Positions 1 to 64,000 of a stretch of DNA of 64,000 nt are shown piece after piece; the stretch's first letter is position 1; every line of letters begins with the position of its first letter. This DNA comes from Billgrantia tianxiuensis (lineage in GTDB: Bacteria; Pseudomonadota; Gammaproteobacteria; Pseudomonadales; Halomonadaceae). The stretch is taken from the NCBI RefSeq assembly GCF_009834345.1, contig NZ_CP035042.1, positions 620,001 to 684,000 of the forward strand, read 5' to 3'. A program made the position numbers and the translations under genes. The notes under the pieces were generated by a model. That model did not search any database, was not told the DNA's origin, and worked only from the letters and a program-made list of their open reading frames with translations.

Positions 1-254
1 CTGGCGCAGACCCCGCGGTCCAGCTCGAGGACAGCGATTGGGAAGACGACGCCAGCCGTCGCTTGAAGATGGCTCTTGAGTCGTTGGATGAGCGCTCCCG
101 CGACATCCTGCAGCGCCGCTGGCTGGTCGATGACAAAGCCACCCTGCATGAGCTGGCTGATGTCTATGGCGTCTCCGCCGAGCGCATTCGCCAACTCGAG
201 AAGAACGCCATGAAGAAAATCCGCCAGCAGTTGGGCGACACCCTGGCCGCCTGA
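1..254 (+). CDS. rpoH: RNA polymerase sigma factor RpoH (sigma-32), C-terminal fragment
   Basis: This is the 3' end of the heat-shock sigma factor gene; the start lies outside the window and the reading frame enters at base 3. The visible ~83 residues contain the region 4 helix-turn-helix that binds the -35 element ([20 protein letters not shown], then MKKIR), preceded by the LDERSRDIL segment typical of RpoH. It ends in TGA at 252-254. An intrinsic terminator follows 29 bp later. RpoH versus another sigma-70 family member is judged from the short C-terminus and the wording of region 4; the group is certain, the exact name very likely. Confidence 0.88.
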
Positions 255-282
255 CCGGCCGGCAGCGTAGCGTCAACGATGA

Positions 283-306
283 AGCCCCGGCCTGGCCGGG
301 GCTTTT
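283..306 (+). terminator. Intrinsic terminator after rpoH
   Basis: AGCCCCGG pairs with CCGGGGCT (283-290 with 296-303), followed directly by TTTT. It lies between the convergent rpoH and slmA genes. The stem could also serve slmA transcription, but the T tract is only on the rpoH side. Confidence 0.8.
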
Positions 307-319
307 GCATGTCGGAGGG

Positions 320-934
320 TCAGGCGATCTGGGTGATCGGCTCGCGCATCAGCCGTGCCGAGAGCAGCGCCCACTGGTCGTCCCAGTGCTCGGTGGGACG
401 ACGCTGGAAGTCGCTGCGCACGTACTGCGAGATGCGCCCTTCGGCCACGGCGATCAGCAGGTTGGCCGTGGCCGATACCTGCATCACTGTGCGGCGGCGC
501 TCGCGCAGCTCCGCCTCGCGCAGCACCTGCTTGAGCTGGGTCTCCAGGCGCTCGAAGAGCTGATGGATACGCAGCCGCAGCCGGGCGGTCTCGCCGGTCA
601 GCACGTCGCCTTCGAGCAGGCGCGAGAGACCGGGGTTCTTCTCGGCGAAGGCCAGCAGCAGGGTGAGGATCTGCCCGCAACGCGGTACGGCCTCGTGGAC
701 CTCGTCGAGAATGCGCGAGATGCGCTCGAACAGGGTCTCTTCGATAAACGAAATCAGCCCCTCGAACATGCGCGCCTTGCTCGGGAAGTGTCGGTAGAGC
801 GCGGCTTCTGAGACGCCTACCTGGCGCGCCAGCGCCGCGATGGTGATGCGCTTGCCGCTGTCTTCTTCCAGCATCAGGGCGAGCGCCTGCAGGATCTGCT
901 CGCGCCGGCTGGAATTCTGTATAGCCTGCGTCAT
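320..934 (-). CDS. slmA: Nucleoid occlusion factor SlmA (TetR family)
   Basis: SlmA is a TetR-like DNA-binding protein that binds sites on the chromosome and blocks FtsZ ring assembly over the nucleoid. The 204-residue length matches the family. The N-terminus starts with a short tail, then RREQILQALALML and the helix-turn-helix ITIAALARQVGVSEAALYRH (residues ~30-50), which is the SlmA pattern. It is the last gene of the leftward coaBC-dut-algC-argB-slmA run, 72 bp after argB; slmA next to dut/coaBC is also found in enterobacteria. A generic TetR regulator is the only alternative and is unlikely. Confidence 0.9.
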   Translation of the reverse strand: MTQAIQNSSRREQILQALALMLEEDSGKRITIAALARQVGVSEAALYRHFPSKARMFEGLISFIEETLFERISRILDEVHEAVPRCGQILTLLLAFAEKNPGLSRLLEGDVLTGETARLRLRIHQLFERLETQLKQVLREAELRERRRTVMQVSATANLLIAVAEGRISQYVRSDFQRRPTEHWDDQWALLSARLMREPITQIA

Positions 935-1006
935 GTCGGAGTTTGTCTTCTGGTTATTGAATGGCCGGAGGCACCGCCCACCGCCAGGCGCTGGGCGGAA
1001 GTTGCC

Positions 1007-1936
<930 letters not shown>

Positions 1937-1958
1937 TCAGGGATACGAAACGCTGCCG

Positions 1959-3356
1959 TCAGCTGGGCAGCGTCAGCGCCGGATCGACCTGCTTGAGGGC
2001 GTCGGCGAAACGGTTGCGAATACGCTCGAGGGCGGCGTCGCTCTTGCCTTCGAAGCGCAACACCAGCACGGGCGTGGTGTTGGAGGCGCGGCACAGGCCC
2101 CAGCCATCGGGATAGTCGACGCGAATGCCGTCGAGGGTGGTCTTGACGCCTTCGTCGCCGAAATCGCCCTCGCGGGCCAGCTTGTCGACCAGCTCGAACT
2201 TGTTCTCATCGGTCACGTGCACGTTGATTTCGGGCGTGCCGAGGTCCTGCGGGTAGCGGGCGAAGAAGGTATCGGCATCGTCTTCCTGCTTGGAGAGGAT
2301 CTCCAGCAGTCGGGCGGCGCCGTAGATGCCGTCGTCGAAGCCATACCAGCGCTCTTGGAAGAAGATATGTCCGCTCATCTCACCGGCGAGCTGAGCCCCG
2401 GTCTCCTTCATGCGTGCCTTGATCAGCGAATGGCCGGTACGCCACATCTCCGGCGTGCCTCCTGCCTTTTCGACGACGCCTGCCAAGTTGCCGGTGCACT
2501 TGACGTCGAAGATCACCCGGGCACCTGGGTTACGCTCCAGCATGTCCTCGGCGAAGGCCATCATCAGGTGATCGGGGTAGATCAGCTGCCCGCTCGGCGT
2601 CACCACGCCCAGGCGGTCTCCGTCGCCGTCGAAGGCCAGGCCGATGTCGGCGCCGGTTTCCTTCACCGTGCGAATCACGTCCTGCAGGTTCTCTAGCTTG
2701 CCCGGGTCGGGGTGATGGTTGGGGAAGTTACCATCGATCTCGGCGAACAGCGGTATCGTTTCGACCCCCAGCCTCTCGATCAGCTTGGGCCCCAGCTCGC
2801 CGGCCACGCCGTTACCGCAGTCGACCACCGCCTTGAGCGGGCGCTCGAGACGGATGTCGCCGACGATACGCTCGAGATAGGCATCGCGCACGTCTTCATG
2901 GCACACGCTACCCTGGCCCTCGCTGAGGTCGTCGGATTCGATGCGCTTGTACAGCGCGGTGATCGCCTCGCCCGAGAGCGTCTCGCCGCCCAGTACGATC
3001 TTGAAGCCGTTGTAGTCGGGTGGATTGTGGCTGCCGGTGACCATCACCCCTGAAGCGGTGCCCTCGAGTATGTGGGTGGCGAAGTAGAGCACCGGCGTGG
3101 GCACCATGCCGATGTCGATCACGTCGCGGCCAGCGGCGGTCAGTCCGCGAATCAATGCCTCACTCAGCCGTGGGCCGGAGAGACGACCGTCGCGGGCCAC
3201 CACCACGGTGGATTCGTTACGGGCGGCGGCCTCCGAGCCGATGGCTCGACCGATCTTCTCGACGGTCGCCTCGGTCAAGGTGTCGTCGACAATGCCGCGA
3301 ATGTCATAGGCGCGGAAGATGGAGGCCGGTACGGGGCTGTTCTCGACTTGGCTCAT
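1959..3356 (-). CDS. algC: Phosphomannomutase/phosphoglucomutase AlgC
   Basis: Interconverts mannose-1-P/mannose-6-P and glucose-1-P/glucose-6-P for LPS core, exopolysaccharide and nucleotide-sugar supply. The 465 residues carry all four alpha-D-phosphohexomutase signatures: FRAYDIRG at the N-terminus, the phosphoserine loop TGSHNP (Ser109), the metal loop DGDGDRLGV, and the sugar-recognition GEMSGHIFF. The C-terminal phosphate-binding segment RASNTTPVL is present. The ATG at 3356 has AAGGAA upstream. Gene order dut-algC-argB matches pseudomonads. Confidence 0.94.
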   Translation of the reverse strand: MSQVENSPVPASIFRAYDIRGIVDDTLTEATVEKIGRAIGSEAAARNESTVVVARDGRLSGPRLSEALIRGLTAAGRDVIDIGMVPTPVLYFATHILEGTASGVMVTGSHNPPDYNGFKIVLGGETLSGEAITALYKRIESDDLSEGQGSVCHEDVRDAYLERIVGDIRLERPLKAVVDCGNGVAGELGPKLIERLGVETIPLFAEIDGNFPNHHPDPGKLENLQDVIRTVKETGADIGLAFDGDGDRLGVVTPSGQLIYPDHLMMAFAEDMLERNPGARVIFDVKCTGNLAGVVEKAGGTPEMWRTGHSLIKARMKETGAQLAGEMSGHIFFQERWYGFDDGIYGAARLLEILSKQEDDADTFFARYPQDLGTPEINVHVTDENKFELVDKLAREGDFGDEGVKTTLDGIRVDYPDGWGLCRASNTTPVLVLRFEGKSDAALERIRNRFADALKQVDPALTLPS

Positions 3357-3456
3357 AGCGGTTCCTTGTCAGACAGGTGTGGGTTCGTTGATGCCAGGTT
3401 GCGACGGCGCTGCCGGCGTCACCGCTCCTTGGGACGATCGGCGGCGTTCCTAGCGG

Positions 3457-3927
3457 TCAATGGCGGCCCGAGCTGCCGAAGCCGCCTTCACCACGCAGGC
3501 TAGCCTCGAATTCGTCGACGACTTCCAGCTCGGCCTGGACCACCGGTACCAGGACATACTGGGCCAGTCGCTCGAACGGCTCCAGTACGAAGGTGTCGGT
3601 GCCGCGATTCCAGGTGGAGATCATCAGTTCGCCCTGGTAGTCGGAATCGATCAGTCCCACCAGGTTGCCGAGCACGATGCCGTGCTTGTGGCCCAGGCCC
3701 GAGCGCGGCAGGATCAGGCCGGCCAGGCCCGGGTCGCCGATATGAATGGCGAGCCCGGTGCGCACCAGCTCGCATTGGCCGGGCTCGAGGACCAGCGGCT
3801 CGTCGAGCAGCGCACGCAGATCCATTCCTGCGGAGCCCAGGGTGGCATACCGGGGCATGAAGTCGCGCAGGCGCTCGTCGAGCAGCTTGACGGCCAGGCG
3901 CGGTTGTTGGGGTCGGGAATCGGACAT
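3457..3927 (-). CDS. dut: dUTP diphosphatase Dut
   Basis: Hydrolyses dUTP to dUMP and pyrophosphate, keeping uracil out of DNA and feeding thymidylate synthesis. The 156-residue protein shows the five trimeric dUTPase motifs in order: [40 protein letters not shown] and the C-terminal glycine loop [11 protein letters not shown]. The ATG at 3927 was chosen because [17 protein letters not shown] matches the normal N-terminus; an open frame continues further upstream but there it only runs antisense-like through coaBC. It lies 41 bp after coaBC, as in E. coli. Confidence 0.96.
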
Positions 3928-3968
3928 GGTGGCTCCGTCGGTTCTGCGGGTTCCGGGCAGGTTTGGGT

Positions 3969-5255
3969 TCAATGTACGGGGCGGGAAGTCAGGCAGCCGA
4001 GCGCTCGCTCGATCACCGCCCTGGCCAACTCGGTCTTGGGCTGCGGCGGCAGTTGCTCGCCGCCTTCTCCCTCGCCGTCGCGCCACAGCAGCAGGGCGGC
4101 ATTGTCGTCGGCGCCGAAACCGAGCCCTGCGGCGGAGACATCGTTGGCGACGATCATGTCCAGCCGCTTGCGTGTCAGCTTGTCGCGGGCATAGGCCTCG
4201 AGATCGCGGGTTTCCGCGGCAAAGCCCACCACGAAGGGACGTCCCCCGGCCGCATCGCGCGCATGGGCGATATCGGCAATGATATCGGGGTTCTTGATCA
4301 GCTTCAGGGTCAGGCCTTCCTCGCCTTCGCGCTTCTTGATCTTGTGCTCGGCGGCCGTCGCGGCGCGATAGTCGGCCACTGCGGCACAGCCGATGAACAG
4401 GTCGCAGTCGGCCGCCAACCGGCGACTTGCCTCGTGCATCTGCAGCGCGGTCTCCACATCGGTGCGCTCGACCCCCTGGGGTGTGGGCAGGTTCACCGGG
4501 CCGCTGATCAGGCTGACCCGGGCGCCGAGCTCTGCCGCAGCGGCGGCCAGGGCGAAGCCCATCTTTCCCGAGCTGTGATTGGAGAGATAGCGCACCGGGT
4601 CCAACGGCTCCCGAGTGGGGCCGGCGGTGATTACCACGTGCAGGCCTCGGGCCGGGGCGTCCTCGGCCGCTGGGGCCTGGCCGTGCACGGCTGCGCTGGA
4701 CGGCGGGATGAGTTCGGCCATGATCGCCTCGGGCTCGAGCATGCGCCCCGGCCCCACGTCGCCGCAGGCCTGATCGCCGCTGGCCGGCCCCAGCAGTCGC
4801 CAGCCGTCCTGTTCCAGGCGCTTGGCATTGCGCTGGGTGGCGATGTGGCGCCACATGGCCTGGTTCATGGCCGGCGCCATGATCTTCTCGGCTTCGCTGG
4901 CCAGGCACAGGGTGGTGAGCAGGTCGTCGGCCATGCCTTGGGCCAGGCGCGCCATCAGGTCGGCGGTGGCCGGGGCGATCAGGATCGTCTCGGCCCAGCG
5001 GGCCAGCTCGATATGGCCCATGCCGGCCTCCGCTTCGGGATCGAGCAGCGAGGTGCGCACTGGCTCACCGGTCAGCGCCTGCAGCGTCAACGGCGTGATG
5101 AAAGCCTGGGCGCCCTCGGTCATGACCACGCGAACCTCGCAGCCCGCCTGCTTGAGCAGCCGAGCGAGCTGGGCGCTCTTGTAGGCGGCGATGCCGGCAC
5201 TGATGCCGAGCAGGATGCGCCGGCTGGCAAGCCGTCGTACGCGTTGCGTTGCCAT
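3969..5255 (-). CDS. coaBC: Bifunctional phosphopantothenoylcysteine decarboxylase/synthetase CoaBC
   Basis: Makes 4'-phosphopantetheine from phosphopantothenate and cysteine in coenzyme A synthesis. The N-terminal flavin-dependent CoaC half shows [14 protein letters not shown], the PAMNQAMW motif with the following His, and the Cys-containing lid ([12 protein letters not shown]). The C-terminal CoaB half begins near [19 protein letters not shown] and carries the KIKK lysine motif. The ATG at 5255 (428 residues) has AGGA about 7 nt upstream; an in-frame ATG at 5357 would add 34 residues with no family match and would run into the radC control region. Confidence 0.95.
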
Positions 5256-5389
5256 GCTGTTTTCCTGAACTGAAACCCGACCGCCTACCTTACCACTGCC
5301 GTTGAAGTTGCGCAGCCGCAGCCTTTCGTCAAGGTCGGTTACAATGGGTGACTTCAATCATCAGGGAAAGCGTAGCAAGGAGACACGGG

Positions 5390-6064
5390 ATGTCGATTCG
5401 CGACTGGCCCGAGGGCGAGCGCCCGCGGGAAAAACTGCTGGCGCTGGGTGCCGGGACACTATCCGACGCCGAATTACTGGCCATCTTCCTGCGCGTGGGG
5501 GTGGCGGGGCGCTCAGCGGTGGACCTTGCCCGCGACCTGCTGGGTTCGTTCGGCGGTCTGCGCCAGTTGCTCGAGGCCGACCAACAGCGCTTCTGCGCCG
5601 AGCGAGGCCTGGGCACGGCCAAGTTCGTCCAGCTCCAAGCCACCCTTGAACTGTCGAAGCGACACCTGGCGGCCCAGCTCGCTCGCGGCAATGCGCTGAC
5701 CTCACCCACTCTGGTGCGCGCTTACCTGGCTACCCAACTGCGTCATTTGGGGCACGAGGAGTTCACCGCGCTTTTTCTCGATACCCAGCACCGCGTGATC
5801 CGCTTCGAGTCGCTGTTTCGCGGCACGCTGGACAGTGCCTCGGTCTACCCCCGCGAGGTGGCGCGCCGCGCGCTGGAGCTGGGCGCCGGGGCGATCATCT
5901 TCGCCCATAACCACCCCTCCGGCGTGGCCGAACCCTCCGATGCCGACCGGCGTATCACCGAGCGGCTGCGCGAGGCACTCTCGCTGTTCGAGATTCGCGT
6001 GCTGGATCACTTCGTTGTCGGAGACGGGGAGGTGGTATCGTTTGCGGAGAGAGGGTGGCTTTAG
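5390..6064 (+). CDS. radC: JAB-domain protein RadC
   Basis: RadC-family protein of 224 residues, the usual length. A helix-hairpin-helix-like N-terminal half ([20 protein letters not shown]) precedes the MPN/JAB metalloprotease-like domain with the HNHPSG...SDAD zinc motif near residue 170. Its cellular role is unsettled; the old DNA-repair assignment is not supported in E. coli. The start at 5390 was chosen for its AAGGAG site 7 nt upstream; an in-frame ATG at 5348 exists but lacks one. It is divergent from coaBC, a conserved arrangement. Confidence 0.9.
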
Positions 6065-6424
6065 GTGGGGAACCGGCTGTGCTCGGCCATGCGGCGTTGA
6101 ACCTTGCTTCGCAATGCCCATTTAGCCCACTAAACTCCGCTTGCTCAACAAGGTTCGCCTAGCCTGGCCTTCGCTCGCTCGGTTCGCTGGCTGGGTGGAG
6201 AAGGCCCATTGCTTGTGGTGGAAGTACGACGGCTTATGAAAGCTTGCGGGAGTGGGGGTAGGGGAGTGTAGAATACGCGGCTACTTGCCTGTAGGGGCGC
6301 ACTCTGCTATAAAGTGCAGCCTTTGAATTCCCTTGGGTCAAATGACAACGGGGTCGTTCCCGGTTTGCCCGACAGGTTTTGAACACACAGGTTTGACCAC
6401 CTGGCCAAGCGGTTGGAGGCTCCC
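6065..6424. other. 360-bp gene-free region between radC and rpmB
   Basis: No plausible gene. The first half holds a short inverted repeat, GAACCTTG at 6099-6106 with CAAGGTTC at 6149-6156, flanking a TTTAG..CTAAA core. The second half holds the rpmB promoter at 6285-6313 and a ~110-nt ribosomal protein leader. The left part resembles a degenerate intergenic repeat, but no second copy was found in this window. Confidence 0.5.
6285..6313 (+). promoter_or_regulatory. Predicted sigma-70 promoter for rpmB-rpmG
   Basis: TTGCCT at 6285-6290, a 17-bp spacer, then TATAAA at 6308-6313. The start would fall near 6320, giving a ~105-nt leader before the rpmB ATG. It matches 4/6 and 5/6 consensus positions with ideal spacing. 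Confidence 0.6.
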
Positions 6425-6661
6425 ATGTCCAAAGTATGTCAGGTTACCGGCAAGCGCCCGGTGACTGGTAACAACGTTTCACACTCCCAGCGCAAGACCC
6501 GCCGTCGTTTCTTGCCGAACCTGCACACCCACCGTTTCTGGGTGGAGTCTGAGAACCGCTTCGTCAAGCTGCGGGTCTCCTCCAAGGGTATGCGCATCAT
6601 CGACAAGAAGGGCATCGACGCGGTGCTCAGCGACATCCGCAAGCGCGGCGAAGCCGTCTAA
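6425..6661 (+). CDS. rpmB: Large ribosomal subunit protein bL28
   Basis: 78-residue 50S subunit protein with the typical start [20 protein letters not shown] followed by the [13 protein letters not shown] segment. The ATG at 6425 is used because family members begin exactly at MSKVC; the in-frame ATG four codons upstream is not conserved. It is cotranscribed with rpmG 24 bp downstream, as in nearly all gammaproteobacteria. Confidence 0.97.
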
Positions 6662-6685
6662 GCGATCATCAGGGAGTAAGCAGTC

Positions 6686-6841
6686 ATGCGCGATAAGATC
6701 AAGTTGGTGTCCAGCGCCGGTACCGGCCACTTCTACACCACCAACAAGAACAAGCGGAACACTCCGGACAAGCTCGAATTCAAGAAGTACGATCCGGTCG
6801 TCCGCAAGCATGTGATGTACAAGGAAGCCAAGATCAAGTAA
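6686..6841 (+). CDS. rpmG: Large ribosomal subunit protein bL33
   Basis: 51-residue 50S subunit protein starting [19 protein letters not shown] and ending YKEAKIK. It lacks the CxxC zinc pair, so it is the zinc-independent form. The start has AGGGAG about 10 nt upstream (6671-6676). It is second in the rpmB-rpmG pair. Confidence 0.97.
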
Positions 6842-6849
6842 GCCGATCC

Positions 6850-6945
6850 GACGCCCGCCGCTGGGCGTCCATGGCGACTTGACGGCTTCCAGCCGCAGGT
6901 AGCAAGACCTGTCCTCCTGAACCCGGCCCTGCGGTCGGGTTCAGG
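6850..6945 (+). terminator. Two hairpins between rpmG and mutM
   Basis: Hairpin 1 pairs GACGCCC 6850-6856 with GGGCGTC 6863-6869. Hairpin 2 pairs CCTGAACCCG 6916-6925 with CGGGTTCAGG 6936-6945, ten perfect pairs. Neither has a clear T tract, so they may attenuate transcription or stabilise the rpmG mRNA end rather than terminate fully. Confidence 0.4.
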
Positions 6946-6974
6946 CGTATCTATTTCCCGGATATTTCCTCGCC

Positions 6975-7799
6975 ATGCCCGAGCTTCCCGAAGTCGAGAC
7001 TACCCGGCGCGGCATCGCTCCCCACGTGGAGGGGCGCGAGATCGTCGAGGCGATAGTGCGCCAGCCGCGCCTGCGCGTGCCGGTGCCCGACGATTTCGTC
7101 GAGCGCCTGGTGGGTTCTCGCATCGGCATCCTATCGCGGCGCGCCAAGTATCTGCTGCTGCCGATCGAGGGCGAGCGCGACGGCAGCCTGATCTGGCATC
7201 TGGGCATGTCGGGCAGCCTGCGCATCGCCCGGCTGGGCGATCTGCCCAAGAAGCACGACCATGTCGACCTGGTGCTCGACGACGGCGCCATCCTGCGTTA
7301 CCACGATCCGCGCCGCTTCGGCTTCGTCGACTGGCTCGCCGGCAGCTTGGAGAGCGACCCGCGCCTAGCGAACCTGGGGCCGGAACCGCTCTCCGAGGCC
7401 TTCGACGCTGAGCGGCTCTATCGGCTCTCGCGTTGCCGGCGCATGGCCGTGAAACCGTTCCTGATGGACAATGCCGTAGTGGTCGGCGTGGGCAACATCT
7501 ACGCCAGCGAGGCGCTGTTCCTGGCCGGCATCGACCCGCGCCGGGCGGCGGGACGCATCTCCCTCGAGCGCTACGAGCGCCTGGCCGCGGCGGTGCGCGA
7601 GGTTCTGGCCGCCGCCATCACCCAGGGCGGCACCACCCTGCGCGACTTCGTTAGCGGCACTGGCGAGCCGGGCTACTTCAAGCAGCGCCTCAACGTCTAT
7701 GGCCGCCACGGCCAGGGTTGCCGGCGCTGCAACGGCGAGCTGCGGCTGGTGACGCTGGGCCAGCGGGCCAGTGTATTCTGCCCCTCTTGCCAAAAATGA
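6975..7799 (+). CDS. mutM: Formamidopyrimidine-DNA glycosylase MutM (Fpg)
   Basis: Removes 8-oxoguanine and ring-opened purines and nicks the abasic site. The 274-residue protein begins with the catalytic [13 protein letters not shown] (Pro2 nucleophile after Met removal, Glu3). It has the helix-two-turn-helix [17 protein letters not shown] and ends in the zinc finger CxxC-x16-CxxC (CRRC...CPSC). The rpmB-rpmG-mutM order is widely conserved. Confidence 0.96.
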
Positions 7800-7821
7800 T
7801 CCCCATTCCATGAGACCGACC

Positions 7822-9012
7822 ATGACCCAGACCCTGCGCCTCAAGAAGAACGCCGACCGCCGCCTCAAGGCCGGTCACCTGTGGCTCTACTCCAACGAGG
7901 TCGACATCGAGGCCACGCCGCTCAAGGGCCTCGAGCCGGGCGCCCAGGTGGTGGTCGAGGCCGCCAATGGCAAGGCCATGGGCGTGGCCTACGTCAATCC
8001 CAACTCGCTGATCTGTGCCCGAGTCGTATCGCGCGACCCCAACATGCGCCTCGACCGCTCGCTGCTGGTGCATCGCTTCAACCAGGCGTTGGCACTGCGC
8101 CAGCGCCTCTATGCCAAGCCCTTCTACCGCCTCGTGCACGGCGAGGGCGACCTGCTGCCGGGGCTGGTGGTGGATCGCTTCGACGACGTCGTGGTGGTCC
8201 AGCTCAATACCCTGGGCATGGAACGACTCGCCGAAGAGGTCGTCGCTGCGCTGGACAAGGTACTCTCGCCCCGGGTCATCGTGTTCAAGAACGACTCGTC
8301 CGGGCGGCGCCAGGAGCAGCTCGAGCGCCAGGTCACCGTGGCGAAGGGCGAGCTCGACGGCCCGGTGCTGATGGAGGAGAACGGCGTGCGCTTCCACGTG
8401 CCGGTACTCGACGGCCAGAAGACCGGCTGGTTCTTCGACCATCGCGCCAACCGCGCCTGGCTCAACGGCCTGGTGGCCGGTAAGCGGGTACTCGACGTAT
8501 TCAGCTACATCGGTGGCTGGGGCGTGCAGGCGGCGGCACATGGTGCCCGCGAGGTGCTATGCGTGGACGTCAGCGCCCAGGCCTTGGAGCGGGTGGCCGA
8601 AAACGCGGCTCTCAACGGCCTGCACGAGCAGGTGGCGGTAGGCGAAGCCGACGCCTTCGAGGCGCTGGCCGCACTCAAGGCCGACGGCGAGCAGTTCGAT
8701 GTGGTGATCCTCGATCCGCCGGCCTTCATCAAGAAGCGCAAGGACATTCCCAACGGTGAGCGCGCCTATGGCAAGCTCAACCGTGAGGCCATGCGTTTGC
8801 TGGGGCGCGACGGCCTGCTGCTCTCGGCCTCGTGCTCCATGCACCTGGCCCAGGAGCGGTTGGTGGAAGTGGTGCGCGGTGCGGTGCGCCACCAGGATCG
8901 CCATGGACAGATCGTCTACCAGGGGCACCAGGCGGAGGACCATCCGGTCCATCCTGCCATTCCCGAGACCGCTTACCTGAAGGCTCTGGGCGTCCGCGTG
9001 TTCCGCGATTGA
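7822..9012 (+). CDS. rlmI: Class I SAM-dependent rRNA methyltransferase, RlmI-like
   Basis: A 396-residue protein, the same length as E. coli RlmI, which makes 5-methylcytosine 1962 in 23S rRNA. An N-terminal PUA domain (KAGHLWLYSNEVD region) is followed by an EEHEA-like linker domain and a Rossmann methyltransferase: SAM loop VLDVFSYIGGWGVQA (~residue 224), DPPAFIKK motif (~residue 300) and SCSMHL with the likely catalytic Cys. An in-frame ATG at 7810 is an alternative start; neither has a strong ribosome site. It begins 22 bp after mutM. The exact target base is inferred from the family. Confidence 0.85.
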   Translation: MTQTLRLKKNADRRLKAGHLWLYSNEVDIEATPLKGLEPGAQVVVEAANGKAMGVAYVNPNSLICARVVSRDPNMRLDRSLLVHRFNQALALRQRLYAKPFYRLVHGEGDLLPGLVVDRFDDVVVVQLNTLGMERLAEEVVAALDKVLSPRVIVFKNDSSGRRQEQLERQVTVAKGELDGPVLMEENGVRFHVPVLDGQKTGWFFDHRANRAWLNGLVAGKRVLDVFSYIGGWGVQAAAHGAREVLCVDVSAQALERVAENAALNGLHEQVAVGEADAFEALAALKADGEQFDVVILDPPAFIKKRKDIPNGERAYGKLNREAMRLLGRDGLLLSASCSMHLAQERLVEVVRGAVRHQDRHGQIVYQGHQAEDHPVHPAIPETAYLKALGVRVFRD

Positions 9013-9046
9013 AATTGCTGCGCCCGATGATGTTAGAACGGTACCT

Positions 9047-9358
9047 ATGAGCTACGTACGCGTTTTCGCCCACTCCAATGCGCTGCTGGTCAGCCACGTG
9101 CGCAACCTGCTGGTCGCGGCGGGTATCCCCGTTGAGCTGCGCAACATGGTGCTGGGTGGGGGCGCGGGCGAACTACCGCTGGGGGAATGCGAGCCCGAGG
9201 TATGGGTGGCCGAACACAACCGCAAGCGCGCCGAAACCCTGATCCGTCATGCCATGACGGGCAGCACCGAAGAAGCGGAGTGGTGCTGCCCGAACTGCGG
9301 TGAAACGCTGGAAGGCGTCTTCGAGGCCTGCTGGCGTTGCGGTACGTCCAAAGTCTGA
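9047..9358 (+). CDS. DUF2007 domain protein with C-terminal zinc ribbon
   Basis: A 103-residue protein. Residues ~4-68 fit the DUF2007 signal-transducing-like fold (VRVFAHSNALLVSHVRNLL, then a valine-rich strand EVWVAEHN). The tail has two CxxC pairs, CPNC and CWRC, 18 residues apart, forming a probable zinc ribbon. No enzymatic role is known for the family. It lies between the methyltransferase and a thioesterase with tight spacing, so probably in the same transcript. Confidence 0.75.
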   Translation: MSYVRVFAHSNALLVSHVRNLLVAAGIPVELRNMVLGGGAGELPLGECEPEVWVAEHNRKRAETLIRHAMTGSTEEAEWCCPNCGETLEGVFEACWRCGTSKV

Positions 9359-9377
9359 ACCTGCAAGGGAGCGCACC

Positions 9378-9818
9378 ATGGCCCAGGAGTGGGACCTTCC
9401 CGATCCGTTCGTCATCGAGCTCGAGGTACAGGCCTCGGCCATCGACAAGTACGGTCACGCCAACAATGCCGCCTATCTACGCTGGGTCGAGCAAGTGAGC
9501 TGGGCACATTCGGAGCATCTCGGCCTCGATCTGGCCCGCTATCGCGAGCTGGACCGGGCCATGGCCGTGCACCGCCACGAACTCGACTACCTGGCGCCTG
9601 CTTTCGAGGGAGAGCGCCTGGCGCTTGCCACCTGGATCATCGGCTGCGACGGCCGCCTGACCCTGACCCGGCGCTTCCAGCTCGTTCGGCCCGCCGACGG
9701 TCGCACTCTGCTGCGTGCTCGCACCCGCTTCGCCTGTATCGAACTCTCCAGCGGTCGGCCACGCCGCCTGCCCGAGGAGTACGTGGCGATCTACGGTGGA
9801 GCGCTTGTGCTCGAGTGA
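9378..9818 (+). CDS. Acyl-CoA thioesterase, 4HBT hot-dog family
   Basis: A 146-residue hot-dog fold protein. The signature near the N-terminus, IDKYGHANNAAYLRWVEQ, holds the Asp-x-x-Gly-His-x-Asn segment of 4-hydroxybenzoyl-CoA thioesterase/YbgC-like enzymes. The ATG at 9378 follows AAGGGA by 8 nt; the frame is open further upstream inside the DUF2007 gene but without family similarity. The substrate cannot be read from sequence; a medium or long acyl-CoA is the usual guess. Confidence 0.8.
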   Translation: MAQEWDLPDPFVIELEVQASAIDKYGHANNAAYLRWVEQVSWAHSEHLGLDLARYRELDRAMAVHRHELDYLAPAFEGERLALATWIIGCDGRLTLTRRFQLVRPADGRTLLRARTRFACIELSSGRPRRLPEEYVAIYGGALVLE

Positions 9819-9952
9819 GGCCGTGATTTTTTTGTCAGCACTCTCTTAAAAACAACGATTTTCTGCCGCACTGGCCTTGAGAATGGATTTTTGCCGTTCT
9901 TTATCGTTGGTACTTCGTGTATGGACTGATTGTGCTGTAATGGGCGTGACGA

Positions 9953-9981
9953 TCCCCTAACAAGGATGGTCCCCTAACAAG
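9953..9981 (+). repeat. 12-bp direct repeat upstream of ald
   Basis: TCCCCTAACAAG occurs at 9953-9964 and again at 9970-9981, 17 bp apart start to start, just before the ald ribosome site (CAGGAGGTG, 9991-9999). The 5' half of this 185-bp gap is AT-rich relative to its surroundings (TTTTTTT, CTTAAAAAC). Either a regulator site in the ald 5' leader or a small tandem duplication. Confidence 0.5.
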
Positions 9982-10003
9982 ACAGTGCCGCAGGAGGTGC
10001 CCA

Positions 10004-11119
10004 ATGAAGATCGCCGTGCCGAAGGAAATCAAGAACCATGAGTATCGCGTCGCCCTGACACCCACGGGGGCTCGGGAGCTGGCGACGCGAGGCCATTCGG
10101 TAACCGTTCAAGTGGGTGCCGGGGAGGGAGCGGGTTTCTCCGACGCCGATTTTGAGGCGGCCGGCGCCCGGCTCGAAGCGAATGTCGATACCCTCTGGGG
10201 CGAGGCCGAGTTGATCCTCAAGGTCAAGGAGCCACAACCGGAAGAGGTGGCGCGGCTTAACCGCGGCCAGACGCTGTTCACTTACCTGCACCTGGCGGCC
10301 GAGGAAAAGCTGACTCGTGGGCTGATGGAGAGCGGGGCCACCTGCATCGCCTACGAGACCGTCACCGACCGTCAGGGGGGGCTGCCGCTGCTGGCGCCGA
10401 TGAGCACCGTGGCGGGCCGTATGGCAGTGCAGGCTGGTGCCCATAGTCTGGAGAAGGCCCAGGGCGGTTCCGGCGTGCTGCTGCCCGGCGTGCCCGGAGT
10501 GGCTCCCGGCAAGGTGGCGGTGATCGGCGGCGGCGTGGTGGGCGAGAATGCCGCGCGCATGGCGCTGGGTCTGGGTGCCGAAGTGACCGTGCTCGACAAG
10601 TCGATTTCGCGCCTGGAAGTGCTCGACGACCGCTACCAGGGCCGCATGAAGACCGTATTCTCCACTGCCGATGCCATCGACGAGGCGGTGCGCGAGAGTG
10701 ACCTGATCGTCGGCGCCGTGCTGATTCCCGGTGCCGCCGCGCCCAAGCTGATCACCCGCGCGATGCTCGCCGACATGAAGCCCGGCAGTGTGCTGGTGGA
10801 CGTGGCCATCGACCAGGGCGGCTGCTTCGAGACCAGCAAGCCCACCACCCATGCCGAGCCGACCTACGTGGTCGACGGCATCGTCCACTACTGCGTGGCC
10901 AACATGCCGGGCGCGGTGGCGCGCACCTCGACCCAGGCGCTGACCAACGCCACCCTGCCGTTCGTCATCGCCCTGGCCGACAAGGGCTGGAAGCGGGCGC
11001 TGGCCGACGACTCCCACTTCCTGCCCGGGCTCAACGTCCACGACGGTCAGGTCACCTACCGCGCCGTGGCCGAGGCCTTTGGCCTTGAGAGCGTCGATCC
11101 CGCTAGCCTGGTGCGGTAA
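10004..11119 (+). CDS. ald: Alanine dehydrogenase Ald
   Basis: NAD-dependent interconversion of L-alanine and pyruvate plus ammonia. The 371-residue length and start [20 protein letters not shown] are diagnostic. The substrate-binding Arg15 and Lys75-type residues (ILKVKEPQ), the His near TYLHLA (~residue 96) and the NAD-binding [15 protein letters not shown] (~residue 175) are present. It stands alone behind a 185-bp gap with a direct repeat, suggesting its own regulation, often by an Lrp-type activator in other bacteria (inference). Confidence 0.95.
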
Positions 11120-11138
11120 CGGCCGATTTGTTTGAAGC

Positions 11139-11164
11139 GGGGGCAGGTCGCCTTGACTGCCCCC
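11139..11164 (+). terminator. Hairpin between ald and trpS
   Basis: GGGGGCAG 11139-11146 pairs with CTGCCCCC 11157-11164. No T tract follows, so it is only a possible terminator of ald. Confidence 0.4.
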
Positions 11165-11210
11165 TCGCGTTACCATAGCGGGCATTTCCGACAAGCAGAG
11201 TCCGCCTTCC

Positions 11211-12236
11211 ATGAGTGCAGTATCCCAGAAGACACGCGTTCTCACCGGCATCACCACCACCGGTACCCCGCACCTGGGCAATTACGTCGGGGCCATCAAG
11301 CCGGCCATCGCCGCGAGCCAGGACCCCAGCGTGCAGTCCTATTACTTCCTTGCCGACCTGCATGCGCTGATCAAGTGCCAGGACCCCCGCCGCGTACAGG
11401 AGTCGCGCCTGGAGATCGCCGCCACCTGGCTGGCGCTGGGGCTGGATACCGACAACGCCATCTTCTACCGCCAGTCGGATATTCCCGAGATCCCCGAACT
11501 GACCTGGATGCTGTCGTGCGTGTGCGCCAAGGGCCTGATGAACCGCGCCCACGCCTACAAGGCGGCGGTGGCCGAGAACGAGGCTGCCGGCAACCAGGAC
11601 CCCGACAAGGGTATCACCATGGGCCTGTTCGGCTATCCGGTGCTGATGGCCGCCGACATTCTCATGTTCAACGCCCACAAGGTGCCGGTCGGGCGCGACC
11701 AGATCCAGCATATCGAGATGGCTCGCGATATCGGCGGGCGATTCAACCACCTCTACAAGGGCGCGTTCTTCACCCTGCCCGAAGCGGTGGTCGACGACGA
11801 CGTGGCGGTACTGGGCGGTCTCGACGGGCGCAAGATGTCCAAGAGCTACAACAACACCATTCCGCTGTTCGTCTCCGAGAAGAAGCTGCTCAAGCTGGTG
11901 CGCAAGATCAAGACCAACTCGCTGGAGCCCGGCGAGCCCAAGGACCCGGAGGGCTGCACCCTGTTCCAGATCTACTCTGCCTTCGCCACACGCGAGGAGC
12001 GCGAGGCGATGCGCAGCGAGTACGCCAACGGAATTGGCTGGGGCGAGGTCAAGAATCGACTGTTCGAACATCTCGATGCGCAACTGCGCGAGCCTCGCGA
12101 ACGCTACCAGGCGCTGATGGAGGATCCCGGGCACATCGAAAGCGTGCTGCTCAAGGGCGCTGAGCGGGCTCGTGCCGAGGCCGCGCCGTTCATGGATAAA
12201 TTGCGCCAGGCCGCTGGGCTGGGACGTTTCATCTAG
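11211..12236 (+). CDS. trpS: Tryptophanyl-tRNA synthetase TrpS
   Basis: Class I aminoacyl-tRNA synthetase that charges tRNA-Trp. The 341 residues contain the HIGH variant HLGN (TGTPHLGNYVGA, ~residue 20), the Rossmann fold residues, GYPVLMAADIL, and KMSKS in GRKMSKSYNN (~residue 205). The nearby genes are unrelated. No Trp-codon leader peptide was seen in the 90-bp gap before it. Confidence 0.95.
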   Translation: MSAVSQKTRVLTGITTTGTPHLGNYVGAIKPAIAASQDPSVQSYYFLADLHALIKCQDPRRVQESRLEIAATWLALGLDTDNAIFYRQSDIPEIPELTWMLSCVCAKGLMNRAHAYKAAVAENEAAGNQDPDKGITMGLFGYPVLMAADILMFNAHKVPVGRDQIQHIEMARDIGGRFNHLYKGAFFTLPEAVVDDDVAVLGGLDGRKMSKSYNNTIPLFVSEKKLLKLVRKIKTNSLEPGEPKDPEGCTLFQIYSAFATREEREAMRSEYANGIGWGEVKNRLFEHLDAQLREPRERYQALMEDPGHIESVLLKGAERARAEAAPFMDKLRQAAGLGRFI

Positions 12237-12257
12237 CCTTTGAGCAGTTCCTGTACG

Positions 12258-12285
12258 GGGCGCCTTCGGGCGCCCTGTCACGTTT
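12258..12285 (+). terminator. Probable terminator after trpS
   Basis: GGGCGCC 12258-12264, a TTCG tetraloop, then GGCGCCC 12269-12275, with GTTTTGG shortly after. The UUCG loop makes the RNA hairpin very stable. Confidence 0.6.
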
Positions 12286-12353
12286 TGGCAGTCGCCTGGC
12301 GCACTTCGGTGGAACTTGCCACGCTACAGGAGCGAATGGAGAGGAGGAGTTTC

Positions 12354-13558
12354 ATGGCCACTGCATTGGATGCGATACGACCGCGACGGGTCTCTCTGCT
12401 GCTGGGCGCATTGACATTGACGGGTGCGCTGCTGGTCGGTCTGGCCTTCGGCACTCGCATGGGTCTGCTGATGGTCGTGGGGGCGCTGCTCGGCGTTTCT
12501 CTCTATCACGCCGCCTTCGGCTTTACCGCCGCCTGGCGGGTCTTCATCAGCGAACGACGTGGGCGTGGGCTGCGCGCCCAAATGGTAATGCTGGCCATCG
12601 CCGTGGTGCTGTTCTTCCCCGCCTTGGGGGCGGGCAGCCTGTGGGGTCAGAGCGTGACGGGCTTCGTTTCACCCATCGGGGTCTCGGTGGTGGTGGGCGC
12701 CTTCCTGTTCGGTATCGGCATGCAGCTCGGCGGCGGCTGCGCCTCGGGCACGCTGTTCACCGCCGGTGGTGGCAATGCACGCATGGCGATCACGTTGCTC
12801 TTCTTCATCGTCGGCTCGTTGATCGGTACCGCCCATTTCTCATGGTGGATGAGCTTGCCCGCCTTTCAGCCGGTGTCGCTGGTACAGACCTTCGGCGCCG
12901 GTGGCGGAATTGCCGTGAGTCTGGCCCTGTTCGGTGCCATCGCCGTGCTGACGGTGCTGCTGGAGAAGCGCCGTCATGGCGGATTGGAGGAAGCGCCACG
13001 CGCCAACCTCAGCCAGGGACGCTGGCTCACCGGCCCCTGGCCGCTGCTGCTTGGTGCCGTGGCACTGGCGCTGCTCAACTTCGCCACCCTGGCGTTGGCT
13101 GGACGCCCTTGGGGCATCACCTCCGCCTTCGCGCTGTGGGGCGCCAAGGCTTATGAATTCATTGGCGGCGACGTGAGCCAGTGGGGCTACTGGCAGAGCC
13201 CGGGCAACGCCGCGGCGCTTCACGCCAGCGTATGGAGCGACATCACCACGGTGATGAACGTAGGGATCATTCTGGGCGCCATGGTGGCTGCCACCCTGGC
13301 CGGACGCTTTGCCCCGACCTTGCGGATTCCGCTGGGCTCGGTGGTGGCGGCGGTGATCGGGGCCTGATGCTGGGCTACGGGGCCAGGCTGGCGTTCGGTT
13401 GCAACATAGGTGCCTACTTCAGCGGCATTGCGTCGGGCAGCCTGCATGGCTGGGTGTGGCTGGTGGCGGGCTTTGCCGGCAACATGCTCGGCGTGAGGCT
13501 GCGTCCGTGGTTCTTCGACCGTCCACCCAGCGACAGGACCCGTGCCAAAGTCAGCTGA
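12354..13558 (+). CDS. YeeE/YedE-family sulfur-compound transporter (frameshifted)
   Basis: Integral membrane protein of the YeeE/YedE (DUF395) family, which includes thiosulfate importers. About ten hydrophobic segments are visible. Both hallmark Cys loops are present: [19 protein letters not shown] (~residue 125) and, in the second frame, [15 protein letters not shown]. The start at 12354 follows GAGGAGGAG. The frame is broken at GGGG 13359-13362: as written it stops at 13367, but one extra G joins the two parts into a 401-residue family-length protein ending at 13558. The gene is dispensable in most bacteria, so a real mutation is possible, but the error pattern elsewhere in the window argues for a sequencing artefact. 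Confidence 0.75.
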
Positions 13559-13683
13559 TGCGCCACGATGGCAGAGGCGTGGTAGAGTTGGCGCCAAGAG
13601 CGCCATCAGAGCGCTCCGGAAGGGCAGTACACCGGACTGCGCTTCCCTACGGCCCGGTTCCAGTCACCGTATCGAGACAAAAG

Positions 13684-15360
13684 ATGCCCGAAAGCAAACG
13701 TCCACTTTATATTCCTTACGCTGGTCCATCGCTGCTCGAGATGCCACTGCTCAACAAGGGCAGTGCGTTCACCCGCGAGGAGCGCCTCGAGTTCAACCTG
13801 GTCGGCCTGCTGCCGCAGAACGTGGAATCCATCGAGGAGCAAGCCGAACGGGCCTACCGCCAGTACCAGCAGTGTCATAGCGACCTGGAGCGGCACATTC
13901 ACCTGCGGGCGATCCAGGACGACAACGAGACCCTCTACTATCACATGGTGATGGAGCATCTTGAGGAGATGCTGCCGATCATCTACACCCCCACGGTGGG
14001 TCAAGCCTGTGAGGAGTTCTCCAACATCTACCGCAGTCACCGCGGCCTGTTCGTCAGCTACCCTGACCGCGAGCGGATGGACGACATTCTGCGCAGCGCC
14101 ACCAAAGACAGGGTCAAGGTGATCGTGGTAACCGACGGCGAGCGGATCCTCGGTCTCGGCGATCAGGGCATCGGCGGCATGGGTATCCCCATCGGCAAGC
14201 TGGCGCTGTACACCGCCTGCGGCGGCATCAGCCCCGCCTACACGTTGCCGATCACCCTCGACGTGGGTACCAACAACCAGGCACTGCTCGACGACCCGAT
14301 GTACATGGGGTGGCGGCATCCGCGTATCTCCCAGGAGGAGTACGACGCCTTCGTCGACCAGTTCATCGCTGCGGTGAAGCGTCGCTGGCCCAATGTGCTG
14401 CTGCAGTTCGAGGATTTCGCCCAGGCCAATGCGGTGCCGCTGCTGGAGCGCTATCGCGACCAGCTGTGCTGTTTCAACGACGACGTTCAGGGCACCGCTG
14501 CCGTTGCCGTGGGCACGCTGATGGCGGCCTGCCAGGCCCGCGACGAGACCATCGCCGACCAGCGCGTAGTGTTTGTCGGTGCCGGTTCCGCCGGCTGCGG
14601 TATCGCCGAGCAGGTGGTGGTGGCGATGCAGGCGGAGGGACTCTCCGAGAAGGAGGCGCGGCGGCGGGTGTTCATGGTCGATCGCGATGGCCTGGTGACT
14701 TCGGACCAGCCGTGGCTGCGCGACTTCCAGCGTCGCCTGGCCCATGAACCCGAACTCGTCGAAGGATGGAAGAACCAATCCCTTCTCGAGGTGGCGCGCC
14801 ATATCAAGCCCACGGTGCTGATCGGCGTGTCGGGCCAGCCGGGTCTGTTCTCCGAGGACGTGATCCGCGCCATGCACGCTGGCTGCGAGCGCCCGGTGAT
14901 CATGCCGCTCTCCAACCCCACCTCCCGCGCCGAGGCCACGCCCGCGGACGTGATCGAGTGGACCGACGGCCAGGCGCTGGTGGCGACCGGTAGCCCCTTC
15001 ATGCCGGTGGTGCACAATGGCAAGACCTATCCCATCGCCCAGTGCAACAATGCCTACATCTTCCCCGGCATCGGCCTCGGCGTGGTGGCCAGCGGTGCCA
15101 AGCGGATCACCGACACCATGCTGATGACCGCGTCCCGGGCGCTGGCGCGCGAGGCGCCGCTGGTCAAGGAGGGCAAAGGGGCCTTGCTGCCGCCGCTGTC
15201 GCAGATCCGCGAACTCTCCAAGGCCATTGCCTTCGAAGTTGCCGCCCAGGCCCAGCAGGAGGGCGTGGCGCTGCGTACCGATGGTATCAAGCTGCGCCAG
15301 GCGATCGAGCGCAGCAGCTGGACGCCGGAGTATCGGGACTACCGCCGTCGCGCGTTCTAG
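13684..15360 (+). CDS. maeA: NAD-dependent malic enzyme MaeA (SfcA)
   Basis: Oxidative decarboxylation of malate to pyruvate with NAD, linking the citrate cycle to gluconeogenesis or acetyl-CoA supply. The 558 residues match the long single-domain bacterial/eukaryotic-type enzyme: [13 protein letters not shown] with the catalytic Tyr (~residue 103), [39 protein letters not shown] and the NAD loop [13 protein letters not shown] (~residue 298). The ATG at 13684 gives the usual [12 protein letters not shown] start; the frame is open upstream without similarity. Confidence 0.93.
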
Positions 15361-15426
15361 GTTGCGAGCCATGGGCTACGGGTCTCGAGTTGCGGGCTAA
15401 AATGCTGCCCGAAGCCCAATACAAAT

Positions 15427-15457
15427 AGCCCCCGCCGGTTAACCGGCAGGGGCTTTC
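15427..15457. terminator. Bidirectional terminator between maeA and acnA
   Basis: AGCCCCCGCCGGTT 15427-15440 is followed immediately by AACCGGCAGGGGCT 15441-15454, one mismatch in 14 positions. It has TTT on the plus side and ATTTGT on the minus side, so it can serve both convergent genes. Confidence 0.75.
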
Positions 15458-15484
15458 GCGCGAGCGCAGGCTGAAGGAACGGAC

Positions 15485-18235
15485 TTACGCCGCGCCGATC
15501 ATCCGCCGCAGCACGTAGTGGAGGATACCGCCGTGGCGGTAGTACTCCAGCTCGTTGGCGGTGTCGATGCGGCACAGCGCCTCGATGCGCTTCTCGCCCT
15601 TGTCGCTCTTCACAATGACCGTGACCTTCCCGCCTGGGGTGAGGTTGGCCAGCCCTTCGATGGAGATCGTTTCGTCGCCGCTCAGGCCCAGAGTCTTGCG
15701 GCTCTCGCCCTCGGGGAACTGCAGCGGCACCACGCCCATGCCGATCAGGTTGGAGCGGTGGATGCGCTCGTAGGATTCGGCAAGCACCGCGCGTACGCCG
15801 AGCAGGCGCGTGCCCTTGGCCGCCCAGTCGCGCGAGGAGCCGGTGCCGTACTCCTTGCCGGCTATCACCACCAGCGGTGTGCCCTTCTCCTGATACTTCA
15901 TGGCGGCGTCGTAGATCGCCATCTGCTCGCCCGAAGGCACGTGGCGGGTCTCACCGCCGACCACGCCGTCGAGCATCTCGTTGCGGATGCGCACGTTGGC
16001 AAAAGTGCCGCGCATCATTACCTCGTGGTTGCCACGCCGCGAGCCGTAGGAGTTGAAGTCTACCGGCTTGATGCCGCGCTCCTGCAGGTAGCGTCCGGCG
16101 GGGCTGTCGGGCTTGATGGAGCCGGCCGGAGAGATGTGGTCGGTGGTCACCGAGTCGCCCAGCAGGGCGAGGATATGGGCATTCTCGACGTCCTCGATGG
16201 GCTCCGGATCGCGGCCCATGCCCTCGAAGAAGGGCGGGTGCTGGATGTAGGTGGAGGAGGGCGACCACTCGTAGACCTGGCTCTGCGGTACCTGCAGTGC
16301 CTTCCACGTCTCGTCGCCTTCGAAGACCTCGGCGTACTCCTTGCGGAACATGTCGGTCTTCACCTTCTCCACGGCATTGGCAATATCGGCCTGGGAGGGC
16401 CAGATATCCTGCAGGTAGACCGGGTTGCCGTCCCGGTCCTCGCCCAACGGATCCTGGCTGAGGTCCAGACGCACGTTACCGGCCAGAGCGTAGGCCACCA
16501 CCAGCGGCGGTGAGGCGAGCCAGTTGGTCTTCACCAGCGGATGGATGCGACCCTCGAAGTTGCGGTTGCCGGAGAGCACCGAAGCCACGGTGAGATCGCC
16601 CTCCTCGACTGCCTTCTCGATGGGCGTAGGTAGCGGACCGGAGTTACCGATACAGGTAGTGCAGCCGTAGCCCACCAGGTTGAAGCCCAGGGCATCCAGG
16701 TCTTCCTGCACACCGCCAGCCTCGAGGTATTCGGTTACCACCTTGGAGCCGGGGGCCAGCGAGGTCTTGACCCAGGGCTTGGTCTTGAGCCCCTTGGCTC
16801 GAGCGTTGCGTGCCAGCAGGCCGGCGGCCAGCATCACGCTGGGGTTGGAGGTGTTGGTGCAGGAGGTAATGGCGGCGATCACCACGGCGCCGGGATTGAG
16901 CATGAACTGCTCACCGTCCAGCTCGACGTTCTGGCTGTCGTGGTGCTCGTAGCTATCGTGCACCCCGACCGCGGTCTGGCCTCCCTCGGAGAACAGCCGG
17001 CCTTTTTCCTCGCTGGGAAGCGGCTTGTCGCCGTTTTCTCCCTCCATTAGCTTCTCGAAGGTCGCCTTCATGTCTTTCAGGGCAACGCGGTCCTGAGGGC
17101 GCTTGGGCCCGGCCAGGCTGGCTTCGACATCGCCCAGGTCGAGGTGCAGGGTATCGCTGAAGATTGGCTCGTCACCGGGTTCCCGCCACAGCCCCTGGGT
17201 CTTGCAGTACGCCTCCACCAGGGCGATCTGGGCATCGTCTCGGCCGGTCAGGCGCAGGTAGGCGAGCGTTTCGTCATCGACCGGGAAAAAGCCGCAGGTG
17301 GCGCCATATTCCGGCGCCATGTTGGCAATGGTCGCACGGTCGGCCAACGGCAGGTCGGCCAGGCCATCGCCGTAGAACTCGACGAACTTGCCCACCACGC
17401 CACGGCTGCGCAGCATCTGGGTCACCGTCAGCACCAGGTCGGTGGCGGTGATGCCCTCCTTGAGCTTGCCGGTGAGCTTGAAACCCACCACCTCGGGGAT
17501 CAACATCGACACCGGCTGGCCGAGCATGGCGGCTTCGGCCTCGATACCGCCCACGCCCCAGCCGAGCACGCCGAGGCCGTTGATCATGGTGGTATGGGAG
17601 TCGGTGCCCACCAGGGTGTCGGGGTAGGCGAAGGTCTTACCGTTCTCCTCCTTGGTCCACACCGTACGGCCCAGATACTCCAGGTTCACCTGGTGACAGA
17701 TGCCGGTGCCCGGCGGCACCACGCGGAAGTTGTCGAAGGCGTCCTGGCCCCAGCGCAGGAATTCATAGCGCTCGCGGTTGCGCTGCATCTCGATGGCGAC
17801 GTTGTCCTTGAAAGCGGTGGGATTACCGAACTTGTCGACCATCACCGAGTGATCGATGACGAGATCCACCGGCGAGAGGGGGTTGATACGCGAGGGATCC
17901 TCGCCGAGCTTCTGCACCGCGGCGCGCATCGAGGCCAGATCCACCACGCCGGGAACGCCGGTGAAATCCTGCATCAGCACCCTGGCCGGGCGATAGCCGA
18001 TCTCGCGGCTGGAGCGCCCCCCCTGCTGCCAGTCGACCAGGGCCTGAAGGTCCTCGCGGGCCACGCTCGGATCGTCGGCGAAGCGCAGTTGGTTCTCCAG
18101 CAGGATCTTCAGGGTCTTCGGCAGCCTGTCGATGTTGCCCAGGGCATTGGCTGCCTGCGGCAGGCTGTAGTAGTGATAGGTGGTGCCGCCGGCGTCCAGG
18201 GTCTGCAGGGTATCCGGCATCTCGTCACGGCTCAT
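15485..18235 (-). CDS. acnA: Aconitate hydratase A (AcnA)
   Basis: Iron-sulfur enzyme that isomerises citrate and isocitrate in the citrate and glyoxylate cycles. It has 916 residues, normal for AcnA/IRP1-type aconitases. The three [4Fe-4S] cysteines lie in SCTNTSNPSVM (~residue 460) and CTTCIGNSGPLP (~residue 526). Substrate-loop markers GTDSHTTMINGLGVLGWGVG and the C-terminal swivel domain with YGTGSSRDWAAKG are present. The ATG at 18235 has AGGAGG. It stands alone, transcribed towards maeA. Confidence 0.96.
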   Translation of the reverse strand: MSRDEMPDTLQTLDAGGTTYHYYSLPQAANALGNIDRLPKTLKILLENQLRFADDPSVAREDLQALVDWQQGGRSSREIGYRPARVLMQDFTGVPGVVDLASMRAAVQKLGEDPSRINPLSPVDLVIDHSVMVDKFGNPTAFKDNVAIEMQRNRERYEFLRWGQDAFDNFRVVPPGTGICHQVNLEYLGRTVWTKEENGKTFAYPDTLVGTDSHTTMINGLGVLGWGVGGIEAEAAMLGQPVSMLIPEVVGFKLTGKLKEGITATDLVLTVTQMLRSRGVVGKFVEFYGDGLADLPLADRATIANMAPEYGATCGFFPVDDETLAYLRLTGRDDAQIALVEAYCKTQGLWREPGDEPIFSDTLHLDLGDVEASLAGPKRPQDRVALKDMKATFEKLMEGENGDKPLPSEEKGRLFSEGGQTAVGVHDSYEHHDSQNVELDGEQFMLNPGAVVIAAITSCTNTSNPSVMLAAGLLARNARAKGLKTKPWVKTSLAPGSKVVTEYLEAGGVQEDLDALGFNLVGYGCTTCIGNSGPLPTPIEKAVEEGDLTVASVLSGNRNFEGRIHPLVKTNWLASPPLVVAYALAGNVRLDLSQDPLGEDRDGNPVYLQDIWPSQADIANAVEKVKTDMFRKEYAEVFEGDETWKALQVPQSQVYEWSPSSTYIQHPPFFEGMGRDPEPIEDVENAHILALLGDSVTTDHISPAGSIKPDSPAGRYLQERGIKPVDFNSYGSRRGNHEVMMRGTFANVRIRNEMLDGVVGGETRHVPSGEQMAIYDAAMKYQEKGTPLVVIAGKEYGTGSSRDWAAKGTRLLGVRAVLAESYERIHRSNLIGMGVVPLQFPEGESRKTLGLSGDETISIEGLANLTPGGKVTVIVKSDKGEKRIEALCRIDTANELEYYRHGGILHYVLRRMIGAA

Positions 18236-18408
18236 GAAAGCCTCCTGTCACGGTAATGAACGGTCCTTTTCTTCAGTCTCATGCCTAACACATGGTCATG
18301 ATAGGTCTCCCTTTCAAGCGCTGCCCAAGGTTTCTATGCTGAACGAAAGACCGTTGCATGGCGCTGATGCTCCGCCGAGGGAAGGGGCGGCGCTTGGGGA
18401 GGTCCCGC

Positions 18409-18618
18409 ATGCATGAAGAGCGGCTCGACAGCTATTCGGTCCACTGCCCTTACTGCAGCATGCCTTTCGACCTGCTGGTCGATGTCTCTCAAGGCAGTCA
18501 CGCAACCTGGGAGGACTGCCCCTACTGCTGCTCGCCGATCCAGGTTCGGGTAGAGGTATCGCCGATCGAAGGCGAGCTGGAAGCCCTGGTGCTGGGGCGC
18601 GACGACGAGGTGCTGTAA
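18409..18618 (+). CDS. CPXCG-motif cysteine-rich protein
   Basis: 69-residue protein with two CPYC motifs (VHCPYCSMPF and EDCPYCCSPI) 25 residues apart, a likely zinc-binding knuckle pair, and an acidic C-terminus. It matches the small CPXCG family, whose role is unknown. The start at 18409 is preceded by GGGGAGGT; an in-frame ATG at 18358 would add a basic, non-conserved tail. Confidence 0.8.
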   Translation: MHEERLDSYSVHCPYCSMPFDLLVDVSQGSHATWEDCPYCCSPIQVRVEVSPIEGELEALVLGRDDEVL

Positions 18619-18664
18619 CGTTCCCATGAGGGGAAAGAGGTACCACGCCCCGGACGCCCGAGAC

Positions 18665-18673
18665 TGGTACAAT
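18665..18673 (+). promoter_or_regulatory. Possible extended -10 promoter for trxB
   Basis: TGGTACAAT is an extended -10 element (TG-N-TACAAT) ~92 bp before trxB. No convincing -35 is seen, which extended -10 promoters tolerate. Confidence 0.35.
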
Positions 18674-18696
18674 GGCCTCAACCATGCTCCCGGTAA

Positions 18697-19716
<1,020 letters not shown>

Positions 19717-19752
19717 AACGCGGCTACGCTGCTGCTCTTCTCTCTTCCTTCT

Positions 19753-20022
19753 TCAGTAATGCGGCGGCACCTCATCCTGCGGTGACGGTGCCGTCATCTC
19801 CGAATCCTGCAGCGCCCGCTGCTGGTCGCGCAGCTTTTCCTGCATCAGGGTATTGATCCGCTCCAGCTGCGCCAGGCGCCGTTCCTGGGCAGCCACCGCC
19901 TGGTCCAGCGTATCCAGCCAGTGTTCCTGGTAGGCGATGCGGCTCTCCAGTGTCTCCAGTCGGGCGGCGAGCGTATGCTCGGGGCTCATGCTAGAATCGT
20001 CGCGCTGCGTGTCGCTGTTCAT
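19753..20022 (-). CDS. slyX: SlyX family protein
   Basis: Small coiled-coil protein of 89 residues; heptad-like segments RLETLESRIAYQEHWLDTLD and QERRLAQLERINTLMQEKL span most of it. The C-terminus (PSPQDEVPPHY) matches SlyX. The function is unknown. The ATG at 20022 was chosen for GAAGGTG upstream; in-frame ATGs at 20067 and 19989 are alternatives. It is convergent with trxB. Confidence 0.85.
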   Translation of the reverse strand: MNSDTQRDDSSMSPEHTLAARLETLESRIAYQEHWLDTLDQAVAAQERRLAQLERINTLMQEKLRDQQRALQDSEMTAPSPQDEVPPHY

Positions 20023-20117
20023 CGTGACACCTTCATTGGCCGACGGGGCCTTGGGTCGCGTCGTCATCTGACATCCTGTTTCATCAATTCCACATAACAA
20101 GTGAGCAATACGGATCC

Positions 20118-20582
20118 ATGAATCGCAAGGTTATCATTCGCTGTACGCTGATCAGCCTCCTGCTGGCGCTGCCGGCTCCGTTGCTGATCGCACTGTTCAT
20201 TTCACTGACCGGAGGCGATCTGGCACGCCAGCTGTTCGCCATGCTCGAGGTCGAGGGTGTAGCGGCGGTCTATTTCGCCGTGGCGGCGGCGGCCTTCGTG
20301 CTGCTGCTGATCGCAACTCTCACACTGCATGCCTTCAGTCCCAGGCTTGCAGTGCTGGCCGATGTCGAGAACGACGATCGCGAGATCGGCGAGGTCAAAT
20401 GGTTCAACGTTAACAAAGGTTACGGCTTCATCAAGCGTGAGAGCGGCGAGGATGTGTTCGTCCATTTCCGCGCCATTCGCGGCCGTGGGCACCGCACCCT
20501 GGCCGAGGGGCAGAAGGTGCGCTACCACGTGATCGAGAATGAGCGGGGGCTACAAGCCGACGACGTCACGGTAATCACCTGA
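20118..20582 (+). CDS. Membrane-anchored cold-shock-domain protein
   Basis: 154 residues. Two hydrophobic helices (~residues 8-31 and 48-73) form an N-terminal membrane anchor, a basic start (NRKVIIR) suggesting a cytoplasmic N-terminus. A linker follows, then a CspA-type cold-shock domain at ~residues 88-152: GEVKWFNVNKGYGFI (RNP1-like), then EDVFVHFRAI (RNP2-like). Both nucleic-acid-binding aromatic motifs are intact. Known CSD-membrane fusions usually have the CSD first (CSD plus DUF1294); here the order is reversed. It is probably tethered at the inner membrane with the CSD in the cytoplasm. The ribosome site is weak. The role is unknown; binding of membrane-proximal mRNA is inference. 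Confidence 0.82.
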   Translation: MNRKVIIRCTLISLLLALPAPLLIALFISLTGGDLARQLFAMLEVEGVAAVYFAVAAAAFVLLLIATLTLHAFSPRLAVLADVENDDREIGEVKWFNVNKGYGFIKRESGEDVFVHFRAIRGRGHRTLAEGQKVRYHVIENERGLQADDVTVIT

Positions 20583-20694
20583 ACGAAGCGCCTGCGCTCG
20601 ACCAGGCGTTGTTGGAAGCGTGGGGAAGAGCAATCCCGCCTAGCCTGGTCATCGCTCGGCAGCTTCTCGCATTGAGTCCCGCTCTATCACAACC

Positions 20695-20728
20695 CATCGC
20701 CTCGCACGTTTTGACGTGCGGGGCGATG
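20695..20728. terminator. Hairpin terminating convergent transcripts
   Basis: CATCGCC-T-CGCACGT (20695-20709), loop TTTG, then ACGTGCG-G-GGCGATG (20714-20728). A long stem in the gap between the convergent CSD gene and the dap operon; no strong T tract in either direction. Confidence 0.5.
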
Positions 20729-20738
20729 TCGTTTCGGG

Positions 20739-21146
20739 TCACTGGCCGGAGTCGGGCCAGTCGATGGCATTTTCGCTGCCGTCGGGCAGTACCTGCCAGA
20801 AGCGGTCGGGGTCGTCGCCAGGCTGCCAGCCGCCAAGCGAGCAGCGGACCTCACAGTCGAGCCGGGTGGCGGCGTCGCGGGCGCAGTCGGCGTCGCGCGG
20901 CCACGGTGTGTGAGCGCTGTCGAACCACAGGCTGGCAAAGCCGTCGGCAGCTTTTTCCACCAGCAGCACCGGTACCTCGTGCCCCTCGTAATGGCCGCGG
21001 GTTTGCCACTTGTTACGCCCGGCGCCGCGCAGTGGAGCGGCATCCAGCATTTCGCCGAGCCAGGCATCGATGGCCTCGAATGGGGTCTGACGCAGGTAGA
21101 TCTCAATGTCCGGATAGCGCATGGGGCTCTCGTGCAAGTCTGGCAT
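20739..21146 (-). CDS. Conserved hypothetical protein downstream of dapE
   Basis: 135 residues, not recognised. It is acidic and Trp-rich (WLGEML, KWQTRGHY, LWFDSAHTPW, GGWQPGDDPDRFWQ) with three cysteines and no signal or membrane segment. It begins 20 bp after dapE stops, with GAGAGG before the ATG at 21146, so it is probably the last gene of the map-dapE operon. Composition and codon use match its neighbours. An alternative start at 21122 (MRYPDIEIYL) is possible. Confidence 0.65.
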   Translation of the reverse strand: MPDLHESPMRYPDIEIYLRQTPFEAIDAWLGEMLDAAPLRGAGRNKWQTRGHYEGHEVPVLLVEKAADGFASLWFDSAHTPWPRDADCARDAATRLDCEVRCSLGGWQPGDDPDRFWQVLPDGSENAIDWPDSGQ

Positions 21147-21165
21147 GGCGAACCTCTCGGCGCGG

Positions 21166-22338
21166 TCAGGGCTGGGCGGTGCCGTTGACGAAGAGCTTGG
21201 CCAGGATCGCTTCATAGACCTGGCTCAGATCGTCGAGATCGGCGGCGCGCACGCATTCGTTGGCCTGGTGGATGGTGGCGTTGCGTGGCCCCAGCTCTAC
21301 TACCTGGCTGCCCAACGTGGCAATGAAGCGTCCATCCGACGTGCCGCCGCTGGTCGAAAGCTGGGGCTGGCGGCCGAGCACCGCTTCCACGCCGTGCAGG
21401 GCGGCTTCCACCAGTTCGCCTTCGGCGGTCAGGAAAGGCTCGCCGTTGAGTGTCCAGTCGAGCTGATACTCGAGACCGTGGGCATCGAGTATCGCTTCGG
21501 TGCGTGAGCGCAGCTGTTCATGGGTCACTTCGGTGGAGAAGCGGAAGTTGAACACCACCTCCACATCGCCGGGGATTACATTGGTGGCCCCGGTGCCGGC
21601 ACGCAGGTTGGAGATCTGGAAGCTGGTGGCTGGGAAGAAGTCGTTGCCGCTGTCCCAGTGTTCACGTACCAACGCGTCGAGTGCCGGCAGCGCCTGGTGA
21701 ATCGGGTTGCGCGCCAGATGCGGGTAGGCCACATGGCCCTGGATTCCCCTGACGTGCAGCACGCCGCCGAGCGAGCCGCGACGACCGTTCTTGATCACAT
21801 CGCCGAGCGCGTCGGTGGAGGAGGGCTCGCCGACGATACAGTAATCGAGGCGCTCGTTGCGCTCGCGCAGGTGCTCGACCACGGCCCGAGTGCCGTCCAC
21901 CGCGGGCCCCTCCTCGTCGGAGGTGATGAGGAAAGCGATCCGCCCGTGGTGGTCGGGGTGGGCGCTGACGAAGCGCTCCACCGCAGTGATCATTGCCGCC
22001 AAGCTGCCTTTCATGTCGGCCGAACCGCGGCCGCGCAGCATGCCCTCGTCATCGATGCAGGGCTCGAAGGGGGGCGTCTCCCAGTGCACGTGGGGGCCGC
22101 TCGGCACCACGTCGGTATGGCCGGCGAAGGCCAGTACCGGGCCGTGATGGCCATGGGTCGCCCAGAAGTTCTCCACGTCGCCGAAGGGAAGGCGCTCGAT
22201 TTGGAAGCCCAGCCGCTCCAGGCGCTCTATCATCAGCGCCTGGCAGCCAAGGTCGTCGGGGGTGACCGAGGGGCGGCGAATCAGCTCGAAGGCGAGCTGC
22301 AGGGTCGCGGAGAGCCCCTGTGGATCAGTTATGGGCAT
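21166..22338 (-). CDS. dapE: Succinyl-diaminopimelate desuccinylase DapE
   Basis: Removes succinate from N-succinyl-LL-diaminopimelate in lysine and peptidoglycan precursor synthesis. The 390 residues of this M20 metallohydrolase include the metal motifs [12 protein letters not shown] (~residue 67), [10 protein letters not shown] (~residue 100) and [12 protein letters not shown] (Glu base, ~residue 135). The ATG at 22338 overlaps the end of dapD by 14 bp; an in-frame upstream ATG at 22365 is deeper in dapD and less likely. Confidence 0.95.
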
Positions 22339-23350
22339 GCAGGGCCTCGTTGAGCGCGATGGCACTCTTGTTGGTCAGGCACTCGATGCGGCCGTTCTGA
22401 GAGTTGCGACGCAGCAGTAGGTCGCTCTGACCGGCCAGTTCGCGTGCCGCCACGGTCTTGACCTCTTGGCCCTGGTCGTCGAGCAGGGTGACCTTGGCCC
22501 CGGCGGTGATGTAGAGACCGGCCTCGACGGTGCAGCGATCGCCCAGCGGGATGCCGATGCCGGCGTTGGCACCGATCAGGCAGCCTTCACCCACCTTGAT
22601 GACGATGTTGCCGCCGCCGGAAAGAGTGCCCATGGTGGAGCAGCCGCCGCCCAGGTCGGAGCCTTTGCCCACCATCACGCCGGCCGAGATACGGCCCTCG
22701 ATCATGCCCGGACCCTCGGTGCCGGCGTTGAAGTTGACGAAGCCCTCATGCATCACGGTGGTGCCTTCGCCCAGGTAGGCGCCCAGGCGCACTCGCGCGG
22801 TGTCGGCGATGCGCACGCCGCTGGGCACCACGTAGTCGGTCATCTTGGGGAACTTGTCGACGCAGTCCACCGACAGCGTGCGCCCCTCCAGGCGCGCCTT
22901 GAGGCGGCGGGCGGGCAGCTCCTCGATGTCGATCGGGCCTTCGCTGGTCCAGGCCACGTTGCGCAGCAGGCCGAACATGCCGGTGAGGTCGACGCCATGC
23001 GGCTTGACCAGGCGATGCGACAGCAGGTGCAGCTTGAGGTAGACCTCGGGTGCGCTCTGCGGCGGCAGGTCGTTTTCCAGGAAGGTGGCGACCAGCGGCC
23101 GCTGGCTGGCGGCCAATGCCTCGACCAGCTCCGCCTGAGCCACGTGGCCCGCTGCCTTGAGCGCCTCGGCAAGCTTGGCACAGTGCTCCGGCAGGAAGCT
23201 GACGGCGCTATTACCGGTGGGAACGTCGAGCACCTTGCCGACAGCCTCCACCAGGCTGGCATCCGGCTTGAGCAGCGGCGCCGGATAGTAGATCTCCAGC
23301 CAATCGCCCTGGGTGTTCTGGGTGCCGATTCCGAAGGCAAAACTCAGCAT
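22325..23350 (-). CDS. dapD: 2,3,4,5-tetrahydropyridine-2,6-dicarboxylate N-succinyltransferase DapD
   Basis: Transfers succinyl from succinyl-CoA to tetrahydrodipicolinate, first step of the succinylase lysine branch. 341 residues, the long pseudomonad/actinobacterial-type DapD rather than the 274-residue E. coli form. The C-terminal half has left-handed beta-helix hexapeptide repeats ([47 protein letters not shown]). It sits directly between yffB and dapE in the operon. Confidence 0.95.
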
Positions 23351-23382
23351 GTGGTGTCCTCACGTCTTGAAGGGGATGGGCT

Positions 23383-23727
23383 TCAGCCCTTGAGATCGTC
23401 GTAGTCGCCGTCGCGGTAGCCGACGCGTATCTCGTCGCCGGTATCGAGCAACGGCCGCTTGAGCAAGGTGGGATTGGCCATGATCAGCGCGCGGGCCTTG
23501 TTGGCGTCGAGGTCCTGCTTGTCCTCCTCGGGGAGGTTGCGCCAGGTGGTACTGCGCCGGTTGAGGGCCTCCAGCACCGGGACTCGCGCCAGGATATGCT
23601 CGAGCAGCGCCGCGGAGAGGCCGTCCTCGCGCAGGTCGTGTACCTGGTAAGGCAGTCCCTTCTCTTCCAGGGCCTTGCGCGCCTTGCGGCAGGTGTCGCA
23701 GTTCTTGATCACGAAGAGGGTTGCCAT
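23383..23727 (-). CDS. ArsC/Spx-family reductase YffB-like
   Basis: 114-residue thioredoxin-fold protein. The N-terminus TLFVIKNCDTCRKARKAL has a CxxC pair, where E. coli YffB has only one Cys. The ArsC-family helix WRNLPEEDK and the cis-Pro segment LLKRPLLDTGDEIRVGY are present. True arsenate reductase function is unlikely; a glutathione-dependent thiol reductase role is inferred for the group. Placement between dapC and dapD is conserved in pseudomonads. The start overlaps the dapC stop as TGATG; an ATG one codon earlier (ATGA overlap) is equally possible. Confidence 0.8.
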   Translation of the reverse strand: MATLFVIKNCDTCRKARKALEEKGLPYQVHDLREDGLSAALLEHILARVPVLEALNRRSTTWRNLPEEDKQDLDANKARALIMANPTLLKRPLLDTGDEIRVGYRDGDYDDLKG

Positions 23728-24926
23728 CATGCACTCCTTTCGATGAAACGGCGAATTCGATGGGCGGCTTCCACGGTAGCCTCGCGTTCGGCCACCAGTG
23801 CCAGCCGCACGCGGCCCGCACCGGGATTGATGCCATCGATGCCCAGGCGTCCCATGTAGGCGCCGGGCAGCACGCTGACATGCTCCGCGGCGAACAGGGC
23901 TCGGGTGAAGGCCTCGTCGTCGCCGCCCGGTACCGCCGGCCATAGATAGAAACTGGCCTCGGGCGCGGGAAATTCAAGCACCGGGGCGAGAATTTCGCTC
24001 ACCGCGGCGAACTTCTCGCGATAGGCGTTGCGGTTGTCGCGTACGTGGCTCTCGTCGTTCCAGGCGGTGATCGAGGCGTGCTGCAGCGGCAGCGACATGG
24101 CGCAGCCATGATAGGTGCGGTAGCGCTTGAACGGTGCGATCAGCTCGGCGTCGCCAGCGACGAACCCCGAGCGAAGCCCTGGCAGGTTGGAGCGCTTGGA
24201 GAGCGAGTGGAATACCAGGCAGCGGCGGTAGTCGTGGCGGCCGATGGCGGCGCAGGCCTCGAGCAGCCCCGGTGGTGGAGAGCCCTCGTCGAGGTAGAGC
24301 TCGGAGTAGCATTCATCGGAGGCGATGATGAAGTCGAACTCATCGGCCAGGGCGATCAGTTTCTCGAACTCGGCACGCGGCGTGACCGCACCGGTGGGGT
24401 TGCCCGGCGAGCAGAGGAAGACGACCTGCACCTCGCGCCAGGTGTCGGCCGGTACGGCATCGAAGTCGGGGCGAAAACCGCTCTCGGCCCGGCAGTCGAG
24501 ATAGAGCGGTTGACCGCCGGCGAGCAGGGTGGCGCCTTCATAGATCTGGTAGAAGGGGTTGGGCACTGCCACCCGGGCCGGACGGCTGCGGTCCAGGGCC
24601 GCCTGGACGAAGGCGAAGATCGCCTCGCGGGTACCGTTGACCGGCAGCACCTGGCGCTCGGCGTCGAGCCCCTCGAGTCCGAAGCGCTGCGTGGCCCAGC
24701 CGGCGATGGCGTCGCGCAGCTCGGGAATGCCGGCGGTGGCCGGGTAGCGGGCGAAGTCGAGCTGATGCGCCGCGAGGGTCTCCAGCGCGGCGCCGAAGGG
24801 GGCGTGCTGCGGCTCGCCGATGGTCAGCGGGATAGGTGAGAGTCCTTCGGGAGGCGTCACGCCGGACTTCAGTTTGGCAAGCCTTTCGAACGGATAGGGC
24901 TTGAGGGCGTCGAGATCGGGGTTCAT
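23727..24926 (-). CDS. dapC: Succinyldiaminopimelate transaminase DapC
   Basis: PLP-dependent class I/II aminotransferase of 399 residues that makes N-succinyl-LL-diaminopimelate from the keto acid formed by DapD. It contains LTIGEPQHAPF, YPATAGIPELRDAIAGW, CSPGNPTGAV, DECYSELYLDEG and the PLP lysine in VFHSLSKRSNLPGLRSG (~residue 237). Its place beside dapD and dapE supports this role over generic alanine/aspartate aminotransferase. The start at 24926 (MNPDLDALKPYPFERL) matches the family; an upstream in-frame ATG at 25010 is ignored. Confidence 0.92.
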   Translation of the reverse strand: MNPDLDALKPYPFERLAKLKSGVTPPEGLSPIPLTIGEPQHAPFGAALETLAAHQLDFARYPATAGIPELRDAIAGWATQRFGLEGLDAERQVLPVNGTREAIFAFVQAALDRSRPARVAVPNPFYQIYEGATLLAGGQPLYLDCRAESGFRPDFDAVPADTWREVQVVFLCSPGNPTGAVTPRAEFEKLIALADEFDFIIASDECYSELYLDEGSPPPGLLEACAAIGRHDYRRCLVFHSLSKRSNLPGLRSGFVAGDAELIAPFKRYRTYHGCAMSLPLQHASITAWNDESHVRDNRNAYREKFAAVSEILAPVLEFPAPEASFYLWPAVPGGDDEAFTRALFAAEHVSVLPGAYMGRLGIDGINPGAGRVRLALVAEREATVEAAHRIRRFIERSA

Positions 24927-25027
24927 TGGTGTCCAGGCGCCGTGGGGCGGCGTCGTTGTCGTGTCTGCAGGCAGACCGACGATTATAGGGAAGCCCCCGG
25001 CTCGCCTCAAACTTGTCGGCGCGCGCC

Positions 25028-27709
25028 TCAGCCCGCCACGTCCAGCACTTCGATCAGGCGCTCGCGCAGGCGCTGCTGACGCTCGGGGTCGGTCAGCGGT
25101 GCGCCTGACTTGTCGGTGATGAAGAAGACGTCCTCGACCCGTTCGCCCAGGGTGGCGATCTTGGCCGCCGAGAGCGAGATGTCCTGCTCCATGAAGATGC
25201 GGCCTACCCGGGCCAGCAGGCCGGGGCGGTCGGGCGCGGTCAGCTCCAGCAGGGTGCGCTCGTTGGCCGGGTCCTGCTCGATCAGCACCTCGGTGGGCAC
25301 CTTGAAGTGGCGCAGCTGGCGCGGTGTGTGACGGGTGACGATCTGGGGATAATCCTCGGGGTCATCGAGTTCCTCGACCAGGTGGGCGCGGATCTCTTCG
25401 ATGCGCCCCGGGTCGCGTATCGCACGGCCCTGGTCATCGAGCACGATGAAGGTGTTGAGCGTCCAGTCGTTGCTCGAGGTGGCGATACGCGCGTCGTGAA
25501 TCGATAGTCCCAACTGCTCCATGGCGGCGGCGGTGGCGGCGAACAGGTCGTCCACCGAGCGGGTATGGATGAAGACCTTGGTGCCCCCCTCGGACATGTC
25601 GTCGGTGGGGGCGCTTATCAGCACCAGCGGCAGCGCCGACTCGCGGTGGGCGAGGATGCCCAGGGTCTGCCAGACGATCTCGCTGGGGGCGTACTGTAGG
25701 AAATACTCCTCGCCAAGCTGTTCCCACAAGCGCTCGACCCGGCTCAGGTCGGCGCCTACCGTGGTCAGCAGCGAGCGCGCCTCGCTGCGGGTCTCGGCGA
25801 CCCACTCCTCGCGATCGAGCGGGTTGTCCAGGCCGCGCCGCAGGGCTCGCTTGGTCTCGGCGTGGAGCTGGCGCAGCAGCGATGCGCGCCAGCCGTTCCA
25901 CAGCGTCGGGTTGGTGGCATTGATGTCGGCCACGGTCAGCACGTAGAGGTAGTCCAGGCGGGTCTCGTCGCCCACCAGAGTGGCGAATTCGCGAATCACG
26001 TCGGGATCGGTGATGTCGCGCTTCTGCGCCACCATGGACATCACCAGGTGGTTTTCCACCAGCCAACTGATTAACCGGGTATCCCGTTGCGACAGGCCGT
26101 GCCGCTCGGCGAAGCGCTCCACGTCGCGGGCGCCGAGGATCGAATGGTCGCCGCCGCGCCCCTTGCCGATGTCATGGTAGAGCCCGGCGATCCACAACAG
26201 CTCCAGCTTGGGTAACTGGTGCACCAGCGCTGCCGCTACCGGGAAGTCATCGCTCGCCTGCGGTTTGCGGAACTGATGAATGCACTTGAGCAGGCGCAGG
26301 GTATGGGCGTCCACGGTGTAGATGTGGAACAGGTCATGCTGCATCAGCCCGACGGCCTGGCCGAACTCCGGCAGGTACTTGCCGAGCACGCCGTAGCGGT
26401 TCATGCGCCGGAGCTGGCGTGCCACGTTGCCGCTGGAACGCAGCAGTGACATGAACAGGTGCTGGTGGTGTTCGTCGTCGCGGTAGAGGTCGTCGATCAG
26501 ATGACGATTGTCGCGAATCAGGCGAATGGTGTCGGCACGCACGCCCTCGATCTCGGGGTGCTCGGCCATCAGCAGGAACAGCTCGAGCAAGGCGGAGGGA
26601 TGCTCGCGAAACACCGAGCGGTGGCGCGCCTTGATGTAGCTGCCCTCGATCGCGAAGCGCTCGTTGAGGGCGACGGTCTCCAGTCGCTCTCCGTCGCGCA
26701 GGATCGCCTCGTCGAAGTGCTGCAGCAGCATGTCATTGAGCCCTGCCAGCGCGGTGACATGGCGATAGTAACGCTTCATGAACTGCTCGACGGCGAGGCG
26801 CTCGGGCGTGTCGCGAAAGCCGAACAGCTCGGCGATGGTGCGCTGATGGTCGAACAGCAAGCGATCCTCGGCGCGGCCGGTGAGCATGTGCAGCGCGTAG
26901 CGCACCTGCCACAGGAAGGCCTGGCCCTGGCTCAGGATGCGCAGCTCGGCATCGTTCATGAAGCCTTCCGCCACTAGATCCTCGTAGCGCTGGCTGCCGA
27001 AGTGGCGCTTGGCCACCCAGCCGATCATCTGGATATCGCGCAGGCCGCCCGGCGAGCTCTTGATGTTGGGCTCGAGATGGTACTCGGAGTTGTTGAAGCG
27101 ATGGTGACGAGCGATCTGCTCCTGCCACTTGGCCTCGAAGAAGCGGTCGGCGGGCCACATGCTCTCGGCGGCGATGCGCGCCTTCATCGCTTCGCGCAGG
27201 GACTCCGGGCCGGCCAGAGTGCGCGACTCCATCAGGTTGGTGATGATGGTGATGTCACTCGCGGCCTCGCGTTCGCAGTCGGAGAGTGAGCGCACGCTAT
27301 GGCCAATCTCCAGCCCGATGTCCCACAGCAAGGTGATGAAGGCGGTCAACGGCCCACGGTAGGGAGTGTCGTCGTCATCCTCGAGCAGCAGCATCAGGTC
27401 GACGTCGGAATGGGGGTGCAGCTCCCCGCGGCCGTAGCCGCCCACGGCGAGCAGAGCCACGCCGTCATCGGGCCACTCCTGTAGCGACCACGCTACGCTG
27501 AGCAACTGGTCGAGGCACCAGGCCCGACCGTGTATCAGGTCGCGAATGTCGGCCCCGGCGTGGAACCGCTCGTCGAGCCGGCTCTGGATGTCGCGCAGCG
27601 CCGCCTTGAACGGGGCGATGGGGGAGCGAGTTCCTGCCAGTTCGCGTCGGAAGGTCTCGGCATCGAACAGCGATTCGTCGGGGGCGAAGCGATAGTGGTG
27701 CAGGAGCAT
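25028..27709 (-). CDS. glnD: PII uridylyltransferase/uridylyl-removing enzyme GlnD
   Basis: Senses glutamine and adds or removes UMP on PII proteins, controlling glutamine synthetase and nitrogen genes. It has 893 residues. Domains in order: nucleotidyltransferase with GGYGRGELHPHSDVDLMLLL (~residue 90), a helical linker, an HD domain with AGLYHDIGKGRGGDHS (~residue 515), and two C-terminal ACT domains (~700-790 and ~805-885, ELTAPDRPGLLARVGRIF). It follows map by 11 bp and precedes dapC, as in pseudomonads. Confidence 0.96.
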   Translation of the reverse strand: MLLHHYRFAPDESLFDAETFRRELAGTRSPIAPFKAALRDIQSRLDERFHAGADIRDLIHGRAWCLDQLLSVAWSLQEWPDDGVALLAVGGYGRGELHPHSDVDLMLLLEDDDDTPYRGPLTAFITLLWDIGLEIGHSVRSLSDCEREAASDITIITNLMESRTLAGPESLREAMKARIAAESMWPADRFFEAKWQEQIARHHRFNNSEYHLEPNIKSSPGGLRDIQMIGWVAKRHFGSQRYEDLVAEGFMNDAELRILSQGQAFLWQVRYALHMLTGRAEDRLLFDHQRTIAELFGFRDTPERLAVEQFMKRYYRHVTALAGLNDMLLQHFDEAILRDGERLETVALNERFAIEGSYIKARHRSVFREHPSALLELFLLMAEHPEIEGVRADTIRLIRDNRHLIDDLYRDDEHHQHLFMSLLRSSGNVARQLRRMNRYGVLGKYLPEFGQAVGLMQHDLFHIYTVDAHTLRLLKCIHQFRKPQASDDFPVAAALVHQLPKLELLWIAGLYHDIGKGRGGDHSILGARDVERFAERHGLSQRDTRLISWLVENHLVMSMVAQKRDITDPDVIREFATLVGDETRLDYLYVLTVADINATNPTLWNGWRASLLRQLHAETKRALRRGLDNPLDREEWVAETRSEARSLLTTVGADLSRVERLWEQLGEEYFLQYAPSEIVWQTLGILAHRESALPLVLISAPTDDMSEGGTKVFIHTRSVDDLFAATAAAMEQLGLSIHDARIATSSNDWTLNTFIVLDDQGRAIRDPGRIEEIRAHLVEELDDPEDYPQIVTRHTPRQLRHFKVPTEVLIEQDPANERTLLELTAPDRPGLLARVGRIFMEQDISLSAAKIATLGERVEDVFFITDKSGAPLTDPERQQRLRERLIEVLDVAG

Positions 27710-27720
27710 GGCGACTCGAC

Positions 27721-28512
27721 TCAGTGGTCGAGGAAGGAGAAGTCTTCCTCATGGCGCGCCGTGAGCACCTCGACGCCGGTCTCGGTGACCAGCAGCGTAT
27801 GCTCCCACTGCGCGGACAGGCTCTTGTCCCGGGTCACTGCGGTCCAGCCGTCACGCAGTACCTTGGTCTGGTGCCCGCCGACGTTGATCATCGGCTCGAT
27901 GGTCAGGCACATGCCGGCGGCCAGGGTGGCGTCGGCTTCGGGCGCGTAGCCGTCATAATGCAGCACCTGCGGGTCCTCGTGGAAGCTGGCACCGATGCCA
28001 TGACCGCAAAAGTCGCGCACCACCGAGTAGCCGTTGGTTTCGGCGTGATGCTGAATGGCACGGGCAAGCTCGGAGAGGCGCACCCCGGGACGTACCAGGG
28101 CAATGCTCTTGTACAGGCACTCCTGGGTCACGCGGCACAGTCGCTCGCCCTGGATGCTCTCGCCGATGACGTGCATCACGCTGGAGTCGCCGTGGTAGCC
28201 GTCGGCGGTCTTCACGGTGACATCGATGTTCATGATGTCGCCTTTCTTGAGCTTCTTGCCCGGGTCGGGGATGCCGTGGCAGACCACGTGGTTGATCGAA
28301 GTGCAGATCGACTTCGGAAAGCCGTGATAGTTGAGCGGTGCCGGCGTCGAGCCCAACTCGTTGACGATATAGTCGTGGCAGAGACGGTCCAGTTCGCCGG
28401 TGGTCACGCCGGCCTGGACGTGAGGGGCGATCATCTCGAGCACGCTGGCGGCCTGGCGGCCGGCCTCACGCATCTTTTCTATCTCGTCGGGCGTCTTGAT
28501 GGGTATGTTCAT
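27721..28512 (-). CDS. map: Methionine aminopeptidase, type I
   Basis: Removes the initiator methionine from nascent proteins. 263 residues, with the His of NYHGFPKSICTSINHVVCHG and the five metal ligands: D in MNIDVTVK, D in YHGDSSVM, H in CGHGIGASFHE, E in MCLTIEPM and E in QWEHTLLVT. The ATG at 28512 gives the usual MNIPIKTPDEIEKMREAG; the frame is open upstream without similarity. Divergent from rpsB, as in most gammaproteobacteria, and the first gene of the leftward operon running to 20739. Confidence 0.96.
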   Translation of the reverse strand: MNIPIKTPDEIEKMREAGRQAASVLEMIAPHVQAGVTTGELDRLCHDYIVNELGSTPAPLNYHGFPKSICTSINHVVCHGIPDPGKKLKKGDIMNIDVTVKTADGYHGDSSVMHVIGESIQGERLCRVTQECLYKSIALVRPGVRLSELARAIQHHAETNGYSVVRDFCGHGIGASFHEDPQVLHYDGYAPEADATLAAGMCLTIEPMINVGGHQTKVLRDGWTAVTRDKSLSAQWEHTLLVTETGVEVLTARHEEDFSFLDH

Positions 28513-28836
28513 GAAATCTCGGTTCAGAGGGGTTGCAGCGCCGACAACGGGGCGGCGTGGGCGGCGGGCGACTTCATCTCGTTGGCGAACTATGGTATAA
28601 AGCCGCGCGCATTCCTGCAATCGTCGCCCGCCAGGCTCGCCTGCGGCCGGCATGACAGCGAAGGCGTCGGCAGCGGGCCGCACGAGGCACAATGATGCCC
28701 ACGGCGCCGGCCGTTAATCCAACAGCCTTGAAAACACACACGTACCGGCACATGGTCCCGGGTGCTGCCGCGGTTCTTCCCGGCGGTCGGATCCATGGGG
28801 TGCGTGGAGGCCTAACCCGATTTTCAGGAGTCATCC
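28513..28836. other. 324-bp divergent control region, map / rpsB
   Basis: Holds the rpsB promoter (28573-28601) and a ~230-nt rpsB leader rich in GC stems, plus whatever promoter serves map (not identified). No ORF is credible here. In E. coli the rpsB leader is the site of autoregulation by protein S2; the long leader and conserved gene order are compatible with that here, but the fold was not computed. Confidence 0.5.
28573..28601 (+). promoter_or_regulatory. Predicted rpsB-tsf promoter with extended -10 and GC discriminator
   Basis: TTCATC at 28573-28578, a 17-bp spacer, TATAAA at 28596-28601 preceded by TG-G (extended -10), then a GCCGCGCGC discriminator. A GC-rich discriminator is typical of stringently controlled ribosomal promoters. 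Confidence 0.6.
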
Positions 28837-29583
28837 ATGGCACACGTCAACATGCGCGACCTGCTCAAGGCGGGCGCACACTTCGGTCACCAGACCCGTT
28901 ACTGGAACCCGAAGATGGGCAAGTTCATCTTCGGCGCGCGTAACAAGATCCACATCATCAACCTCGAGCACACCCTGCCGGCCCTCAACGAGGTGATCGA
29001 CGTGGTCGAGAAGATGGCCGCTTCCAACAACAAGATCATGTTCGTCGGCACCAAGCGCAGTGCGAGCAAGATCATCAAGGAAGAAGCCACCCGCGTCGGC
29101 ATGCCGTTCGTCAACCACCGCTGGCTCGGTGGTATGCTGACCAACTACAAGACCATTCGTCAGTCGATCAAGCGTCTGCGCGACCTCGAGGCCATGCGCG
29201 AGGACGGTACCTTCGACAAGCTGACCAAGAAAGAAGTCCTGATGGCGACCCGCGAGCAGGACAAGCTCGAGCGCTCCATCGGCGGCATCAAGGACATGGG
29301 CGGCCTGCCCGACGCCCTGTTCGTGATCGATGTGGACCACGAGCGTATCGCCATCAACGAGGCGAACAAGCTCGGCATCCCGGTCATCGGTGTGGTGGAT
29401 ACCAACTCCGACCCGGACGGTGTCGACTACGTGATCCCCGGCAACGATGACTCCATCCGTGCCATCCAGATCTACGTCAGGGCGATCGCCGACGCCTGCG
29501 CGCGTGCGAAGGAAGGCCGTCCCGACGAGTTCGTCGAGGTCACCGAGGGTGAAGGTGGCGACGCCACTGCCGCTGCCGAGTAA
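28837..29583 (+). CDS. rpsB: Small ribosomal subunit protein uS2
   Basis: 30S protein S2, 248 residues. It starts [20 protein letters not shown] and includes [20 protein letters not shown] and [17 protein letters not shown]. It has a CAGGAG site. First gene of the long rightward macro-operon and partner of tsf. The C-terminus is strongly acidic ([12 protein letters not shown]), as in other moderately halophilic relatives. Confidence 0.98.
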
Positions 29584-29591
29584 CGGCGAGT

Positions 29592-29695
29592 CACCCGGGC
29601 CGGCAACGCCGGTCCGGGTGGGCGACCAATTCGTTCGGCCGCCCGCTACCGTTCCGCCGCGGCGGGGCGAGATTTCACCGGGCCCATGGGCCCGG
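29592..29695 (+). other. Two hairpins in the rpsB-tsf gap
   Basis: CACCCGGGCCGGC 29592-29604 pairs with GCCGGTCCGGGTG 29608-29620 (one G-U). A second, perfectly palindromic 18-mer spans 29678-29695. Without T tracts these are more likely attenuating or mRNA-protecting stems than full terminators, matching the usual higher level of rpsB/tsf than downstream genes. Confidence 0.45.
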
Positions 29696-29751
29696 CGCCC
29701 TTATTCCCAGGTTGAACCTAACCGGGTTCCACTTATCGAGAGGTGAATACC

Positions 29752-30621
29752 ATGGCAGCGATCAGCGCTTCCCAGGTCAAGGAACTGCGCGAGCGTACCG
29801 GGCTCGGCATGATGGAGTGCAAGAAGGCACTCACCGAAGCCGGTGGTGACATCGAGGTCGCCATCGAGAACCTGCGCAAGAGTTCCGGTCTGAAGGCCGC
29901 CAAGAAGGCCGGCCGTACCGCCGCCGAAGGCACCGTGGCGACTCGTGTCGCCGAAGACGGCAGCTATGGTGTGGTGGTCGAGATCAACTCCGAGACCGAC
30001 TTCGTCGCTCGCGACGACAACTTCAAGGCTTTTGCCGACAAGGTGGCCGATGCCTTCTTCGCTGCCAAGAGCGAGGACGTGGCGGCCGTGATGGCGGGCG
30101 ATCTCGAGAGCGCTCGCGAGCAACTGGTACAGAAGATCGGCGAGAACATCGGCGTGCGTCGTTGCGCCGTGGTCGAGGCGCCCGAGGGCGCGCTGGTGGG
30201 CGAGTATGTCCACGGCGGCCGTATCGGCGTGCTCACCCTGCTCAAGGGCGGTAACGCCGAGGTGGCCAAGGACGTCGCCATGCACGTGGCTGCGATCAAT
30301 CCGGCCGTGGCGCGTCCCGAGGACATGCCCCAGGAGCAGCTCGACAAGGAGAAGGCGATCATCCTGGCCCAGCCCGACATGGCCGGCAAGCCCGAGCAGA
30401 TCGCCGAGAAGATGGTCGAAGGCCGTCTGAAGAAGTACCTGGCCGAGAACAGCCTGACCGAGCAGCCCTTCGTCAAGGATCCGAACCAGTCCGTGGCCGA
30501 GTTCGTCAAGGCCGCTGGCGGCGAGGTGATCGGCTTCACTCGCTTTGAAGTGGGCGAGGGCATCGAGAAGGAAGAGGTCGACTTCGCCAAGGAAGTCATG
30601 GAACAGGCTGGCCGCCGCTAA
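29752..30621 (+). CDS. tsf: Translation elongation factor Ts
   Basis: Nucleotide exchange factor for EF-Tu, 289 residues. The N-terminal UBA-like domain has [21 protein letters not shown]; the core has [12 protein letters not shown] and the dimerisation subdomains follow. The ATG at 29752 ([14 protein letters not shown]) with GAGAGGTG upstream is preferred over the ATG three codons earlier. Confidence 0.98.
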
Positions 30622-30645
30622 GGTCAGAGGTTCCAGTTCGATGAT

Positions 30646-30671
30646 GGCGTGCGCGCGAGCGCACGCCTTCT
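30646..30671 (+). terminator. Terminator-like hairpin after tsf
   Basis: GGCGTGCGC 30646-30654, loop GCGA, GCGCACGCC 30659-30667, followed by TTCTC. Probably a partial terminator separating rpsB-tsf from pyrH. Confidence 0.55.
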
Positions 30672-30740
30672 CGTATCCGGCCGCCACGTCGGTCGCAGCA
30701 GAGCGTTGCTTCATCCCACCTTGCGCCCAGGAGAGTTGCC

Positions 30741-31517
30741 ATGGCCATTCCCGATCAGGTCGATAGTCCCGCCCAGCCCCGCTCCGACAAGTCCCGCGGT
30801 GAAAAGTCCAAGTACAAGCGCATCCTGCTCAAGCTCTCCGGCGAAGCCCTGATGGGCGAGCACGACTTCGGCATCGACCCACAGGTGCTCGACCGCATGG
30901 CGCTCGAGATCGGTCAACTGGTGGGGATCGGCGTGCAGGTCGGTATCGTCATTGGCGGTGGCAACCTGTTCCGCGGCGCCGCGCTCAACGAAGCGGGCAT
31001 GGATCGGGTCACCGGCGATCACATGGGCATGCTGGCCACGGTAATGAACGCCCTGGCCATGCGCGACGCGCTGGAGCGCTCCAACATTCGCTCGCGGGTC
31101 ATGTCGGCCATCCCCATGAGCGGCGTGGTGGAACATTACGACCGTCGCACGGCCATTCGCTACCTGACCTCCGGAGACGTGGTATTGTTCTCCGCCGGCA
31201 CCGGCAATCCTTTCTTCACCACCGATTCGGCCGCTTGTCTGCGTGGCATCGAGATCGATGCCGATGTGGTAGTCAAGGCCACTAAAGTGGATGGCGTCTA
31301 CGACAAGGATCCGGTGAAGCACGCCGATGCGGTCAAGTACGATCATCTGAGCTACGATAATGCGCTCGATCAGAAGCTCGGCATCATGGATTTGACCGCT
31401 ATCTGCCTGGTGCGGGACCATGACATGCCGGTTCGCGTATTCAACATGAACAAGCCGGGCGCCCTGCTGAACCTGGTGGTGGGCGGCAAGGAAGGCACGC
31501 TGATAGACAGAGGTTGA
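30741..31517 (+). CDS. pyrH: UMP kinase PyrH
   Basis: Phosphorylates UMP to UDP; hexameric amino-acid-kinase fold enzyme. 258 residues: [14 protein letters not shown] (~residue 26), [11 protein letters not shown], the substrate loop and [14 protein letters not shown] (~residue 175). The ~25-residue basic/polar N-terminal extension before the core is common in pseudomonads. frr begins 4 bp later. Confidence 0.97.
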
Positions 31518-31521
31518 TACC

Positions 31522-32079
31522 GTGATCAATGACATCCAGAAAGATGCCGAAAGTCGCATGAAGAAGAGCCTCGATGCCCTTCATGCCAACTTCAACAAGA
31601 TCCGTACCGGGCGTGCTCATTCCAGCATTCTCGATTCGGTCACCGTGGAGTACTACGGCAGCCAGGTACCTCTCAACCAGGTCGCCTCGGTCAATGTGGA
31701 AGACGCTCGCACCCTCTCCGTGGTGCCGTGGGAGCAGAACCTGGTGCCCAAGATCGAGAAGGCGATCATGACCTCCGACCTGGGCCTGAACCCTTCCAGT
31801 GCCGGTAACGTGATCCGCGTGCCGATGCCGATGCTCACTGAGGAGACCCGCAAGGGCTACATCAAGCAGGCCCGCTCCGAGGCCGAGAATGCCCGTGTGG
31901 CGGTGCGCAACGTGCGTCGCGATGCCAACAATGACATCAAGGCGCTGCTCAAGGAGAAGGAGATCTCCGAGGATGAGCAGCATCGCGCCGAGGACGCCAT
32001 CCAGAAGCTGACCGACAAGTACATTGCCGAGATCGACAAGCAGCTCGAAGTGAAGGAACACGACCTGATGCAGGTCTGA
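31522..32079 (+). CDS. frr: Ribosome recycling factor Frr
   Basis: Splits post-termination ribosomes with EF-G. 185 residues, L-shaped coiled-coil protein: [34 protein letters not shown] and the long C-terminal helix [17 protein letters not shown]. It starts with GTG at 31522, 4 bp after pyrH; no ATG is available in register. Confidence 0.97.
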
Positions 32080-32085
32080 GCAGCG

Positions 32086-32114
32086 CCGGGCGGCGACCTG
32101 TCGCCCGGTTCTTC
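32086..32114 (+). terminator. Hairpin between frr and uppS
   Basis: CCGGGCG 32086-32092 pairs with CGCCCGG 32102-32108, followed by TTCTTCC. Weak terminator or attenuator; downstream genes are normally cotranscribed. Confidence 0.4.
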
Positions 32115-32134
32115 CATCCCCATTGCGAGACATC

Positions 32135-32910
32135 ATGACGCCAGCGCAGACCTCTGCATCGCAGATGCCCCCAAGCCGCCCGGCGACGACCTGCCCCAGC
32201 ACGTGGCGATCATCATGGACGGTAACAACCGCTGGGCGCGTGCGCGTGGACTCTCCGGCATTCGTGGCCATCGTGCGGGTGTCGAGGCCGTGCGTGCGGT
32301 GATCCGGCGCGCTGCCGAGCGCGGTATCCAGACCCTGACGCTGTTCGCCTTCTCCAGTGAGAACTGGCGCCGTCCCGAGGCCGAGGTCAGCGCGCTGATG
32401 GATCTTTTTCTCATCGCCCTCAAGCGTGAGGTGAAAAAGCTCCATGACAACGGCATTCGCCTCTCGGTGATCGGCGACCGCAGCGCCTTTTCCACCTCGA
32501 TCCAGAAGTACATCGCCAAGGCCGAGGCATTGACCCGGGACAACCAGCGTATGCACCTGGTGGTTGCCGCCAACTATGGCGGGCGCTGGGACATCGTCAC
32601 GGCCGCTCGCCGTCTGGCCGAACGTGCCGCAGCCGGGGAACTCGACCCTGCCGCCATCGATGAGCACCAGTTGCAGGATGAGCTGTGCCTGGCCGGCGAG
32701 GCACCGGTGGACCTATGCATCCGGACCAGCGGTGAGCAGCGCATCTCCAACTTTCTGCTGTGGCAGATGGCCTATGCCGAACTCTATTTCACGCCGCTGC
32801 TGTGGCCGGACTTCGATGGCGATGCCTTCGACCTGGCAGTGGACGACTTCCGCCGAAGACAGCGCCGCTTCGGAATGACCGACGAACAGATCGAGGCCGA
32901 AGGTGCTTAG
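32135..32910 (+). CDS. uppS: Undecaprenyl diphosphate synthase UppS (5' frameshift)
   Basis: Makes the C55 lipid carrier for peptidoglycan and O-antigen. The catalytic Asp lies in HVAIIMDGNNRWARARG, with SSENWRRP, the AANYGGRWDI loop and RTSGEQRISNFLLWQ. From the ATG at 32135 the frame runs 11 codons and then goes out of register at CCCCC 32168-32172; adding one C gives a continuous 258-residue protein with the normal ~17-residue lead. Read literally, only an internal GTG at 32203 opens the main frame (235 residues) and would lack the N-terminal lead. The gene is essential, so a sequence error is the likely cause. Confidence 0.9.
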
Positions 32911-33702
32911 ACAGCGGATCATTACCGCGGCGTGGCTGGCGCCGCTGATGCTGGCCGGCCTGTTCGGCCTCACGGGGGGGGCTTCGCTCTTTTTACTGGC
33001 GCCATCGTGCTGCTGGCCGCCTGGGAATGGACCAATCTTGCCGGTGTGACCGAGGCGGGGCGCCGTCTGGCGCTGGTGGCCGGCATGGCGCTGCTGATGC
33101 TCGTGCTATGGCTGGCCGGGGCTGCGTTCGCGACGTGGCCGCTATGGCTGGCGGTGGCCGGCTGGGTGGCCAACCTCTACTGGGTCACTCAGTATCCCGC
33201 ACGGAGTGAGCAGTGGCGCTCCACGGCCACGCGCCTGATCATGGGGTTATGGGTGCTGCTGCCGGCCTGGGTGGGGTTCAACGTATTGCGCGATACCGGT
33301 GGCGTCTGGCTGCTTTATGTCCTGTTGCTGGTCTGGGGCGCCGATATCGGGGCCTACTTCAGCGGTCGCGCTTGGGGGCGGCGCAAGCTCGCGCCGGCGG
33401 TCAGCCCCGGCAAGTCGTGGGAGGGCGTCGGCGGTGGCATCGGCGTGACGCTGGTACTGGCACTGGTGTTCGCCGTCTGGCAGGGGCTGGGCCTTGCGGG
33501 CGGTCTGGGGCTGGCGCTCGCCACGGTGGTGGTGACCCTGGTCTCGGTGCTCGGTGACCTGTTCGAGAGCATGCTCAAGCGCTTTCGCGGCATCAAGGAC
33601 TCCAGCAACCTGTTGCCCGGCCACGGCGGCGTGCTCGACCGCATCGACAGCCTGACCGCTGCCGTGCCGTTGTTCGCCCTGCTCTCCCTTGGCGTTCTGT
33701 AG
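32903..33702 (+). CDS. cdsA: Phosphatidate cytidylyltransferase CdsA (frameshifted)
   Basis: Inner-membrane enzyme that makes CDP-diacylglycerol for all phospholipids. About seven to eight hydrophobic helices are visible. The C-terminal signature [29 protein letters not shown]...DRIDS is complete. The GTG at 32903 ([16 protein letters not shown]) overlaps the uppS end by 8 bp. The frame breaks at a run of eight G (32974-32981); nine G would give one 266-residue protein. Essential in bacteria, so probably a homopolymer miscall. Confidence 0.9.
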
Positions 33703-33718
33703 CGTGGGGTGCTGTGAC

Positions 33719-34912
33719 ATGAGCGAGCCTCTCCGGCAGCAGCGTGTGACGGTGCTGGGAGCCACTGGCTCCATCGGCACCAATACGCTCGACGTGATCG
33801 CACGTCATCCCGAGCGCTATCGCGTGCATGCCTTGACCGCGCAGCGTTCGCGCGAGGCGCTGTTGGGGCTGTGTTTGCGCCATCATCCCGAGGTGGTGGT
33901 GCTGGGCGAGGAAGCCGATGCTGCCTGGCTGCGTGAGCGCCTCTCCCAGGCGGGCCTGGGCACCGAGGTGCGGGCCGGCGAAGCTGCGCTCGTCGAGGTA
34001 GCCTGCGAGGCGCAGGTGGACGTGGTGATGGCCGCCATCGTCGGTGCCGCAGGGTTGCTGCCGACGCTGGCCGCGGTGCGCGCAGGCAAGCGCGTGCTGC
34101 TGGCCAACAAGGAAGCGCTGGTGATGTCGGGGGCGCTGTTCATGGATGCCGTGGCACGCCACGGCGCCACGCTATTGCCGATCGACTCCGAACATAATGC
34201 CATCTACCAGTGTCTACCCTCCGAGCATCGCGGCGGTCTGTCCCGTCATGGGGTGACTCAGCTGCTGCTGACGGCTTCCGGTGGGCCTTTCCGTGGTTGG
34301 ACGCGGGAGCGTCTGGCGACGGTGACGCCGGAGCAGGCCTGTGCTCATCCCAACTGGTCGATGGGGCGCAAGATCTCGGTGGATAGTGCCACCCTGATGA
34401 ACAAAGGGCTGGAGCTGATCGAGGCGTGCTGGCTGTTCGATGCCCGGCCCGAGCAGGTGCAGGTGGTGGTTCACCCGCAGAGCGTGATCCACTCCATGGC
34501 GGCCTACAGCGACGGTTCGGTGCTGGCGCAGTTGGGCAACCCGGACATGCGTACCCCGATCGCTTATGGCCTGGCCTGGCCGGAGCGCATCGAGGCCGGT
34601 GTCGAGGCGCTGGATCTGTTCCAGATCGCCCGGCTCGATTTCGAGGCGCCGGATGAGGTGGCCTTCCCGTGCCTGCGGCTGGCTCGCGAGGCCATGAGGG
34701 AGGGGGGGACGGCACCGGCCGTTCTCAACGGTGCCAACGAAGTGGCCGTCGATGCCTTCCTGGCAGGCCGGTTGAGCTTCCCTGGCATCGCTGAGCTGGT
34801 GGCCGCGACTCTCGAGGCGCTGCCGGTCGAAGCCGGCGGCGACCTGGAATCCATCCTGGATGCCGATGCCCGAGCGCGCCAGGCGGCGCGTGGATGGCTG
34901 GAAAGGCACTGA
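33719..34912 (+). CDS. dxr: 1-deoxy-D-xylulose 5-phosphate reductoisomerase Dxr (IspC)
   Basis: NADPH-dependent first committed step of the MEP isoprenoid pathway. 397 residues: [18 protein letters not shown] (~residue 9), [12 protein letters not shown], the metal/substrate set [11 protein letters not shown], the flexible loop TASGGPF and [23 protein letters not shown]. The ATG at 33719 is chosen because the family starts just before the Rossmann strand; the frame is open a further 30 bp upstream inside cdsA. Confidence 0.96.
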
Positions 34913-34966
34913 GCCGGTCTAATCCGGTCTGTGCCGGTCTAATGTAGTTCTATCAAGGAGGCTGTC

Positions 34967-36325
34967 TTGGGCCTGATCCAGAACGTGCTGGCCGTCATCG
35001 TGGTGCTGGGCTTGTTGATCACCTTCCACGAGTTCGGCCATTACTGGGTGGCGCGACGCTGCGGTGTCCGGGTGCTGCGCTTCTCGGTGGGATTCGGCAA
35101 ACCGATCTGGTCTCGCGTCGACCGTCACGGGACCGAGTTCGCCGTGGCGGCGATTCCGCTCGGCGGCTACGTCAAGATGCTCGACGAGCGCGAGGCTCCC
35201 GTGCCCGGCGACCAGCTTCACGAGGCGTTCAACCGCAAGACGGTGTGGCAGCGTATCGCCATCGTCGCCGCGGGGCCTCTGGCCAATTTCCTGCTCGCCA
35301 TCGTTGCCTACTGGGCACTGTTCGTCGCCGGTACCACCACGGTGGCGCCGGTGGTGGGCGAGGTGACGCCTGACTCGCCGGCTGCCCGCAGTGGTCTGGC
35401 CAACGGACAGGAGATCGTCTCGGTTCAGGGCAGTGCCGTGCGCTCCTGGGACGAGATCAACCTGCGCCTGATCGCTCACATTGGCGCCAGCGGCGAACTG
35501 GTATTCCAGGCGCGCGACGATGCCTCGTCCGATCCGAGCGAATACCGCCTGCCCGTGCAGGACTACCTGGTGCGCCAGGACCCGCCGCAGCCGTTGGCGA
35601 GCCTCGGCATCACTCCTTGGCAGCCACGCTTCCCCGCCGTGCTGGGCCAGGTAATCGACGGCGAACCCGCCGCCGAGGCGGGGTTGCAGCCGGGTGACGA
35701 GATCCTGGCCGTCAACGGACGTCCTGTCGATGAGTGGATGGATTTCGTCAGTGTAGTGCGTGCCAGCCCCGGCGAGACGTTGGAGCTCGAGGTGGCGCGT
35801 GGCGACGAGCGTCTCGAACTGACGCTGGTTCCTGGCTCGCGCGAAATCGAGACGGGGGCGGCCATCGGTTATGTTGGCGCCGGCGTCGAGCCGGTGGAGT
35901 GGCCCGCGGAGTTTCGCCGCGAGATTCGTTATGGTCCCGTGGCGGCAGTAGGGCAGGCCATGAGCCGTACCGGCGAGATGACCGTGCTGACCCTCGGTGC
36001 CATTCGCAAGATGCTGGTGGGGCTGATCTCGCCGACCAACCTGTCGGGGCCGATCACCATCGCCCAGATGGCGGGGGATACGGCACGCACCGGGCTGGAG
36101 AGTTTCGTCAGCTTCCTGGCTTACCTCTCGATCAGCCTGGCAGTACTCAATCTATTACCGATTCCGGTACTTGACGGCGGCCACCTGCTTTATTATTTCG
36201 TCGAAGCGGTGCGCGGCCGGCCGGTATCGGAACGGGCTCAGGCGGTTGGGCTGCGCATCGGCCTGGCGCTGGTCGGCATGCTGATGCTGATGGCCCTGTA
36301 TTTCGATCTGATGCGTCTCTGGTAG
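34967..36325 (+). CDS. rseP: Site-2 protease RseP
   Basis: Inner-membrane zinc protease that cleaves RseA to release sigma-E and clears signal peptides. 452 residues: HEFGHYWVARRCGV in the first membrane helix (~residue 21), two tandem periplasmic PDZ domains (~115-190 and ~200-280, VIDGEPAAEAGLQPGDEI), and LLPIPVLDGGHL near the C-terminus with the Asp metal ligand. The start is TTG at 34967 with AAGGAG 6 nt upstream. The 54-bp gap before it carries three copies of CCGGTCT. Confidence 0.95.
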   Translation: MGLIQNVLAVIVVLGLLITFHEFGHYWVARRCGVRVLRFSVGFGKPIWSRVDRHGTEFAVAAIPLGGYVKMLDEREAPVPGDQLHEAFNRKTVWQRIAIVAAGPLANFLLAIVAYWALFVAGTTTVAPVVGEVTPDSPAARSGLANGQEIVSVQGSAVRSWDEINLRLIAHIGASGELVFQARDDASSDPSEYRLPVQDYLVRQDPPQPLASLGITPWQPRFPAVLGQVIDGEPAAEAGLQPGDEILAVNGRPVDEWMDFVSVVRASPGETLELEVARGDERLELTLVPGSREIETGAAIGYVGAGVEPVEWPAEFRREIRYGPVAAVGQAMSRTGEMTVLTLGAIRKMLVGLISPTNLSGPITIAQMAGDTARTGLESFVSFLAYLSISLAVLNLLPIPVLDGGHLLYYFVEAVRGRPVSERAQAVGLRIGLALVGMLMLMALYFDLMRLW

Positions 36326-36350
36326 CAAGCGCCCCTATCGGGGCACAGGG

Positions 36351-36398
36351 AGGCAGAGCTTCGCTCTGCCTTGTCAGTCACCCGCACATATGTATATG
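36351..36398 (+). promoter_or_regulatory. Hairpin followed by a probable bamA promoter
   Basis: AGGCAGAGC 36351-36359 pairs with GCTCTGCCT 36363-36371. TTGTCA at 36371-36376, a 16-bp spacer and TATATG at 36393-36398 form a sigma-70-like promoter whose -35 touches the hairpin's 3' edge. No sigma-E motif (GAACTT...TCTGA) was found, although bamA and skp are sigma-E targets in E. coli. Confidence 0.45.
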
Positions 36399-36445
36399 GT
36401 GCCTGTCTGGACAGGCAGGCGGATCAACGCGAGCGAAGCGACTGC

Positions 36446-38787
36446 ATGAATATCAAGACACTCGGACTGGCGGCACTGCTGCTGGCCGGTTCCAGTACGG
36501 TGCTGGCCCAATCTTTTGAAGTTTCCGACATTCGCGTGGAAGGGCTGCAGCGGGTTTCCGCCGCCTCCGTCTTCAACGCCTTCCCCATCAGCGCAAGAGA
36601 CAGGGTAGACGACCGCGAGCTTGCCGAGGCAGCCCGCAGCTTGTTTGCCACTGGCCTGTTCGAGGACATTCAGCTCGCCCGCGACGGCGACGTCCTGGTC
36701 ATCCAGGTCGTCGAGCGGCCAACCATCTCGCGGCTCAACATCAGTGGCAACCGTCGCCTCTCCGAGGAAGACCTGCGCCGTGGCCTGCGCGAGGGCGGGC
36801 TGGCCGAAGGCCAGGTGCTGCAAATCTCCACGCTCGAGGACATCCAGCGCGAGCTCGAGGGCGTTTACCAGGCCCAGGGGCGCTACAGCGCCCGGATCGA
36901 AACCAGCGTGCGTGAGATTGACGAAGGCCGGGTTCAGGTCGACATCGACATCAACGAGGGTGCCGTTGCCAAGATCCGCCAGATCAACATCGTCGGCAAC
37001 CGCCAGTTCGACGACGACGAGCTGCGCGAGGTGTTCGAACTCAACGACCGCCCCGGGCGCTTCTTCGGCTGGTTCTCACGCGACGAGTACTCCCGCGAGG
37101 CGCTGGCCGGCGATCTTGAGCGGCTGCGCTCGTTCTACCTCGATCGCGGCTACGTCAACTTCAACATCACATCCACCCAGGTCTCCATCAGCCCGGACAA
37201 GTCGCAGATCTTCGTCACCGTCAACGTCGACGAGGGTAGCCAGTACCGCCTGGGCGACATCCGCTTCGCCGGCGACCTGCAGATCGGCGAACGCGAGGCG
37301 CGCAACCTGCTGCAAGTGCAGAGCGGCGAGATCTTCTCGCGTAGCGACGTCACCGCCTCCACCGAGGCGCTGCGTTCGCGCCTGGGGGCAGAGGGATTCG
37401 CCTTCGCCCGGGTCGACGGGGTGCCCGAACCGCGTGCCGATGGCGAGACCGTTGATCTCACCTTCAACGTCGAGCCGGGGCGGCGTGCCTATGTGAGGCG
37501 GATCAACTTCATCGGCAATACCACCACCCAGGACGAGGTGCTGCGCCGCGAAATGATCCAGATGGAGGGGGCGCCGGCTTCCACCGAATCGATCAGCCAG
37601 TCGCGTCGTCGACTGGAGCGACTGGGCTTCTTCCGCCAGGTCGAGGTGGAGACCCAGCCGGTGGCCGGTGAGCCTGACAAGCTGGACGTCACCTACACGG
37701 TGGAGGAGCAGCCCTCCGGCTCGATTTCGGCTAGCATCGGCTTCTCCCAGAGCGCCGGCGTGATCTACGGCGCAGCGCTGGCCCAGAACAACTTCCTGGG
37801 CACTGGCAACCGCGTCAACATCGGCGCCCAGCGAAGCGATACCTTCACCAGCGTCAACTTCGGCTTCACCGACCCGTACTGGACGCTAGACGGCATTTCG
37901 CGCGGCTACAACCTGTTCTACCGCGAAACCGATTACGAGGATTCGGACATTTCGACGTACTCCACCGACGCCTACGGCGCGGGGATCAACTTCGGCTATC
38001 CGATCAGCGAGCTGTCTCGACTCAACTTCGGTGCCAGCGTCGAGGACCTGACGGTCAAGACTTACCGCGACACTGCCTCGGAAATCGTGCGCTACGTCGA
38101 GGAGCAGGGCGACAACGCCCAGAGCCTCAAGCTCACCGCCAGCTGGACGCGCAACAATCTCAACCGCGGCATCATGCCCACCTCCGGCAACTACCAGCGC
38201 CTGTCGCTGGAGACCGCGGCCCCCGGCAGCGATGCCGACTACTTCAAGCTGCGCGCGCGTGCCCAGCAGCTCTTCGCCCTCAACGAGGAAGAGACCTGGG
38301 CGCTCAAGTTCGGCACTACCCTGGGATATGCCGACAGCATCGGCAGCGATCCCTATCCGTTCTACGAGAACTTCTTCGCTGGCGGCCTGGGCTCGGTACG
38401 CGGCTTCACCGGCAACACCCTGGGCCAGCGCACCACGCCGCGCGAGTCCGGGCGCGACCGCACACTGGGCGGCAACGTCCTGGTCGAAGGCAGCGCCGAG
38501 CTGCTCTTCCCGCTGCCCTTCATCGAGGACCAGCGTTCGCTGCAGACCGGCTTCTTCATAGACGCCGGCAACACCTTCCTGACCAGCTGTTATGACGTGA
38601 TGCCCGGGGACGAGCCGTCACGCTGCTCTTCCGGGTCGACCTGGGCGACCTGCGTTACAGCATCGGCGTGGGGCTCTCCTGGCTGACTCCGGTGGGACCG
38701 TTGACCTTCAGCATCGCCGAGCCGCTCAACGACGAAAGCGGCGACGACACGCAGTTCTTCCAATTCTCACTGGGCCAGACCTTCTGA
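36446..38787 (+). CDS. bamA: Outer membrane protein assembly factor BamA (3' frameshift)
   Basis: Core of the BAM complex that inserts beta-barrel proteins into the outer membrane. A signal peptide (MNIKTLGLAALLLAGSSTVLA) ends at AxA-like LAQ. Five POTRA domains span ~residues 22-420, followed by a 16-strand barrel with the conserved loop-6 motif VRGF (GSVRGFTGNTLG). The frame breaks at GGG 38633-38635; one more G gives 780 residues ending in the expected aromatic-final barrel strand FQFSLGQTF. As written, the protein stops at 38686 without its last strand. Essential gene, so a sequencing error is likely. The ATG at 36446 is preferred to 36371. Confidence 0.92.
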
Positions 38788-38812
38788 GCCGGCCTGCCAA
38801 GAGGTGTTATAC

Positions 38813-39316
38813 ATGCGTAAGTTGACAGCCATTCTCTGCTTGGGTCTGCTGGCCATCGTGGCGCTGCCGGCCCACTCGGCCGAGGTTGCGGTACTCGATT
38901 GGCGTCAGGCGCTGCTCGCGTCCGATGCCGCCCAGCGCTCCATGCAGCAGCTTGAGAGCCGCCTGGCCGGGCAGCAGCAGGAGGCCCAGTCTCTGGGGCA
39001 GGAACTCTCCCAGCTGCAGCAGCGCCTGCAGCAGGAGGGCGACAGCCTTCCCGATGCCGAGCGCCAATCCCTGATTCAGGAGTTCCAGCAGAAAGGCAGC
39101 CGCTTCGAGCAGCTGCGTCAGCAGATCATGGAAGAGCAGATGCGCGCCGAGCAGGAGTTCCTGCAGCAGGCCGAGCCGAAGCTCGATCAGGCCGTTGAAC
39201 AGGTCATCTCGCGGCACGGCGTGAAGGTGCTGGTGGAGCCCCAGGGCGTGCTGCATTCCGAACAGGACCTGCCTAACCTGACGGGTGAAGTGATCGAGAT
39301 TCTCAATTCACTCTGA
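38813..39316 (+). CDS. skp: Periplasmic chaperone Skp/OmpH
   Basis: 167-residue OmpH-family chaperone that carries unfolded outer-membrane proteins across the periplasm. The N-terminal signal peptide (MRKLTAILCLGLLAIVALPAHSA) is followed by the AEVAVLDWRQALLASDAAQ strand and long Gln/Glu-rich helical arms (~residues 50-130). Located bamA-skp-lpxD as in most gammaproteobacteria. AGAGGTG lies 6 nt before the ATG; an in-frame GTG three codons earlier is possible. Confidence 0.92.
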   Translation: MRKLTAILCLGLLAIVALPAHSAEVAVLDWRQALLASDAAQRSMQQLESRLAGQQQEAQSLGQELSQLQQRLQQEGDSLPDAERQSLIQEFQQKGSRFEQLRQQIMEEQMRAEQEFLQQAEPKLDQAVEQVISRHGVKVLVEPQGVLHSEQDLPNLTGEVIEILNSL

Positions 39317-39359
39317 TATCCATTGCGGCAACTGCCGCACGCGGTCGACACGGGTTTCC

Positions 39360-40399
39360 ATGACGCACCCTGCTACTCCCGAATTCACCCTGGCCGAGCT
39401 TGCCGAAAGGCTCGGCGCTCATCTGGTCGGCGATGGCAGCCGCCAGGTCCGGGGGCTGGCTTCCCTCAAGGAGGCTGGTCCCGACCAGGTCGCTTTCGTT
39501 GCCAACCGCTCCTACCTCAAGGACCTCGCCAACGCGCGGGCCGGTGCCGTGCTGCTGCATCCGGAGCATGCCGCCGCCTGCCCCGTGGCGCGCCTGGAAC
39601 TGGCCAATCCCTATCTTGGCTATGCCCACCTGTCGCAGCTGTTCGACCCCATCCTTGCGGCGCCGCAAGGTGGCGTCCATCCTGCGGCCGTGGTGGCGGA
39701 CGACGTGGTGCTGGGTGAGCGGGTTTCGATCGGCCCCAATGCCGTCGTCGAGAGCGGGGTGGAGCTGGGAGACGAGGTGGTGGTTGGTGCCGGCTGTTTC
39801 ATCGGTGCCGGCTCGCATATCGGCGCCGGCTCACGGCTGCACCCCAACGTTACCGTCTGTCATGGCGTGATCATCGGGGCGCGGGCCATCCTGCACAGCG
39901 GCTGCGTGATCGGCGGCGACGGCTTCGGCTTCGCCCACGATGGCAGCCGCTGGCACAAGATCGCCCAGCTCGGTGGCGTGGTGCTGGGCGACGACGTCGA
40001 GGTCGGTAGCTGTTCCAGCATCGATCGCGGTGCGCTCGACGACACCGTAATCGGTAACGACGTCAAGATAGACAGCCAGGTACAGATCGCACACAACGTG
40101 CGCATCGGCGACCATACGGCGCTGGCCGGCTGCGTTGGGATCGCCGGCTCCACCAAGGTGGGCAGGAACTGCATGCTGGGGGAGGCGTGGGTCTCTCGGG
40201 CCACCTGACGATCTGCGACGGCGTACAGGTCACCGGCATGAGCCTGGTGACCAACTCGATCCACGAGCCGGGTGTCTATTCATCGGGCACCGGGGCCATG
40301 ACCAATGCCCAGTGGCGCAAGAACGCGGTACGCTTCAAGCAGCTCGACGACATGGCTCGCCGCTTGAGCCGGCTGGAGAAGCGCAGCCAAGAGGGTTGA
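39360..40399 (+). CDS. lpxD: UDP-3-O-(3-hydroxyacyl)glucosamine N-acyltransferase LpxD (frameshifted)
   Basis: Third step of lipid A synthesis. The N-terminal uridine-binding domain ([18 protein letters not shown]) leads into a left-handed beta-helix of hexapeptide repeats ([20 protein letters not shown]) with the catalytic His in [16 protein letters not shown], and a C-terminal helical segment ([10 protein letters not shown]). The frame breaks at GGGGG 40178-40182; one added G restores [17 protein letters not shown] and a 346-residue protein of normal length. Essential in most Gram-negatives, so probably a sequence error. Confidence 0.9.
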
Positions 40400-40423
40400 G
40401 ACGAGATCGGGCGGCGCTATAAT
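40396..40423 (+). promoter_or_regulatory. Strong predicted sigma-70 promoter for fabZ-lpxA-lpxB
   Basis: TTGAGA 40396-40401, a 16-bp spacer, TATAAT 40418-40423, overlapping the lpxD stop codon. The expected start (~40430) falls inside the 5' arm of the terminator at 40427-40449. Confidence 0.6.
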
Positions 40424-40426
40424 TCC

Positions 40427-40449
40427 CGCCTGCCTGAGCAGGCGTTTTT
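40427..40449 (+). terminator. Intrinsic terminator at the end of lpxD
   Basis: CGCCTGC 40427-40433, loop CTGA, GCAGGCG 40438-40444, then TTTTT. A textbook short terminator lying immediately downstream of the fabZ -10 box. Confidence 0.75.
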
Positions 40450-40517
40450 CGGGAAGCCGGGGCGACACGCGTTGCCGCTCGTGATGGCTTCCCTACTTCA
40501 TTTCAGAGGTCGCTACG

Positions 40518-40961
40518 ATGGTAATGGACATCAACGAGATTCGTGATTATCTGCCGCACCGATACCCTTTCCTGCTGGTGGATCGGGTCATGGAGCTGAG
40601 CCTCGGCGAATCCATCGTTGCCTACAAGAACGTCAGCATCAACGAGCCATTCTTCAACGGCCACTTCCCCCACCACCCGATCATGCCGGGCGTGCTGGTA
40701 CTCGAAGCGCTGGCTCAGGCTTGCGGCATTCTCGGCTTCAAAACCGTCAACAAGCTGCCTGCCGACGGCTACGTCTATTATCTGGTGGGTAGCGACAACG
40801 TGCGCTTCAAGCGACCGGTGATGCCGGGCGATCGCCTGAAGCTGGAGGCCAGGGTCGAGCGTGAAAAGCGCGGCATCTGGAAGTTTGCCTGTCGTGCTAC
40901 CGTTGACGGTGAGCTGGTCTGTGAGGCCGATATCATCTGTGCGGAGAGGAAGGTTTCTTGA
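40518..40961 (+). CDS. fabZ: 3-hydroxyacyl-ACP dehydratase FabZ
   Basis: Dehydrates 3-hydroxyacyl-ACP in fatty acid elongation; competes with lipid A synthesis for 3-hydroxymyristoyl-ACP. 147 residues with [13 protein letters not shown], the catalytic His in [14 protein letters not shown] and the catalytic Glu in LVLEALAQA. It has its own promoter ~100 bp upstream. The stop overlaps the lpxA start (TTGA). Confidence 0.97.
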
Positions 40962-41725
40962 TACATACCACTGCCATCGTCGACCCCGGGGCACGTCTGG
41001 CCGAGGATGTCGAGGTCGGTCCCTTCAGCGTGATCGGGCCCGACGTCGAGATCGGGCCCGGCAGCCGCATCGGCCCACACGTGGTCATCAAGGGGCCCAC
41101 CGTACTGGGGGCCCGCACCCGCATCTTTCAGTTTGCTTCCGTTGGCGAGGACTGCCAGGACAAGAAATATTCCGGTGAGCCGACGCGGCTGGTAATGGGC
41201 GACGACAACGTCATCCGCGAAGGGGTGACCCTGCATCGCGGCACCGCCCAGGACCGTGGCGAAACCACTATCGGCTCGCGCAATCTGTTCATGGCCTATG
41301 TCCATGTCGGCCATGACTGCATCATCGGCGACGACTGCGTGCTGGCCAATCAGGCGACCTTGGCTGGCCACGTGACCCTGGGAAATTTCGTCATTCTCGG
41401 CGGGCTGTCGGCGATTCACCAGTTCTGTCACTTTGGCGACCATGCCATGGCGGGTGGCGGTTCGATCATCACCAAGGACACTCCGGCCTTCGTCATGATC
41501 AACGGTAACCCCGCCCAGGTCCACGGTCTCAATCTGGTCGGGCTCAAGCGGCGCGGTTTCTCGGCCGAGGCGATCAAGGCGTTGAGCGACAGCTACCGGC
41601 TGGTCTACCGTCAGGGCTTGACCGTCGCCCAGGCGCTGGACGAGATCCGCAGCCGCTATTCGCTGCCCGAAACCGAGGCCTTTGCCGCTTCCATCGAGGT
41701 TTCGACTCGCGGCATCGTGCGCTGA
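40958..41725 (+). CDS. lpxA: UDP-N-acetylglucosamine acyltransferase LpxA
   Basis: First step of lipid A synthesis, adding a 3-hydroxyacyl chain to UDP-GlcNAc. 255 residues with hexapeptide repeats ([18 protein letters not shown]), the catalytic His in [13 protein letters not shown] (~residue 120) and [16 protein letters not shown]. The start is TTG at 40958 with AGAGGAAGG upstream, overlapping fabZ by 4 bp, which suggests translational coupling. Confidence 0.97.
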
Positions 41726-41794
41726 GCGATGGCGTGTCGGAGGCGCTGGTGCCTCTGCGCAGGATAAGCATGGGTTCATGGCGATGAGGACGAT

Positions 41795-43018
41795 ATGAGC
41801 GGAATCGCGCGTGTCTATATCGTCGCCGGCGAAATGTCCGGTGATCAGCTCGGCGCCAGTCTGATGCGCGCCCTGAAGGCGCGTCATCCGCAGGTGCAGT
41901 TCCGCGGTATCGGTGGTCCCGGCATGCTTGCCGAAGGTATCGACAGCCGTTTTCCCCTGGAGACGCTTTCGGTGATGGGCCTGGTCGAGGTGCTCAAGCA
42001 CCTGCCTGAGCTGGTTCGCGTTCGCCGCACGCTGCGTGCCGATGCGCTGGCCTGGCAGCCGGACGTGATGATCGGCATCGACGCGCCCGACTTCAACCTG
42101 GGCCTGGAGCGCCAGCTGCGCGAGGCCGGCCTCACCACCATGCACTACGTCAGCCCGACGGTCTGGGCATGGCGCCAGGGCAGGGTCAAGGGAATCGTCC
42201 GTTCGGTGGACGCCATGCTGGCTCTGCTGCCCTTCGAGGCGGCCTTCTACGAACGGCATCGGCTGCCGGTGGCCTTCGTCGGCCATCCGCTGGCCGACGA
42301 GCTGCCGCTGGTCAACGATCGCGACGGCGCGCGCAGCGAACTCGGCCTGACGCCAGACGATAGGGTACTGGCCGTTCTGCCCGGCTCTCGGGCCAACGAG
42401 ATCCGCTATCTCGGTGAAACCTTCCTCGATGCTGCCGAGCGACTATGTCGCGAACGGCCGACGTTAAAGGTGGTGATACCGGCCGCGACCCCGCTACGCC
42501 GTCAGGCGCTGGAACAACTTCTCGAACACCGCCCGCTGCTCGCCGAACGGACCATCCTGCTCGACGGTCGGGCACGCCAGGCCATGGTGGCCAGCGACGC
42601 CGTGCTGCTAGCTTCCGGAACCGCCGCTCTGGAGGCGATGCTGTGTCATCGTGCGATGCTGGTGGCATACCGCATGGCGCCTTTGACACACTGGCTGGCG
42701 AGGCGCCTGGTCAAGATACCATGGATCTCGCTGCCCAACCTGATCGCCCAGGAGACCTTGGTGCCGGAGCTGATCCAGGATGCGGCTAGCGTCGAGGCGA
42801 TCGCCGAGCACCTAGGGACGATGCTCGACGATGCCGGTGCACGGGCCGATCTCGAGGCGCGTTTTGCCAACCTGCATGCAGGGTTGCAGCGCAACGCCAG
42901 CGCCAAGGCGGTCGAGGCCATCGAGGCCGTGGTCGCGGGGCGTCCGCTGCCCGAGTCGTTGGCGAGCGAAACGATGGAGCAGAGTGCAGAGGCGCAAGGC
43001 AAGAGGAGCGAGGCATGA
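41795..43018 (+). CDS. lpxB: Lipid-A-disaccharide synthase LpxB
   Basis: GT19 glycosyltransferase that condenses UDP-2,3-diacyl-GlcN with lipid X. 407 residues, slightly long because of a ~25-residue Glu/Ser-rich C-terminal tail. Motifs: [16 protein letters not shown] (~residue 9), [27 protein letters not shown] and [12 protein letters not shown]. Ends in ATGA overlap with rnhB. Confidence 0.96.
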
Positions 43019-43626
43019 ACGAATGCCACCTGCCACCGCTGACGATCGACTACCAAGGTCGTCTGCTGGCCGGCGTCGACGAGGTGGGGCGTGGACCGCT
43101 GATCGGCGCGGTGGTCGCTGCGGCGGTGATTCTGGATCCGCTGCGTCCTATCGAAGGCCTGACCGATTCCAAGAAGCTAACGCCACAGCGACGCGAGGCG
43201 CTGGACGTCGAGATCCGCGACAAGGCGCTGGCCTTCGCCGTGGCCGAGGCCACACATGCCGAAGTCGATGAACTCAACATCTACCATGCCACGCATCTGG
43301 CCATGCGCCGGGCGATCGATGCCTTGCCGCTGGTGCCGGAGTACCTGCTGGTAGACGGTAATCGCTTGCCCGGGCATCATGTTCCCGGCCAGGCGATCGT
43401 CAAGGGCGATGCCCGCCATCCGGCTATCGCCGCCGCCTCGATACTCGCCAAGGTGGCCCGCGATGCCCAGATGGTAGCGCTCCATGGCCTCTACCCCGAG
43501 TATGGCTTCGCCCGTCACAAGGGCTACGCCACGCCCGAACACCTGGACGCGCTGGAGCGTCTCGGGCCCCTGCCCGAGCATCGCCGCTCGTTCGCCCCGC
43601 TGAAGGGACAACTCGAGCTGCTTTAG
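43015..43626 (+). CDS. rnhB: Ribonuclease HII (RnhB)
   Basis: Cuts RNA-DNA hybrids at ribonucleotides. 203 residues with the acidic active site: [15 protein letters not shown] (Asp, Glu ~residue 21), [20 protein letters not shown] and [10 protein letters not shown]. Overlaps lpxB by 4 bp; lpxB-rnhB-dnaE order is conserved. Confidence 0.96.
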
Positions 43627-43754
43627 CCCATGAGTCGCTCCCAGTATAGCGAGGGCGCCGGATCAGCCCGAGCGAAGCAGGACGCTGAGTCATACCGCAG
43701 GATCAACAGCCCGTTTTACGTGTCGACCATTTACCGCCTAGCCCCGAGCCTCTT

Positions 43755-47257
<3,503 letters not shown>

Positions 47258-47258
<1 letters not shown>

Positions 47259-47417
47259 GGAAACACTGCACAAATGCCTGCGCGAGCGAATCACTGCGTT
47301 GCGCGGTGCTGGTGCGCCAGCCCGGTCGGAATCCTCACATATACCCCATATGCTCCGGTTCCTGTGCTCCGTGCGCCTTGTGCTTCATCTCGCTCGTCAA
47401 TTTGTTCAGCGCTTCCC
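47258..47417. repeat. MITE-like palindromic element downstream of dnaE
   Basis: A 160-bp element with imperfect terminal inverted repeats: GGGAAACACTGCACAAAT at 47258-47275 against the complement of ATTTGTTCAGCGCTTCCC at 47400-47417, extending ~35 bp inward with mismatches (both arms contain CGAGCGA-like blocks). No coding capacity. It begins at the dnaE stop codon's last base. Confidence 0.5.
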
Positions 47418-47782
47418 AAGGCCTGCGAAAAGTGTCTGCGCTCGGTCATACGGCTTAAACGGCTGCGAGCGGCGCCGGGGACAGGTCGCAGCGGAGGTCT
47501 TTTGCCATGGGTGAGGAGCACTGCTCCGAACGGGCTGGCCATGGATGGCCAGCCCCGGTCCTGCAAGCGGAGCAGGATGCGAGAGCGAAGCAGGGCAAAA
47601 GTAGCGCCCAAGGATGGGTTCACAGCGCCTCCGCAGAGACCTGTCGCCGGAAAAGCCGCTGTTCCGCGCCTTGCGCCGTGCGTTGAGGGTGCGATAATGC
47701 CCGACACTCGATTTTATGGCTTCCGGGACGAACAGCGTTCATCATGCCCCGGCGACAGCAATGACAAGGCGGCCCAGCCACT
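47259..47782. other. 524-bp gene-free region between dnaE and accA
   Basis: Filled by two non-coding palindromic elements (47258-47417 and 47471-47650). The rest, 47418-47470 and 47651-47782, shows no gene; short open frames through it are not protein-like. The accA start at 47783 has no strong ribosome site, and no clear accA promoter was seen. Confidence 0.6.
47471..47650. repeat. Interspersed palindromic repeat, copy A (with nested insert)
   Basis: Shares with copy B at 53356-53470 the blocks GGCGCCGGGGACAGG, GAGGTCTTTTGCCATGG, GGCAAAAGTAGCGCCCA and GGATGGGTTCACAGCGCCTCC, in the same order. The ends form an inverted repeat (CCGGGGACAGGTC...GCGGAGG against CCTCCGC...GACCTGTCGCCGG). Copy A has ~80 bp (47511-47592) inserted at the centre, containing its own palindrome GGCTGGCC..GGCCAGCC (47533-47554). 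Confidence 0.75.
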
Positions 47783-48736
47783 ATGAATCCCAATTACCTC
47801 GATTTCGAACAGCCCATCGCCGAACTCCAGGCCAAGATCGAAGAGCTGCGCCTGGTCGGCAACGACAGCCAACTCAACCTCAGCGACGAGATCAGTCGCC
47901 TCGAGGAGAAGAGTCGCAAGCTCACCGAATCGATTTTCAAGGACCTGACGCCCTGGCAGGTGTCGCAGATTTCGCGCCATCCCCAGCGCCCCTACACACT
48001 CGACTACCTAGAGCATGTCTTCACCGACTTCGATGAGCTGCACGGCGACCGTCGCTTCGCCGACGACCCTGCCATCGTTGGCGGCGTCGCCCGTCTCGAA
48101 GGCCGCCCAGTGATGGTGATCGGCCACCAGAAAGGGCGCGAGGTGAAGGAGAAAGTGCGGCGCAACTTCGGTATGCCGCGCCCCGAGGGCTATCGCAAGG
48201 CGTGCCGCCTGATGGAAATGGCCGAGCGCTTCAAGATGCCAGTGCTCACCTTCATCGACACGCCGGGCGCCTACCCCGGCATCGATGCCGAGGAGCGCGG
48301 CCAGAGCGAAGCCATCGCCTACAACCTGGCGGTGATGTCGCGGCTCAAGACGCCGATCATCTCCACCGTGGTGGGCGAGGGCGGCTCCGGCGGGGCGCTA
48401 GCAATCGGCGTATGCGACGAGCTGGCCATGCTGCAGTACTCCACCTATTCGGTGATCTCCCCCGAAGGCTGCGCCTCGATCCTGTGGAAAAGCGCCGAGA
48501 AGGCGGCCGATGCTGCCCAGGCGATGGGCATCACCGCCGAGCGGCTCAAGGAACTGGGCTTCGTCGATACCTTGATCGAGGAGCCGCTGGGTGGCGCCCA
48601 TCGTCACCCCCAGACTACCGCCGAACGGGTCAAGGAATCGCTGCTGGCGAGCCTGGATCGGCTCGAAGCGATGGAGACCGATGCTCTTCTTGAAAGACGC
48701 TACGAGCGTCTGATGAGCTATGGCGCTCCAGCATAA
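47783..48736 (+). CDS. accA: Acetyl-CoA carboxylase carboxyltransferase subunit alpha
   Basis: Alpha half of the carboxyltransferase that makes malonyl-CoA. 317 residues: [20 protein letters not shown] at the N-terminus, [42 protein letters not shown] and the oxyanion-loop [14 protein letters not shown]. tilS starts 17 bp inside its 3' end. Confidence 0.97.
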
Positions 48737-50021
48737 GAAAGAATCGCTGCAAGCCTTGATCGATGACGCCCTGGCGGAAACCCCGCCGGGGCGTGTCGTC
48801 TGGGTGGCACTCTCCGGCGGGCTGGATTCGAGCCTGCTGCTCACGCTCGTTGCCGCGGCCTGTCGGCGCCATCCCCGACCGTTATATGCATTGCACGTTC
48901 ACCATGGCTTGCAGGTCGCCGCCGACGGTTTCGAGCTCCACTGCCGGCGGCTCTGCTCGCCCCTCGGGGTACCGCTCTTCGTTGAGCGCGTGAAGGTCGA
49001 GCGTGACGCCGGGCTGGGGCTCGAAGGCGCGGCGCGGCAGGCGCGCTACGCGGCTTTCGCCCGCCGTGTGGTGCCGGGCGAGACGCTGTGGCTGGCCCAG
49101 CACCGCGACGATCAGGCCGAGACCTTCCTGCTCGCCGCCCTGCGCGGCAGCGGCACGCGTGGCCTGGCGGCCATGCCCCGGCTGCGCGAGTGGCAGGGCA
49201 GGCGGCTCGAGCGTCCCCTGCTCGACGTTCCGCGGGTCGCCCTCGAATCCGAGGCAGAGCGGCTCGGCTTGCGCTGGATTGACGATCCCTCCAACGCGGA
49301 TGAAACCCTCGATCGCAACTTTCTGCGCCGCAGTGTATTGCCGCTGCTGCAGTCTCGCTGGCCTCATGCGGCCGATGCCTTGGCACGCAGCGCAGCGTAC
49401 GCCGCCGAGACGGAGGAAATGGTCGAGGCGCTGGTCGGGAGCGATCTCGCCCTGCTGGGCGACGATCCGGCTTGCCTGCCGGTAGTGGAGCTTGCATCGC
49501 TCGCACCAGCGCGACAGCGCACGCTGGTGCGATATGCCTGCCGCCGGCTGGGGTTGGCGTCGCCACCCTCGGCGCGTCTTGAAACCCTGCTGATCCAGCT
49601 CAACGCGCGCGATGATGCCCAGGCGCGAGTCGACTGGGCCGACGTCGAGGCGCGAATATGGCGTGGGAAGCTCTATCTCCAGCGCCGGACTGCTGCGTTG
49701 CCGGCCGAATGGCGGGTCGAATGGCAGGGAGAGGAACCGTTGCCAACGCCCTGGGGGAACGTGACGGTCGCATTGGCGCCCACCGACGGCCACTCGGTGC
49801 GGCTGGTGCTAATGCCGCGCCGGGGCGGCGAGCGTCTGCGCTTGGCGGGACGTGGCGCGAGGGATCTCAAGCGGCTGCTGCAGGAGGCCGGAGTACCGCC
49901 CTGGGCGCGCGAACGCCTGGCCGTGGCCTGGCATGAAGAGGAGCCGGTGGCGGCGCTCCTGCTGCCGGAAGGACGCTGGCTGGCGGTGGCCGCCGGCTGG
50001 CGAGCGCAGCCGGCGGCTTGA
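48720..50021 (+). CDS. tilS: tRNA(Ile) lysidine synthase TilS
   Basis: Converts the wobble C34 of tRNA-Ile(CAU) to lysidine. 433 residues. The N-terminal PP-loop ATPase has [13 protein letters not shown] (~residue 29), then [18 protein letters not shown] and the [18 protein letters not shown] motif. Central and C-terminal tRNA-binding domains follow ([26 protein letters not shown] split by a short linker). Overlaps accA by 17 bp, as in many gammaproteobacteria. Confidence 0.95.
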
Positions 50022-50051
50022 GTGCTTGCGGGGCCGGCTGCGAATGGCGGC

Positions 50052-51596
50052 TCAGGTCACGTTCAGGCTGAACCCGGCCGCCTTCTGGTAAGCGGCTTCC
50101 TGCTCCAGATCGGTATGCAGCAGCGCCTCGTCGCTTTCCCCGTCGGCCAGCGTCAGCTGCAACGTCTCGCCGTCGATGACCTCGAGACGCGGGGTTTCGG
50201 TGGGTTGTTCCCCGCGCGAGTGGTTGAGCAGTACCGCCAGTCGCAGCAGGCGGGCCAGACGAGCGTGGCAAAGCTGCTGCGACTCGGGTAGGGCGCGCCA
50301 CTCCCGCAGCGGGAACTTGCGCCGGTGGGCACGCACCAGGAACGCCAGCAGACGCTGCTCGGGGCGCGAGAAGCCGGCCAGATCCGAATGTTCCAGCAGA
50401 TACGCACCGTGGCGATGGAACTGACTGTGGGAGATCGCCAGGCCGATCTCATGCAGGCGTGCGGCCCACTCGAGAAAGCGTGCCTGATCGTCACCGAGCC
50501 CCCAGGCCGTTCGCACCTGGGCGAATAGCCGGGCCGCGGAGAGCGCCACGTTCTCGGCTTGGCGCATGTCTACGCCGTGGCGCTGCTGTAGCGATGCCAA
50601 CGTCTTGAGGCGCGAGTCCTCGGGACTGTTGCGGCCCACCATGTCGTAGAGCACGCCTTCACGCAGGGCGCCATCGGCATAGCGCAGGTGATCGAGGTCG
50701 AACGCCTCGAAGATGGCACAGAGGATCGCTACGCCGGCGGGAAACACTCTGGCGCGATCCGTCTTGAGTCCTTCCAGGGCCACCCGGTCGAGGTGGCCGC
50801 AGGCGATCAGGTCGCTGCGTATTCGCGTGAGTCCTGCGCGGGTCACCAGGCCGTCGGGTGCACCACCGGCGGCGGCGATGACCGAGGCGGCAGCCTTGAT
50901 CGTGCCGCTCGAACCCACCGGGTCGTCCCAGCCCAACTGGCAATAGGGACGGCGGATGTTGGCCAGCTCCGAGCGGGCCGACAGTTCGGCGCGACGCATG
51001 CGCTTCTCGCTGATCTCGCCGCCCTCGAAGAAGCGCCGGGTATAGGTCACGCAGCCCAACTGCAGGCTCTCCAGCGCCAATGGCTCGAAGCGCTCCCCGA
51101 TGATGAACTCGGTGGAACCGCCGCCGATGTCGATGATCAGCCGGCGGCCGTTCTCGGCCAGGGAGTGGGCGGCCCCCAGATAGATCAGTCTTGCCTCCTC
51201 GCGGCCACCGATGATCTCGATGCGATGCCCCAGCAGGGATTCGGCGCGATCGATGAGCGTCTGGCTGTTACGGGCGTCGCGCAGGGCGTTGGTGCCCACC
51301 ACGCGCAGCTGGCCCTGGGGAATGTCGGCGACGAAGGGGGCGAAGCGGGCCAGGCAGTCGAGCGCCCGCTGCATGGCGGCTTCCTCGAGCTGGCCTTCGG
51401 CATCGAGTCCGGCGGCCAGCTGTACCTTCTCGCCGCGCCGCGCCACGACCTGCAAGCGGTCGTCCTGATAATGGGCGACCAGCAGGTGAAAGCTATTGGA
51501 GCCCAGGTCGATCGCGGCCAGGCGCTTGGGGCTTGGCGGTTGAGGCAGAATGGCGGTGTCGTCGGCGGGCTGGGGCCGTTCCGTGGGTGAGGTCAT
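50052..51596 (-). CDS. ppx: Exopolyphosphatase Ppx (Ppx/GppA family)
   Basis: Releases phosphate from polyphosphate ends; some family members also hydrolyse pppGpp. 514 residues: an N-terminal tail, ASKHA ATPase-like domain with AAIDLGSNSFHLLVA (~residue 28), GGREEARLIYLG, IDIGGGSTEFI and PVGSSGTIKA, then a C-terminal HD-like helical domain (WAARLHEIGLAISHSQFHRH). Convergent with tilS and divergent from rho. The 514-residue length fits Ppx. The polyphosphate kinase gene lies 7 kb away. Confidence 0.9.
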   Translation of the reverse strand: MTSPTERPQPADDTAILPQPPSPKRLAAIDLGSNSFHLLVAHYQDDRLQVVARRGEKVQLAAGLDAEGQLEEAAMQRALDCLARFAPFVADIPQGQLRVVGTNALRDARNSQTLIDRAESLLGHRIEIIGGREEARLIYLGAAHSLAENGRRLIIDIGGGSTEFIIGERFEPLALESLQLGCVTYTRRFFEGGEISEKRMRRAELSARSELANIRRPYCQLGWDDPVGSSGTIKAAASVIAAAGGAPDGLVTRAGLTRIRSDLIACGHLDRVALEGLKTDRARVFPAGVAILCAIFEAFDLDHLRYADGALREGVLYDMVGRNSPEDSRLKTLASLQQRHGVDMRQAENVALSAARLFAQVRTAWGLGDDQARFLEWAARLHEIGLAISHSQFHRHGAYLLEHSDLAGFSRPEQRLLAFLVRAHRRKFPLREWRALPESQQLCHARLARLLRLAVLLNHSRGEQPTETPRLEVIDGETLQLTLADGESDEALLHTDLEQEAAYQKAAGFSLNVT

Positions 51597-52057
51597 CGAG
51601 GCATCCTGATGGCGAATGGCTAAAGGGTGCTGTGACGGCTGGATCGTGTCAATCGCTCAGGGAACGATAGACGGGGTTGCGTTCGTCGCCGGCCTTGACT
51701 AACATCGGGTCGTTCGCCTGTTCCGAATGCTTTCCGACCGAGACACGACGTCCGCGTCGCGGTCATTATCAAGTCGTCAGTCAGCCCCCTTCTTGTCGTT
51801 CGTTGTCATGTGCCAAAAGCCTTGGTGGCACTTGAGACGCACCAGGCGATAAGTTCAGGCGACAAGAAGCGCTGCTCCCTCGAACACGATACCGTGCCGG
51901 CGACTCCTGCGCTGAGTGGTCGTATTGCGACGGACATCGCACCTGAGCGGCAGCTCTTCCGGGCTCTGAACGCACCCAAGCGGCTTACCGTTCTTTCCGC
52001 ACCATTCCCACGGCTGCCGTGCCGCCACGCTGACATGAGCAACTTCCGAACACACCG
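51597..52057. other. 461-bp gene-free region between ppx and rho
   Basis: Divergent control region. Its right part (~51780-52057) is probably the rho leader; a hairpin GTGCCA 51810-51815 with TGGCAC 51824-51829 and a C-rich, G-poor stretch (~51930-52010) are seen. The open frame 51810-52061 has no protein character. In pseudomonads and E. coli a trxA gene sits just before rho; none is present here. No firm promoter was assigned. Confidence 0.5.
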
Positions 52058-53316
52058 ATGAATCTTACCGAACTCAAGCAAAAATCCGTGCCGGACCTTC
52101 TGGAGATCGCCCGCGAGATGGGCATCGACAACCTGGCCCGCTCGCGCAAGCAGGACATCATCTTCGCCATCCTCAAGAAGCACGCCAAGAGCGGCGAGGA
52201 CATCTACGGCGATGGTGTGCTCGAAATCCTCCAGGACGGCTTCGGCTTCCTGCGCAGTGCTGACAGCTCATACCTGGCCGGCCCCGACGACATCTATGTC
52301 TCGCCGTCGCAGATTCGTCGCTTCAACCTGCGCAAGGGCGACTCGATCTCCGGCAAGATTCGTCCGCCGAAGGAAGGCGAGCGTTATTTCGCGCTGCTCA
52401 AGGTCAGCCAGATCAACTTTGACAAGCCGGAAAACGCCAAGCACAAGATCCTGTTCGAGAACCTTACGCCGCTGTTCCCCCAAGAGCGGCTGCGCATGGA
52501 GATCGGCAACGGCTCCACCGAGGATCTCACTGCGCGCATCATCGATCTCACCGCTCCCATCGGCAAGGGCCAGCGCGGCCTGATCGTCTCGCCGCCCAAG
52601 GCGGGCAAGACGCTGATGCTGCAGAACATTGCCACCTCGATCACGCGCAACAACCCGAGTGTCACCTGATCGTGCTGCTGATCGACGAGCGTCCGGAAGA
52701 AGTGACCGAGATGTCGCGCACCGTGCGCGGTGAGGTGGTCGCCTCGACCTTCGACGAGCCGCCGGCACGTCACGTGCAGGTTGCCGAGATGGTCATCGAG
52801 AAGGCCAAGCGCCTGGTCGAACACAAGAAGGACGTGGTGATCCTGCTCGACTCCATCACCCGTCTGGCGCGCGCCTACAACACCGTGGTGCCGAGTTCCG
52901 GCAAGGTGCTTACCGGCGGTGTCGACGCTCATGCCCTGGAGAAGCCCAAGCGCTTCTTCGGTGCCGCGCGTAACATCGAAGAGGGCGGCAGCCTGACCAT
53001 CATCGCCACCGCGTTGGTCGACACCGGCTCGAAGATGGACGAGGTGATCTTCGAGGAGTTCAAGGGCACCGGCAACATGGAAGCCCACCTGGACCGGAAG
53101 CTCGCCGAGCGCCGCGTTTATCCGGCAATCAACATCCGTCGTTCCGGCACCCGCCGCGAGGACCTGATTGCCTCCGAGGACGAGATGCAGCGCATGTGGA
53201 TCCTGCGCAAGCTGCTCAACCCGATGGAAGATACCGCGGCCACCGAGTTCCTTATCGACCGCCTGAAAGATACCAAGACGAACCTGGAATTCTTCGAGGC
53301 GATGAAGCGTCGTTGA
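52058..53316 (+). CDS. rho: Transcription termination factor Rho (frameshifted)
   Basis: Hexameric RNA helicase that terminates transcription. The N-terminal domain starts [20 protein letters not shown] and is followed by the RNA-binding CSD ([21 protein letters not shown]), Walker [11 protein letters not shown], Walker [12 protein letters not shown] and R loops, and a C-terminus ending EFFEAMKRR. The frame breaks after codon 200: an apparently missing G at 52657 turns AACCCGGAGTGTCAC into a premature TGA at 52667-52669. Restoring it gives 419 residues, exactly the E. coli length. rho is essential here in all likelihood, so a sequence error is favoured. Confidence 0.94.
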
Positions 53317-53355
53317 TCGGGGCTATTAGGCTTCGGTTGCTAGGCTAAGGCTAGC

Positions 53356-53470
53356 GGCGCCGGGGACAGGGCGAAGAGGAGGTCTTTTGCCATGGATGGC
53401 AAAAGTAGCGCCCAGGGATGGGTTCACAGCGCCTCCTCGACGGTCTGGCGCTCCGGGACCTGTCGGCGGA
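53356..53470. repeat. Interspersed palindromic repeat, copy B
   Basis: 115-bp copy of the element at 47471-47650, without the central insert: the two halves meet at TTTTGCCATGGATGGCAAAA (53386-53405), itself an almost perfect palindrome. The right arm carries a ~19-bp extra segment relative to copy A before GACCTGTCGGCGG. Located 40 bp after rho. Confidence 0.75.
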
Positions 53471-53507
53471 GTGGCCGCGGGTAAGGATGAGTTGGCCAGC
53501 GGTGCCC

Positions 53508-53536
53508 AAAGGGGCGGCATGCTATGCTGCCCCTTT
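53508..53536 (+). terminator. Hairpin before ubiD
   Basis: AAAGGGGCGGCAT 53508-53520 pairs with ATGCTGCCCCTTT 53524-53536 (one mismatch), loop GCT. It resembles a bidirectional terminator for rho or an attenuator in front of ubiD, whose ATG is 26 bp further on. Confidence 0.5.
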
Positions 53537-53561
53537 CGTCGTTCCGGAAACGGGAAATCGA

Positions 53562-55061
53562 ATGAAGTACAACGACCTGCGCGACTTCATCGCCGCTCTG
53601 GAAGCCCAGGGCGAGCTGATACGTGTTTCTGCTGAGGTGGACCCCTATCTCGAGATTACCGAGATCTGCGACCGCACCCTGCGCGCCGGTGGCCCGGCGC
53701 TGCTGTTCGAGAACGTCAAGGGGCATGACATGCCGCTGCTCGGCAACCTGTTCGGCACGCCGAAGCGGGTCGCCATGGGCATGGGCCAGGACAGCGTGGA
53801 GGCGCTGCGCGAGGTGGGCGAGTTGCTCGCCTTCCTCAAGGAGCCCGAGCCGCCCAAGGGCTTTCGCGATGCCTGGGACAAGCTGCCGATCTTCAAGCAG
53901 GTGATGAGCATGGGGCCCAAGACGGTGCGCAGCGCCCCGGTGCAGCAGGTGGTGCTCGAGGGCGACGACGTCGACCTCGACCGCCTGCCGATCCAGCACT
54001 GCTGGCCCGGTGATGCCGCACCGCTGGTCACCTGGCCGCTGGTGGTGACACGCGGGCCGCACAAGAAGCGCCAGAACCTGGGCATCTATCGCCAGCAGAA
54101 GCTTTCCAGGAACCGCCTGATCATGCGCTGGCTGTCGCACCGCGGCGGCGCGCTGGATTTCCAGGAGTTCCAGCAGACGAACCCTGGCGAACCCTTCCCG
54201 GTGGCGGTGGCGTTGGGCGCCGACCCGGCTACCATTCTCGGCGCGGTAACCCCGGTGCCGGACTCGCTCTCCGAGTACGCCTTCGCTGGGCTCTTGAGGG
54301 GCTCGCGCACCGAGCTGGTCAAGTGCGGACACGCCGATCTCGAGGTGCCGGCTTCCGCCGAGATCATCCTCGAGGGCTTCATCTACCCCGACGACATGGC
54401 GCCGGAAGGCCCCTATGGCGACCATACCGGTTATTACAACGAGGTCGACGAGTTCCCGGTGTTCACCGTGACGCGCATGACCATGCGCCGTGACGCCATC
54501 TACCACTCGACCTATACCGGGCGGCCACCCGACGAGCCGGCGATCCTGGGCGTCGCGCTCAACGAAGTGTTCGTACCGATCCTGCGCAAGCAGTTTCCCG
54601 AGATCGTCGACTTCTACCTGCCGCCAGAGGGCTGCTCCTACCGCATGGCGGTGGTGACCATGAAGAAGCAGTATCCGGGCCACGCCAAGCGCGTGATGAT
54701 GGGCGTATGGAGCTTCCTGCGGCAGTTCATGTACACCAAGTTCGTGGTGGTGCTCGACGACGACGTCGACGCCCGCGACTGGAAGGACGTGATCTGGGCC
54801 ATTACCACCCGCATGGATCCGGCCCGGGATACCGTGATGGTAGAGAATACTCCCATCGACTACCTCGACTTCGCCTCGCCGGTGGCGGGGCTGGGTTCGA
54901 AGATGGGGCTGGACGCCACCACCAAGTGGCCTGGCGAGACCGATCGTGAATGGGGCACGCCCATCGTCATGGACGAGGCCGTCAAGGCCCGCGTCAGCGA
55001 GCGCTGGAACGAGCTGGGTATCCATCTGCCCCCACACCCTGACGACAAGAGGCCTGCATGA
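53562..55061 (+). CDS. ubiD: 3-octaprenyl-4-hydroxybenzoate decarboxylase UbiD
   Basis: Prenylated-FMN-dependent decarboxylase of ubiquinone synthesis. 499 residues: [19 protein letters not shown], the ARxN-like FMN/metal region ([17 protein letters not shown]), the catalytic Glu set in [14 protein letters not shown] (~residue 283) and the C-terminal [17 protein letters not shown]. The ATG at 53562 is chosen by family match; the frame is open upstream through repeat copy B. The rho-ubiD-fre order is conserved in pseudomonads and enterobacteria in part. Confidence 0.95.
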
Positions 55062-55837
55062 CCCCAAGGACCCTGAGCTGCCAGGTGACGGCGGTGGAGG
55101 ACCTGACCCCCGACGTGTTCCGCGTACGCCTGGAAGGGCGCGCCGAGGCCATGGCCCATGAGCCGGGTCAGTATCTCGAGCTCAAGTTGGACGACGAGAC
55201 CTGGGTGCCGTTCTCCATTGCCAGTGCGCATGTCGGTGACGGTACGCTGGAACTGCATATCCAGCACTGGCCGGAGCGCGAGAACTCCGCCCGGCTGCGC
55301 GAACTGATCGTGGTGGCGCACCATCTGACGGTGCGACTGCCGGGCGGCGACTGCGTGCTGGATACCACTAGCCGGCGCCCGCTACTGTTGATTGCCGCCG
55401 GTACCGGTTTCGCCCAGTTGAAGGCGATCGTCGAGGCCTCGCTGCACGAGGCGCCTGAACGACCCATCGAGCTGTGGTGGGCCGCCCGCGAGCGGCGTGA
55501 TCTCTATCTCGAGAGCCTGCCGCGGCAGTGGGCCGAGCAGCACGAAAACGTGCGCTTCCATGTGGTCACCGAGGCAGTGCCGGAGCCGCCGGTGTCCGGT
55601 GAGCGCATTCAGGGCCACCTGGGCCGCATCGACCAGGCATTGGCCAGCGGGCTCGAAGACGTCAGTGGCTACGATGTCTATCTTTCCGGCTCGCCGGGCA
55701 TGGTCTATGCCTGTGTCGACGTACTGGCCTCGCTGGGTCTGGAGCCGAACCGGGTATTCTCCGACGTCTTCGCCTATGCACCGCGCCAGCCGCTGGTGCC
55801 CACCGCCGGGGTGTTGCGCAGGGGGAGTGCGCGGTGA
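55058..55837 (+). CDS. NAD(P)H-flavin reductase, Fre-like
   Basis: 259-residue ferredoxin-reductase-superfamily protein without iron-sulfur cysteines. FAD/FMN-binding segment [13 protein letters not shown] (usual R-x-Y-S replaced by VPFSIAS), [11 protein letters not shown], nicotinamide segment [17 protein letters not shown] and [17 protein letters not shown]. coli fre is also next to ubiD, where it may supply reduced flavin for prenyl-FMN cofactor formation (inference). Overlaps ubiD by 4 bp (ATGA) and folM by 4 bp (GTGA). Confidence 0.85.
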
Positions 55838-56547
55838 GCGCCTCGCCGATCCTGGTCACCGGGGGTGCCCAGCGCCTGGGGCGTCACTGCGCCGAGCGCC
55901 TGGCCGAGGATGGGCACCCGGTGATCATCAGTTATCGCCGCGAGCGCCCCGAGCTCGAGGCTCTGCGCAGCCGAGGCATCGTCACCCTGCAGGCGGATTT
56001 CTCCAGCGAGGCGGGAATTCTCGATTTCATCGCTAGGCTCAAGGACGAAACGGGTTCGTTGCGGGCCATCGTGCACAACGCCAGCGACTGGGCGCCGGAC
56101 AGCCAGGATGACGAGGCCGGGGCTGCTTTCGAGCGGCTGTTTCGCATCCACATGCAGGCCCCCTACCTGATCAACCTGCACTGCCGCGAGCTGCTCGAGG
56201 CGTGTGGTGAGCCCCAGCGCGACATTGTGCACATGACCGACTACGTGGTGCAGAAAGGTTCGAAGAAACATGCGGCCTACGCTGCCACCAAGGCGGGTCT
56301 GGCCAACCTGACGCTCTCGTTCGCAGCCATGTACGCTCCCCGGATCCAGGTCAATTCCATCGCACCGGCGCTGATCATGCTAGGCGAGGGCGACGACGAG
56401 GACTATGTCGAGAAGGCCAAGGCCAAGTCGGCCATGGGAATGGTGCCGGGGCCGGGTGTGATCTACCAGAGCCTGCGCTACCTGCTCGACAACCGCTACG
56501 TGACCGGAATCACCTTGCCGGTCGATGGCGGGCGCCACCTCCGTTAG
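55834..56547 (+). CDS. folM: Dihydromonapterin reductase FolM (SDR family)
   Basis: 237-residue short-chain dehydrogenase. Cofactor loop ITGG-type VTGGAQRLGRHCAERL with Arg after the glycines (NADPH preference), HNASDW, and catalytic Tyr/Lys in AAYAATKAGLANLT. Wording fits FolM, which reduces dihydromonapterin and weakly dihydrofolate, over generic fatty-acid SDRs. Starts with GTG at 55834. Its substrate is a tetrahydropterin cofactor used by phenylalanine hydroxylase in pseudomonads, a possible metabolic tie to the aromatic gene downstream (speculative). Confidence 0.85.
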   Translation: MSASPILVTGGAQRLGRHCAERLAEDGHPVIISYRRERPELEALRSRGIVTLQADFSSEAGILDFIARLKDETGSLRAIVHNASDWAPDSQDDEAGAAFERLFRIHMQAPYLINLHCRELLEACGEPQRDIVHMTDYVVQKGSKKHAAYAATKAGLANLTLSFAAMYAPRIQVNSIAPALIMLGEGDDEDYVEKAKAKSAMGMVPGPGVIYQSLRYLLDNRYVTGITLPVDGGRHLR

Positions 56548-56585
56548 AATAGCTTTCCCCCTGATACTCATAACGAGGTTTTGCC

Positions 56586-56711
56586 ATGGCGAACGACCCT
56601 AATTTCAAGGATGACAGCGGACTGCTGTCGATCGTGCTGGGCCTGATGGTACTGGTCAGCATGACTGCCTTGCCCGCGACCATCGGCTGGTATCAGGTGA
56701 TCGCCGGCTGA
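56586..56711 (+). CDS. 41-residue single-span membrane microprotein
   Basis: Small ORF: a charged N-terminus (MANDPNFKDDSG), one hydrophobic helix of ~20 residues (LLSIVLGLMVLVSMTALPAT) and a short tail (IGWYQVIAG). ACGAGGT lies ~9 nt before the ATG. It lies 38 bp after folM and 64 bp before the first aromatic leader. Not recognised. Its coding nature is inferred from the coherent transmembrane composition and ribosome site. Confidence 0.6.
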   Translation: MANDPNFKDDSGLLSIVLGLMVLVSMTALPATIGWYQVIAG

Positions 56712-56721
56712 CAGGCGGCGC

Positions 56722-56750
56722 TTGCCAAGCCTGCGCCGATCCGGCACGAT
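56722..56750 (+). promoter_or_regulatory. Possible promoter of the aromatic leader / DAHP synthase transcript
   Basis: TTGCCA 56722-56727, a 17-bp spacer, CACGAT 56745-56750. The -10 is weak (3/6). A start near 56757 would leave ~19 nt before leader peptide 1, as in known attenuator transcripts. Confidence 0.35.
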
Positions 56751-56775
56751 GAAGCCAGAACATCGGGAGACGACC

Positions 56776-56907
56776 ATGACACCGAAACTGAGCCTGCCCC
56801 TTGCTGTGTCCTACCGCGCCCCGCGTGCGGTGGCTGCGCATGGCGCCGGCTTCGGTGGCCAGTATTGGTATTGGTTTAGTTCCGGTGTGCCGGCGGCTGG
56901 GTCCTGA
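56776..56907 (+). CDS. Aromatic leader peptide 1 (Y-W-Y-W-F attenuator peptide)
   Basis: 43-residue ORF with GGGAGA 5 nt before its ATG. The control codons are residues 30-34, Tyr-Trp-Tyr-Trp-Phe (56863-56877), five aromatic codons in a row; an earlier Phe (26) and Tyr (13) are isolated. The peptide is otherwise low-complexity Ala/Gly/Pro. Directly behind it come a strong hairpin that overlaps its stop codon (56884-56932) and a terminator (56953-56986), the standard layout of a ribosome-stalling attenuator. Scarcity of charged tRNA-Tyr, -Trp or -Phe should stall translation here. Too short for standard gene callers. Confidence 0.82.
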   Translation: MTPKLSLPLAVSYRAPRAVAAHGAGFGGQYWYWFSSGVPAAGS

Positions 56908-56932
56908 GCGAGGACAGCCGCGAAGGCACACC
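56884..56932 (+). promoter_or_regulatory. Pause/anti-antiterminator hairpin of the attenuator
   Basis: Three stacked stems: GGTGTGCC 56884-56891 with GGCACACC 56925-56932, GCGGCT with AGCCGC, and GTCCT 56901-56905 with AGGAC 56911-56915. The 5' arm lies within the last codons of leader 1, so a ribosome stalled at the Tyr/Trp codons would keep it open. Confidence 0.65.
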
Positions 56933-56937
56933 CTAAC

Positions 56938-56990
56938 CGGGTTGCCTCCCATAAAACCCCCGGTCGGCAACCCGACCGGGGGTTTTGCGT
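56938..56990 (+). terminator. Attenuator terminator with competing antiterminator
   Basis: Terminator: AAAACCCCCGGTCGG 56953-56967, loop CAAC, CCGACCGGGGGTTTT 56972-56986, fifteen perfect pairs. Competing pairing: CGGGTTGCC 56938-56946 is perfectly complementary to GGCAACCCG 56966-56974, which spans the terminator loop and both inner arms. Only one of the two can form. Confidence 0.8.
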
Positions 56991-57037
56991 TGGTCGCCCG
57001 GTGTTCGCCCGATACCATCAACCAGAGGAGATGCGCC

Positions 57038-57202
57038 ATGACCGCACGCCGCGCCACTTTCGCCGCCTACGCCCATCACGCCTATTACGGCTGGGACTAT
57101 GGCTGGCGATTTAGCGCCGCGCGGTCGGTCCAGTGCGCCACCTCCGACCGTGAGATGACCGGTGGCATGACGACACGATGTTTGCCGACCTCACGGAGTT
57201 GA
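57038..57202 (+). CDS. Aromatic leader peptide 2
   Basis: 54-residue ORF with AGAGGAG 7 nt before its ATG, a better ribosome site than many genes here. Aromatic codons cluster at residues 8-25: Phe8, Tyr11, Tyr16, Tyr17, Trp19, Tyr21, Trp23, Phe25, plus two His (13, 14). It ends with TGA at 57200-57202, 5 nt before the DAHP synthase ATG, so its translation can be coupled to that gene. It contains the DAHP synthase ribosome site within its last codons. No T-tract terminator follows it, so control is probably at translation. Confidence 0.75.
   Translation: MTARRATFAAYAHHAYYGWDYGWRFSAARSVQCATSDREMTGGMTTRCLPTSRS
57122..57196 (+). promoter_or_regulatory. Alternative hairpins that can mask the DAHP synthase ribosome site
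   Basis: Hairpin X: CGGTCGG 57122-57128 with CCGACCG 57144-57150. Hairpin Y: CCGTGAG 57148-57154 with CTCACGG 57190-57196, which covers part of the CGGAG ribosome site. X and Y share bases 57148-57150 and so exclude each other. A third pairing, GCCACC 57137-57142 with GGTGGC 57161-57166, also competes. Fold energies were not computed. Confidence 0.5.
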
Positions 57203-57207
57203 CTATC

Positions 57208-58290
57208 ATGAACGCCCCCGCATCTCTTGCCCAACGCCTGGCCGATGACCATGCCGATCTCGATATTTCCCGTGCCAGCCGGGTCGAAATGACGCTACCC
57301 ACGCCCGGCGAGCTGCGTCGCCGACTGCCTGTGGCGCCCCTCGTGGCCGAACGCCTGCACAGCCAGCGCCGCGCCATCCAGGACATCGTCAGCGGCCGTG
57401 ACGACCGCATGCTAGTGGTGGTGGGGCCCTGCTCGATCCATGACCCTCTGGCTGCCCTGGAGTATGCTCACCGTCTGGCCGAGTTGGTGCCGCAGGTAAG
57501 TGATCGCCTGCTGCCGGTCATGCGGGTCTATGTGGAGAAACCGCGTACCACGGTAGGCTGGAAAGGACTTGCCTACGACCCTGACCTGGACGGCAGCGGC
57601 GACATGGCCCGCGGCCTGCACCTGTCGCGCCATTTGATGCACGAAGTCGCGACGCTTGGCTTGCCGGTGGCCACCGAAGTGCTGCAGCCGATGCTGGCCG
57701 CCTATCTCGATGACTTGCTGGCCTGGGTTGCCATCGGTGCGCGTACCACCGAATCGCAGCTGCATCGCGAACTCGCTAGTGGTCTCGAGGCCGCGGTGGG
57801 TTTCAAGAACGCCACCAGTGGCGACGTACAGGTTGCAGTGGACGCCATTCGTGCGGCAGCGCATCCGCACCAGCACTTCGGTCTCGACGACCAGGGCCGC
57901 CCGGCGCTGCGTGAGACCTCGGGCAATCGACATGCTCACGTGGTGCTGCGGGGAGGCCGCCACGGCCCTAATCACGACAGTGTTTCGGTCGGCGAGGCCC
58001 GCCGGACGCTGGAACGGGCCGGGTTGCCCGCGCGCTTGATGGTCGACTGCAGCCATGCCAATGCGTGCAAGGATCATCGGCGCCAGGCCGAGGTGTTGCG
58101 TGACGTGGTGGCGCAGCGCCTGCGTGGCGAAACGGCCCTGATGGGGCTGATGCTCGAGAGTCACCTGGAAGAAGGGCGCCAGGAACTTGCTCCTGGCACG
58201 CTGCGCCATGGCGTCTCGGTGACCGACCCCTGCCTGGGCTGGCAGGAGACCGAGGCGCTGCTGCTGGAAGCCGCCGGGCGGCTGCGCTGA
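57208..58290 (+). CDS. aroF: 3-deoxy-7-phosphoheptulonate (DAHP) synthase, class I
   Basis: Condenses PEP and erythrose-4-P, the entry step of the shikimate pathway. 360 residues with the AroF/G/H landmarks: VVVGPCSIHDPLAALEYA (~residue 71), MRVYVEKPRTTVGWKGL and DPDLDGS, IGARTTESQLHRELASGL, GFKNATSGDVQVA, and the metal Cys/His segment VDCSHANACKDH near residue 270. Which aromatic acid inhibits it cannot be read with certainty; the symbol is by family. The ATG at 57208 has CGGAG 8 nt upstream; an in-frame ATG at 57178 lies inside leader 2 and is rejected. Expression is evidently set by the two leaders before it. Confidence 0.92.
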   Translation: MNAPASLAQRLADDHADLDISRASRVEMTLPTPGELRRRLPVAPLVAERLHSQRRAIQDIVSGRDDRMLVVVGPCSIHDPLAALEYAHRLAELVPQVSDRLLPVMRVYVEKPRTTVGWKGLAYDPDLDGSGDMARGLHLSRHLMHEVATLGLPVATEVLQPMLAAYLDDLLAWVAIGARTTESQLHRELASGLEAAVGFKNATSGDVQVAVDAIRAAAHPHQHFGLDDQGRPALRETSGNRHAHVVLRGGRHGPNHDSVSVGEARRTLERAGLPARLMVDCSHANACKDHRRQAEVLRDVVAQRLRGETALMGLMLESHLEEGRQELAPGTLRHGVSVTDPCLGWQETEALLLEAAGRLR

Positions 58291-58328
58291 GCCGGACAAC
58301 TGGCTCGGGAGGCCTGTACTCGCCGTGG

Positions 58329-58353
58329 CGATGCCGGGATAATCCCGGCATCG
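58329..58353 (+). terminator. Hairpin after the DAHP synthase gene
   Basis: CGATGCCGGGA 58329-58339 pairs perfectly with TCCCGGCATCG 58343-58353, loop TAA. No T tract, so either a weak terminator or an mRNA 3'-end stem. Confidence 0.5.
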
Positions 58354-58372
58354 CTGCTACAGGAGCTCCCGC

Positions 58373-58885
58373 ATGCCGTTTACCTTCGAACACCACGACC
58401 CCGAGACCTATCGCCGCAAGGCGAGGATCATCAGCGTCGTCATGGCGGGACAGCTGATCGTCTTCGGCATGCTGTTCGCCCAACTGCTGACCGCCACCTT
58501 CGGCTCCAGCCTGTGGCTCAACGCCCTGGGTGTCTTTCTCGGCCTGCTGGCGACCAGCCTGACCTTCGCCGTGCTGCGCGAGCGGCCATGGATGCGAGAG
58601 ATGCGCTACGTGTGGCAGCTAAAGCATCATCTCTCGCGGCTCAGCGGCTACCTCGCCACCCTGCGTCGTGAAATGGATCAGGGCAACGGCGTCGCCCTTC
58701 ATCTGATGACCGCCTATCACCAGGGCATGGCGCAGTTAGCCGAACTCAACGGCCGCACCCTGGACGACGACGGCGAACTGCTCGGCGAGCGTGCCAGGAT
58801 CCGGCACCTACGCGAGGAACGGGGGCTGCCTGAGCGGATCGAGGGGTTCGACCCCCATGACCTGGCCGCTTTCCGCAAGAGCTGA
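58373..58885 (+). CDS. DUF3087-like two-span membrane protein
   Basis: 170 residues: a short N-terminus (FTFEHHDPETYRRKARI), two membrane helices (~residues 20-42 and 48-68), and a ~100-residue helical cytoplasmic domain (HHLSRLSGYLATLRREM, HLMTAYHQGMAQL). It fits the DUF3087 family by layout. The function is unknown. CAGGAG is ~8 nt before the ATG. It is convergent with ppk. Confidence 0.7.
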   Translation: MPFTFEHHDPETYRRKARIISVVMAGQLIVFGMLFAQLLTATFGSSLWLNALGVFLGLLATSLTFAVLRERPWMREMRYVWQLKHHLSRLSGYLATLRREMDQGNGVALHLMTAYHQGMAQLAELNGRTLDDDGELLGERARIRHLREERGLPERIEGFDPHDLAAFRKS

Positions 58886-58913
58886 AGAGGCCGTCCCGAG
58901 CGTTCAGCCTGGC

Positions 58914-61133
58914 TCAGACCTTGGTCGCGTAGGCGTAGAGCAGCGTTTCCTGGGCGCTGATCGGTGCGCTGTTCCCCGGCTGCTGCTTCAGGTAGCGACC
59001 GTCCGGCTGCAGCAGCCAGCTCTGGCAGTTGTCCACCAGGTAGGTTTCGAGATCCTTGCGCACTCGTTCGGCCTGCTTGCGGTCGAGGAGCGGGAAGGCG
59101 GTCTCGACCCGATGAAACATGTTGCGCGCCATGAAGTCGGCGCTCGAGCACCAGGTTTCCTCCTTGCCGTCATTGTGGAAGTGGAAGACCCGGGTGTGCT
59201 CGAGAAAGCGGCCGATGATCGAGCGCACGCGGATGTTCTCCGAGACTCCCGGCACGCCGGGGCGCAGGCAGCACATGCCGCGAATGATCAGCTCGCATTC
59301 GACGCCGGCCTGGGAGGCCCGATACAGCGCCTGGATCAGCTTCGGCTCGGTCAGCGAGTTGCACTTGATGATCAGCTGGGCGCGGCGGCCGCGACGGGCA
59401 TGCTCGGCCTCGCGCTCGATCATGGCGACTAGGCGCTCGTGAAGTGTGAAGGGCGCATGCAGCAGCCTGTCGATATGTTGTGCCCTACCCATGCCCGAGA
59501 GCTGCTGGAATACCTTGTGCACGTCGGCGCACAGCGCGGCATTGGCGGTGAGCAGGCTGTAGTCGGTGTACAGCCTGGCGGTGCGAGCATGGTAGTTGCC
59601 AGTGCCCAGATGGGCGTAATGGCGCAGTTTTCCCCGCTCGCGGCGTACGATGTGCATCATCTTGGCATGGGTCTTGTAGGCCATGACGCCATAGATGACG
59701 ATGGCTCCCGCCTCCTGCAGGCGTGAGGCGAGCGCCAGGTTGTCGGCTTCGTCGAAGCGTGCACGCAGCTCGATCACCACGGTGACCTCCTTGCCGTTGC
59801 TTGCCGCTTCCACCAAGGCGTTGACGATGGCTGAATCGGCCCCGGTACGGTAGAGGGTCTGCTTGATCGCCAGCACGTTGGGGTCGCGGGCCGCCTCGCG
59901 GAGCAAATCTTCTACCGGAGAGAAGGCCTGGAAGGGGTGGTGCAGCAGGATATCGCTGCCAGCGATGGCCTCGAACAGGCTCGCTTTCTTGCGCAGCGCC
60001 TTGGGCAGCCCCGGCGTGAAGGGGCGGTAGCGCAGATCGGGTCGCTCCAGATCGCCCAGCGCCGAGATCATGCGCGTCAGGTTCACCGGGCCATTGACGC
60101 GATATAGATCGCTCTGTTCGAGCTCGAACTGCTTGAGCAGGAAGGCGGCTAGTTCCTCGGGGCAGTTGTCGGCGACTTCCAGTCGCACGCCGCTGCCATA
60201 GCGCCTGGCCAGCAGCTCGCCGCGCAGCGCCGAAGCCAGGTCGGAAACCTCCTCGGGGTCCATCGAGAGGTCGGCGTTGCGGGTCAGGCGGAACTGGTAG
60301 CAGCCGCGTACCGTCATGCCGGGGAAGACCTCCGCAGCATGAGCGTGGATCATCGACGACAGGAACACGAACTCCTGGAAGTCCGCCTCGCAGAGTTCAC
60401 CGGGTAGCGCGATGACCCGCGGCAGCGAGCGCGGTGCCGGGAGGATCGCCAGCCCGCCCTTGCGGCCGAAGGCATCCTTGCCTTCCAGCTCGACGATGAA
60501 GTTGAGGCTCTTGTTGACCAGTCGCGGGAAAGGGTGCGATGGGTCCAACCCGATCGGGCTGATTACCGGTACGATCTCGCTCTCGAAGAAGGCGCGAATC
60601 CAGGCCTGCTGTGCCTCGGTCCACTCGTTGCGGCGGCGAAAGCGCAGCCTCTGGGCCTCGAGGGCAGGGATCAGAACCTCGTTGAGGATCTGGTACTGAC
60701 GATCGACCTGCTCGTGCACGACCTGGGAGATCTCGGCCAGCAGTTGACGCGGCAGGCGGCCGTCGGCGCCTGTGGTTTCGTCGCCCAAGGCGACCTGATG
60801 CTTGAGGCCGGCGACCCGGATCTCGAAGAACTCGTCCAGGTTGGACGAGAAGATCAGCAGGAACATCAGCCGGTTGAGCAGCGGATGTGCCTCATCCAGA
60901 GCCTGCTCGAGCACGCGTACGTTGAACTGCAGGTGCGAGAGCTCGCGGTTGAAGTAGAGCGTCGGGTCGCCCAGGTCGGCCACGGAGTCGGGCTGGGATT
61001 TGGGCTTGACGCCGGCATGGCCCTGGTTGAGGCGCGGTGCGGCCGGTTCGAGGGTCGTCTCGTCGGCTCCGCCGCCAGGCGTTTCGATTTCCGTTGGTGC
61101 AAGGGGGCCGGCAGGGCCGGGCACATCTACCAT
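58914..61133 (-). CDS. ppk1: Polyphosphate kinase Ppk1
   Basis: Polymerises the ATP gamma-phosphate into polyphosphate. 739 residues, with a ~55-residue non-conserved N-terminal tail, then YFNRELSHLQFNVRVLEQA, FLLIFSSNLDEFFEIRVAG, the phospho-His in VMAYKTHAKMMHIVRRE, HLGTGNYHARTARLYTD, the second phospholipase-D-like His region and FHFHNDGKEETWCSSADFMARN. It ends 28 bp from the DUF3087 gene and starts 53 bp after hemB; ppk-hemB adjacency is shared with pseudomonads. Confidence 0.95.
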   Translation of the reverse strand: MVDVPGPAGPLAPTEIETPGGGADETTLEPAAPRLNQGHAGVKPKSQPDSVADLGDPTLYFNRELSHLQFNVRVLEQALDEAHPLLNRLMFLLIFSSNLDEFFEIRVAGLKHQVALGDETTGADGRLPRQLLAEISQVVHEQVDRQYQILNEVLIPALEAQRLRFRRRNEWTEAQQAWIRAFFESEIVPVISPIGLDPSHPFPRLVNKSLNFIVELEGKDAFGRKGGLAILPAPRSLPRVIALPGELCEADFQEFVFLSSMIHAHAAEVFPGMTVRGCYQFRLTRNADLSMDPEEVSDLASALRGELLARRYGSGVRLEVADNCPEELAAFLLKQFELEQSDLYRVNGPVNLTRMISALGDLERPDLRYRPFTPGLPKALRKKASLFEAIAGSDILLHHPFQAFSPVEDLLREAARDPNVLAIKQTLYRTGADSAIVNALVEAASNGKEVTVVIELRARFDEADNLALASRLQEAGAIVIYGVMAYKTHAKMMHIVRRERGKLRHYAHLGTGNYHARTARLYTDYSLLTANAALCADVHKVFQQLSGMGRAQHIDRLLHAPFTLHERLVAMIEREAEHARRGRRAQLIIKCNSLTEPKLIQALYRASQAGVECELIIRGMCCLRPGVPGVSENIRVRSIIGRFLEHTRVFHFHNDGKEETWCSSADFMARNMFHRVETAFPLLDRKQAERVRKDLETYLVDNCQSWLLQPDGRYLKQQPGNSAPISAQETLLYAYATKV

Positions 61134-61186
61134 AGCGCTCTCTCGTGGCTAAGCGGCAGAGTGCCCCGCTCGGTCGGGCTCCGCCG

Positions 61187-62200
<1,014 letters not shown>

Positions 62201-62332
62201 CTACTCCGGCTGTGGCCACTTCCACCATGTCGTCAGTTGGCGGCAGTGTGCCTGGGAAGAATGACGGTTCGATGACAAACGAAGTGTATTGTGTCGAGTA
62301 TATCAGTGCCGATCGAAGCGAAAAGCCGCGCC

Positions 62333-62361
62333 TTGTCGCACCCGGCACGACTCTCTAAAGT
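62333..62361 (+). promoter_or_regulatory. Possible elbB promoter
   Basis: TTGTCG 62333-62338, a 17-bp spacer, TAAAGT 62356-62361, ~60 bp before the elbB ATG in the hemB/elbB divergent gap. Confidence 0.4.
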
Positions 62362-62423
62362 GTTGGCTTCGGGATTCGAGGCATAGCCCTTCATTCGAGG
62401 CGCCTTACTACAAGGAGAAAGGC

Positions 62424-63086
62424 ATGAGCAAACAAGTGGCGGTCATCCTGTCGGGCTGCGGCGTTCAGGATGGTTCGGAGATCTACGAGACCACCCTGAC
62501 CTTGCTGCGTCTGGATCAACTGGGCATCGGCTATCGCTGCTTTGCACCGGACATCATGCAGCACCACGTGATCGACCATCGCAACGGCGAGGCGGTCGAG
62601 GGCGAGACGCGCAACGTGCTGCTGGAGTCGGCGCGGCTGGCGCGGGGCAACATAGCGCCGCTGGGGGAGCTCGAGGCCGATGAGTTCGATGCGGTGATCC
62701 TGCCCGGTGGCTTCGGCGCGGCCAAGAACCTGTCCAACTTCGCCGAAGCCGGCAGTGACATGGAGCCGCTGGCGGAACTGGTCGAGGCAGTGGCGCCCTT
62801 TCATGAGGCGCGCAAGCCGATCGGGCTGATGTGCATCGCGCCGGCGCTGGTGCCCAAGTTGCTGGGTCCGGGCATTGCCGTGACCATCGGCCACGATCCC
62901 GGTGTTGCCGGTGCGATCAGCTCGATGGGGGGGCTGCATCGCAGCTGTGGCGTCGAAGATATCGTGGTCGACTTCGAGAATCGTGTGGTGACCACCCCGG
63001 CCTACATGCTCGCCACGCGCATCGGTGAGGCCGCCACTGGCATCTTCAAACTGGTAGAGCGTATCGATGAGCTGATGGATCTGTAA
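62424..63086 (+). CDS. elbB: ElbB/YhbL-type glyoxalase (DJ-1/PfpI superfamily)
   Basis: 220 residues. Starts MSKQVAVILSGCGVQDGSEI, with PGGFGAAKNLSNFA and the nucleophile Cys in GLMCIAPAL (~residue 135), as in E. coli ElbB, which has weak glyoxalase activity and an old, uncertain link to isoprenoid synthesis. AAGGAG lies 6 nt before the ATG; the longer upstream frame is not conserved. Confidence 0.9.
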   Translation: MSKQVAVILSGCGVQDGSEIYETTLTLLRLDQLGIGYRCFAPDIMQHHVIDHRNGEAVEGETRNVLLESARLARGNIAPLGELEADEFDAVILPGGFGAAKNLSNFAEAGSDMEPLAELVEAVAPFHEARKPIGLMCIAPALVPKLLGPGIAVTIGHDPGVAGAISSMGGLHRSCGVEDIVVDFENRVVTTPAYMLATRIGEAATGIFKLVERIDELMDL

Positions 63087-63105
63087 CGCCGCGCTTCGCA
63101 TGCGC

Positions 63106-63140
63106 AGCGCCCCCGTTCGCTGGCGGACGGGGGCGCTTTA
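63106..63140. terminator. Bidirectional terminator between elbB and tatC
   Basis: AGCGCCCCCGT 63106-63116 pairs perfectly with ACGGGGGCGCT 63127-63137, followed by TTA. It sits between convergent elbB and tatC. Confidence 0.7.
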
Positions 63141-63165
63141 CGTTCATCGCCTGCTTGATGGTGGC

Positions 63166-63951
63166 TCAGGTGTCGTCACGCTCTTCGGCTGGGGTGGTCT
63201 GGTCCGGCCGTTGCTTCTTGCGCCGCACCAGGCGACCGAACAGGATGCCGACCTCGTAGAGCAGGTACATGGGGATGGCGAGCAGGCTCTGGGAGATCAC
63301 GTCGGGCGGGGTCAGCAGCATGCCGACGACGAAACAGCCCAGGATGATGTAGGGGCGTTTCTTGGTCAGGCTCTCCACCGTGGTGGCCCCGGAGGCGATC
63401 AGCAGGAAGGTGGCGATGGGGATCTCGAAGGCCACGCCGAAAGCGAAGAACAGCTTGAGGACGAAATTCAGGTACTGATTGATGTCGGTCATCACCGCCA
63501 CGTTCTCCGGCCCGGTCTGGGTGAAGAACTGGAACAGCAGCGGGAAGACGACGTAGTAGGCGAAGGCGGCGCCGGCATAGAACAGCCCTACGCTCGAGGC
63601 TAGCAGCGGCAGGGCTAGGGCCTTCTCGTTGTCGTAGAGTCCGGGCGCAACGAAGGCCCAGGCCTGGTGCAATACGTAGGGGATGGCGACGAACACCGCC
63701 ACCACCAGGGTCAGCTTGAAGGGGGCCAGGAACGGCGAGGCCACCTCGGTGGCGATCATCTGCGAGCCTTCCGGGAGCATGCCCATCAGCGGTTGGGCCA
63801 CGAAGGTGTAGATCTCGTTGGCGAACGGGTAGAGCCCCAGGAAGATCACGAAGATCGCCACCACGGCGCGCAACAGGCGCGAACGCAGCTCGATCAGGTG
63901 TTCTATCAGAGGGGCCTGGCCAAGTTCCTGCTTGTCGTCGGAGTCGCTCAT
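63166..63951 (-). CDS. tatC: Twin-arginine translocase subunit TatC
   Basis: Six-span inner-membrane receptor for folded Tat substrates. 261 residues: LIEHLIELRSRLLRAVVAI at the N-terminus (conserved Glu), FLAPFKLTLVVAVFVAIPYV, the FPLLFQFFTQ helix with its following periplasmic Glu, and MLLTPPDVISQ. The charged C-terminal tail is Arg/Lys then Asp/Glu rich. Overlaps tatB by 4 bp (ATGA). Confidence 0.96.
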   Translation of the reverse strand: MSDSDDKQELGQAPLIEHLIELRSRLLRAVVAIFVIFLGLYPFANEIYTFVAQPLMGMLPEGSQMIATEVASPFLAPFKLTLVVAVFVAIPYVLHQAWAFVAPGLYDNEKALALPLLASSVGLFYAGAAFAYYVVFPLLFQFFTQTGPENVAVMTDINQYLNFVLKLFFAFGVAFEIPIATFLLIASGATTVESLTKKRPYIILGCFVVGMLLTPPDVISQSLLAIPMYLLYEVGILFGRLVRRKKQRPDQTTPAEERDDT

Positions 63952-64000
63952 CGGGAAGCGGCGCCCTTGTCATCGTCGGAAGGGGAGGACTCGTGGCTCG
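63948..64000 (-). CDS. tatB: TatB, C-terminal fragment
   Basis: The last ~17 codons of the gene upstream of tatC; the rest lies beyond the window. The visible tail is SHESSPSDDDKGAASR, a disordered polar end as in TatB. Identity rests on the tight ATGA overlap with tatC, the standard tatB-tatC arrangement. Confidence 0.65.
   Translation of the reverse strand, partial: SHESSPSDDDKGAASR

Follow-up and report, generated by a model that had tools for sequence, protein, structure and literature searches.

The window, as we call the whole stretch of 64,000 nucleotides analysed here, lies in the single-contig, 5.0-Mb genome of Billgrantia tianxiuensis. It includes a type I DAHP synthase gene preceded, in 5′ to 3′ order, by a promoter-like site, a short open reading frame (leader 1), a terminator and a second short open reading frame (leader 2), the gene itself starting at ATG 57208. 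Two short reading frames with ribosome sites and clusters of aromatic codons had been proposed by the first-pass annotation, the first linked to an intrinsic terminator and the second abutting the gene, and all of these elements were found in place (Table 1). Neither leader peptide matches any Pfam or NCBIfam family. The paralogous DAHP synthase gene of the same genome has no upstream ORF with at least 5 aromatic residues in 12.

Table 1. Features upstream of the DAHP synthase gene (positions in the window)
Feature	Position	Strand	Details	Basis
Promoter-like site	56722..56750	+	TTGCCA (56722-56727), 17 nt, CACGAT (56745-56750)	recurs among related loci
Leader 1 ORF	56776..56907	+	43 aa (MTPKLSLPLAVSYRAPRAVAAHGAGFGGQYWYWFSSGVPAAGS); ATG 56776, TGA to 56907	GGGAG ribosome site upstream
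Leader 1 sensor codons	56863..56877	+	TAT TGG TAT TGG TTT (Tyr-Trp-Tyr-Trp-Phe)	sequence
Hairpin A:B	56884..56932	+	GGTGTGCC (56884-56891) with GGCACACC (56925-56932)	covariation
Competing hairpin B:C	56924..56947	+	AGGCA..TGCCT	comparison and folding
Putative antiterminator C:E	56939..56973	+	GGGTTGCC (56939-56946) with GGCAACCC (56966-56973)	would block the terminator tip
Intrinsic terminator	56953..56986	+	AAAACCCCCGGTCGG-CAAC-CCGACCGGGGGTTTT; stem 56953-56967/56972-56986	sequence, folding, comparison
Leader 2 ORF	57038..57202	+	54 aa (MTARRATFAAYAHHAYYGWDYGWRFSAARSVQCATSDREMTGGMTTRCLPTSRS); ATG 57038, TGA to 57202	GAGGAG ribosome site 57025-57030
Leader 2 core	57104..57115	+	TGGCGATTTAGC (Trp-Arg-Phe-Ser)	sequence comparison
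Pseudoknot stem S1	57120..57152	+	CGCGGTCGG (57120-57128) with CCGACCGTG (57144-57152)	covariation
Pseudoknot stem S2	57137..57166	+	GCCACC (57137-57142) with GGTGGC (57161-57166)	covariation
Alternative helix S3	57148..57196	+	CCGTGAG (57148-57154) with CTCACGG (57190-57196)	GTGAG subgroup support, 32/67 loci
Ribosome site of the gene	57194..57198	+	CGGAG	sequence; related loci
Type I DAHP synthase gene (aroF/G/H family)	57208..58290	+		TIGR00034 437 bits, PF00793 254 bits

The promoter-like site upstream of leader 1 recurs among relatives. At least 8 of 12 consensus positions are present in 67/73 loci (highest-scoring site within the 95 nt preceding leader 1, with no shuffle control), and the form TTGCCA-17-CA(C/G)GAT in 23 of 24 among the loci listed. 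A simple promoter scan of the window gave no site at 56722 and listed instead one at 57182-57209, which covers the last part of leader 2 together with the start of the gene. Around leader 1, the simple scan reported no terminator. CGATGT was rejected as the true gene start, being in frame in only 38/79 loci, and the MNA start with its CGGAG ribosome site was used instead.

Conservation of the two leaders in Halomonadaceae

Relatives were taken as the best 80 of 251 confirmed ones, all Halomonadaceae by name, so that the sample covers the near end of the family. The closest named locus among these 80 is that of Billgrantia zhangzhouensis, with a DAHP synthase 97% identical. The peptide of leader 2 could be identified in 79 of the resulting 81 loci (window and 80 named); the leader has been lost from Halomonas urumqiensis (L036), and the sequence of L034 extends just 20 nt upstream. 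A script recovered leader 1 in 74/81, and it is apparent on reading in five others (L033, L039, L042, L046 and L064), the DNA of L014 and L034 not extending over it. Within this near end of the family, the counts bear out the conservation for which the first-pass annotation had proposed to look.

Leader 1 ends with an aromatic run, usually ..YWF(S/T/I)xGVPxA.., and leader 2 follows the pattern ..Y..W-R-F-S-x-x-R-S-x-x-x-A-T-S-D-R-x-x-x-G-G... A poorer leader 2, YGWRFN with TGGCGATTTAAC, is found in one genus of the same family (G015). A model of the leader 2 core (R1) run over 369 class genomes retrieved the window's genome, one other genome of the family (not G015) and a weak place in G399, located within a 443-aa ORF. 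With stricter filters the model missed G312, a genome in which leader 2 was found only by reading.

Such clusters could also arise by chance in GC-rich spacer DNA. Among the 306 first-ATG ORFs of 20-70 aa on both strands of the 64-kb window, two have at least 6 aromatic residues in 12, namely leader 1 and one other, leader 2 lying outside this set because its frame opens further upstream. The existence of the other ORF speaks for chance. What decides the matter is conservation, frame, codons and paired bases being kept in two families (see below). We therefore count the chance explanation as refuted and give it practically no credit.

Leader 1, its alternative hairpins and Rfam P15

The leader 1 peptide carries the aromatic segment ..QYWYWFSSGVPAAGS, and the 151-nt RNA including the terminator folds better than all 200 of its shuffles (z -5.6). 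The hairpins were compared in 38 sequences out of 79 loci, 8 loci being undelimited by script and the remaining omissions being near-duplicates. Arms A and B are complementary at all 8 positions in 33/38 sequences and at 7 positions or more in 38/38, and position 3 occurs as T-A, C-G, G-C and A-T; the compensatory changes for which the first-pass annotation had proposed to look are thus seen in this stem. Arm B was taken, within about 50 nt, as the segment most complementary to A; in a control, where A was set against B from a sequence with a different A, pairing was perfect in 27%. Complementarity of C and E is perfect in 24/38 sequences and imperfect in 14/38. The N-terminal part of leader 1 shows little coding constraint (177/586 changes synonymous).

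The response of these helices to a translating ribosome was modelled by folding only the RNA ahead of it, with an assumed front of 16 nt, in 36 sequences (L029 and L037 were dropped, C not being found). With the codon preceding the Phe codon in the A site, A:B exceeded 0.5 in 26/36 sequences and B:C formed in 9/36; at this same position and with this assumed front, 10/36 loci were without A:B. B:C was predicted in 36/36 once the A site held either the Phe or the stop codon. In 32/36, the leader 1 stop lies 21 nt past the start of A. A ribosome at the final Phe codon already leads to B:C in this folding, so leader 1 may be insensitive to Phe. Both leaders had been claimed to read all three aromatic amino acids: as judged by comparison the reading of aromatic codons holds, with Phe in leader 1 as a possible exception.

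Taken together, the comparative data support leader 1 well as a ribosome-mediated transcription attenuator. It is a translatable leader with codons of the pathway, an intrinsic terminator precedes the gene, and the helices are mutually exclusive, A:B being supported by covariation and its alternation with B:C by folding. In the proposed mechanism, leader 1 would be translated during its own transcription. When charged Tyr- or Trp-tRNA is short, the ribosome would stall at the TAT/TGG codons just 5′ of arm A, A would pair with B and C would be left free; we infer that free C pairs with E and that the terminator, unable to nucleate, is then read through. When aromatics are ample, the ribosome would reach the stop 21 nt beyond the start of A and cover A, B:C would pair and the terminator would form.

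Ribosome-mediated transcription attenuators of aromatic operons are known in trpL and pheL. Leader 1 resembles them in its short leader with a regulatory codon cluster, its alternative hairpins, its intrinsic terminator and the biosynthetic gene downstream. It is unlike them in that the codons lie upstream of the first arm and that a stall is predicted to favour A:B, which would make a three-layer switch; in addition, the present system seems to read mainly Tyr and Trp for a shared first enzyme, and a second leader is added. In the vmlR leader of Bacillus subtilis, according to PMC9226507, stalling in a uORF prevents an anti-antiterminator, so that the antiterminator forms. By analogy with such a three-layer switch, the folding of leader 1 fits read-through upon Tyr/Trp shortage. 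As described there, vmlR also combines transcription and translation attenuation of one gene, but with a single uORF that senses antibiotics and not charged tRNA.

The leader 1 site also matches Rfam P15 (RF00627), which Rfam files only as 'Pseudomonas sRNA P15'. The score in the window, 39.4 bits (E 2.8e-6), is below the gathering cut-off of 70 bits, and the site is the best P15 match of the whole genome. Rfam matches up to E 1 in 56700-57300 comprise P15, P37, NsiR1 and Xoo8 only; the minus-strand P15 match and those to NsiR1 and Xoo8, one of which reaches into leader 2, were taken as matches to the palindromic terminator. In the class sample, P15 was found at E 1e-5 in 4/369 genomes, and in the three besides the window's genome (G312, G321 and G428) it lies just upstream of a DAHP synthase match. 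It matches 78/109 genomes in the family of G312, 75 of them above the cut-off, and 3/56 genomes in the order of G312 at 1e-6. As judged from sequence, leader 1 is the counterpart of P15, with which it shares the position upstream of DAHP synthase, the three-hairpin plan and a nearly identical terminator stem; it differs by its lower score and in that no leader peptide or aro annotation appears in the Rfam lines listed for P15. The first-pass annotation had missed this correspondence.

We then considered a subset of the P15 matches, about 30 loci from the search and 18 chosen from other genera and lower scores. A DAHP synthase motif is present in 48/49 distinct loci (L162 was fetched by protein; L233 is without), and on the P15 strand in 30/30 among the rows listed. 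With this gene at 48/49 loci, P15 is most simply read as its attenuator. The converse reading, in which the P15-like leader 1 is a free small RNA acting in trans with an incidental neighbouring gene, would agree with the Rfam listing and with the stable short RNA that a terminated leader would give. Against it stand this recurrent neighbour on the same strand and the alternative helices and aromatic codons, which fit attenuation, so that we regard a role in trans as very improbable.

Leader 2, its core and the pseudoknot

Leader 2 carries ..YYGWDYGWRFS.. and ends 5 nt ahead of the DAHP synthase gene. Its stop lies -4 to +8 nt from the gene ATG in 66/73 Halomonadaceae loci (6 loci without an MNA start were dropped), and thus overlaps or abuts the gene start as in a coupled leader. 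A ribosome site precedes the chosen ATG in 78/78, a partly circular count since the ATG was picked by the best site. The number of aromatic residues in the 12 codons before Trp together with WRF ranges from 3 to 7. Beyond the core, the Halomonadaceae leaders have almost no aromatic codons (8 in 2363 codons, 0.3% compared with 3.1% in the gene). In the N-terminal part, 937/2073 single-base codon changes are synonymous.

Loci with leader 2 were identified from amino acids (Arg-Phe or Trp-Arg-Phe), whatever the codons. In the core, Arg is CGA in 79/79 Halomonadaceae loci, Phe is TTT in 79/79 and Trp is TGG in 78, with GGG in one; the P15-type loci with leader 2 have TGG CGA TTT in 44/44. These are counts from related and hence not independent loci, while in adjacent genes CGA represents 3.8% of Arg codons (both sets alike) and TTT 12.4% of Phe codons in Halomonadaceae and 9.7% in the P15-type set. 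Upstream of the core, by contrast, Tyr codons alternate freely between TAT and TAC while Tyr is kept. Since CGA and TTT are invariant where TAT and TAC alternate, the comparison indicates that the core is held at the nucleotide level and the Tyr codons at the amino acid level. By the shuffle test the leader 2 region folds only weakly (z -1.7, 10/200 shuffles being equally good), and TGGCGATTTA has 2 occurrences in the genome. Conservation of the core and of the pseudoknot described below at the nucleotide level, beyond the needs of a leader peptide, was not recorded in the first-pass annotation.

Right after the core, an H-type pseudoknot with 9 S1 and 6 S2 crossing pairs can be drawn in Halomonadaceae. 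In 52 sequences, pairs are kept in 97.8% of cells, with double-sided changes at 5 pairs (23 cells), 16 of these cells representing one clade-level change from C-G to U-A at a pair added after an RNAalifold hint from the same alignment. The score of 0.157 compares with at most 0.055 in slid controls (up to 4 pairs, 8 cells) and 0.106 (sd 0.006) in shuffles, 0/500 of which reach it. The 13 pairs read by eye score 0.086, with double-sided changes at no more than 3 pairs (4 cells); the score of slid controls is at most 0.036, and two of them equal these counts but not the score or the pairing. The pseudoknot thus appears to carry some covariation support from few events.

Two alternatives to this structure were rejected. 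A nested helix suggested by RNAalifold, in which the core pairs with GGTGGC, shows no double-sided change, and S2 keeps its pairing by a double change at the place of the single broken pair (A-U) in the nested helix. A pseudoknot for programmed frameshifting is at odds with the gene-to-leader offset, which varies (-4, 2, 3, 4, 5, 6, 7, 8 and others), and no slippery heptamer was seen by eye at the core.

Helix S3 joins the flank of S1 to sequence over or ahead of the CGGAG of the gene, overlapping this ribosome site in the window, and is mutually exclusive with S1. A test for such a helix in a fixed register gave the same count as shuffles and was revisited with registers for each subgroup. 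In the GTGAG subgroup, which includes the window (32 loci), S3 reaches 12.75, compared with 7.13 for site regions of other subgroups and 8.5 (sd 1.8) for gene windows. The GTAGC subgroup (21 loci) has 9.95 compared with 7.82 and 8.9, a value equalled by one third of gene windows, and in 14 other loci S3 is at chance. The tally over 67 loci, 12/79 having been dropped for gene-start reasons, is thus 32 clear, 21 weak and 14 none. In the window, the S1 fold is predicted to be better than S3 by 8.3 kcal/mol. When folding is performed without pseudoknots, S3 rises there after the ribosome passes the Trp codon, and the S1-to-S3 swap is seen in 5/10 loci folded; the predicted openness of the ribosome site hardly changes with ribosome position.

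These results make a translational tier plausible, with an anatomy drawn from comparison and a direction of control that we infer. On read-through transcripts leader 2 would be translated, and a ribosome stalled at its Tyr/Trp codons would leave the S1/S2 pseudoknot folded; this would exclude S3 and expose the ribosome site of the gene, so that DAHP synthase is translated. A ribosome moving past the core would melt S1, S3 might then form, and the leader ribosome would finish right at the gene start.

Alternatively, only leader 1 might sense aromatic tRNA, leader 2 acting chiefly as a coupling ORF that brings ribosomes to the gene start and shields the spacer RNA, with aromatic codons of secondary importance. 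The abutting stop in 66/73 loci, the non-universal S3 and the variable number of aromatic residues (3 to 7) would be in agreement with this. It nevertheless leaves the frozen core and the pseudoknot unexplained; Tyr and Trp are enriched in two families with changing spacing, aromatics nearly vanish past the core in Halomonadaceae, and the majority of P15-type loci have a leader 2 stop set apart from the gene. We consider such a role rather unlikely.

The core and pseudoknot could also be an independent RNA element (a small aptamer, a protein site or an RNase site) read through by chance as a leader. This possibility draws on the invariant minority codons, on their recurrence in P15-type loci, on the covariation in the pseudoknot and on the GA-UUU of the core, which we take to resemble an RNase E site. 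However, the reading frame around the element is conserved, as are its Tyr codons and ribosome site; no riboswitch family is found among Rfam matches up to E 1 in 56700-57300, and the majority of P15-type loci have the core but not the pseudoknot, so that no common fold is seen. An independent element appears still less probable than a mere coupling ORF. More tentatively than two-tier control, leader 2 could be a composite of two parts, a peptide leader with Tyr/Trp codons and, joined to it, an RNA element that depends on its exact sequence and acts by something other than simple tRNA-dependent stalling. The core TGGCGATTT has hardly changed a letter in two families, and examples of such a mechanism would be stalling timed by the CGA-UUU codon pair, recognition by a protein or an RNase, or binding of a ligand to the pseudoknot. 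We hold this possible but doubtful.

Two leaders in series before one gene

As the comparison indicates, the tandem arrangement of two leaders before one gene recurs in two families, Halomonadaceae and the family of G312. The order of parts in the window (leader 1, terminator, leader 2 with core, DAHP synthase) is the same in 45/48 P15-type loci, leader 2 being found in 44/48 by script and in L228 by reading. Leader 2 is absent from L194 (another family), L230 and L232, and the P15-bearing L164 and L166 have no WRF leader. Most P15-type loci are without the pseudoknot, and five (L195, L201, L202, L203 and L205) show a similar RSGQPAASDR..GG; in 36/44, with a crude choice of start, 33-48 nt separate the leader 2 stop from the gene. 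With the pseudoknot mostly absent and the stop distant, the second tier cannot be identical there.

Two-tier control sensed by ribosomes is the reading that we judge probable: attenuation of transcription would come first and control of translation second, and a shortage of charged aromatic tRNAs would relieve both. The first-pass annotation had advanced this logic: its transcription tier is well supported comparatively, whereas for the translation tier the helix hiding the ribosome site is clear in only 32/67 loci and the direction of control is only proposed.

Polycysteine leaders of mycobacteria are translationally coupled, with the leader stop at the gene start. Leader 2 is similar in this respect, but those are single leaders with Cys codons. 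Two leader peptides, ermBL and ermBL2, act in the translational attenuation of ermB (PMC8274638), which also has two leader ORFs for one gene; ermB is an antibiotic-induced resistance gene, and the abstract describes no transcription terminator tier. The uORFC-13-1 motif upstream of aroF in Acholeplasma, described in PMC8632094, likewise places a uORF and a terminator before a DAHP synthase gene, but with a single uORF and a run of Phe codons in unrelated bacteria. In the open-licence papers searched we found neither P15 as an aro attenuator nor tandem aromatic leaders, which is not proof of absence in print; no mention of P15 or aroF occurs in the main text of PMC8297930, on 3′ ends in Pseudomonas, and the terms tried gave no match in PMC10219788 (uORF4u).

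These observations suggest a likely function for an RNA classified as an sRNA in Rfam. The frozen TGGCGATTT core in minority codons raises the question of what a leader can encode besides amino acid identity, and if leader 2 were the composite device considered above, DAHP synthase would be controlled by transcription attenuation and a new kind of translational gate in series. DAHP synthase is also commonly engineered to obtain aromatic products, and Halomonas serves as a host in industry. The locus may be a natural example of one gene whose transcription attenuation can be separated genetically from its leader-controlled translation. In two families, the committing step of aromatic synthesis would be gated by two serial leaders, and the cell seems to test its supply of Tyr, Trp and Phe twice before DAHP synthase is made.

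Leader 2 in P15-type loci

Among the loci of other genomes, mostly of a second family, with Rfam RF00627 P15 upstream of DAHP synthase (L162 and L193-L241), TAG served as the leader-2 stop in 41 of 44 rows. A CGA codon lying a little upstream of the leader-2 stop was invariant across 21 aligned loci, and a hairpin was found 5′ of the gene's ribosome site, with a few double-sided changes. In two loci of another family where P15 is present (L164 and L166), the terminator-to-gene interval carried no Trp-Arg-Phe leader 2.

Upstream DNA and the DAHP synthase paralogue

The features listed below include a 41-aa ORF, MANDPNFKDDSGLLSIVLGLMVLVSMTALPATIGWYQVIAG, for which comparison with Pfam and NCBIfam matched no family. 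As for the second DAHP synthase in the same genome (L002; identity 49%), the 800 nt preceding its GPCS motif contained no aromatic-rich ORF (at least five aromatics in 12 residues).

Coordinates of features in the window and of the paralogue
Feature	Position	Remarks
Dihydromonapterin reductase gene	55834-56547	upstream of both leaders; NF005066, 339 bits
41-aa ORF	56586-56711	a short way upstream of promoter-like site
t44 RNA	28717-28816	Rfam match, 73 bits
DAHP synthase paralogue	G000:C1:1913196-1914194	

Natural loss of leader 2

Leader 2 is lost in Halomonas urumqiensis (L036, DNA upstream of 3001), where the leader 1 frame continues beyond GVPA. This locus represents a natural leader-2 deletion, of use as a control.
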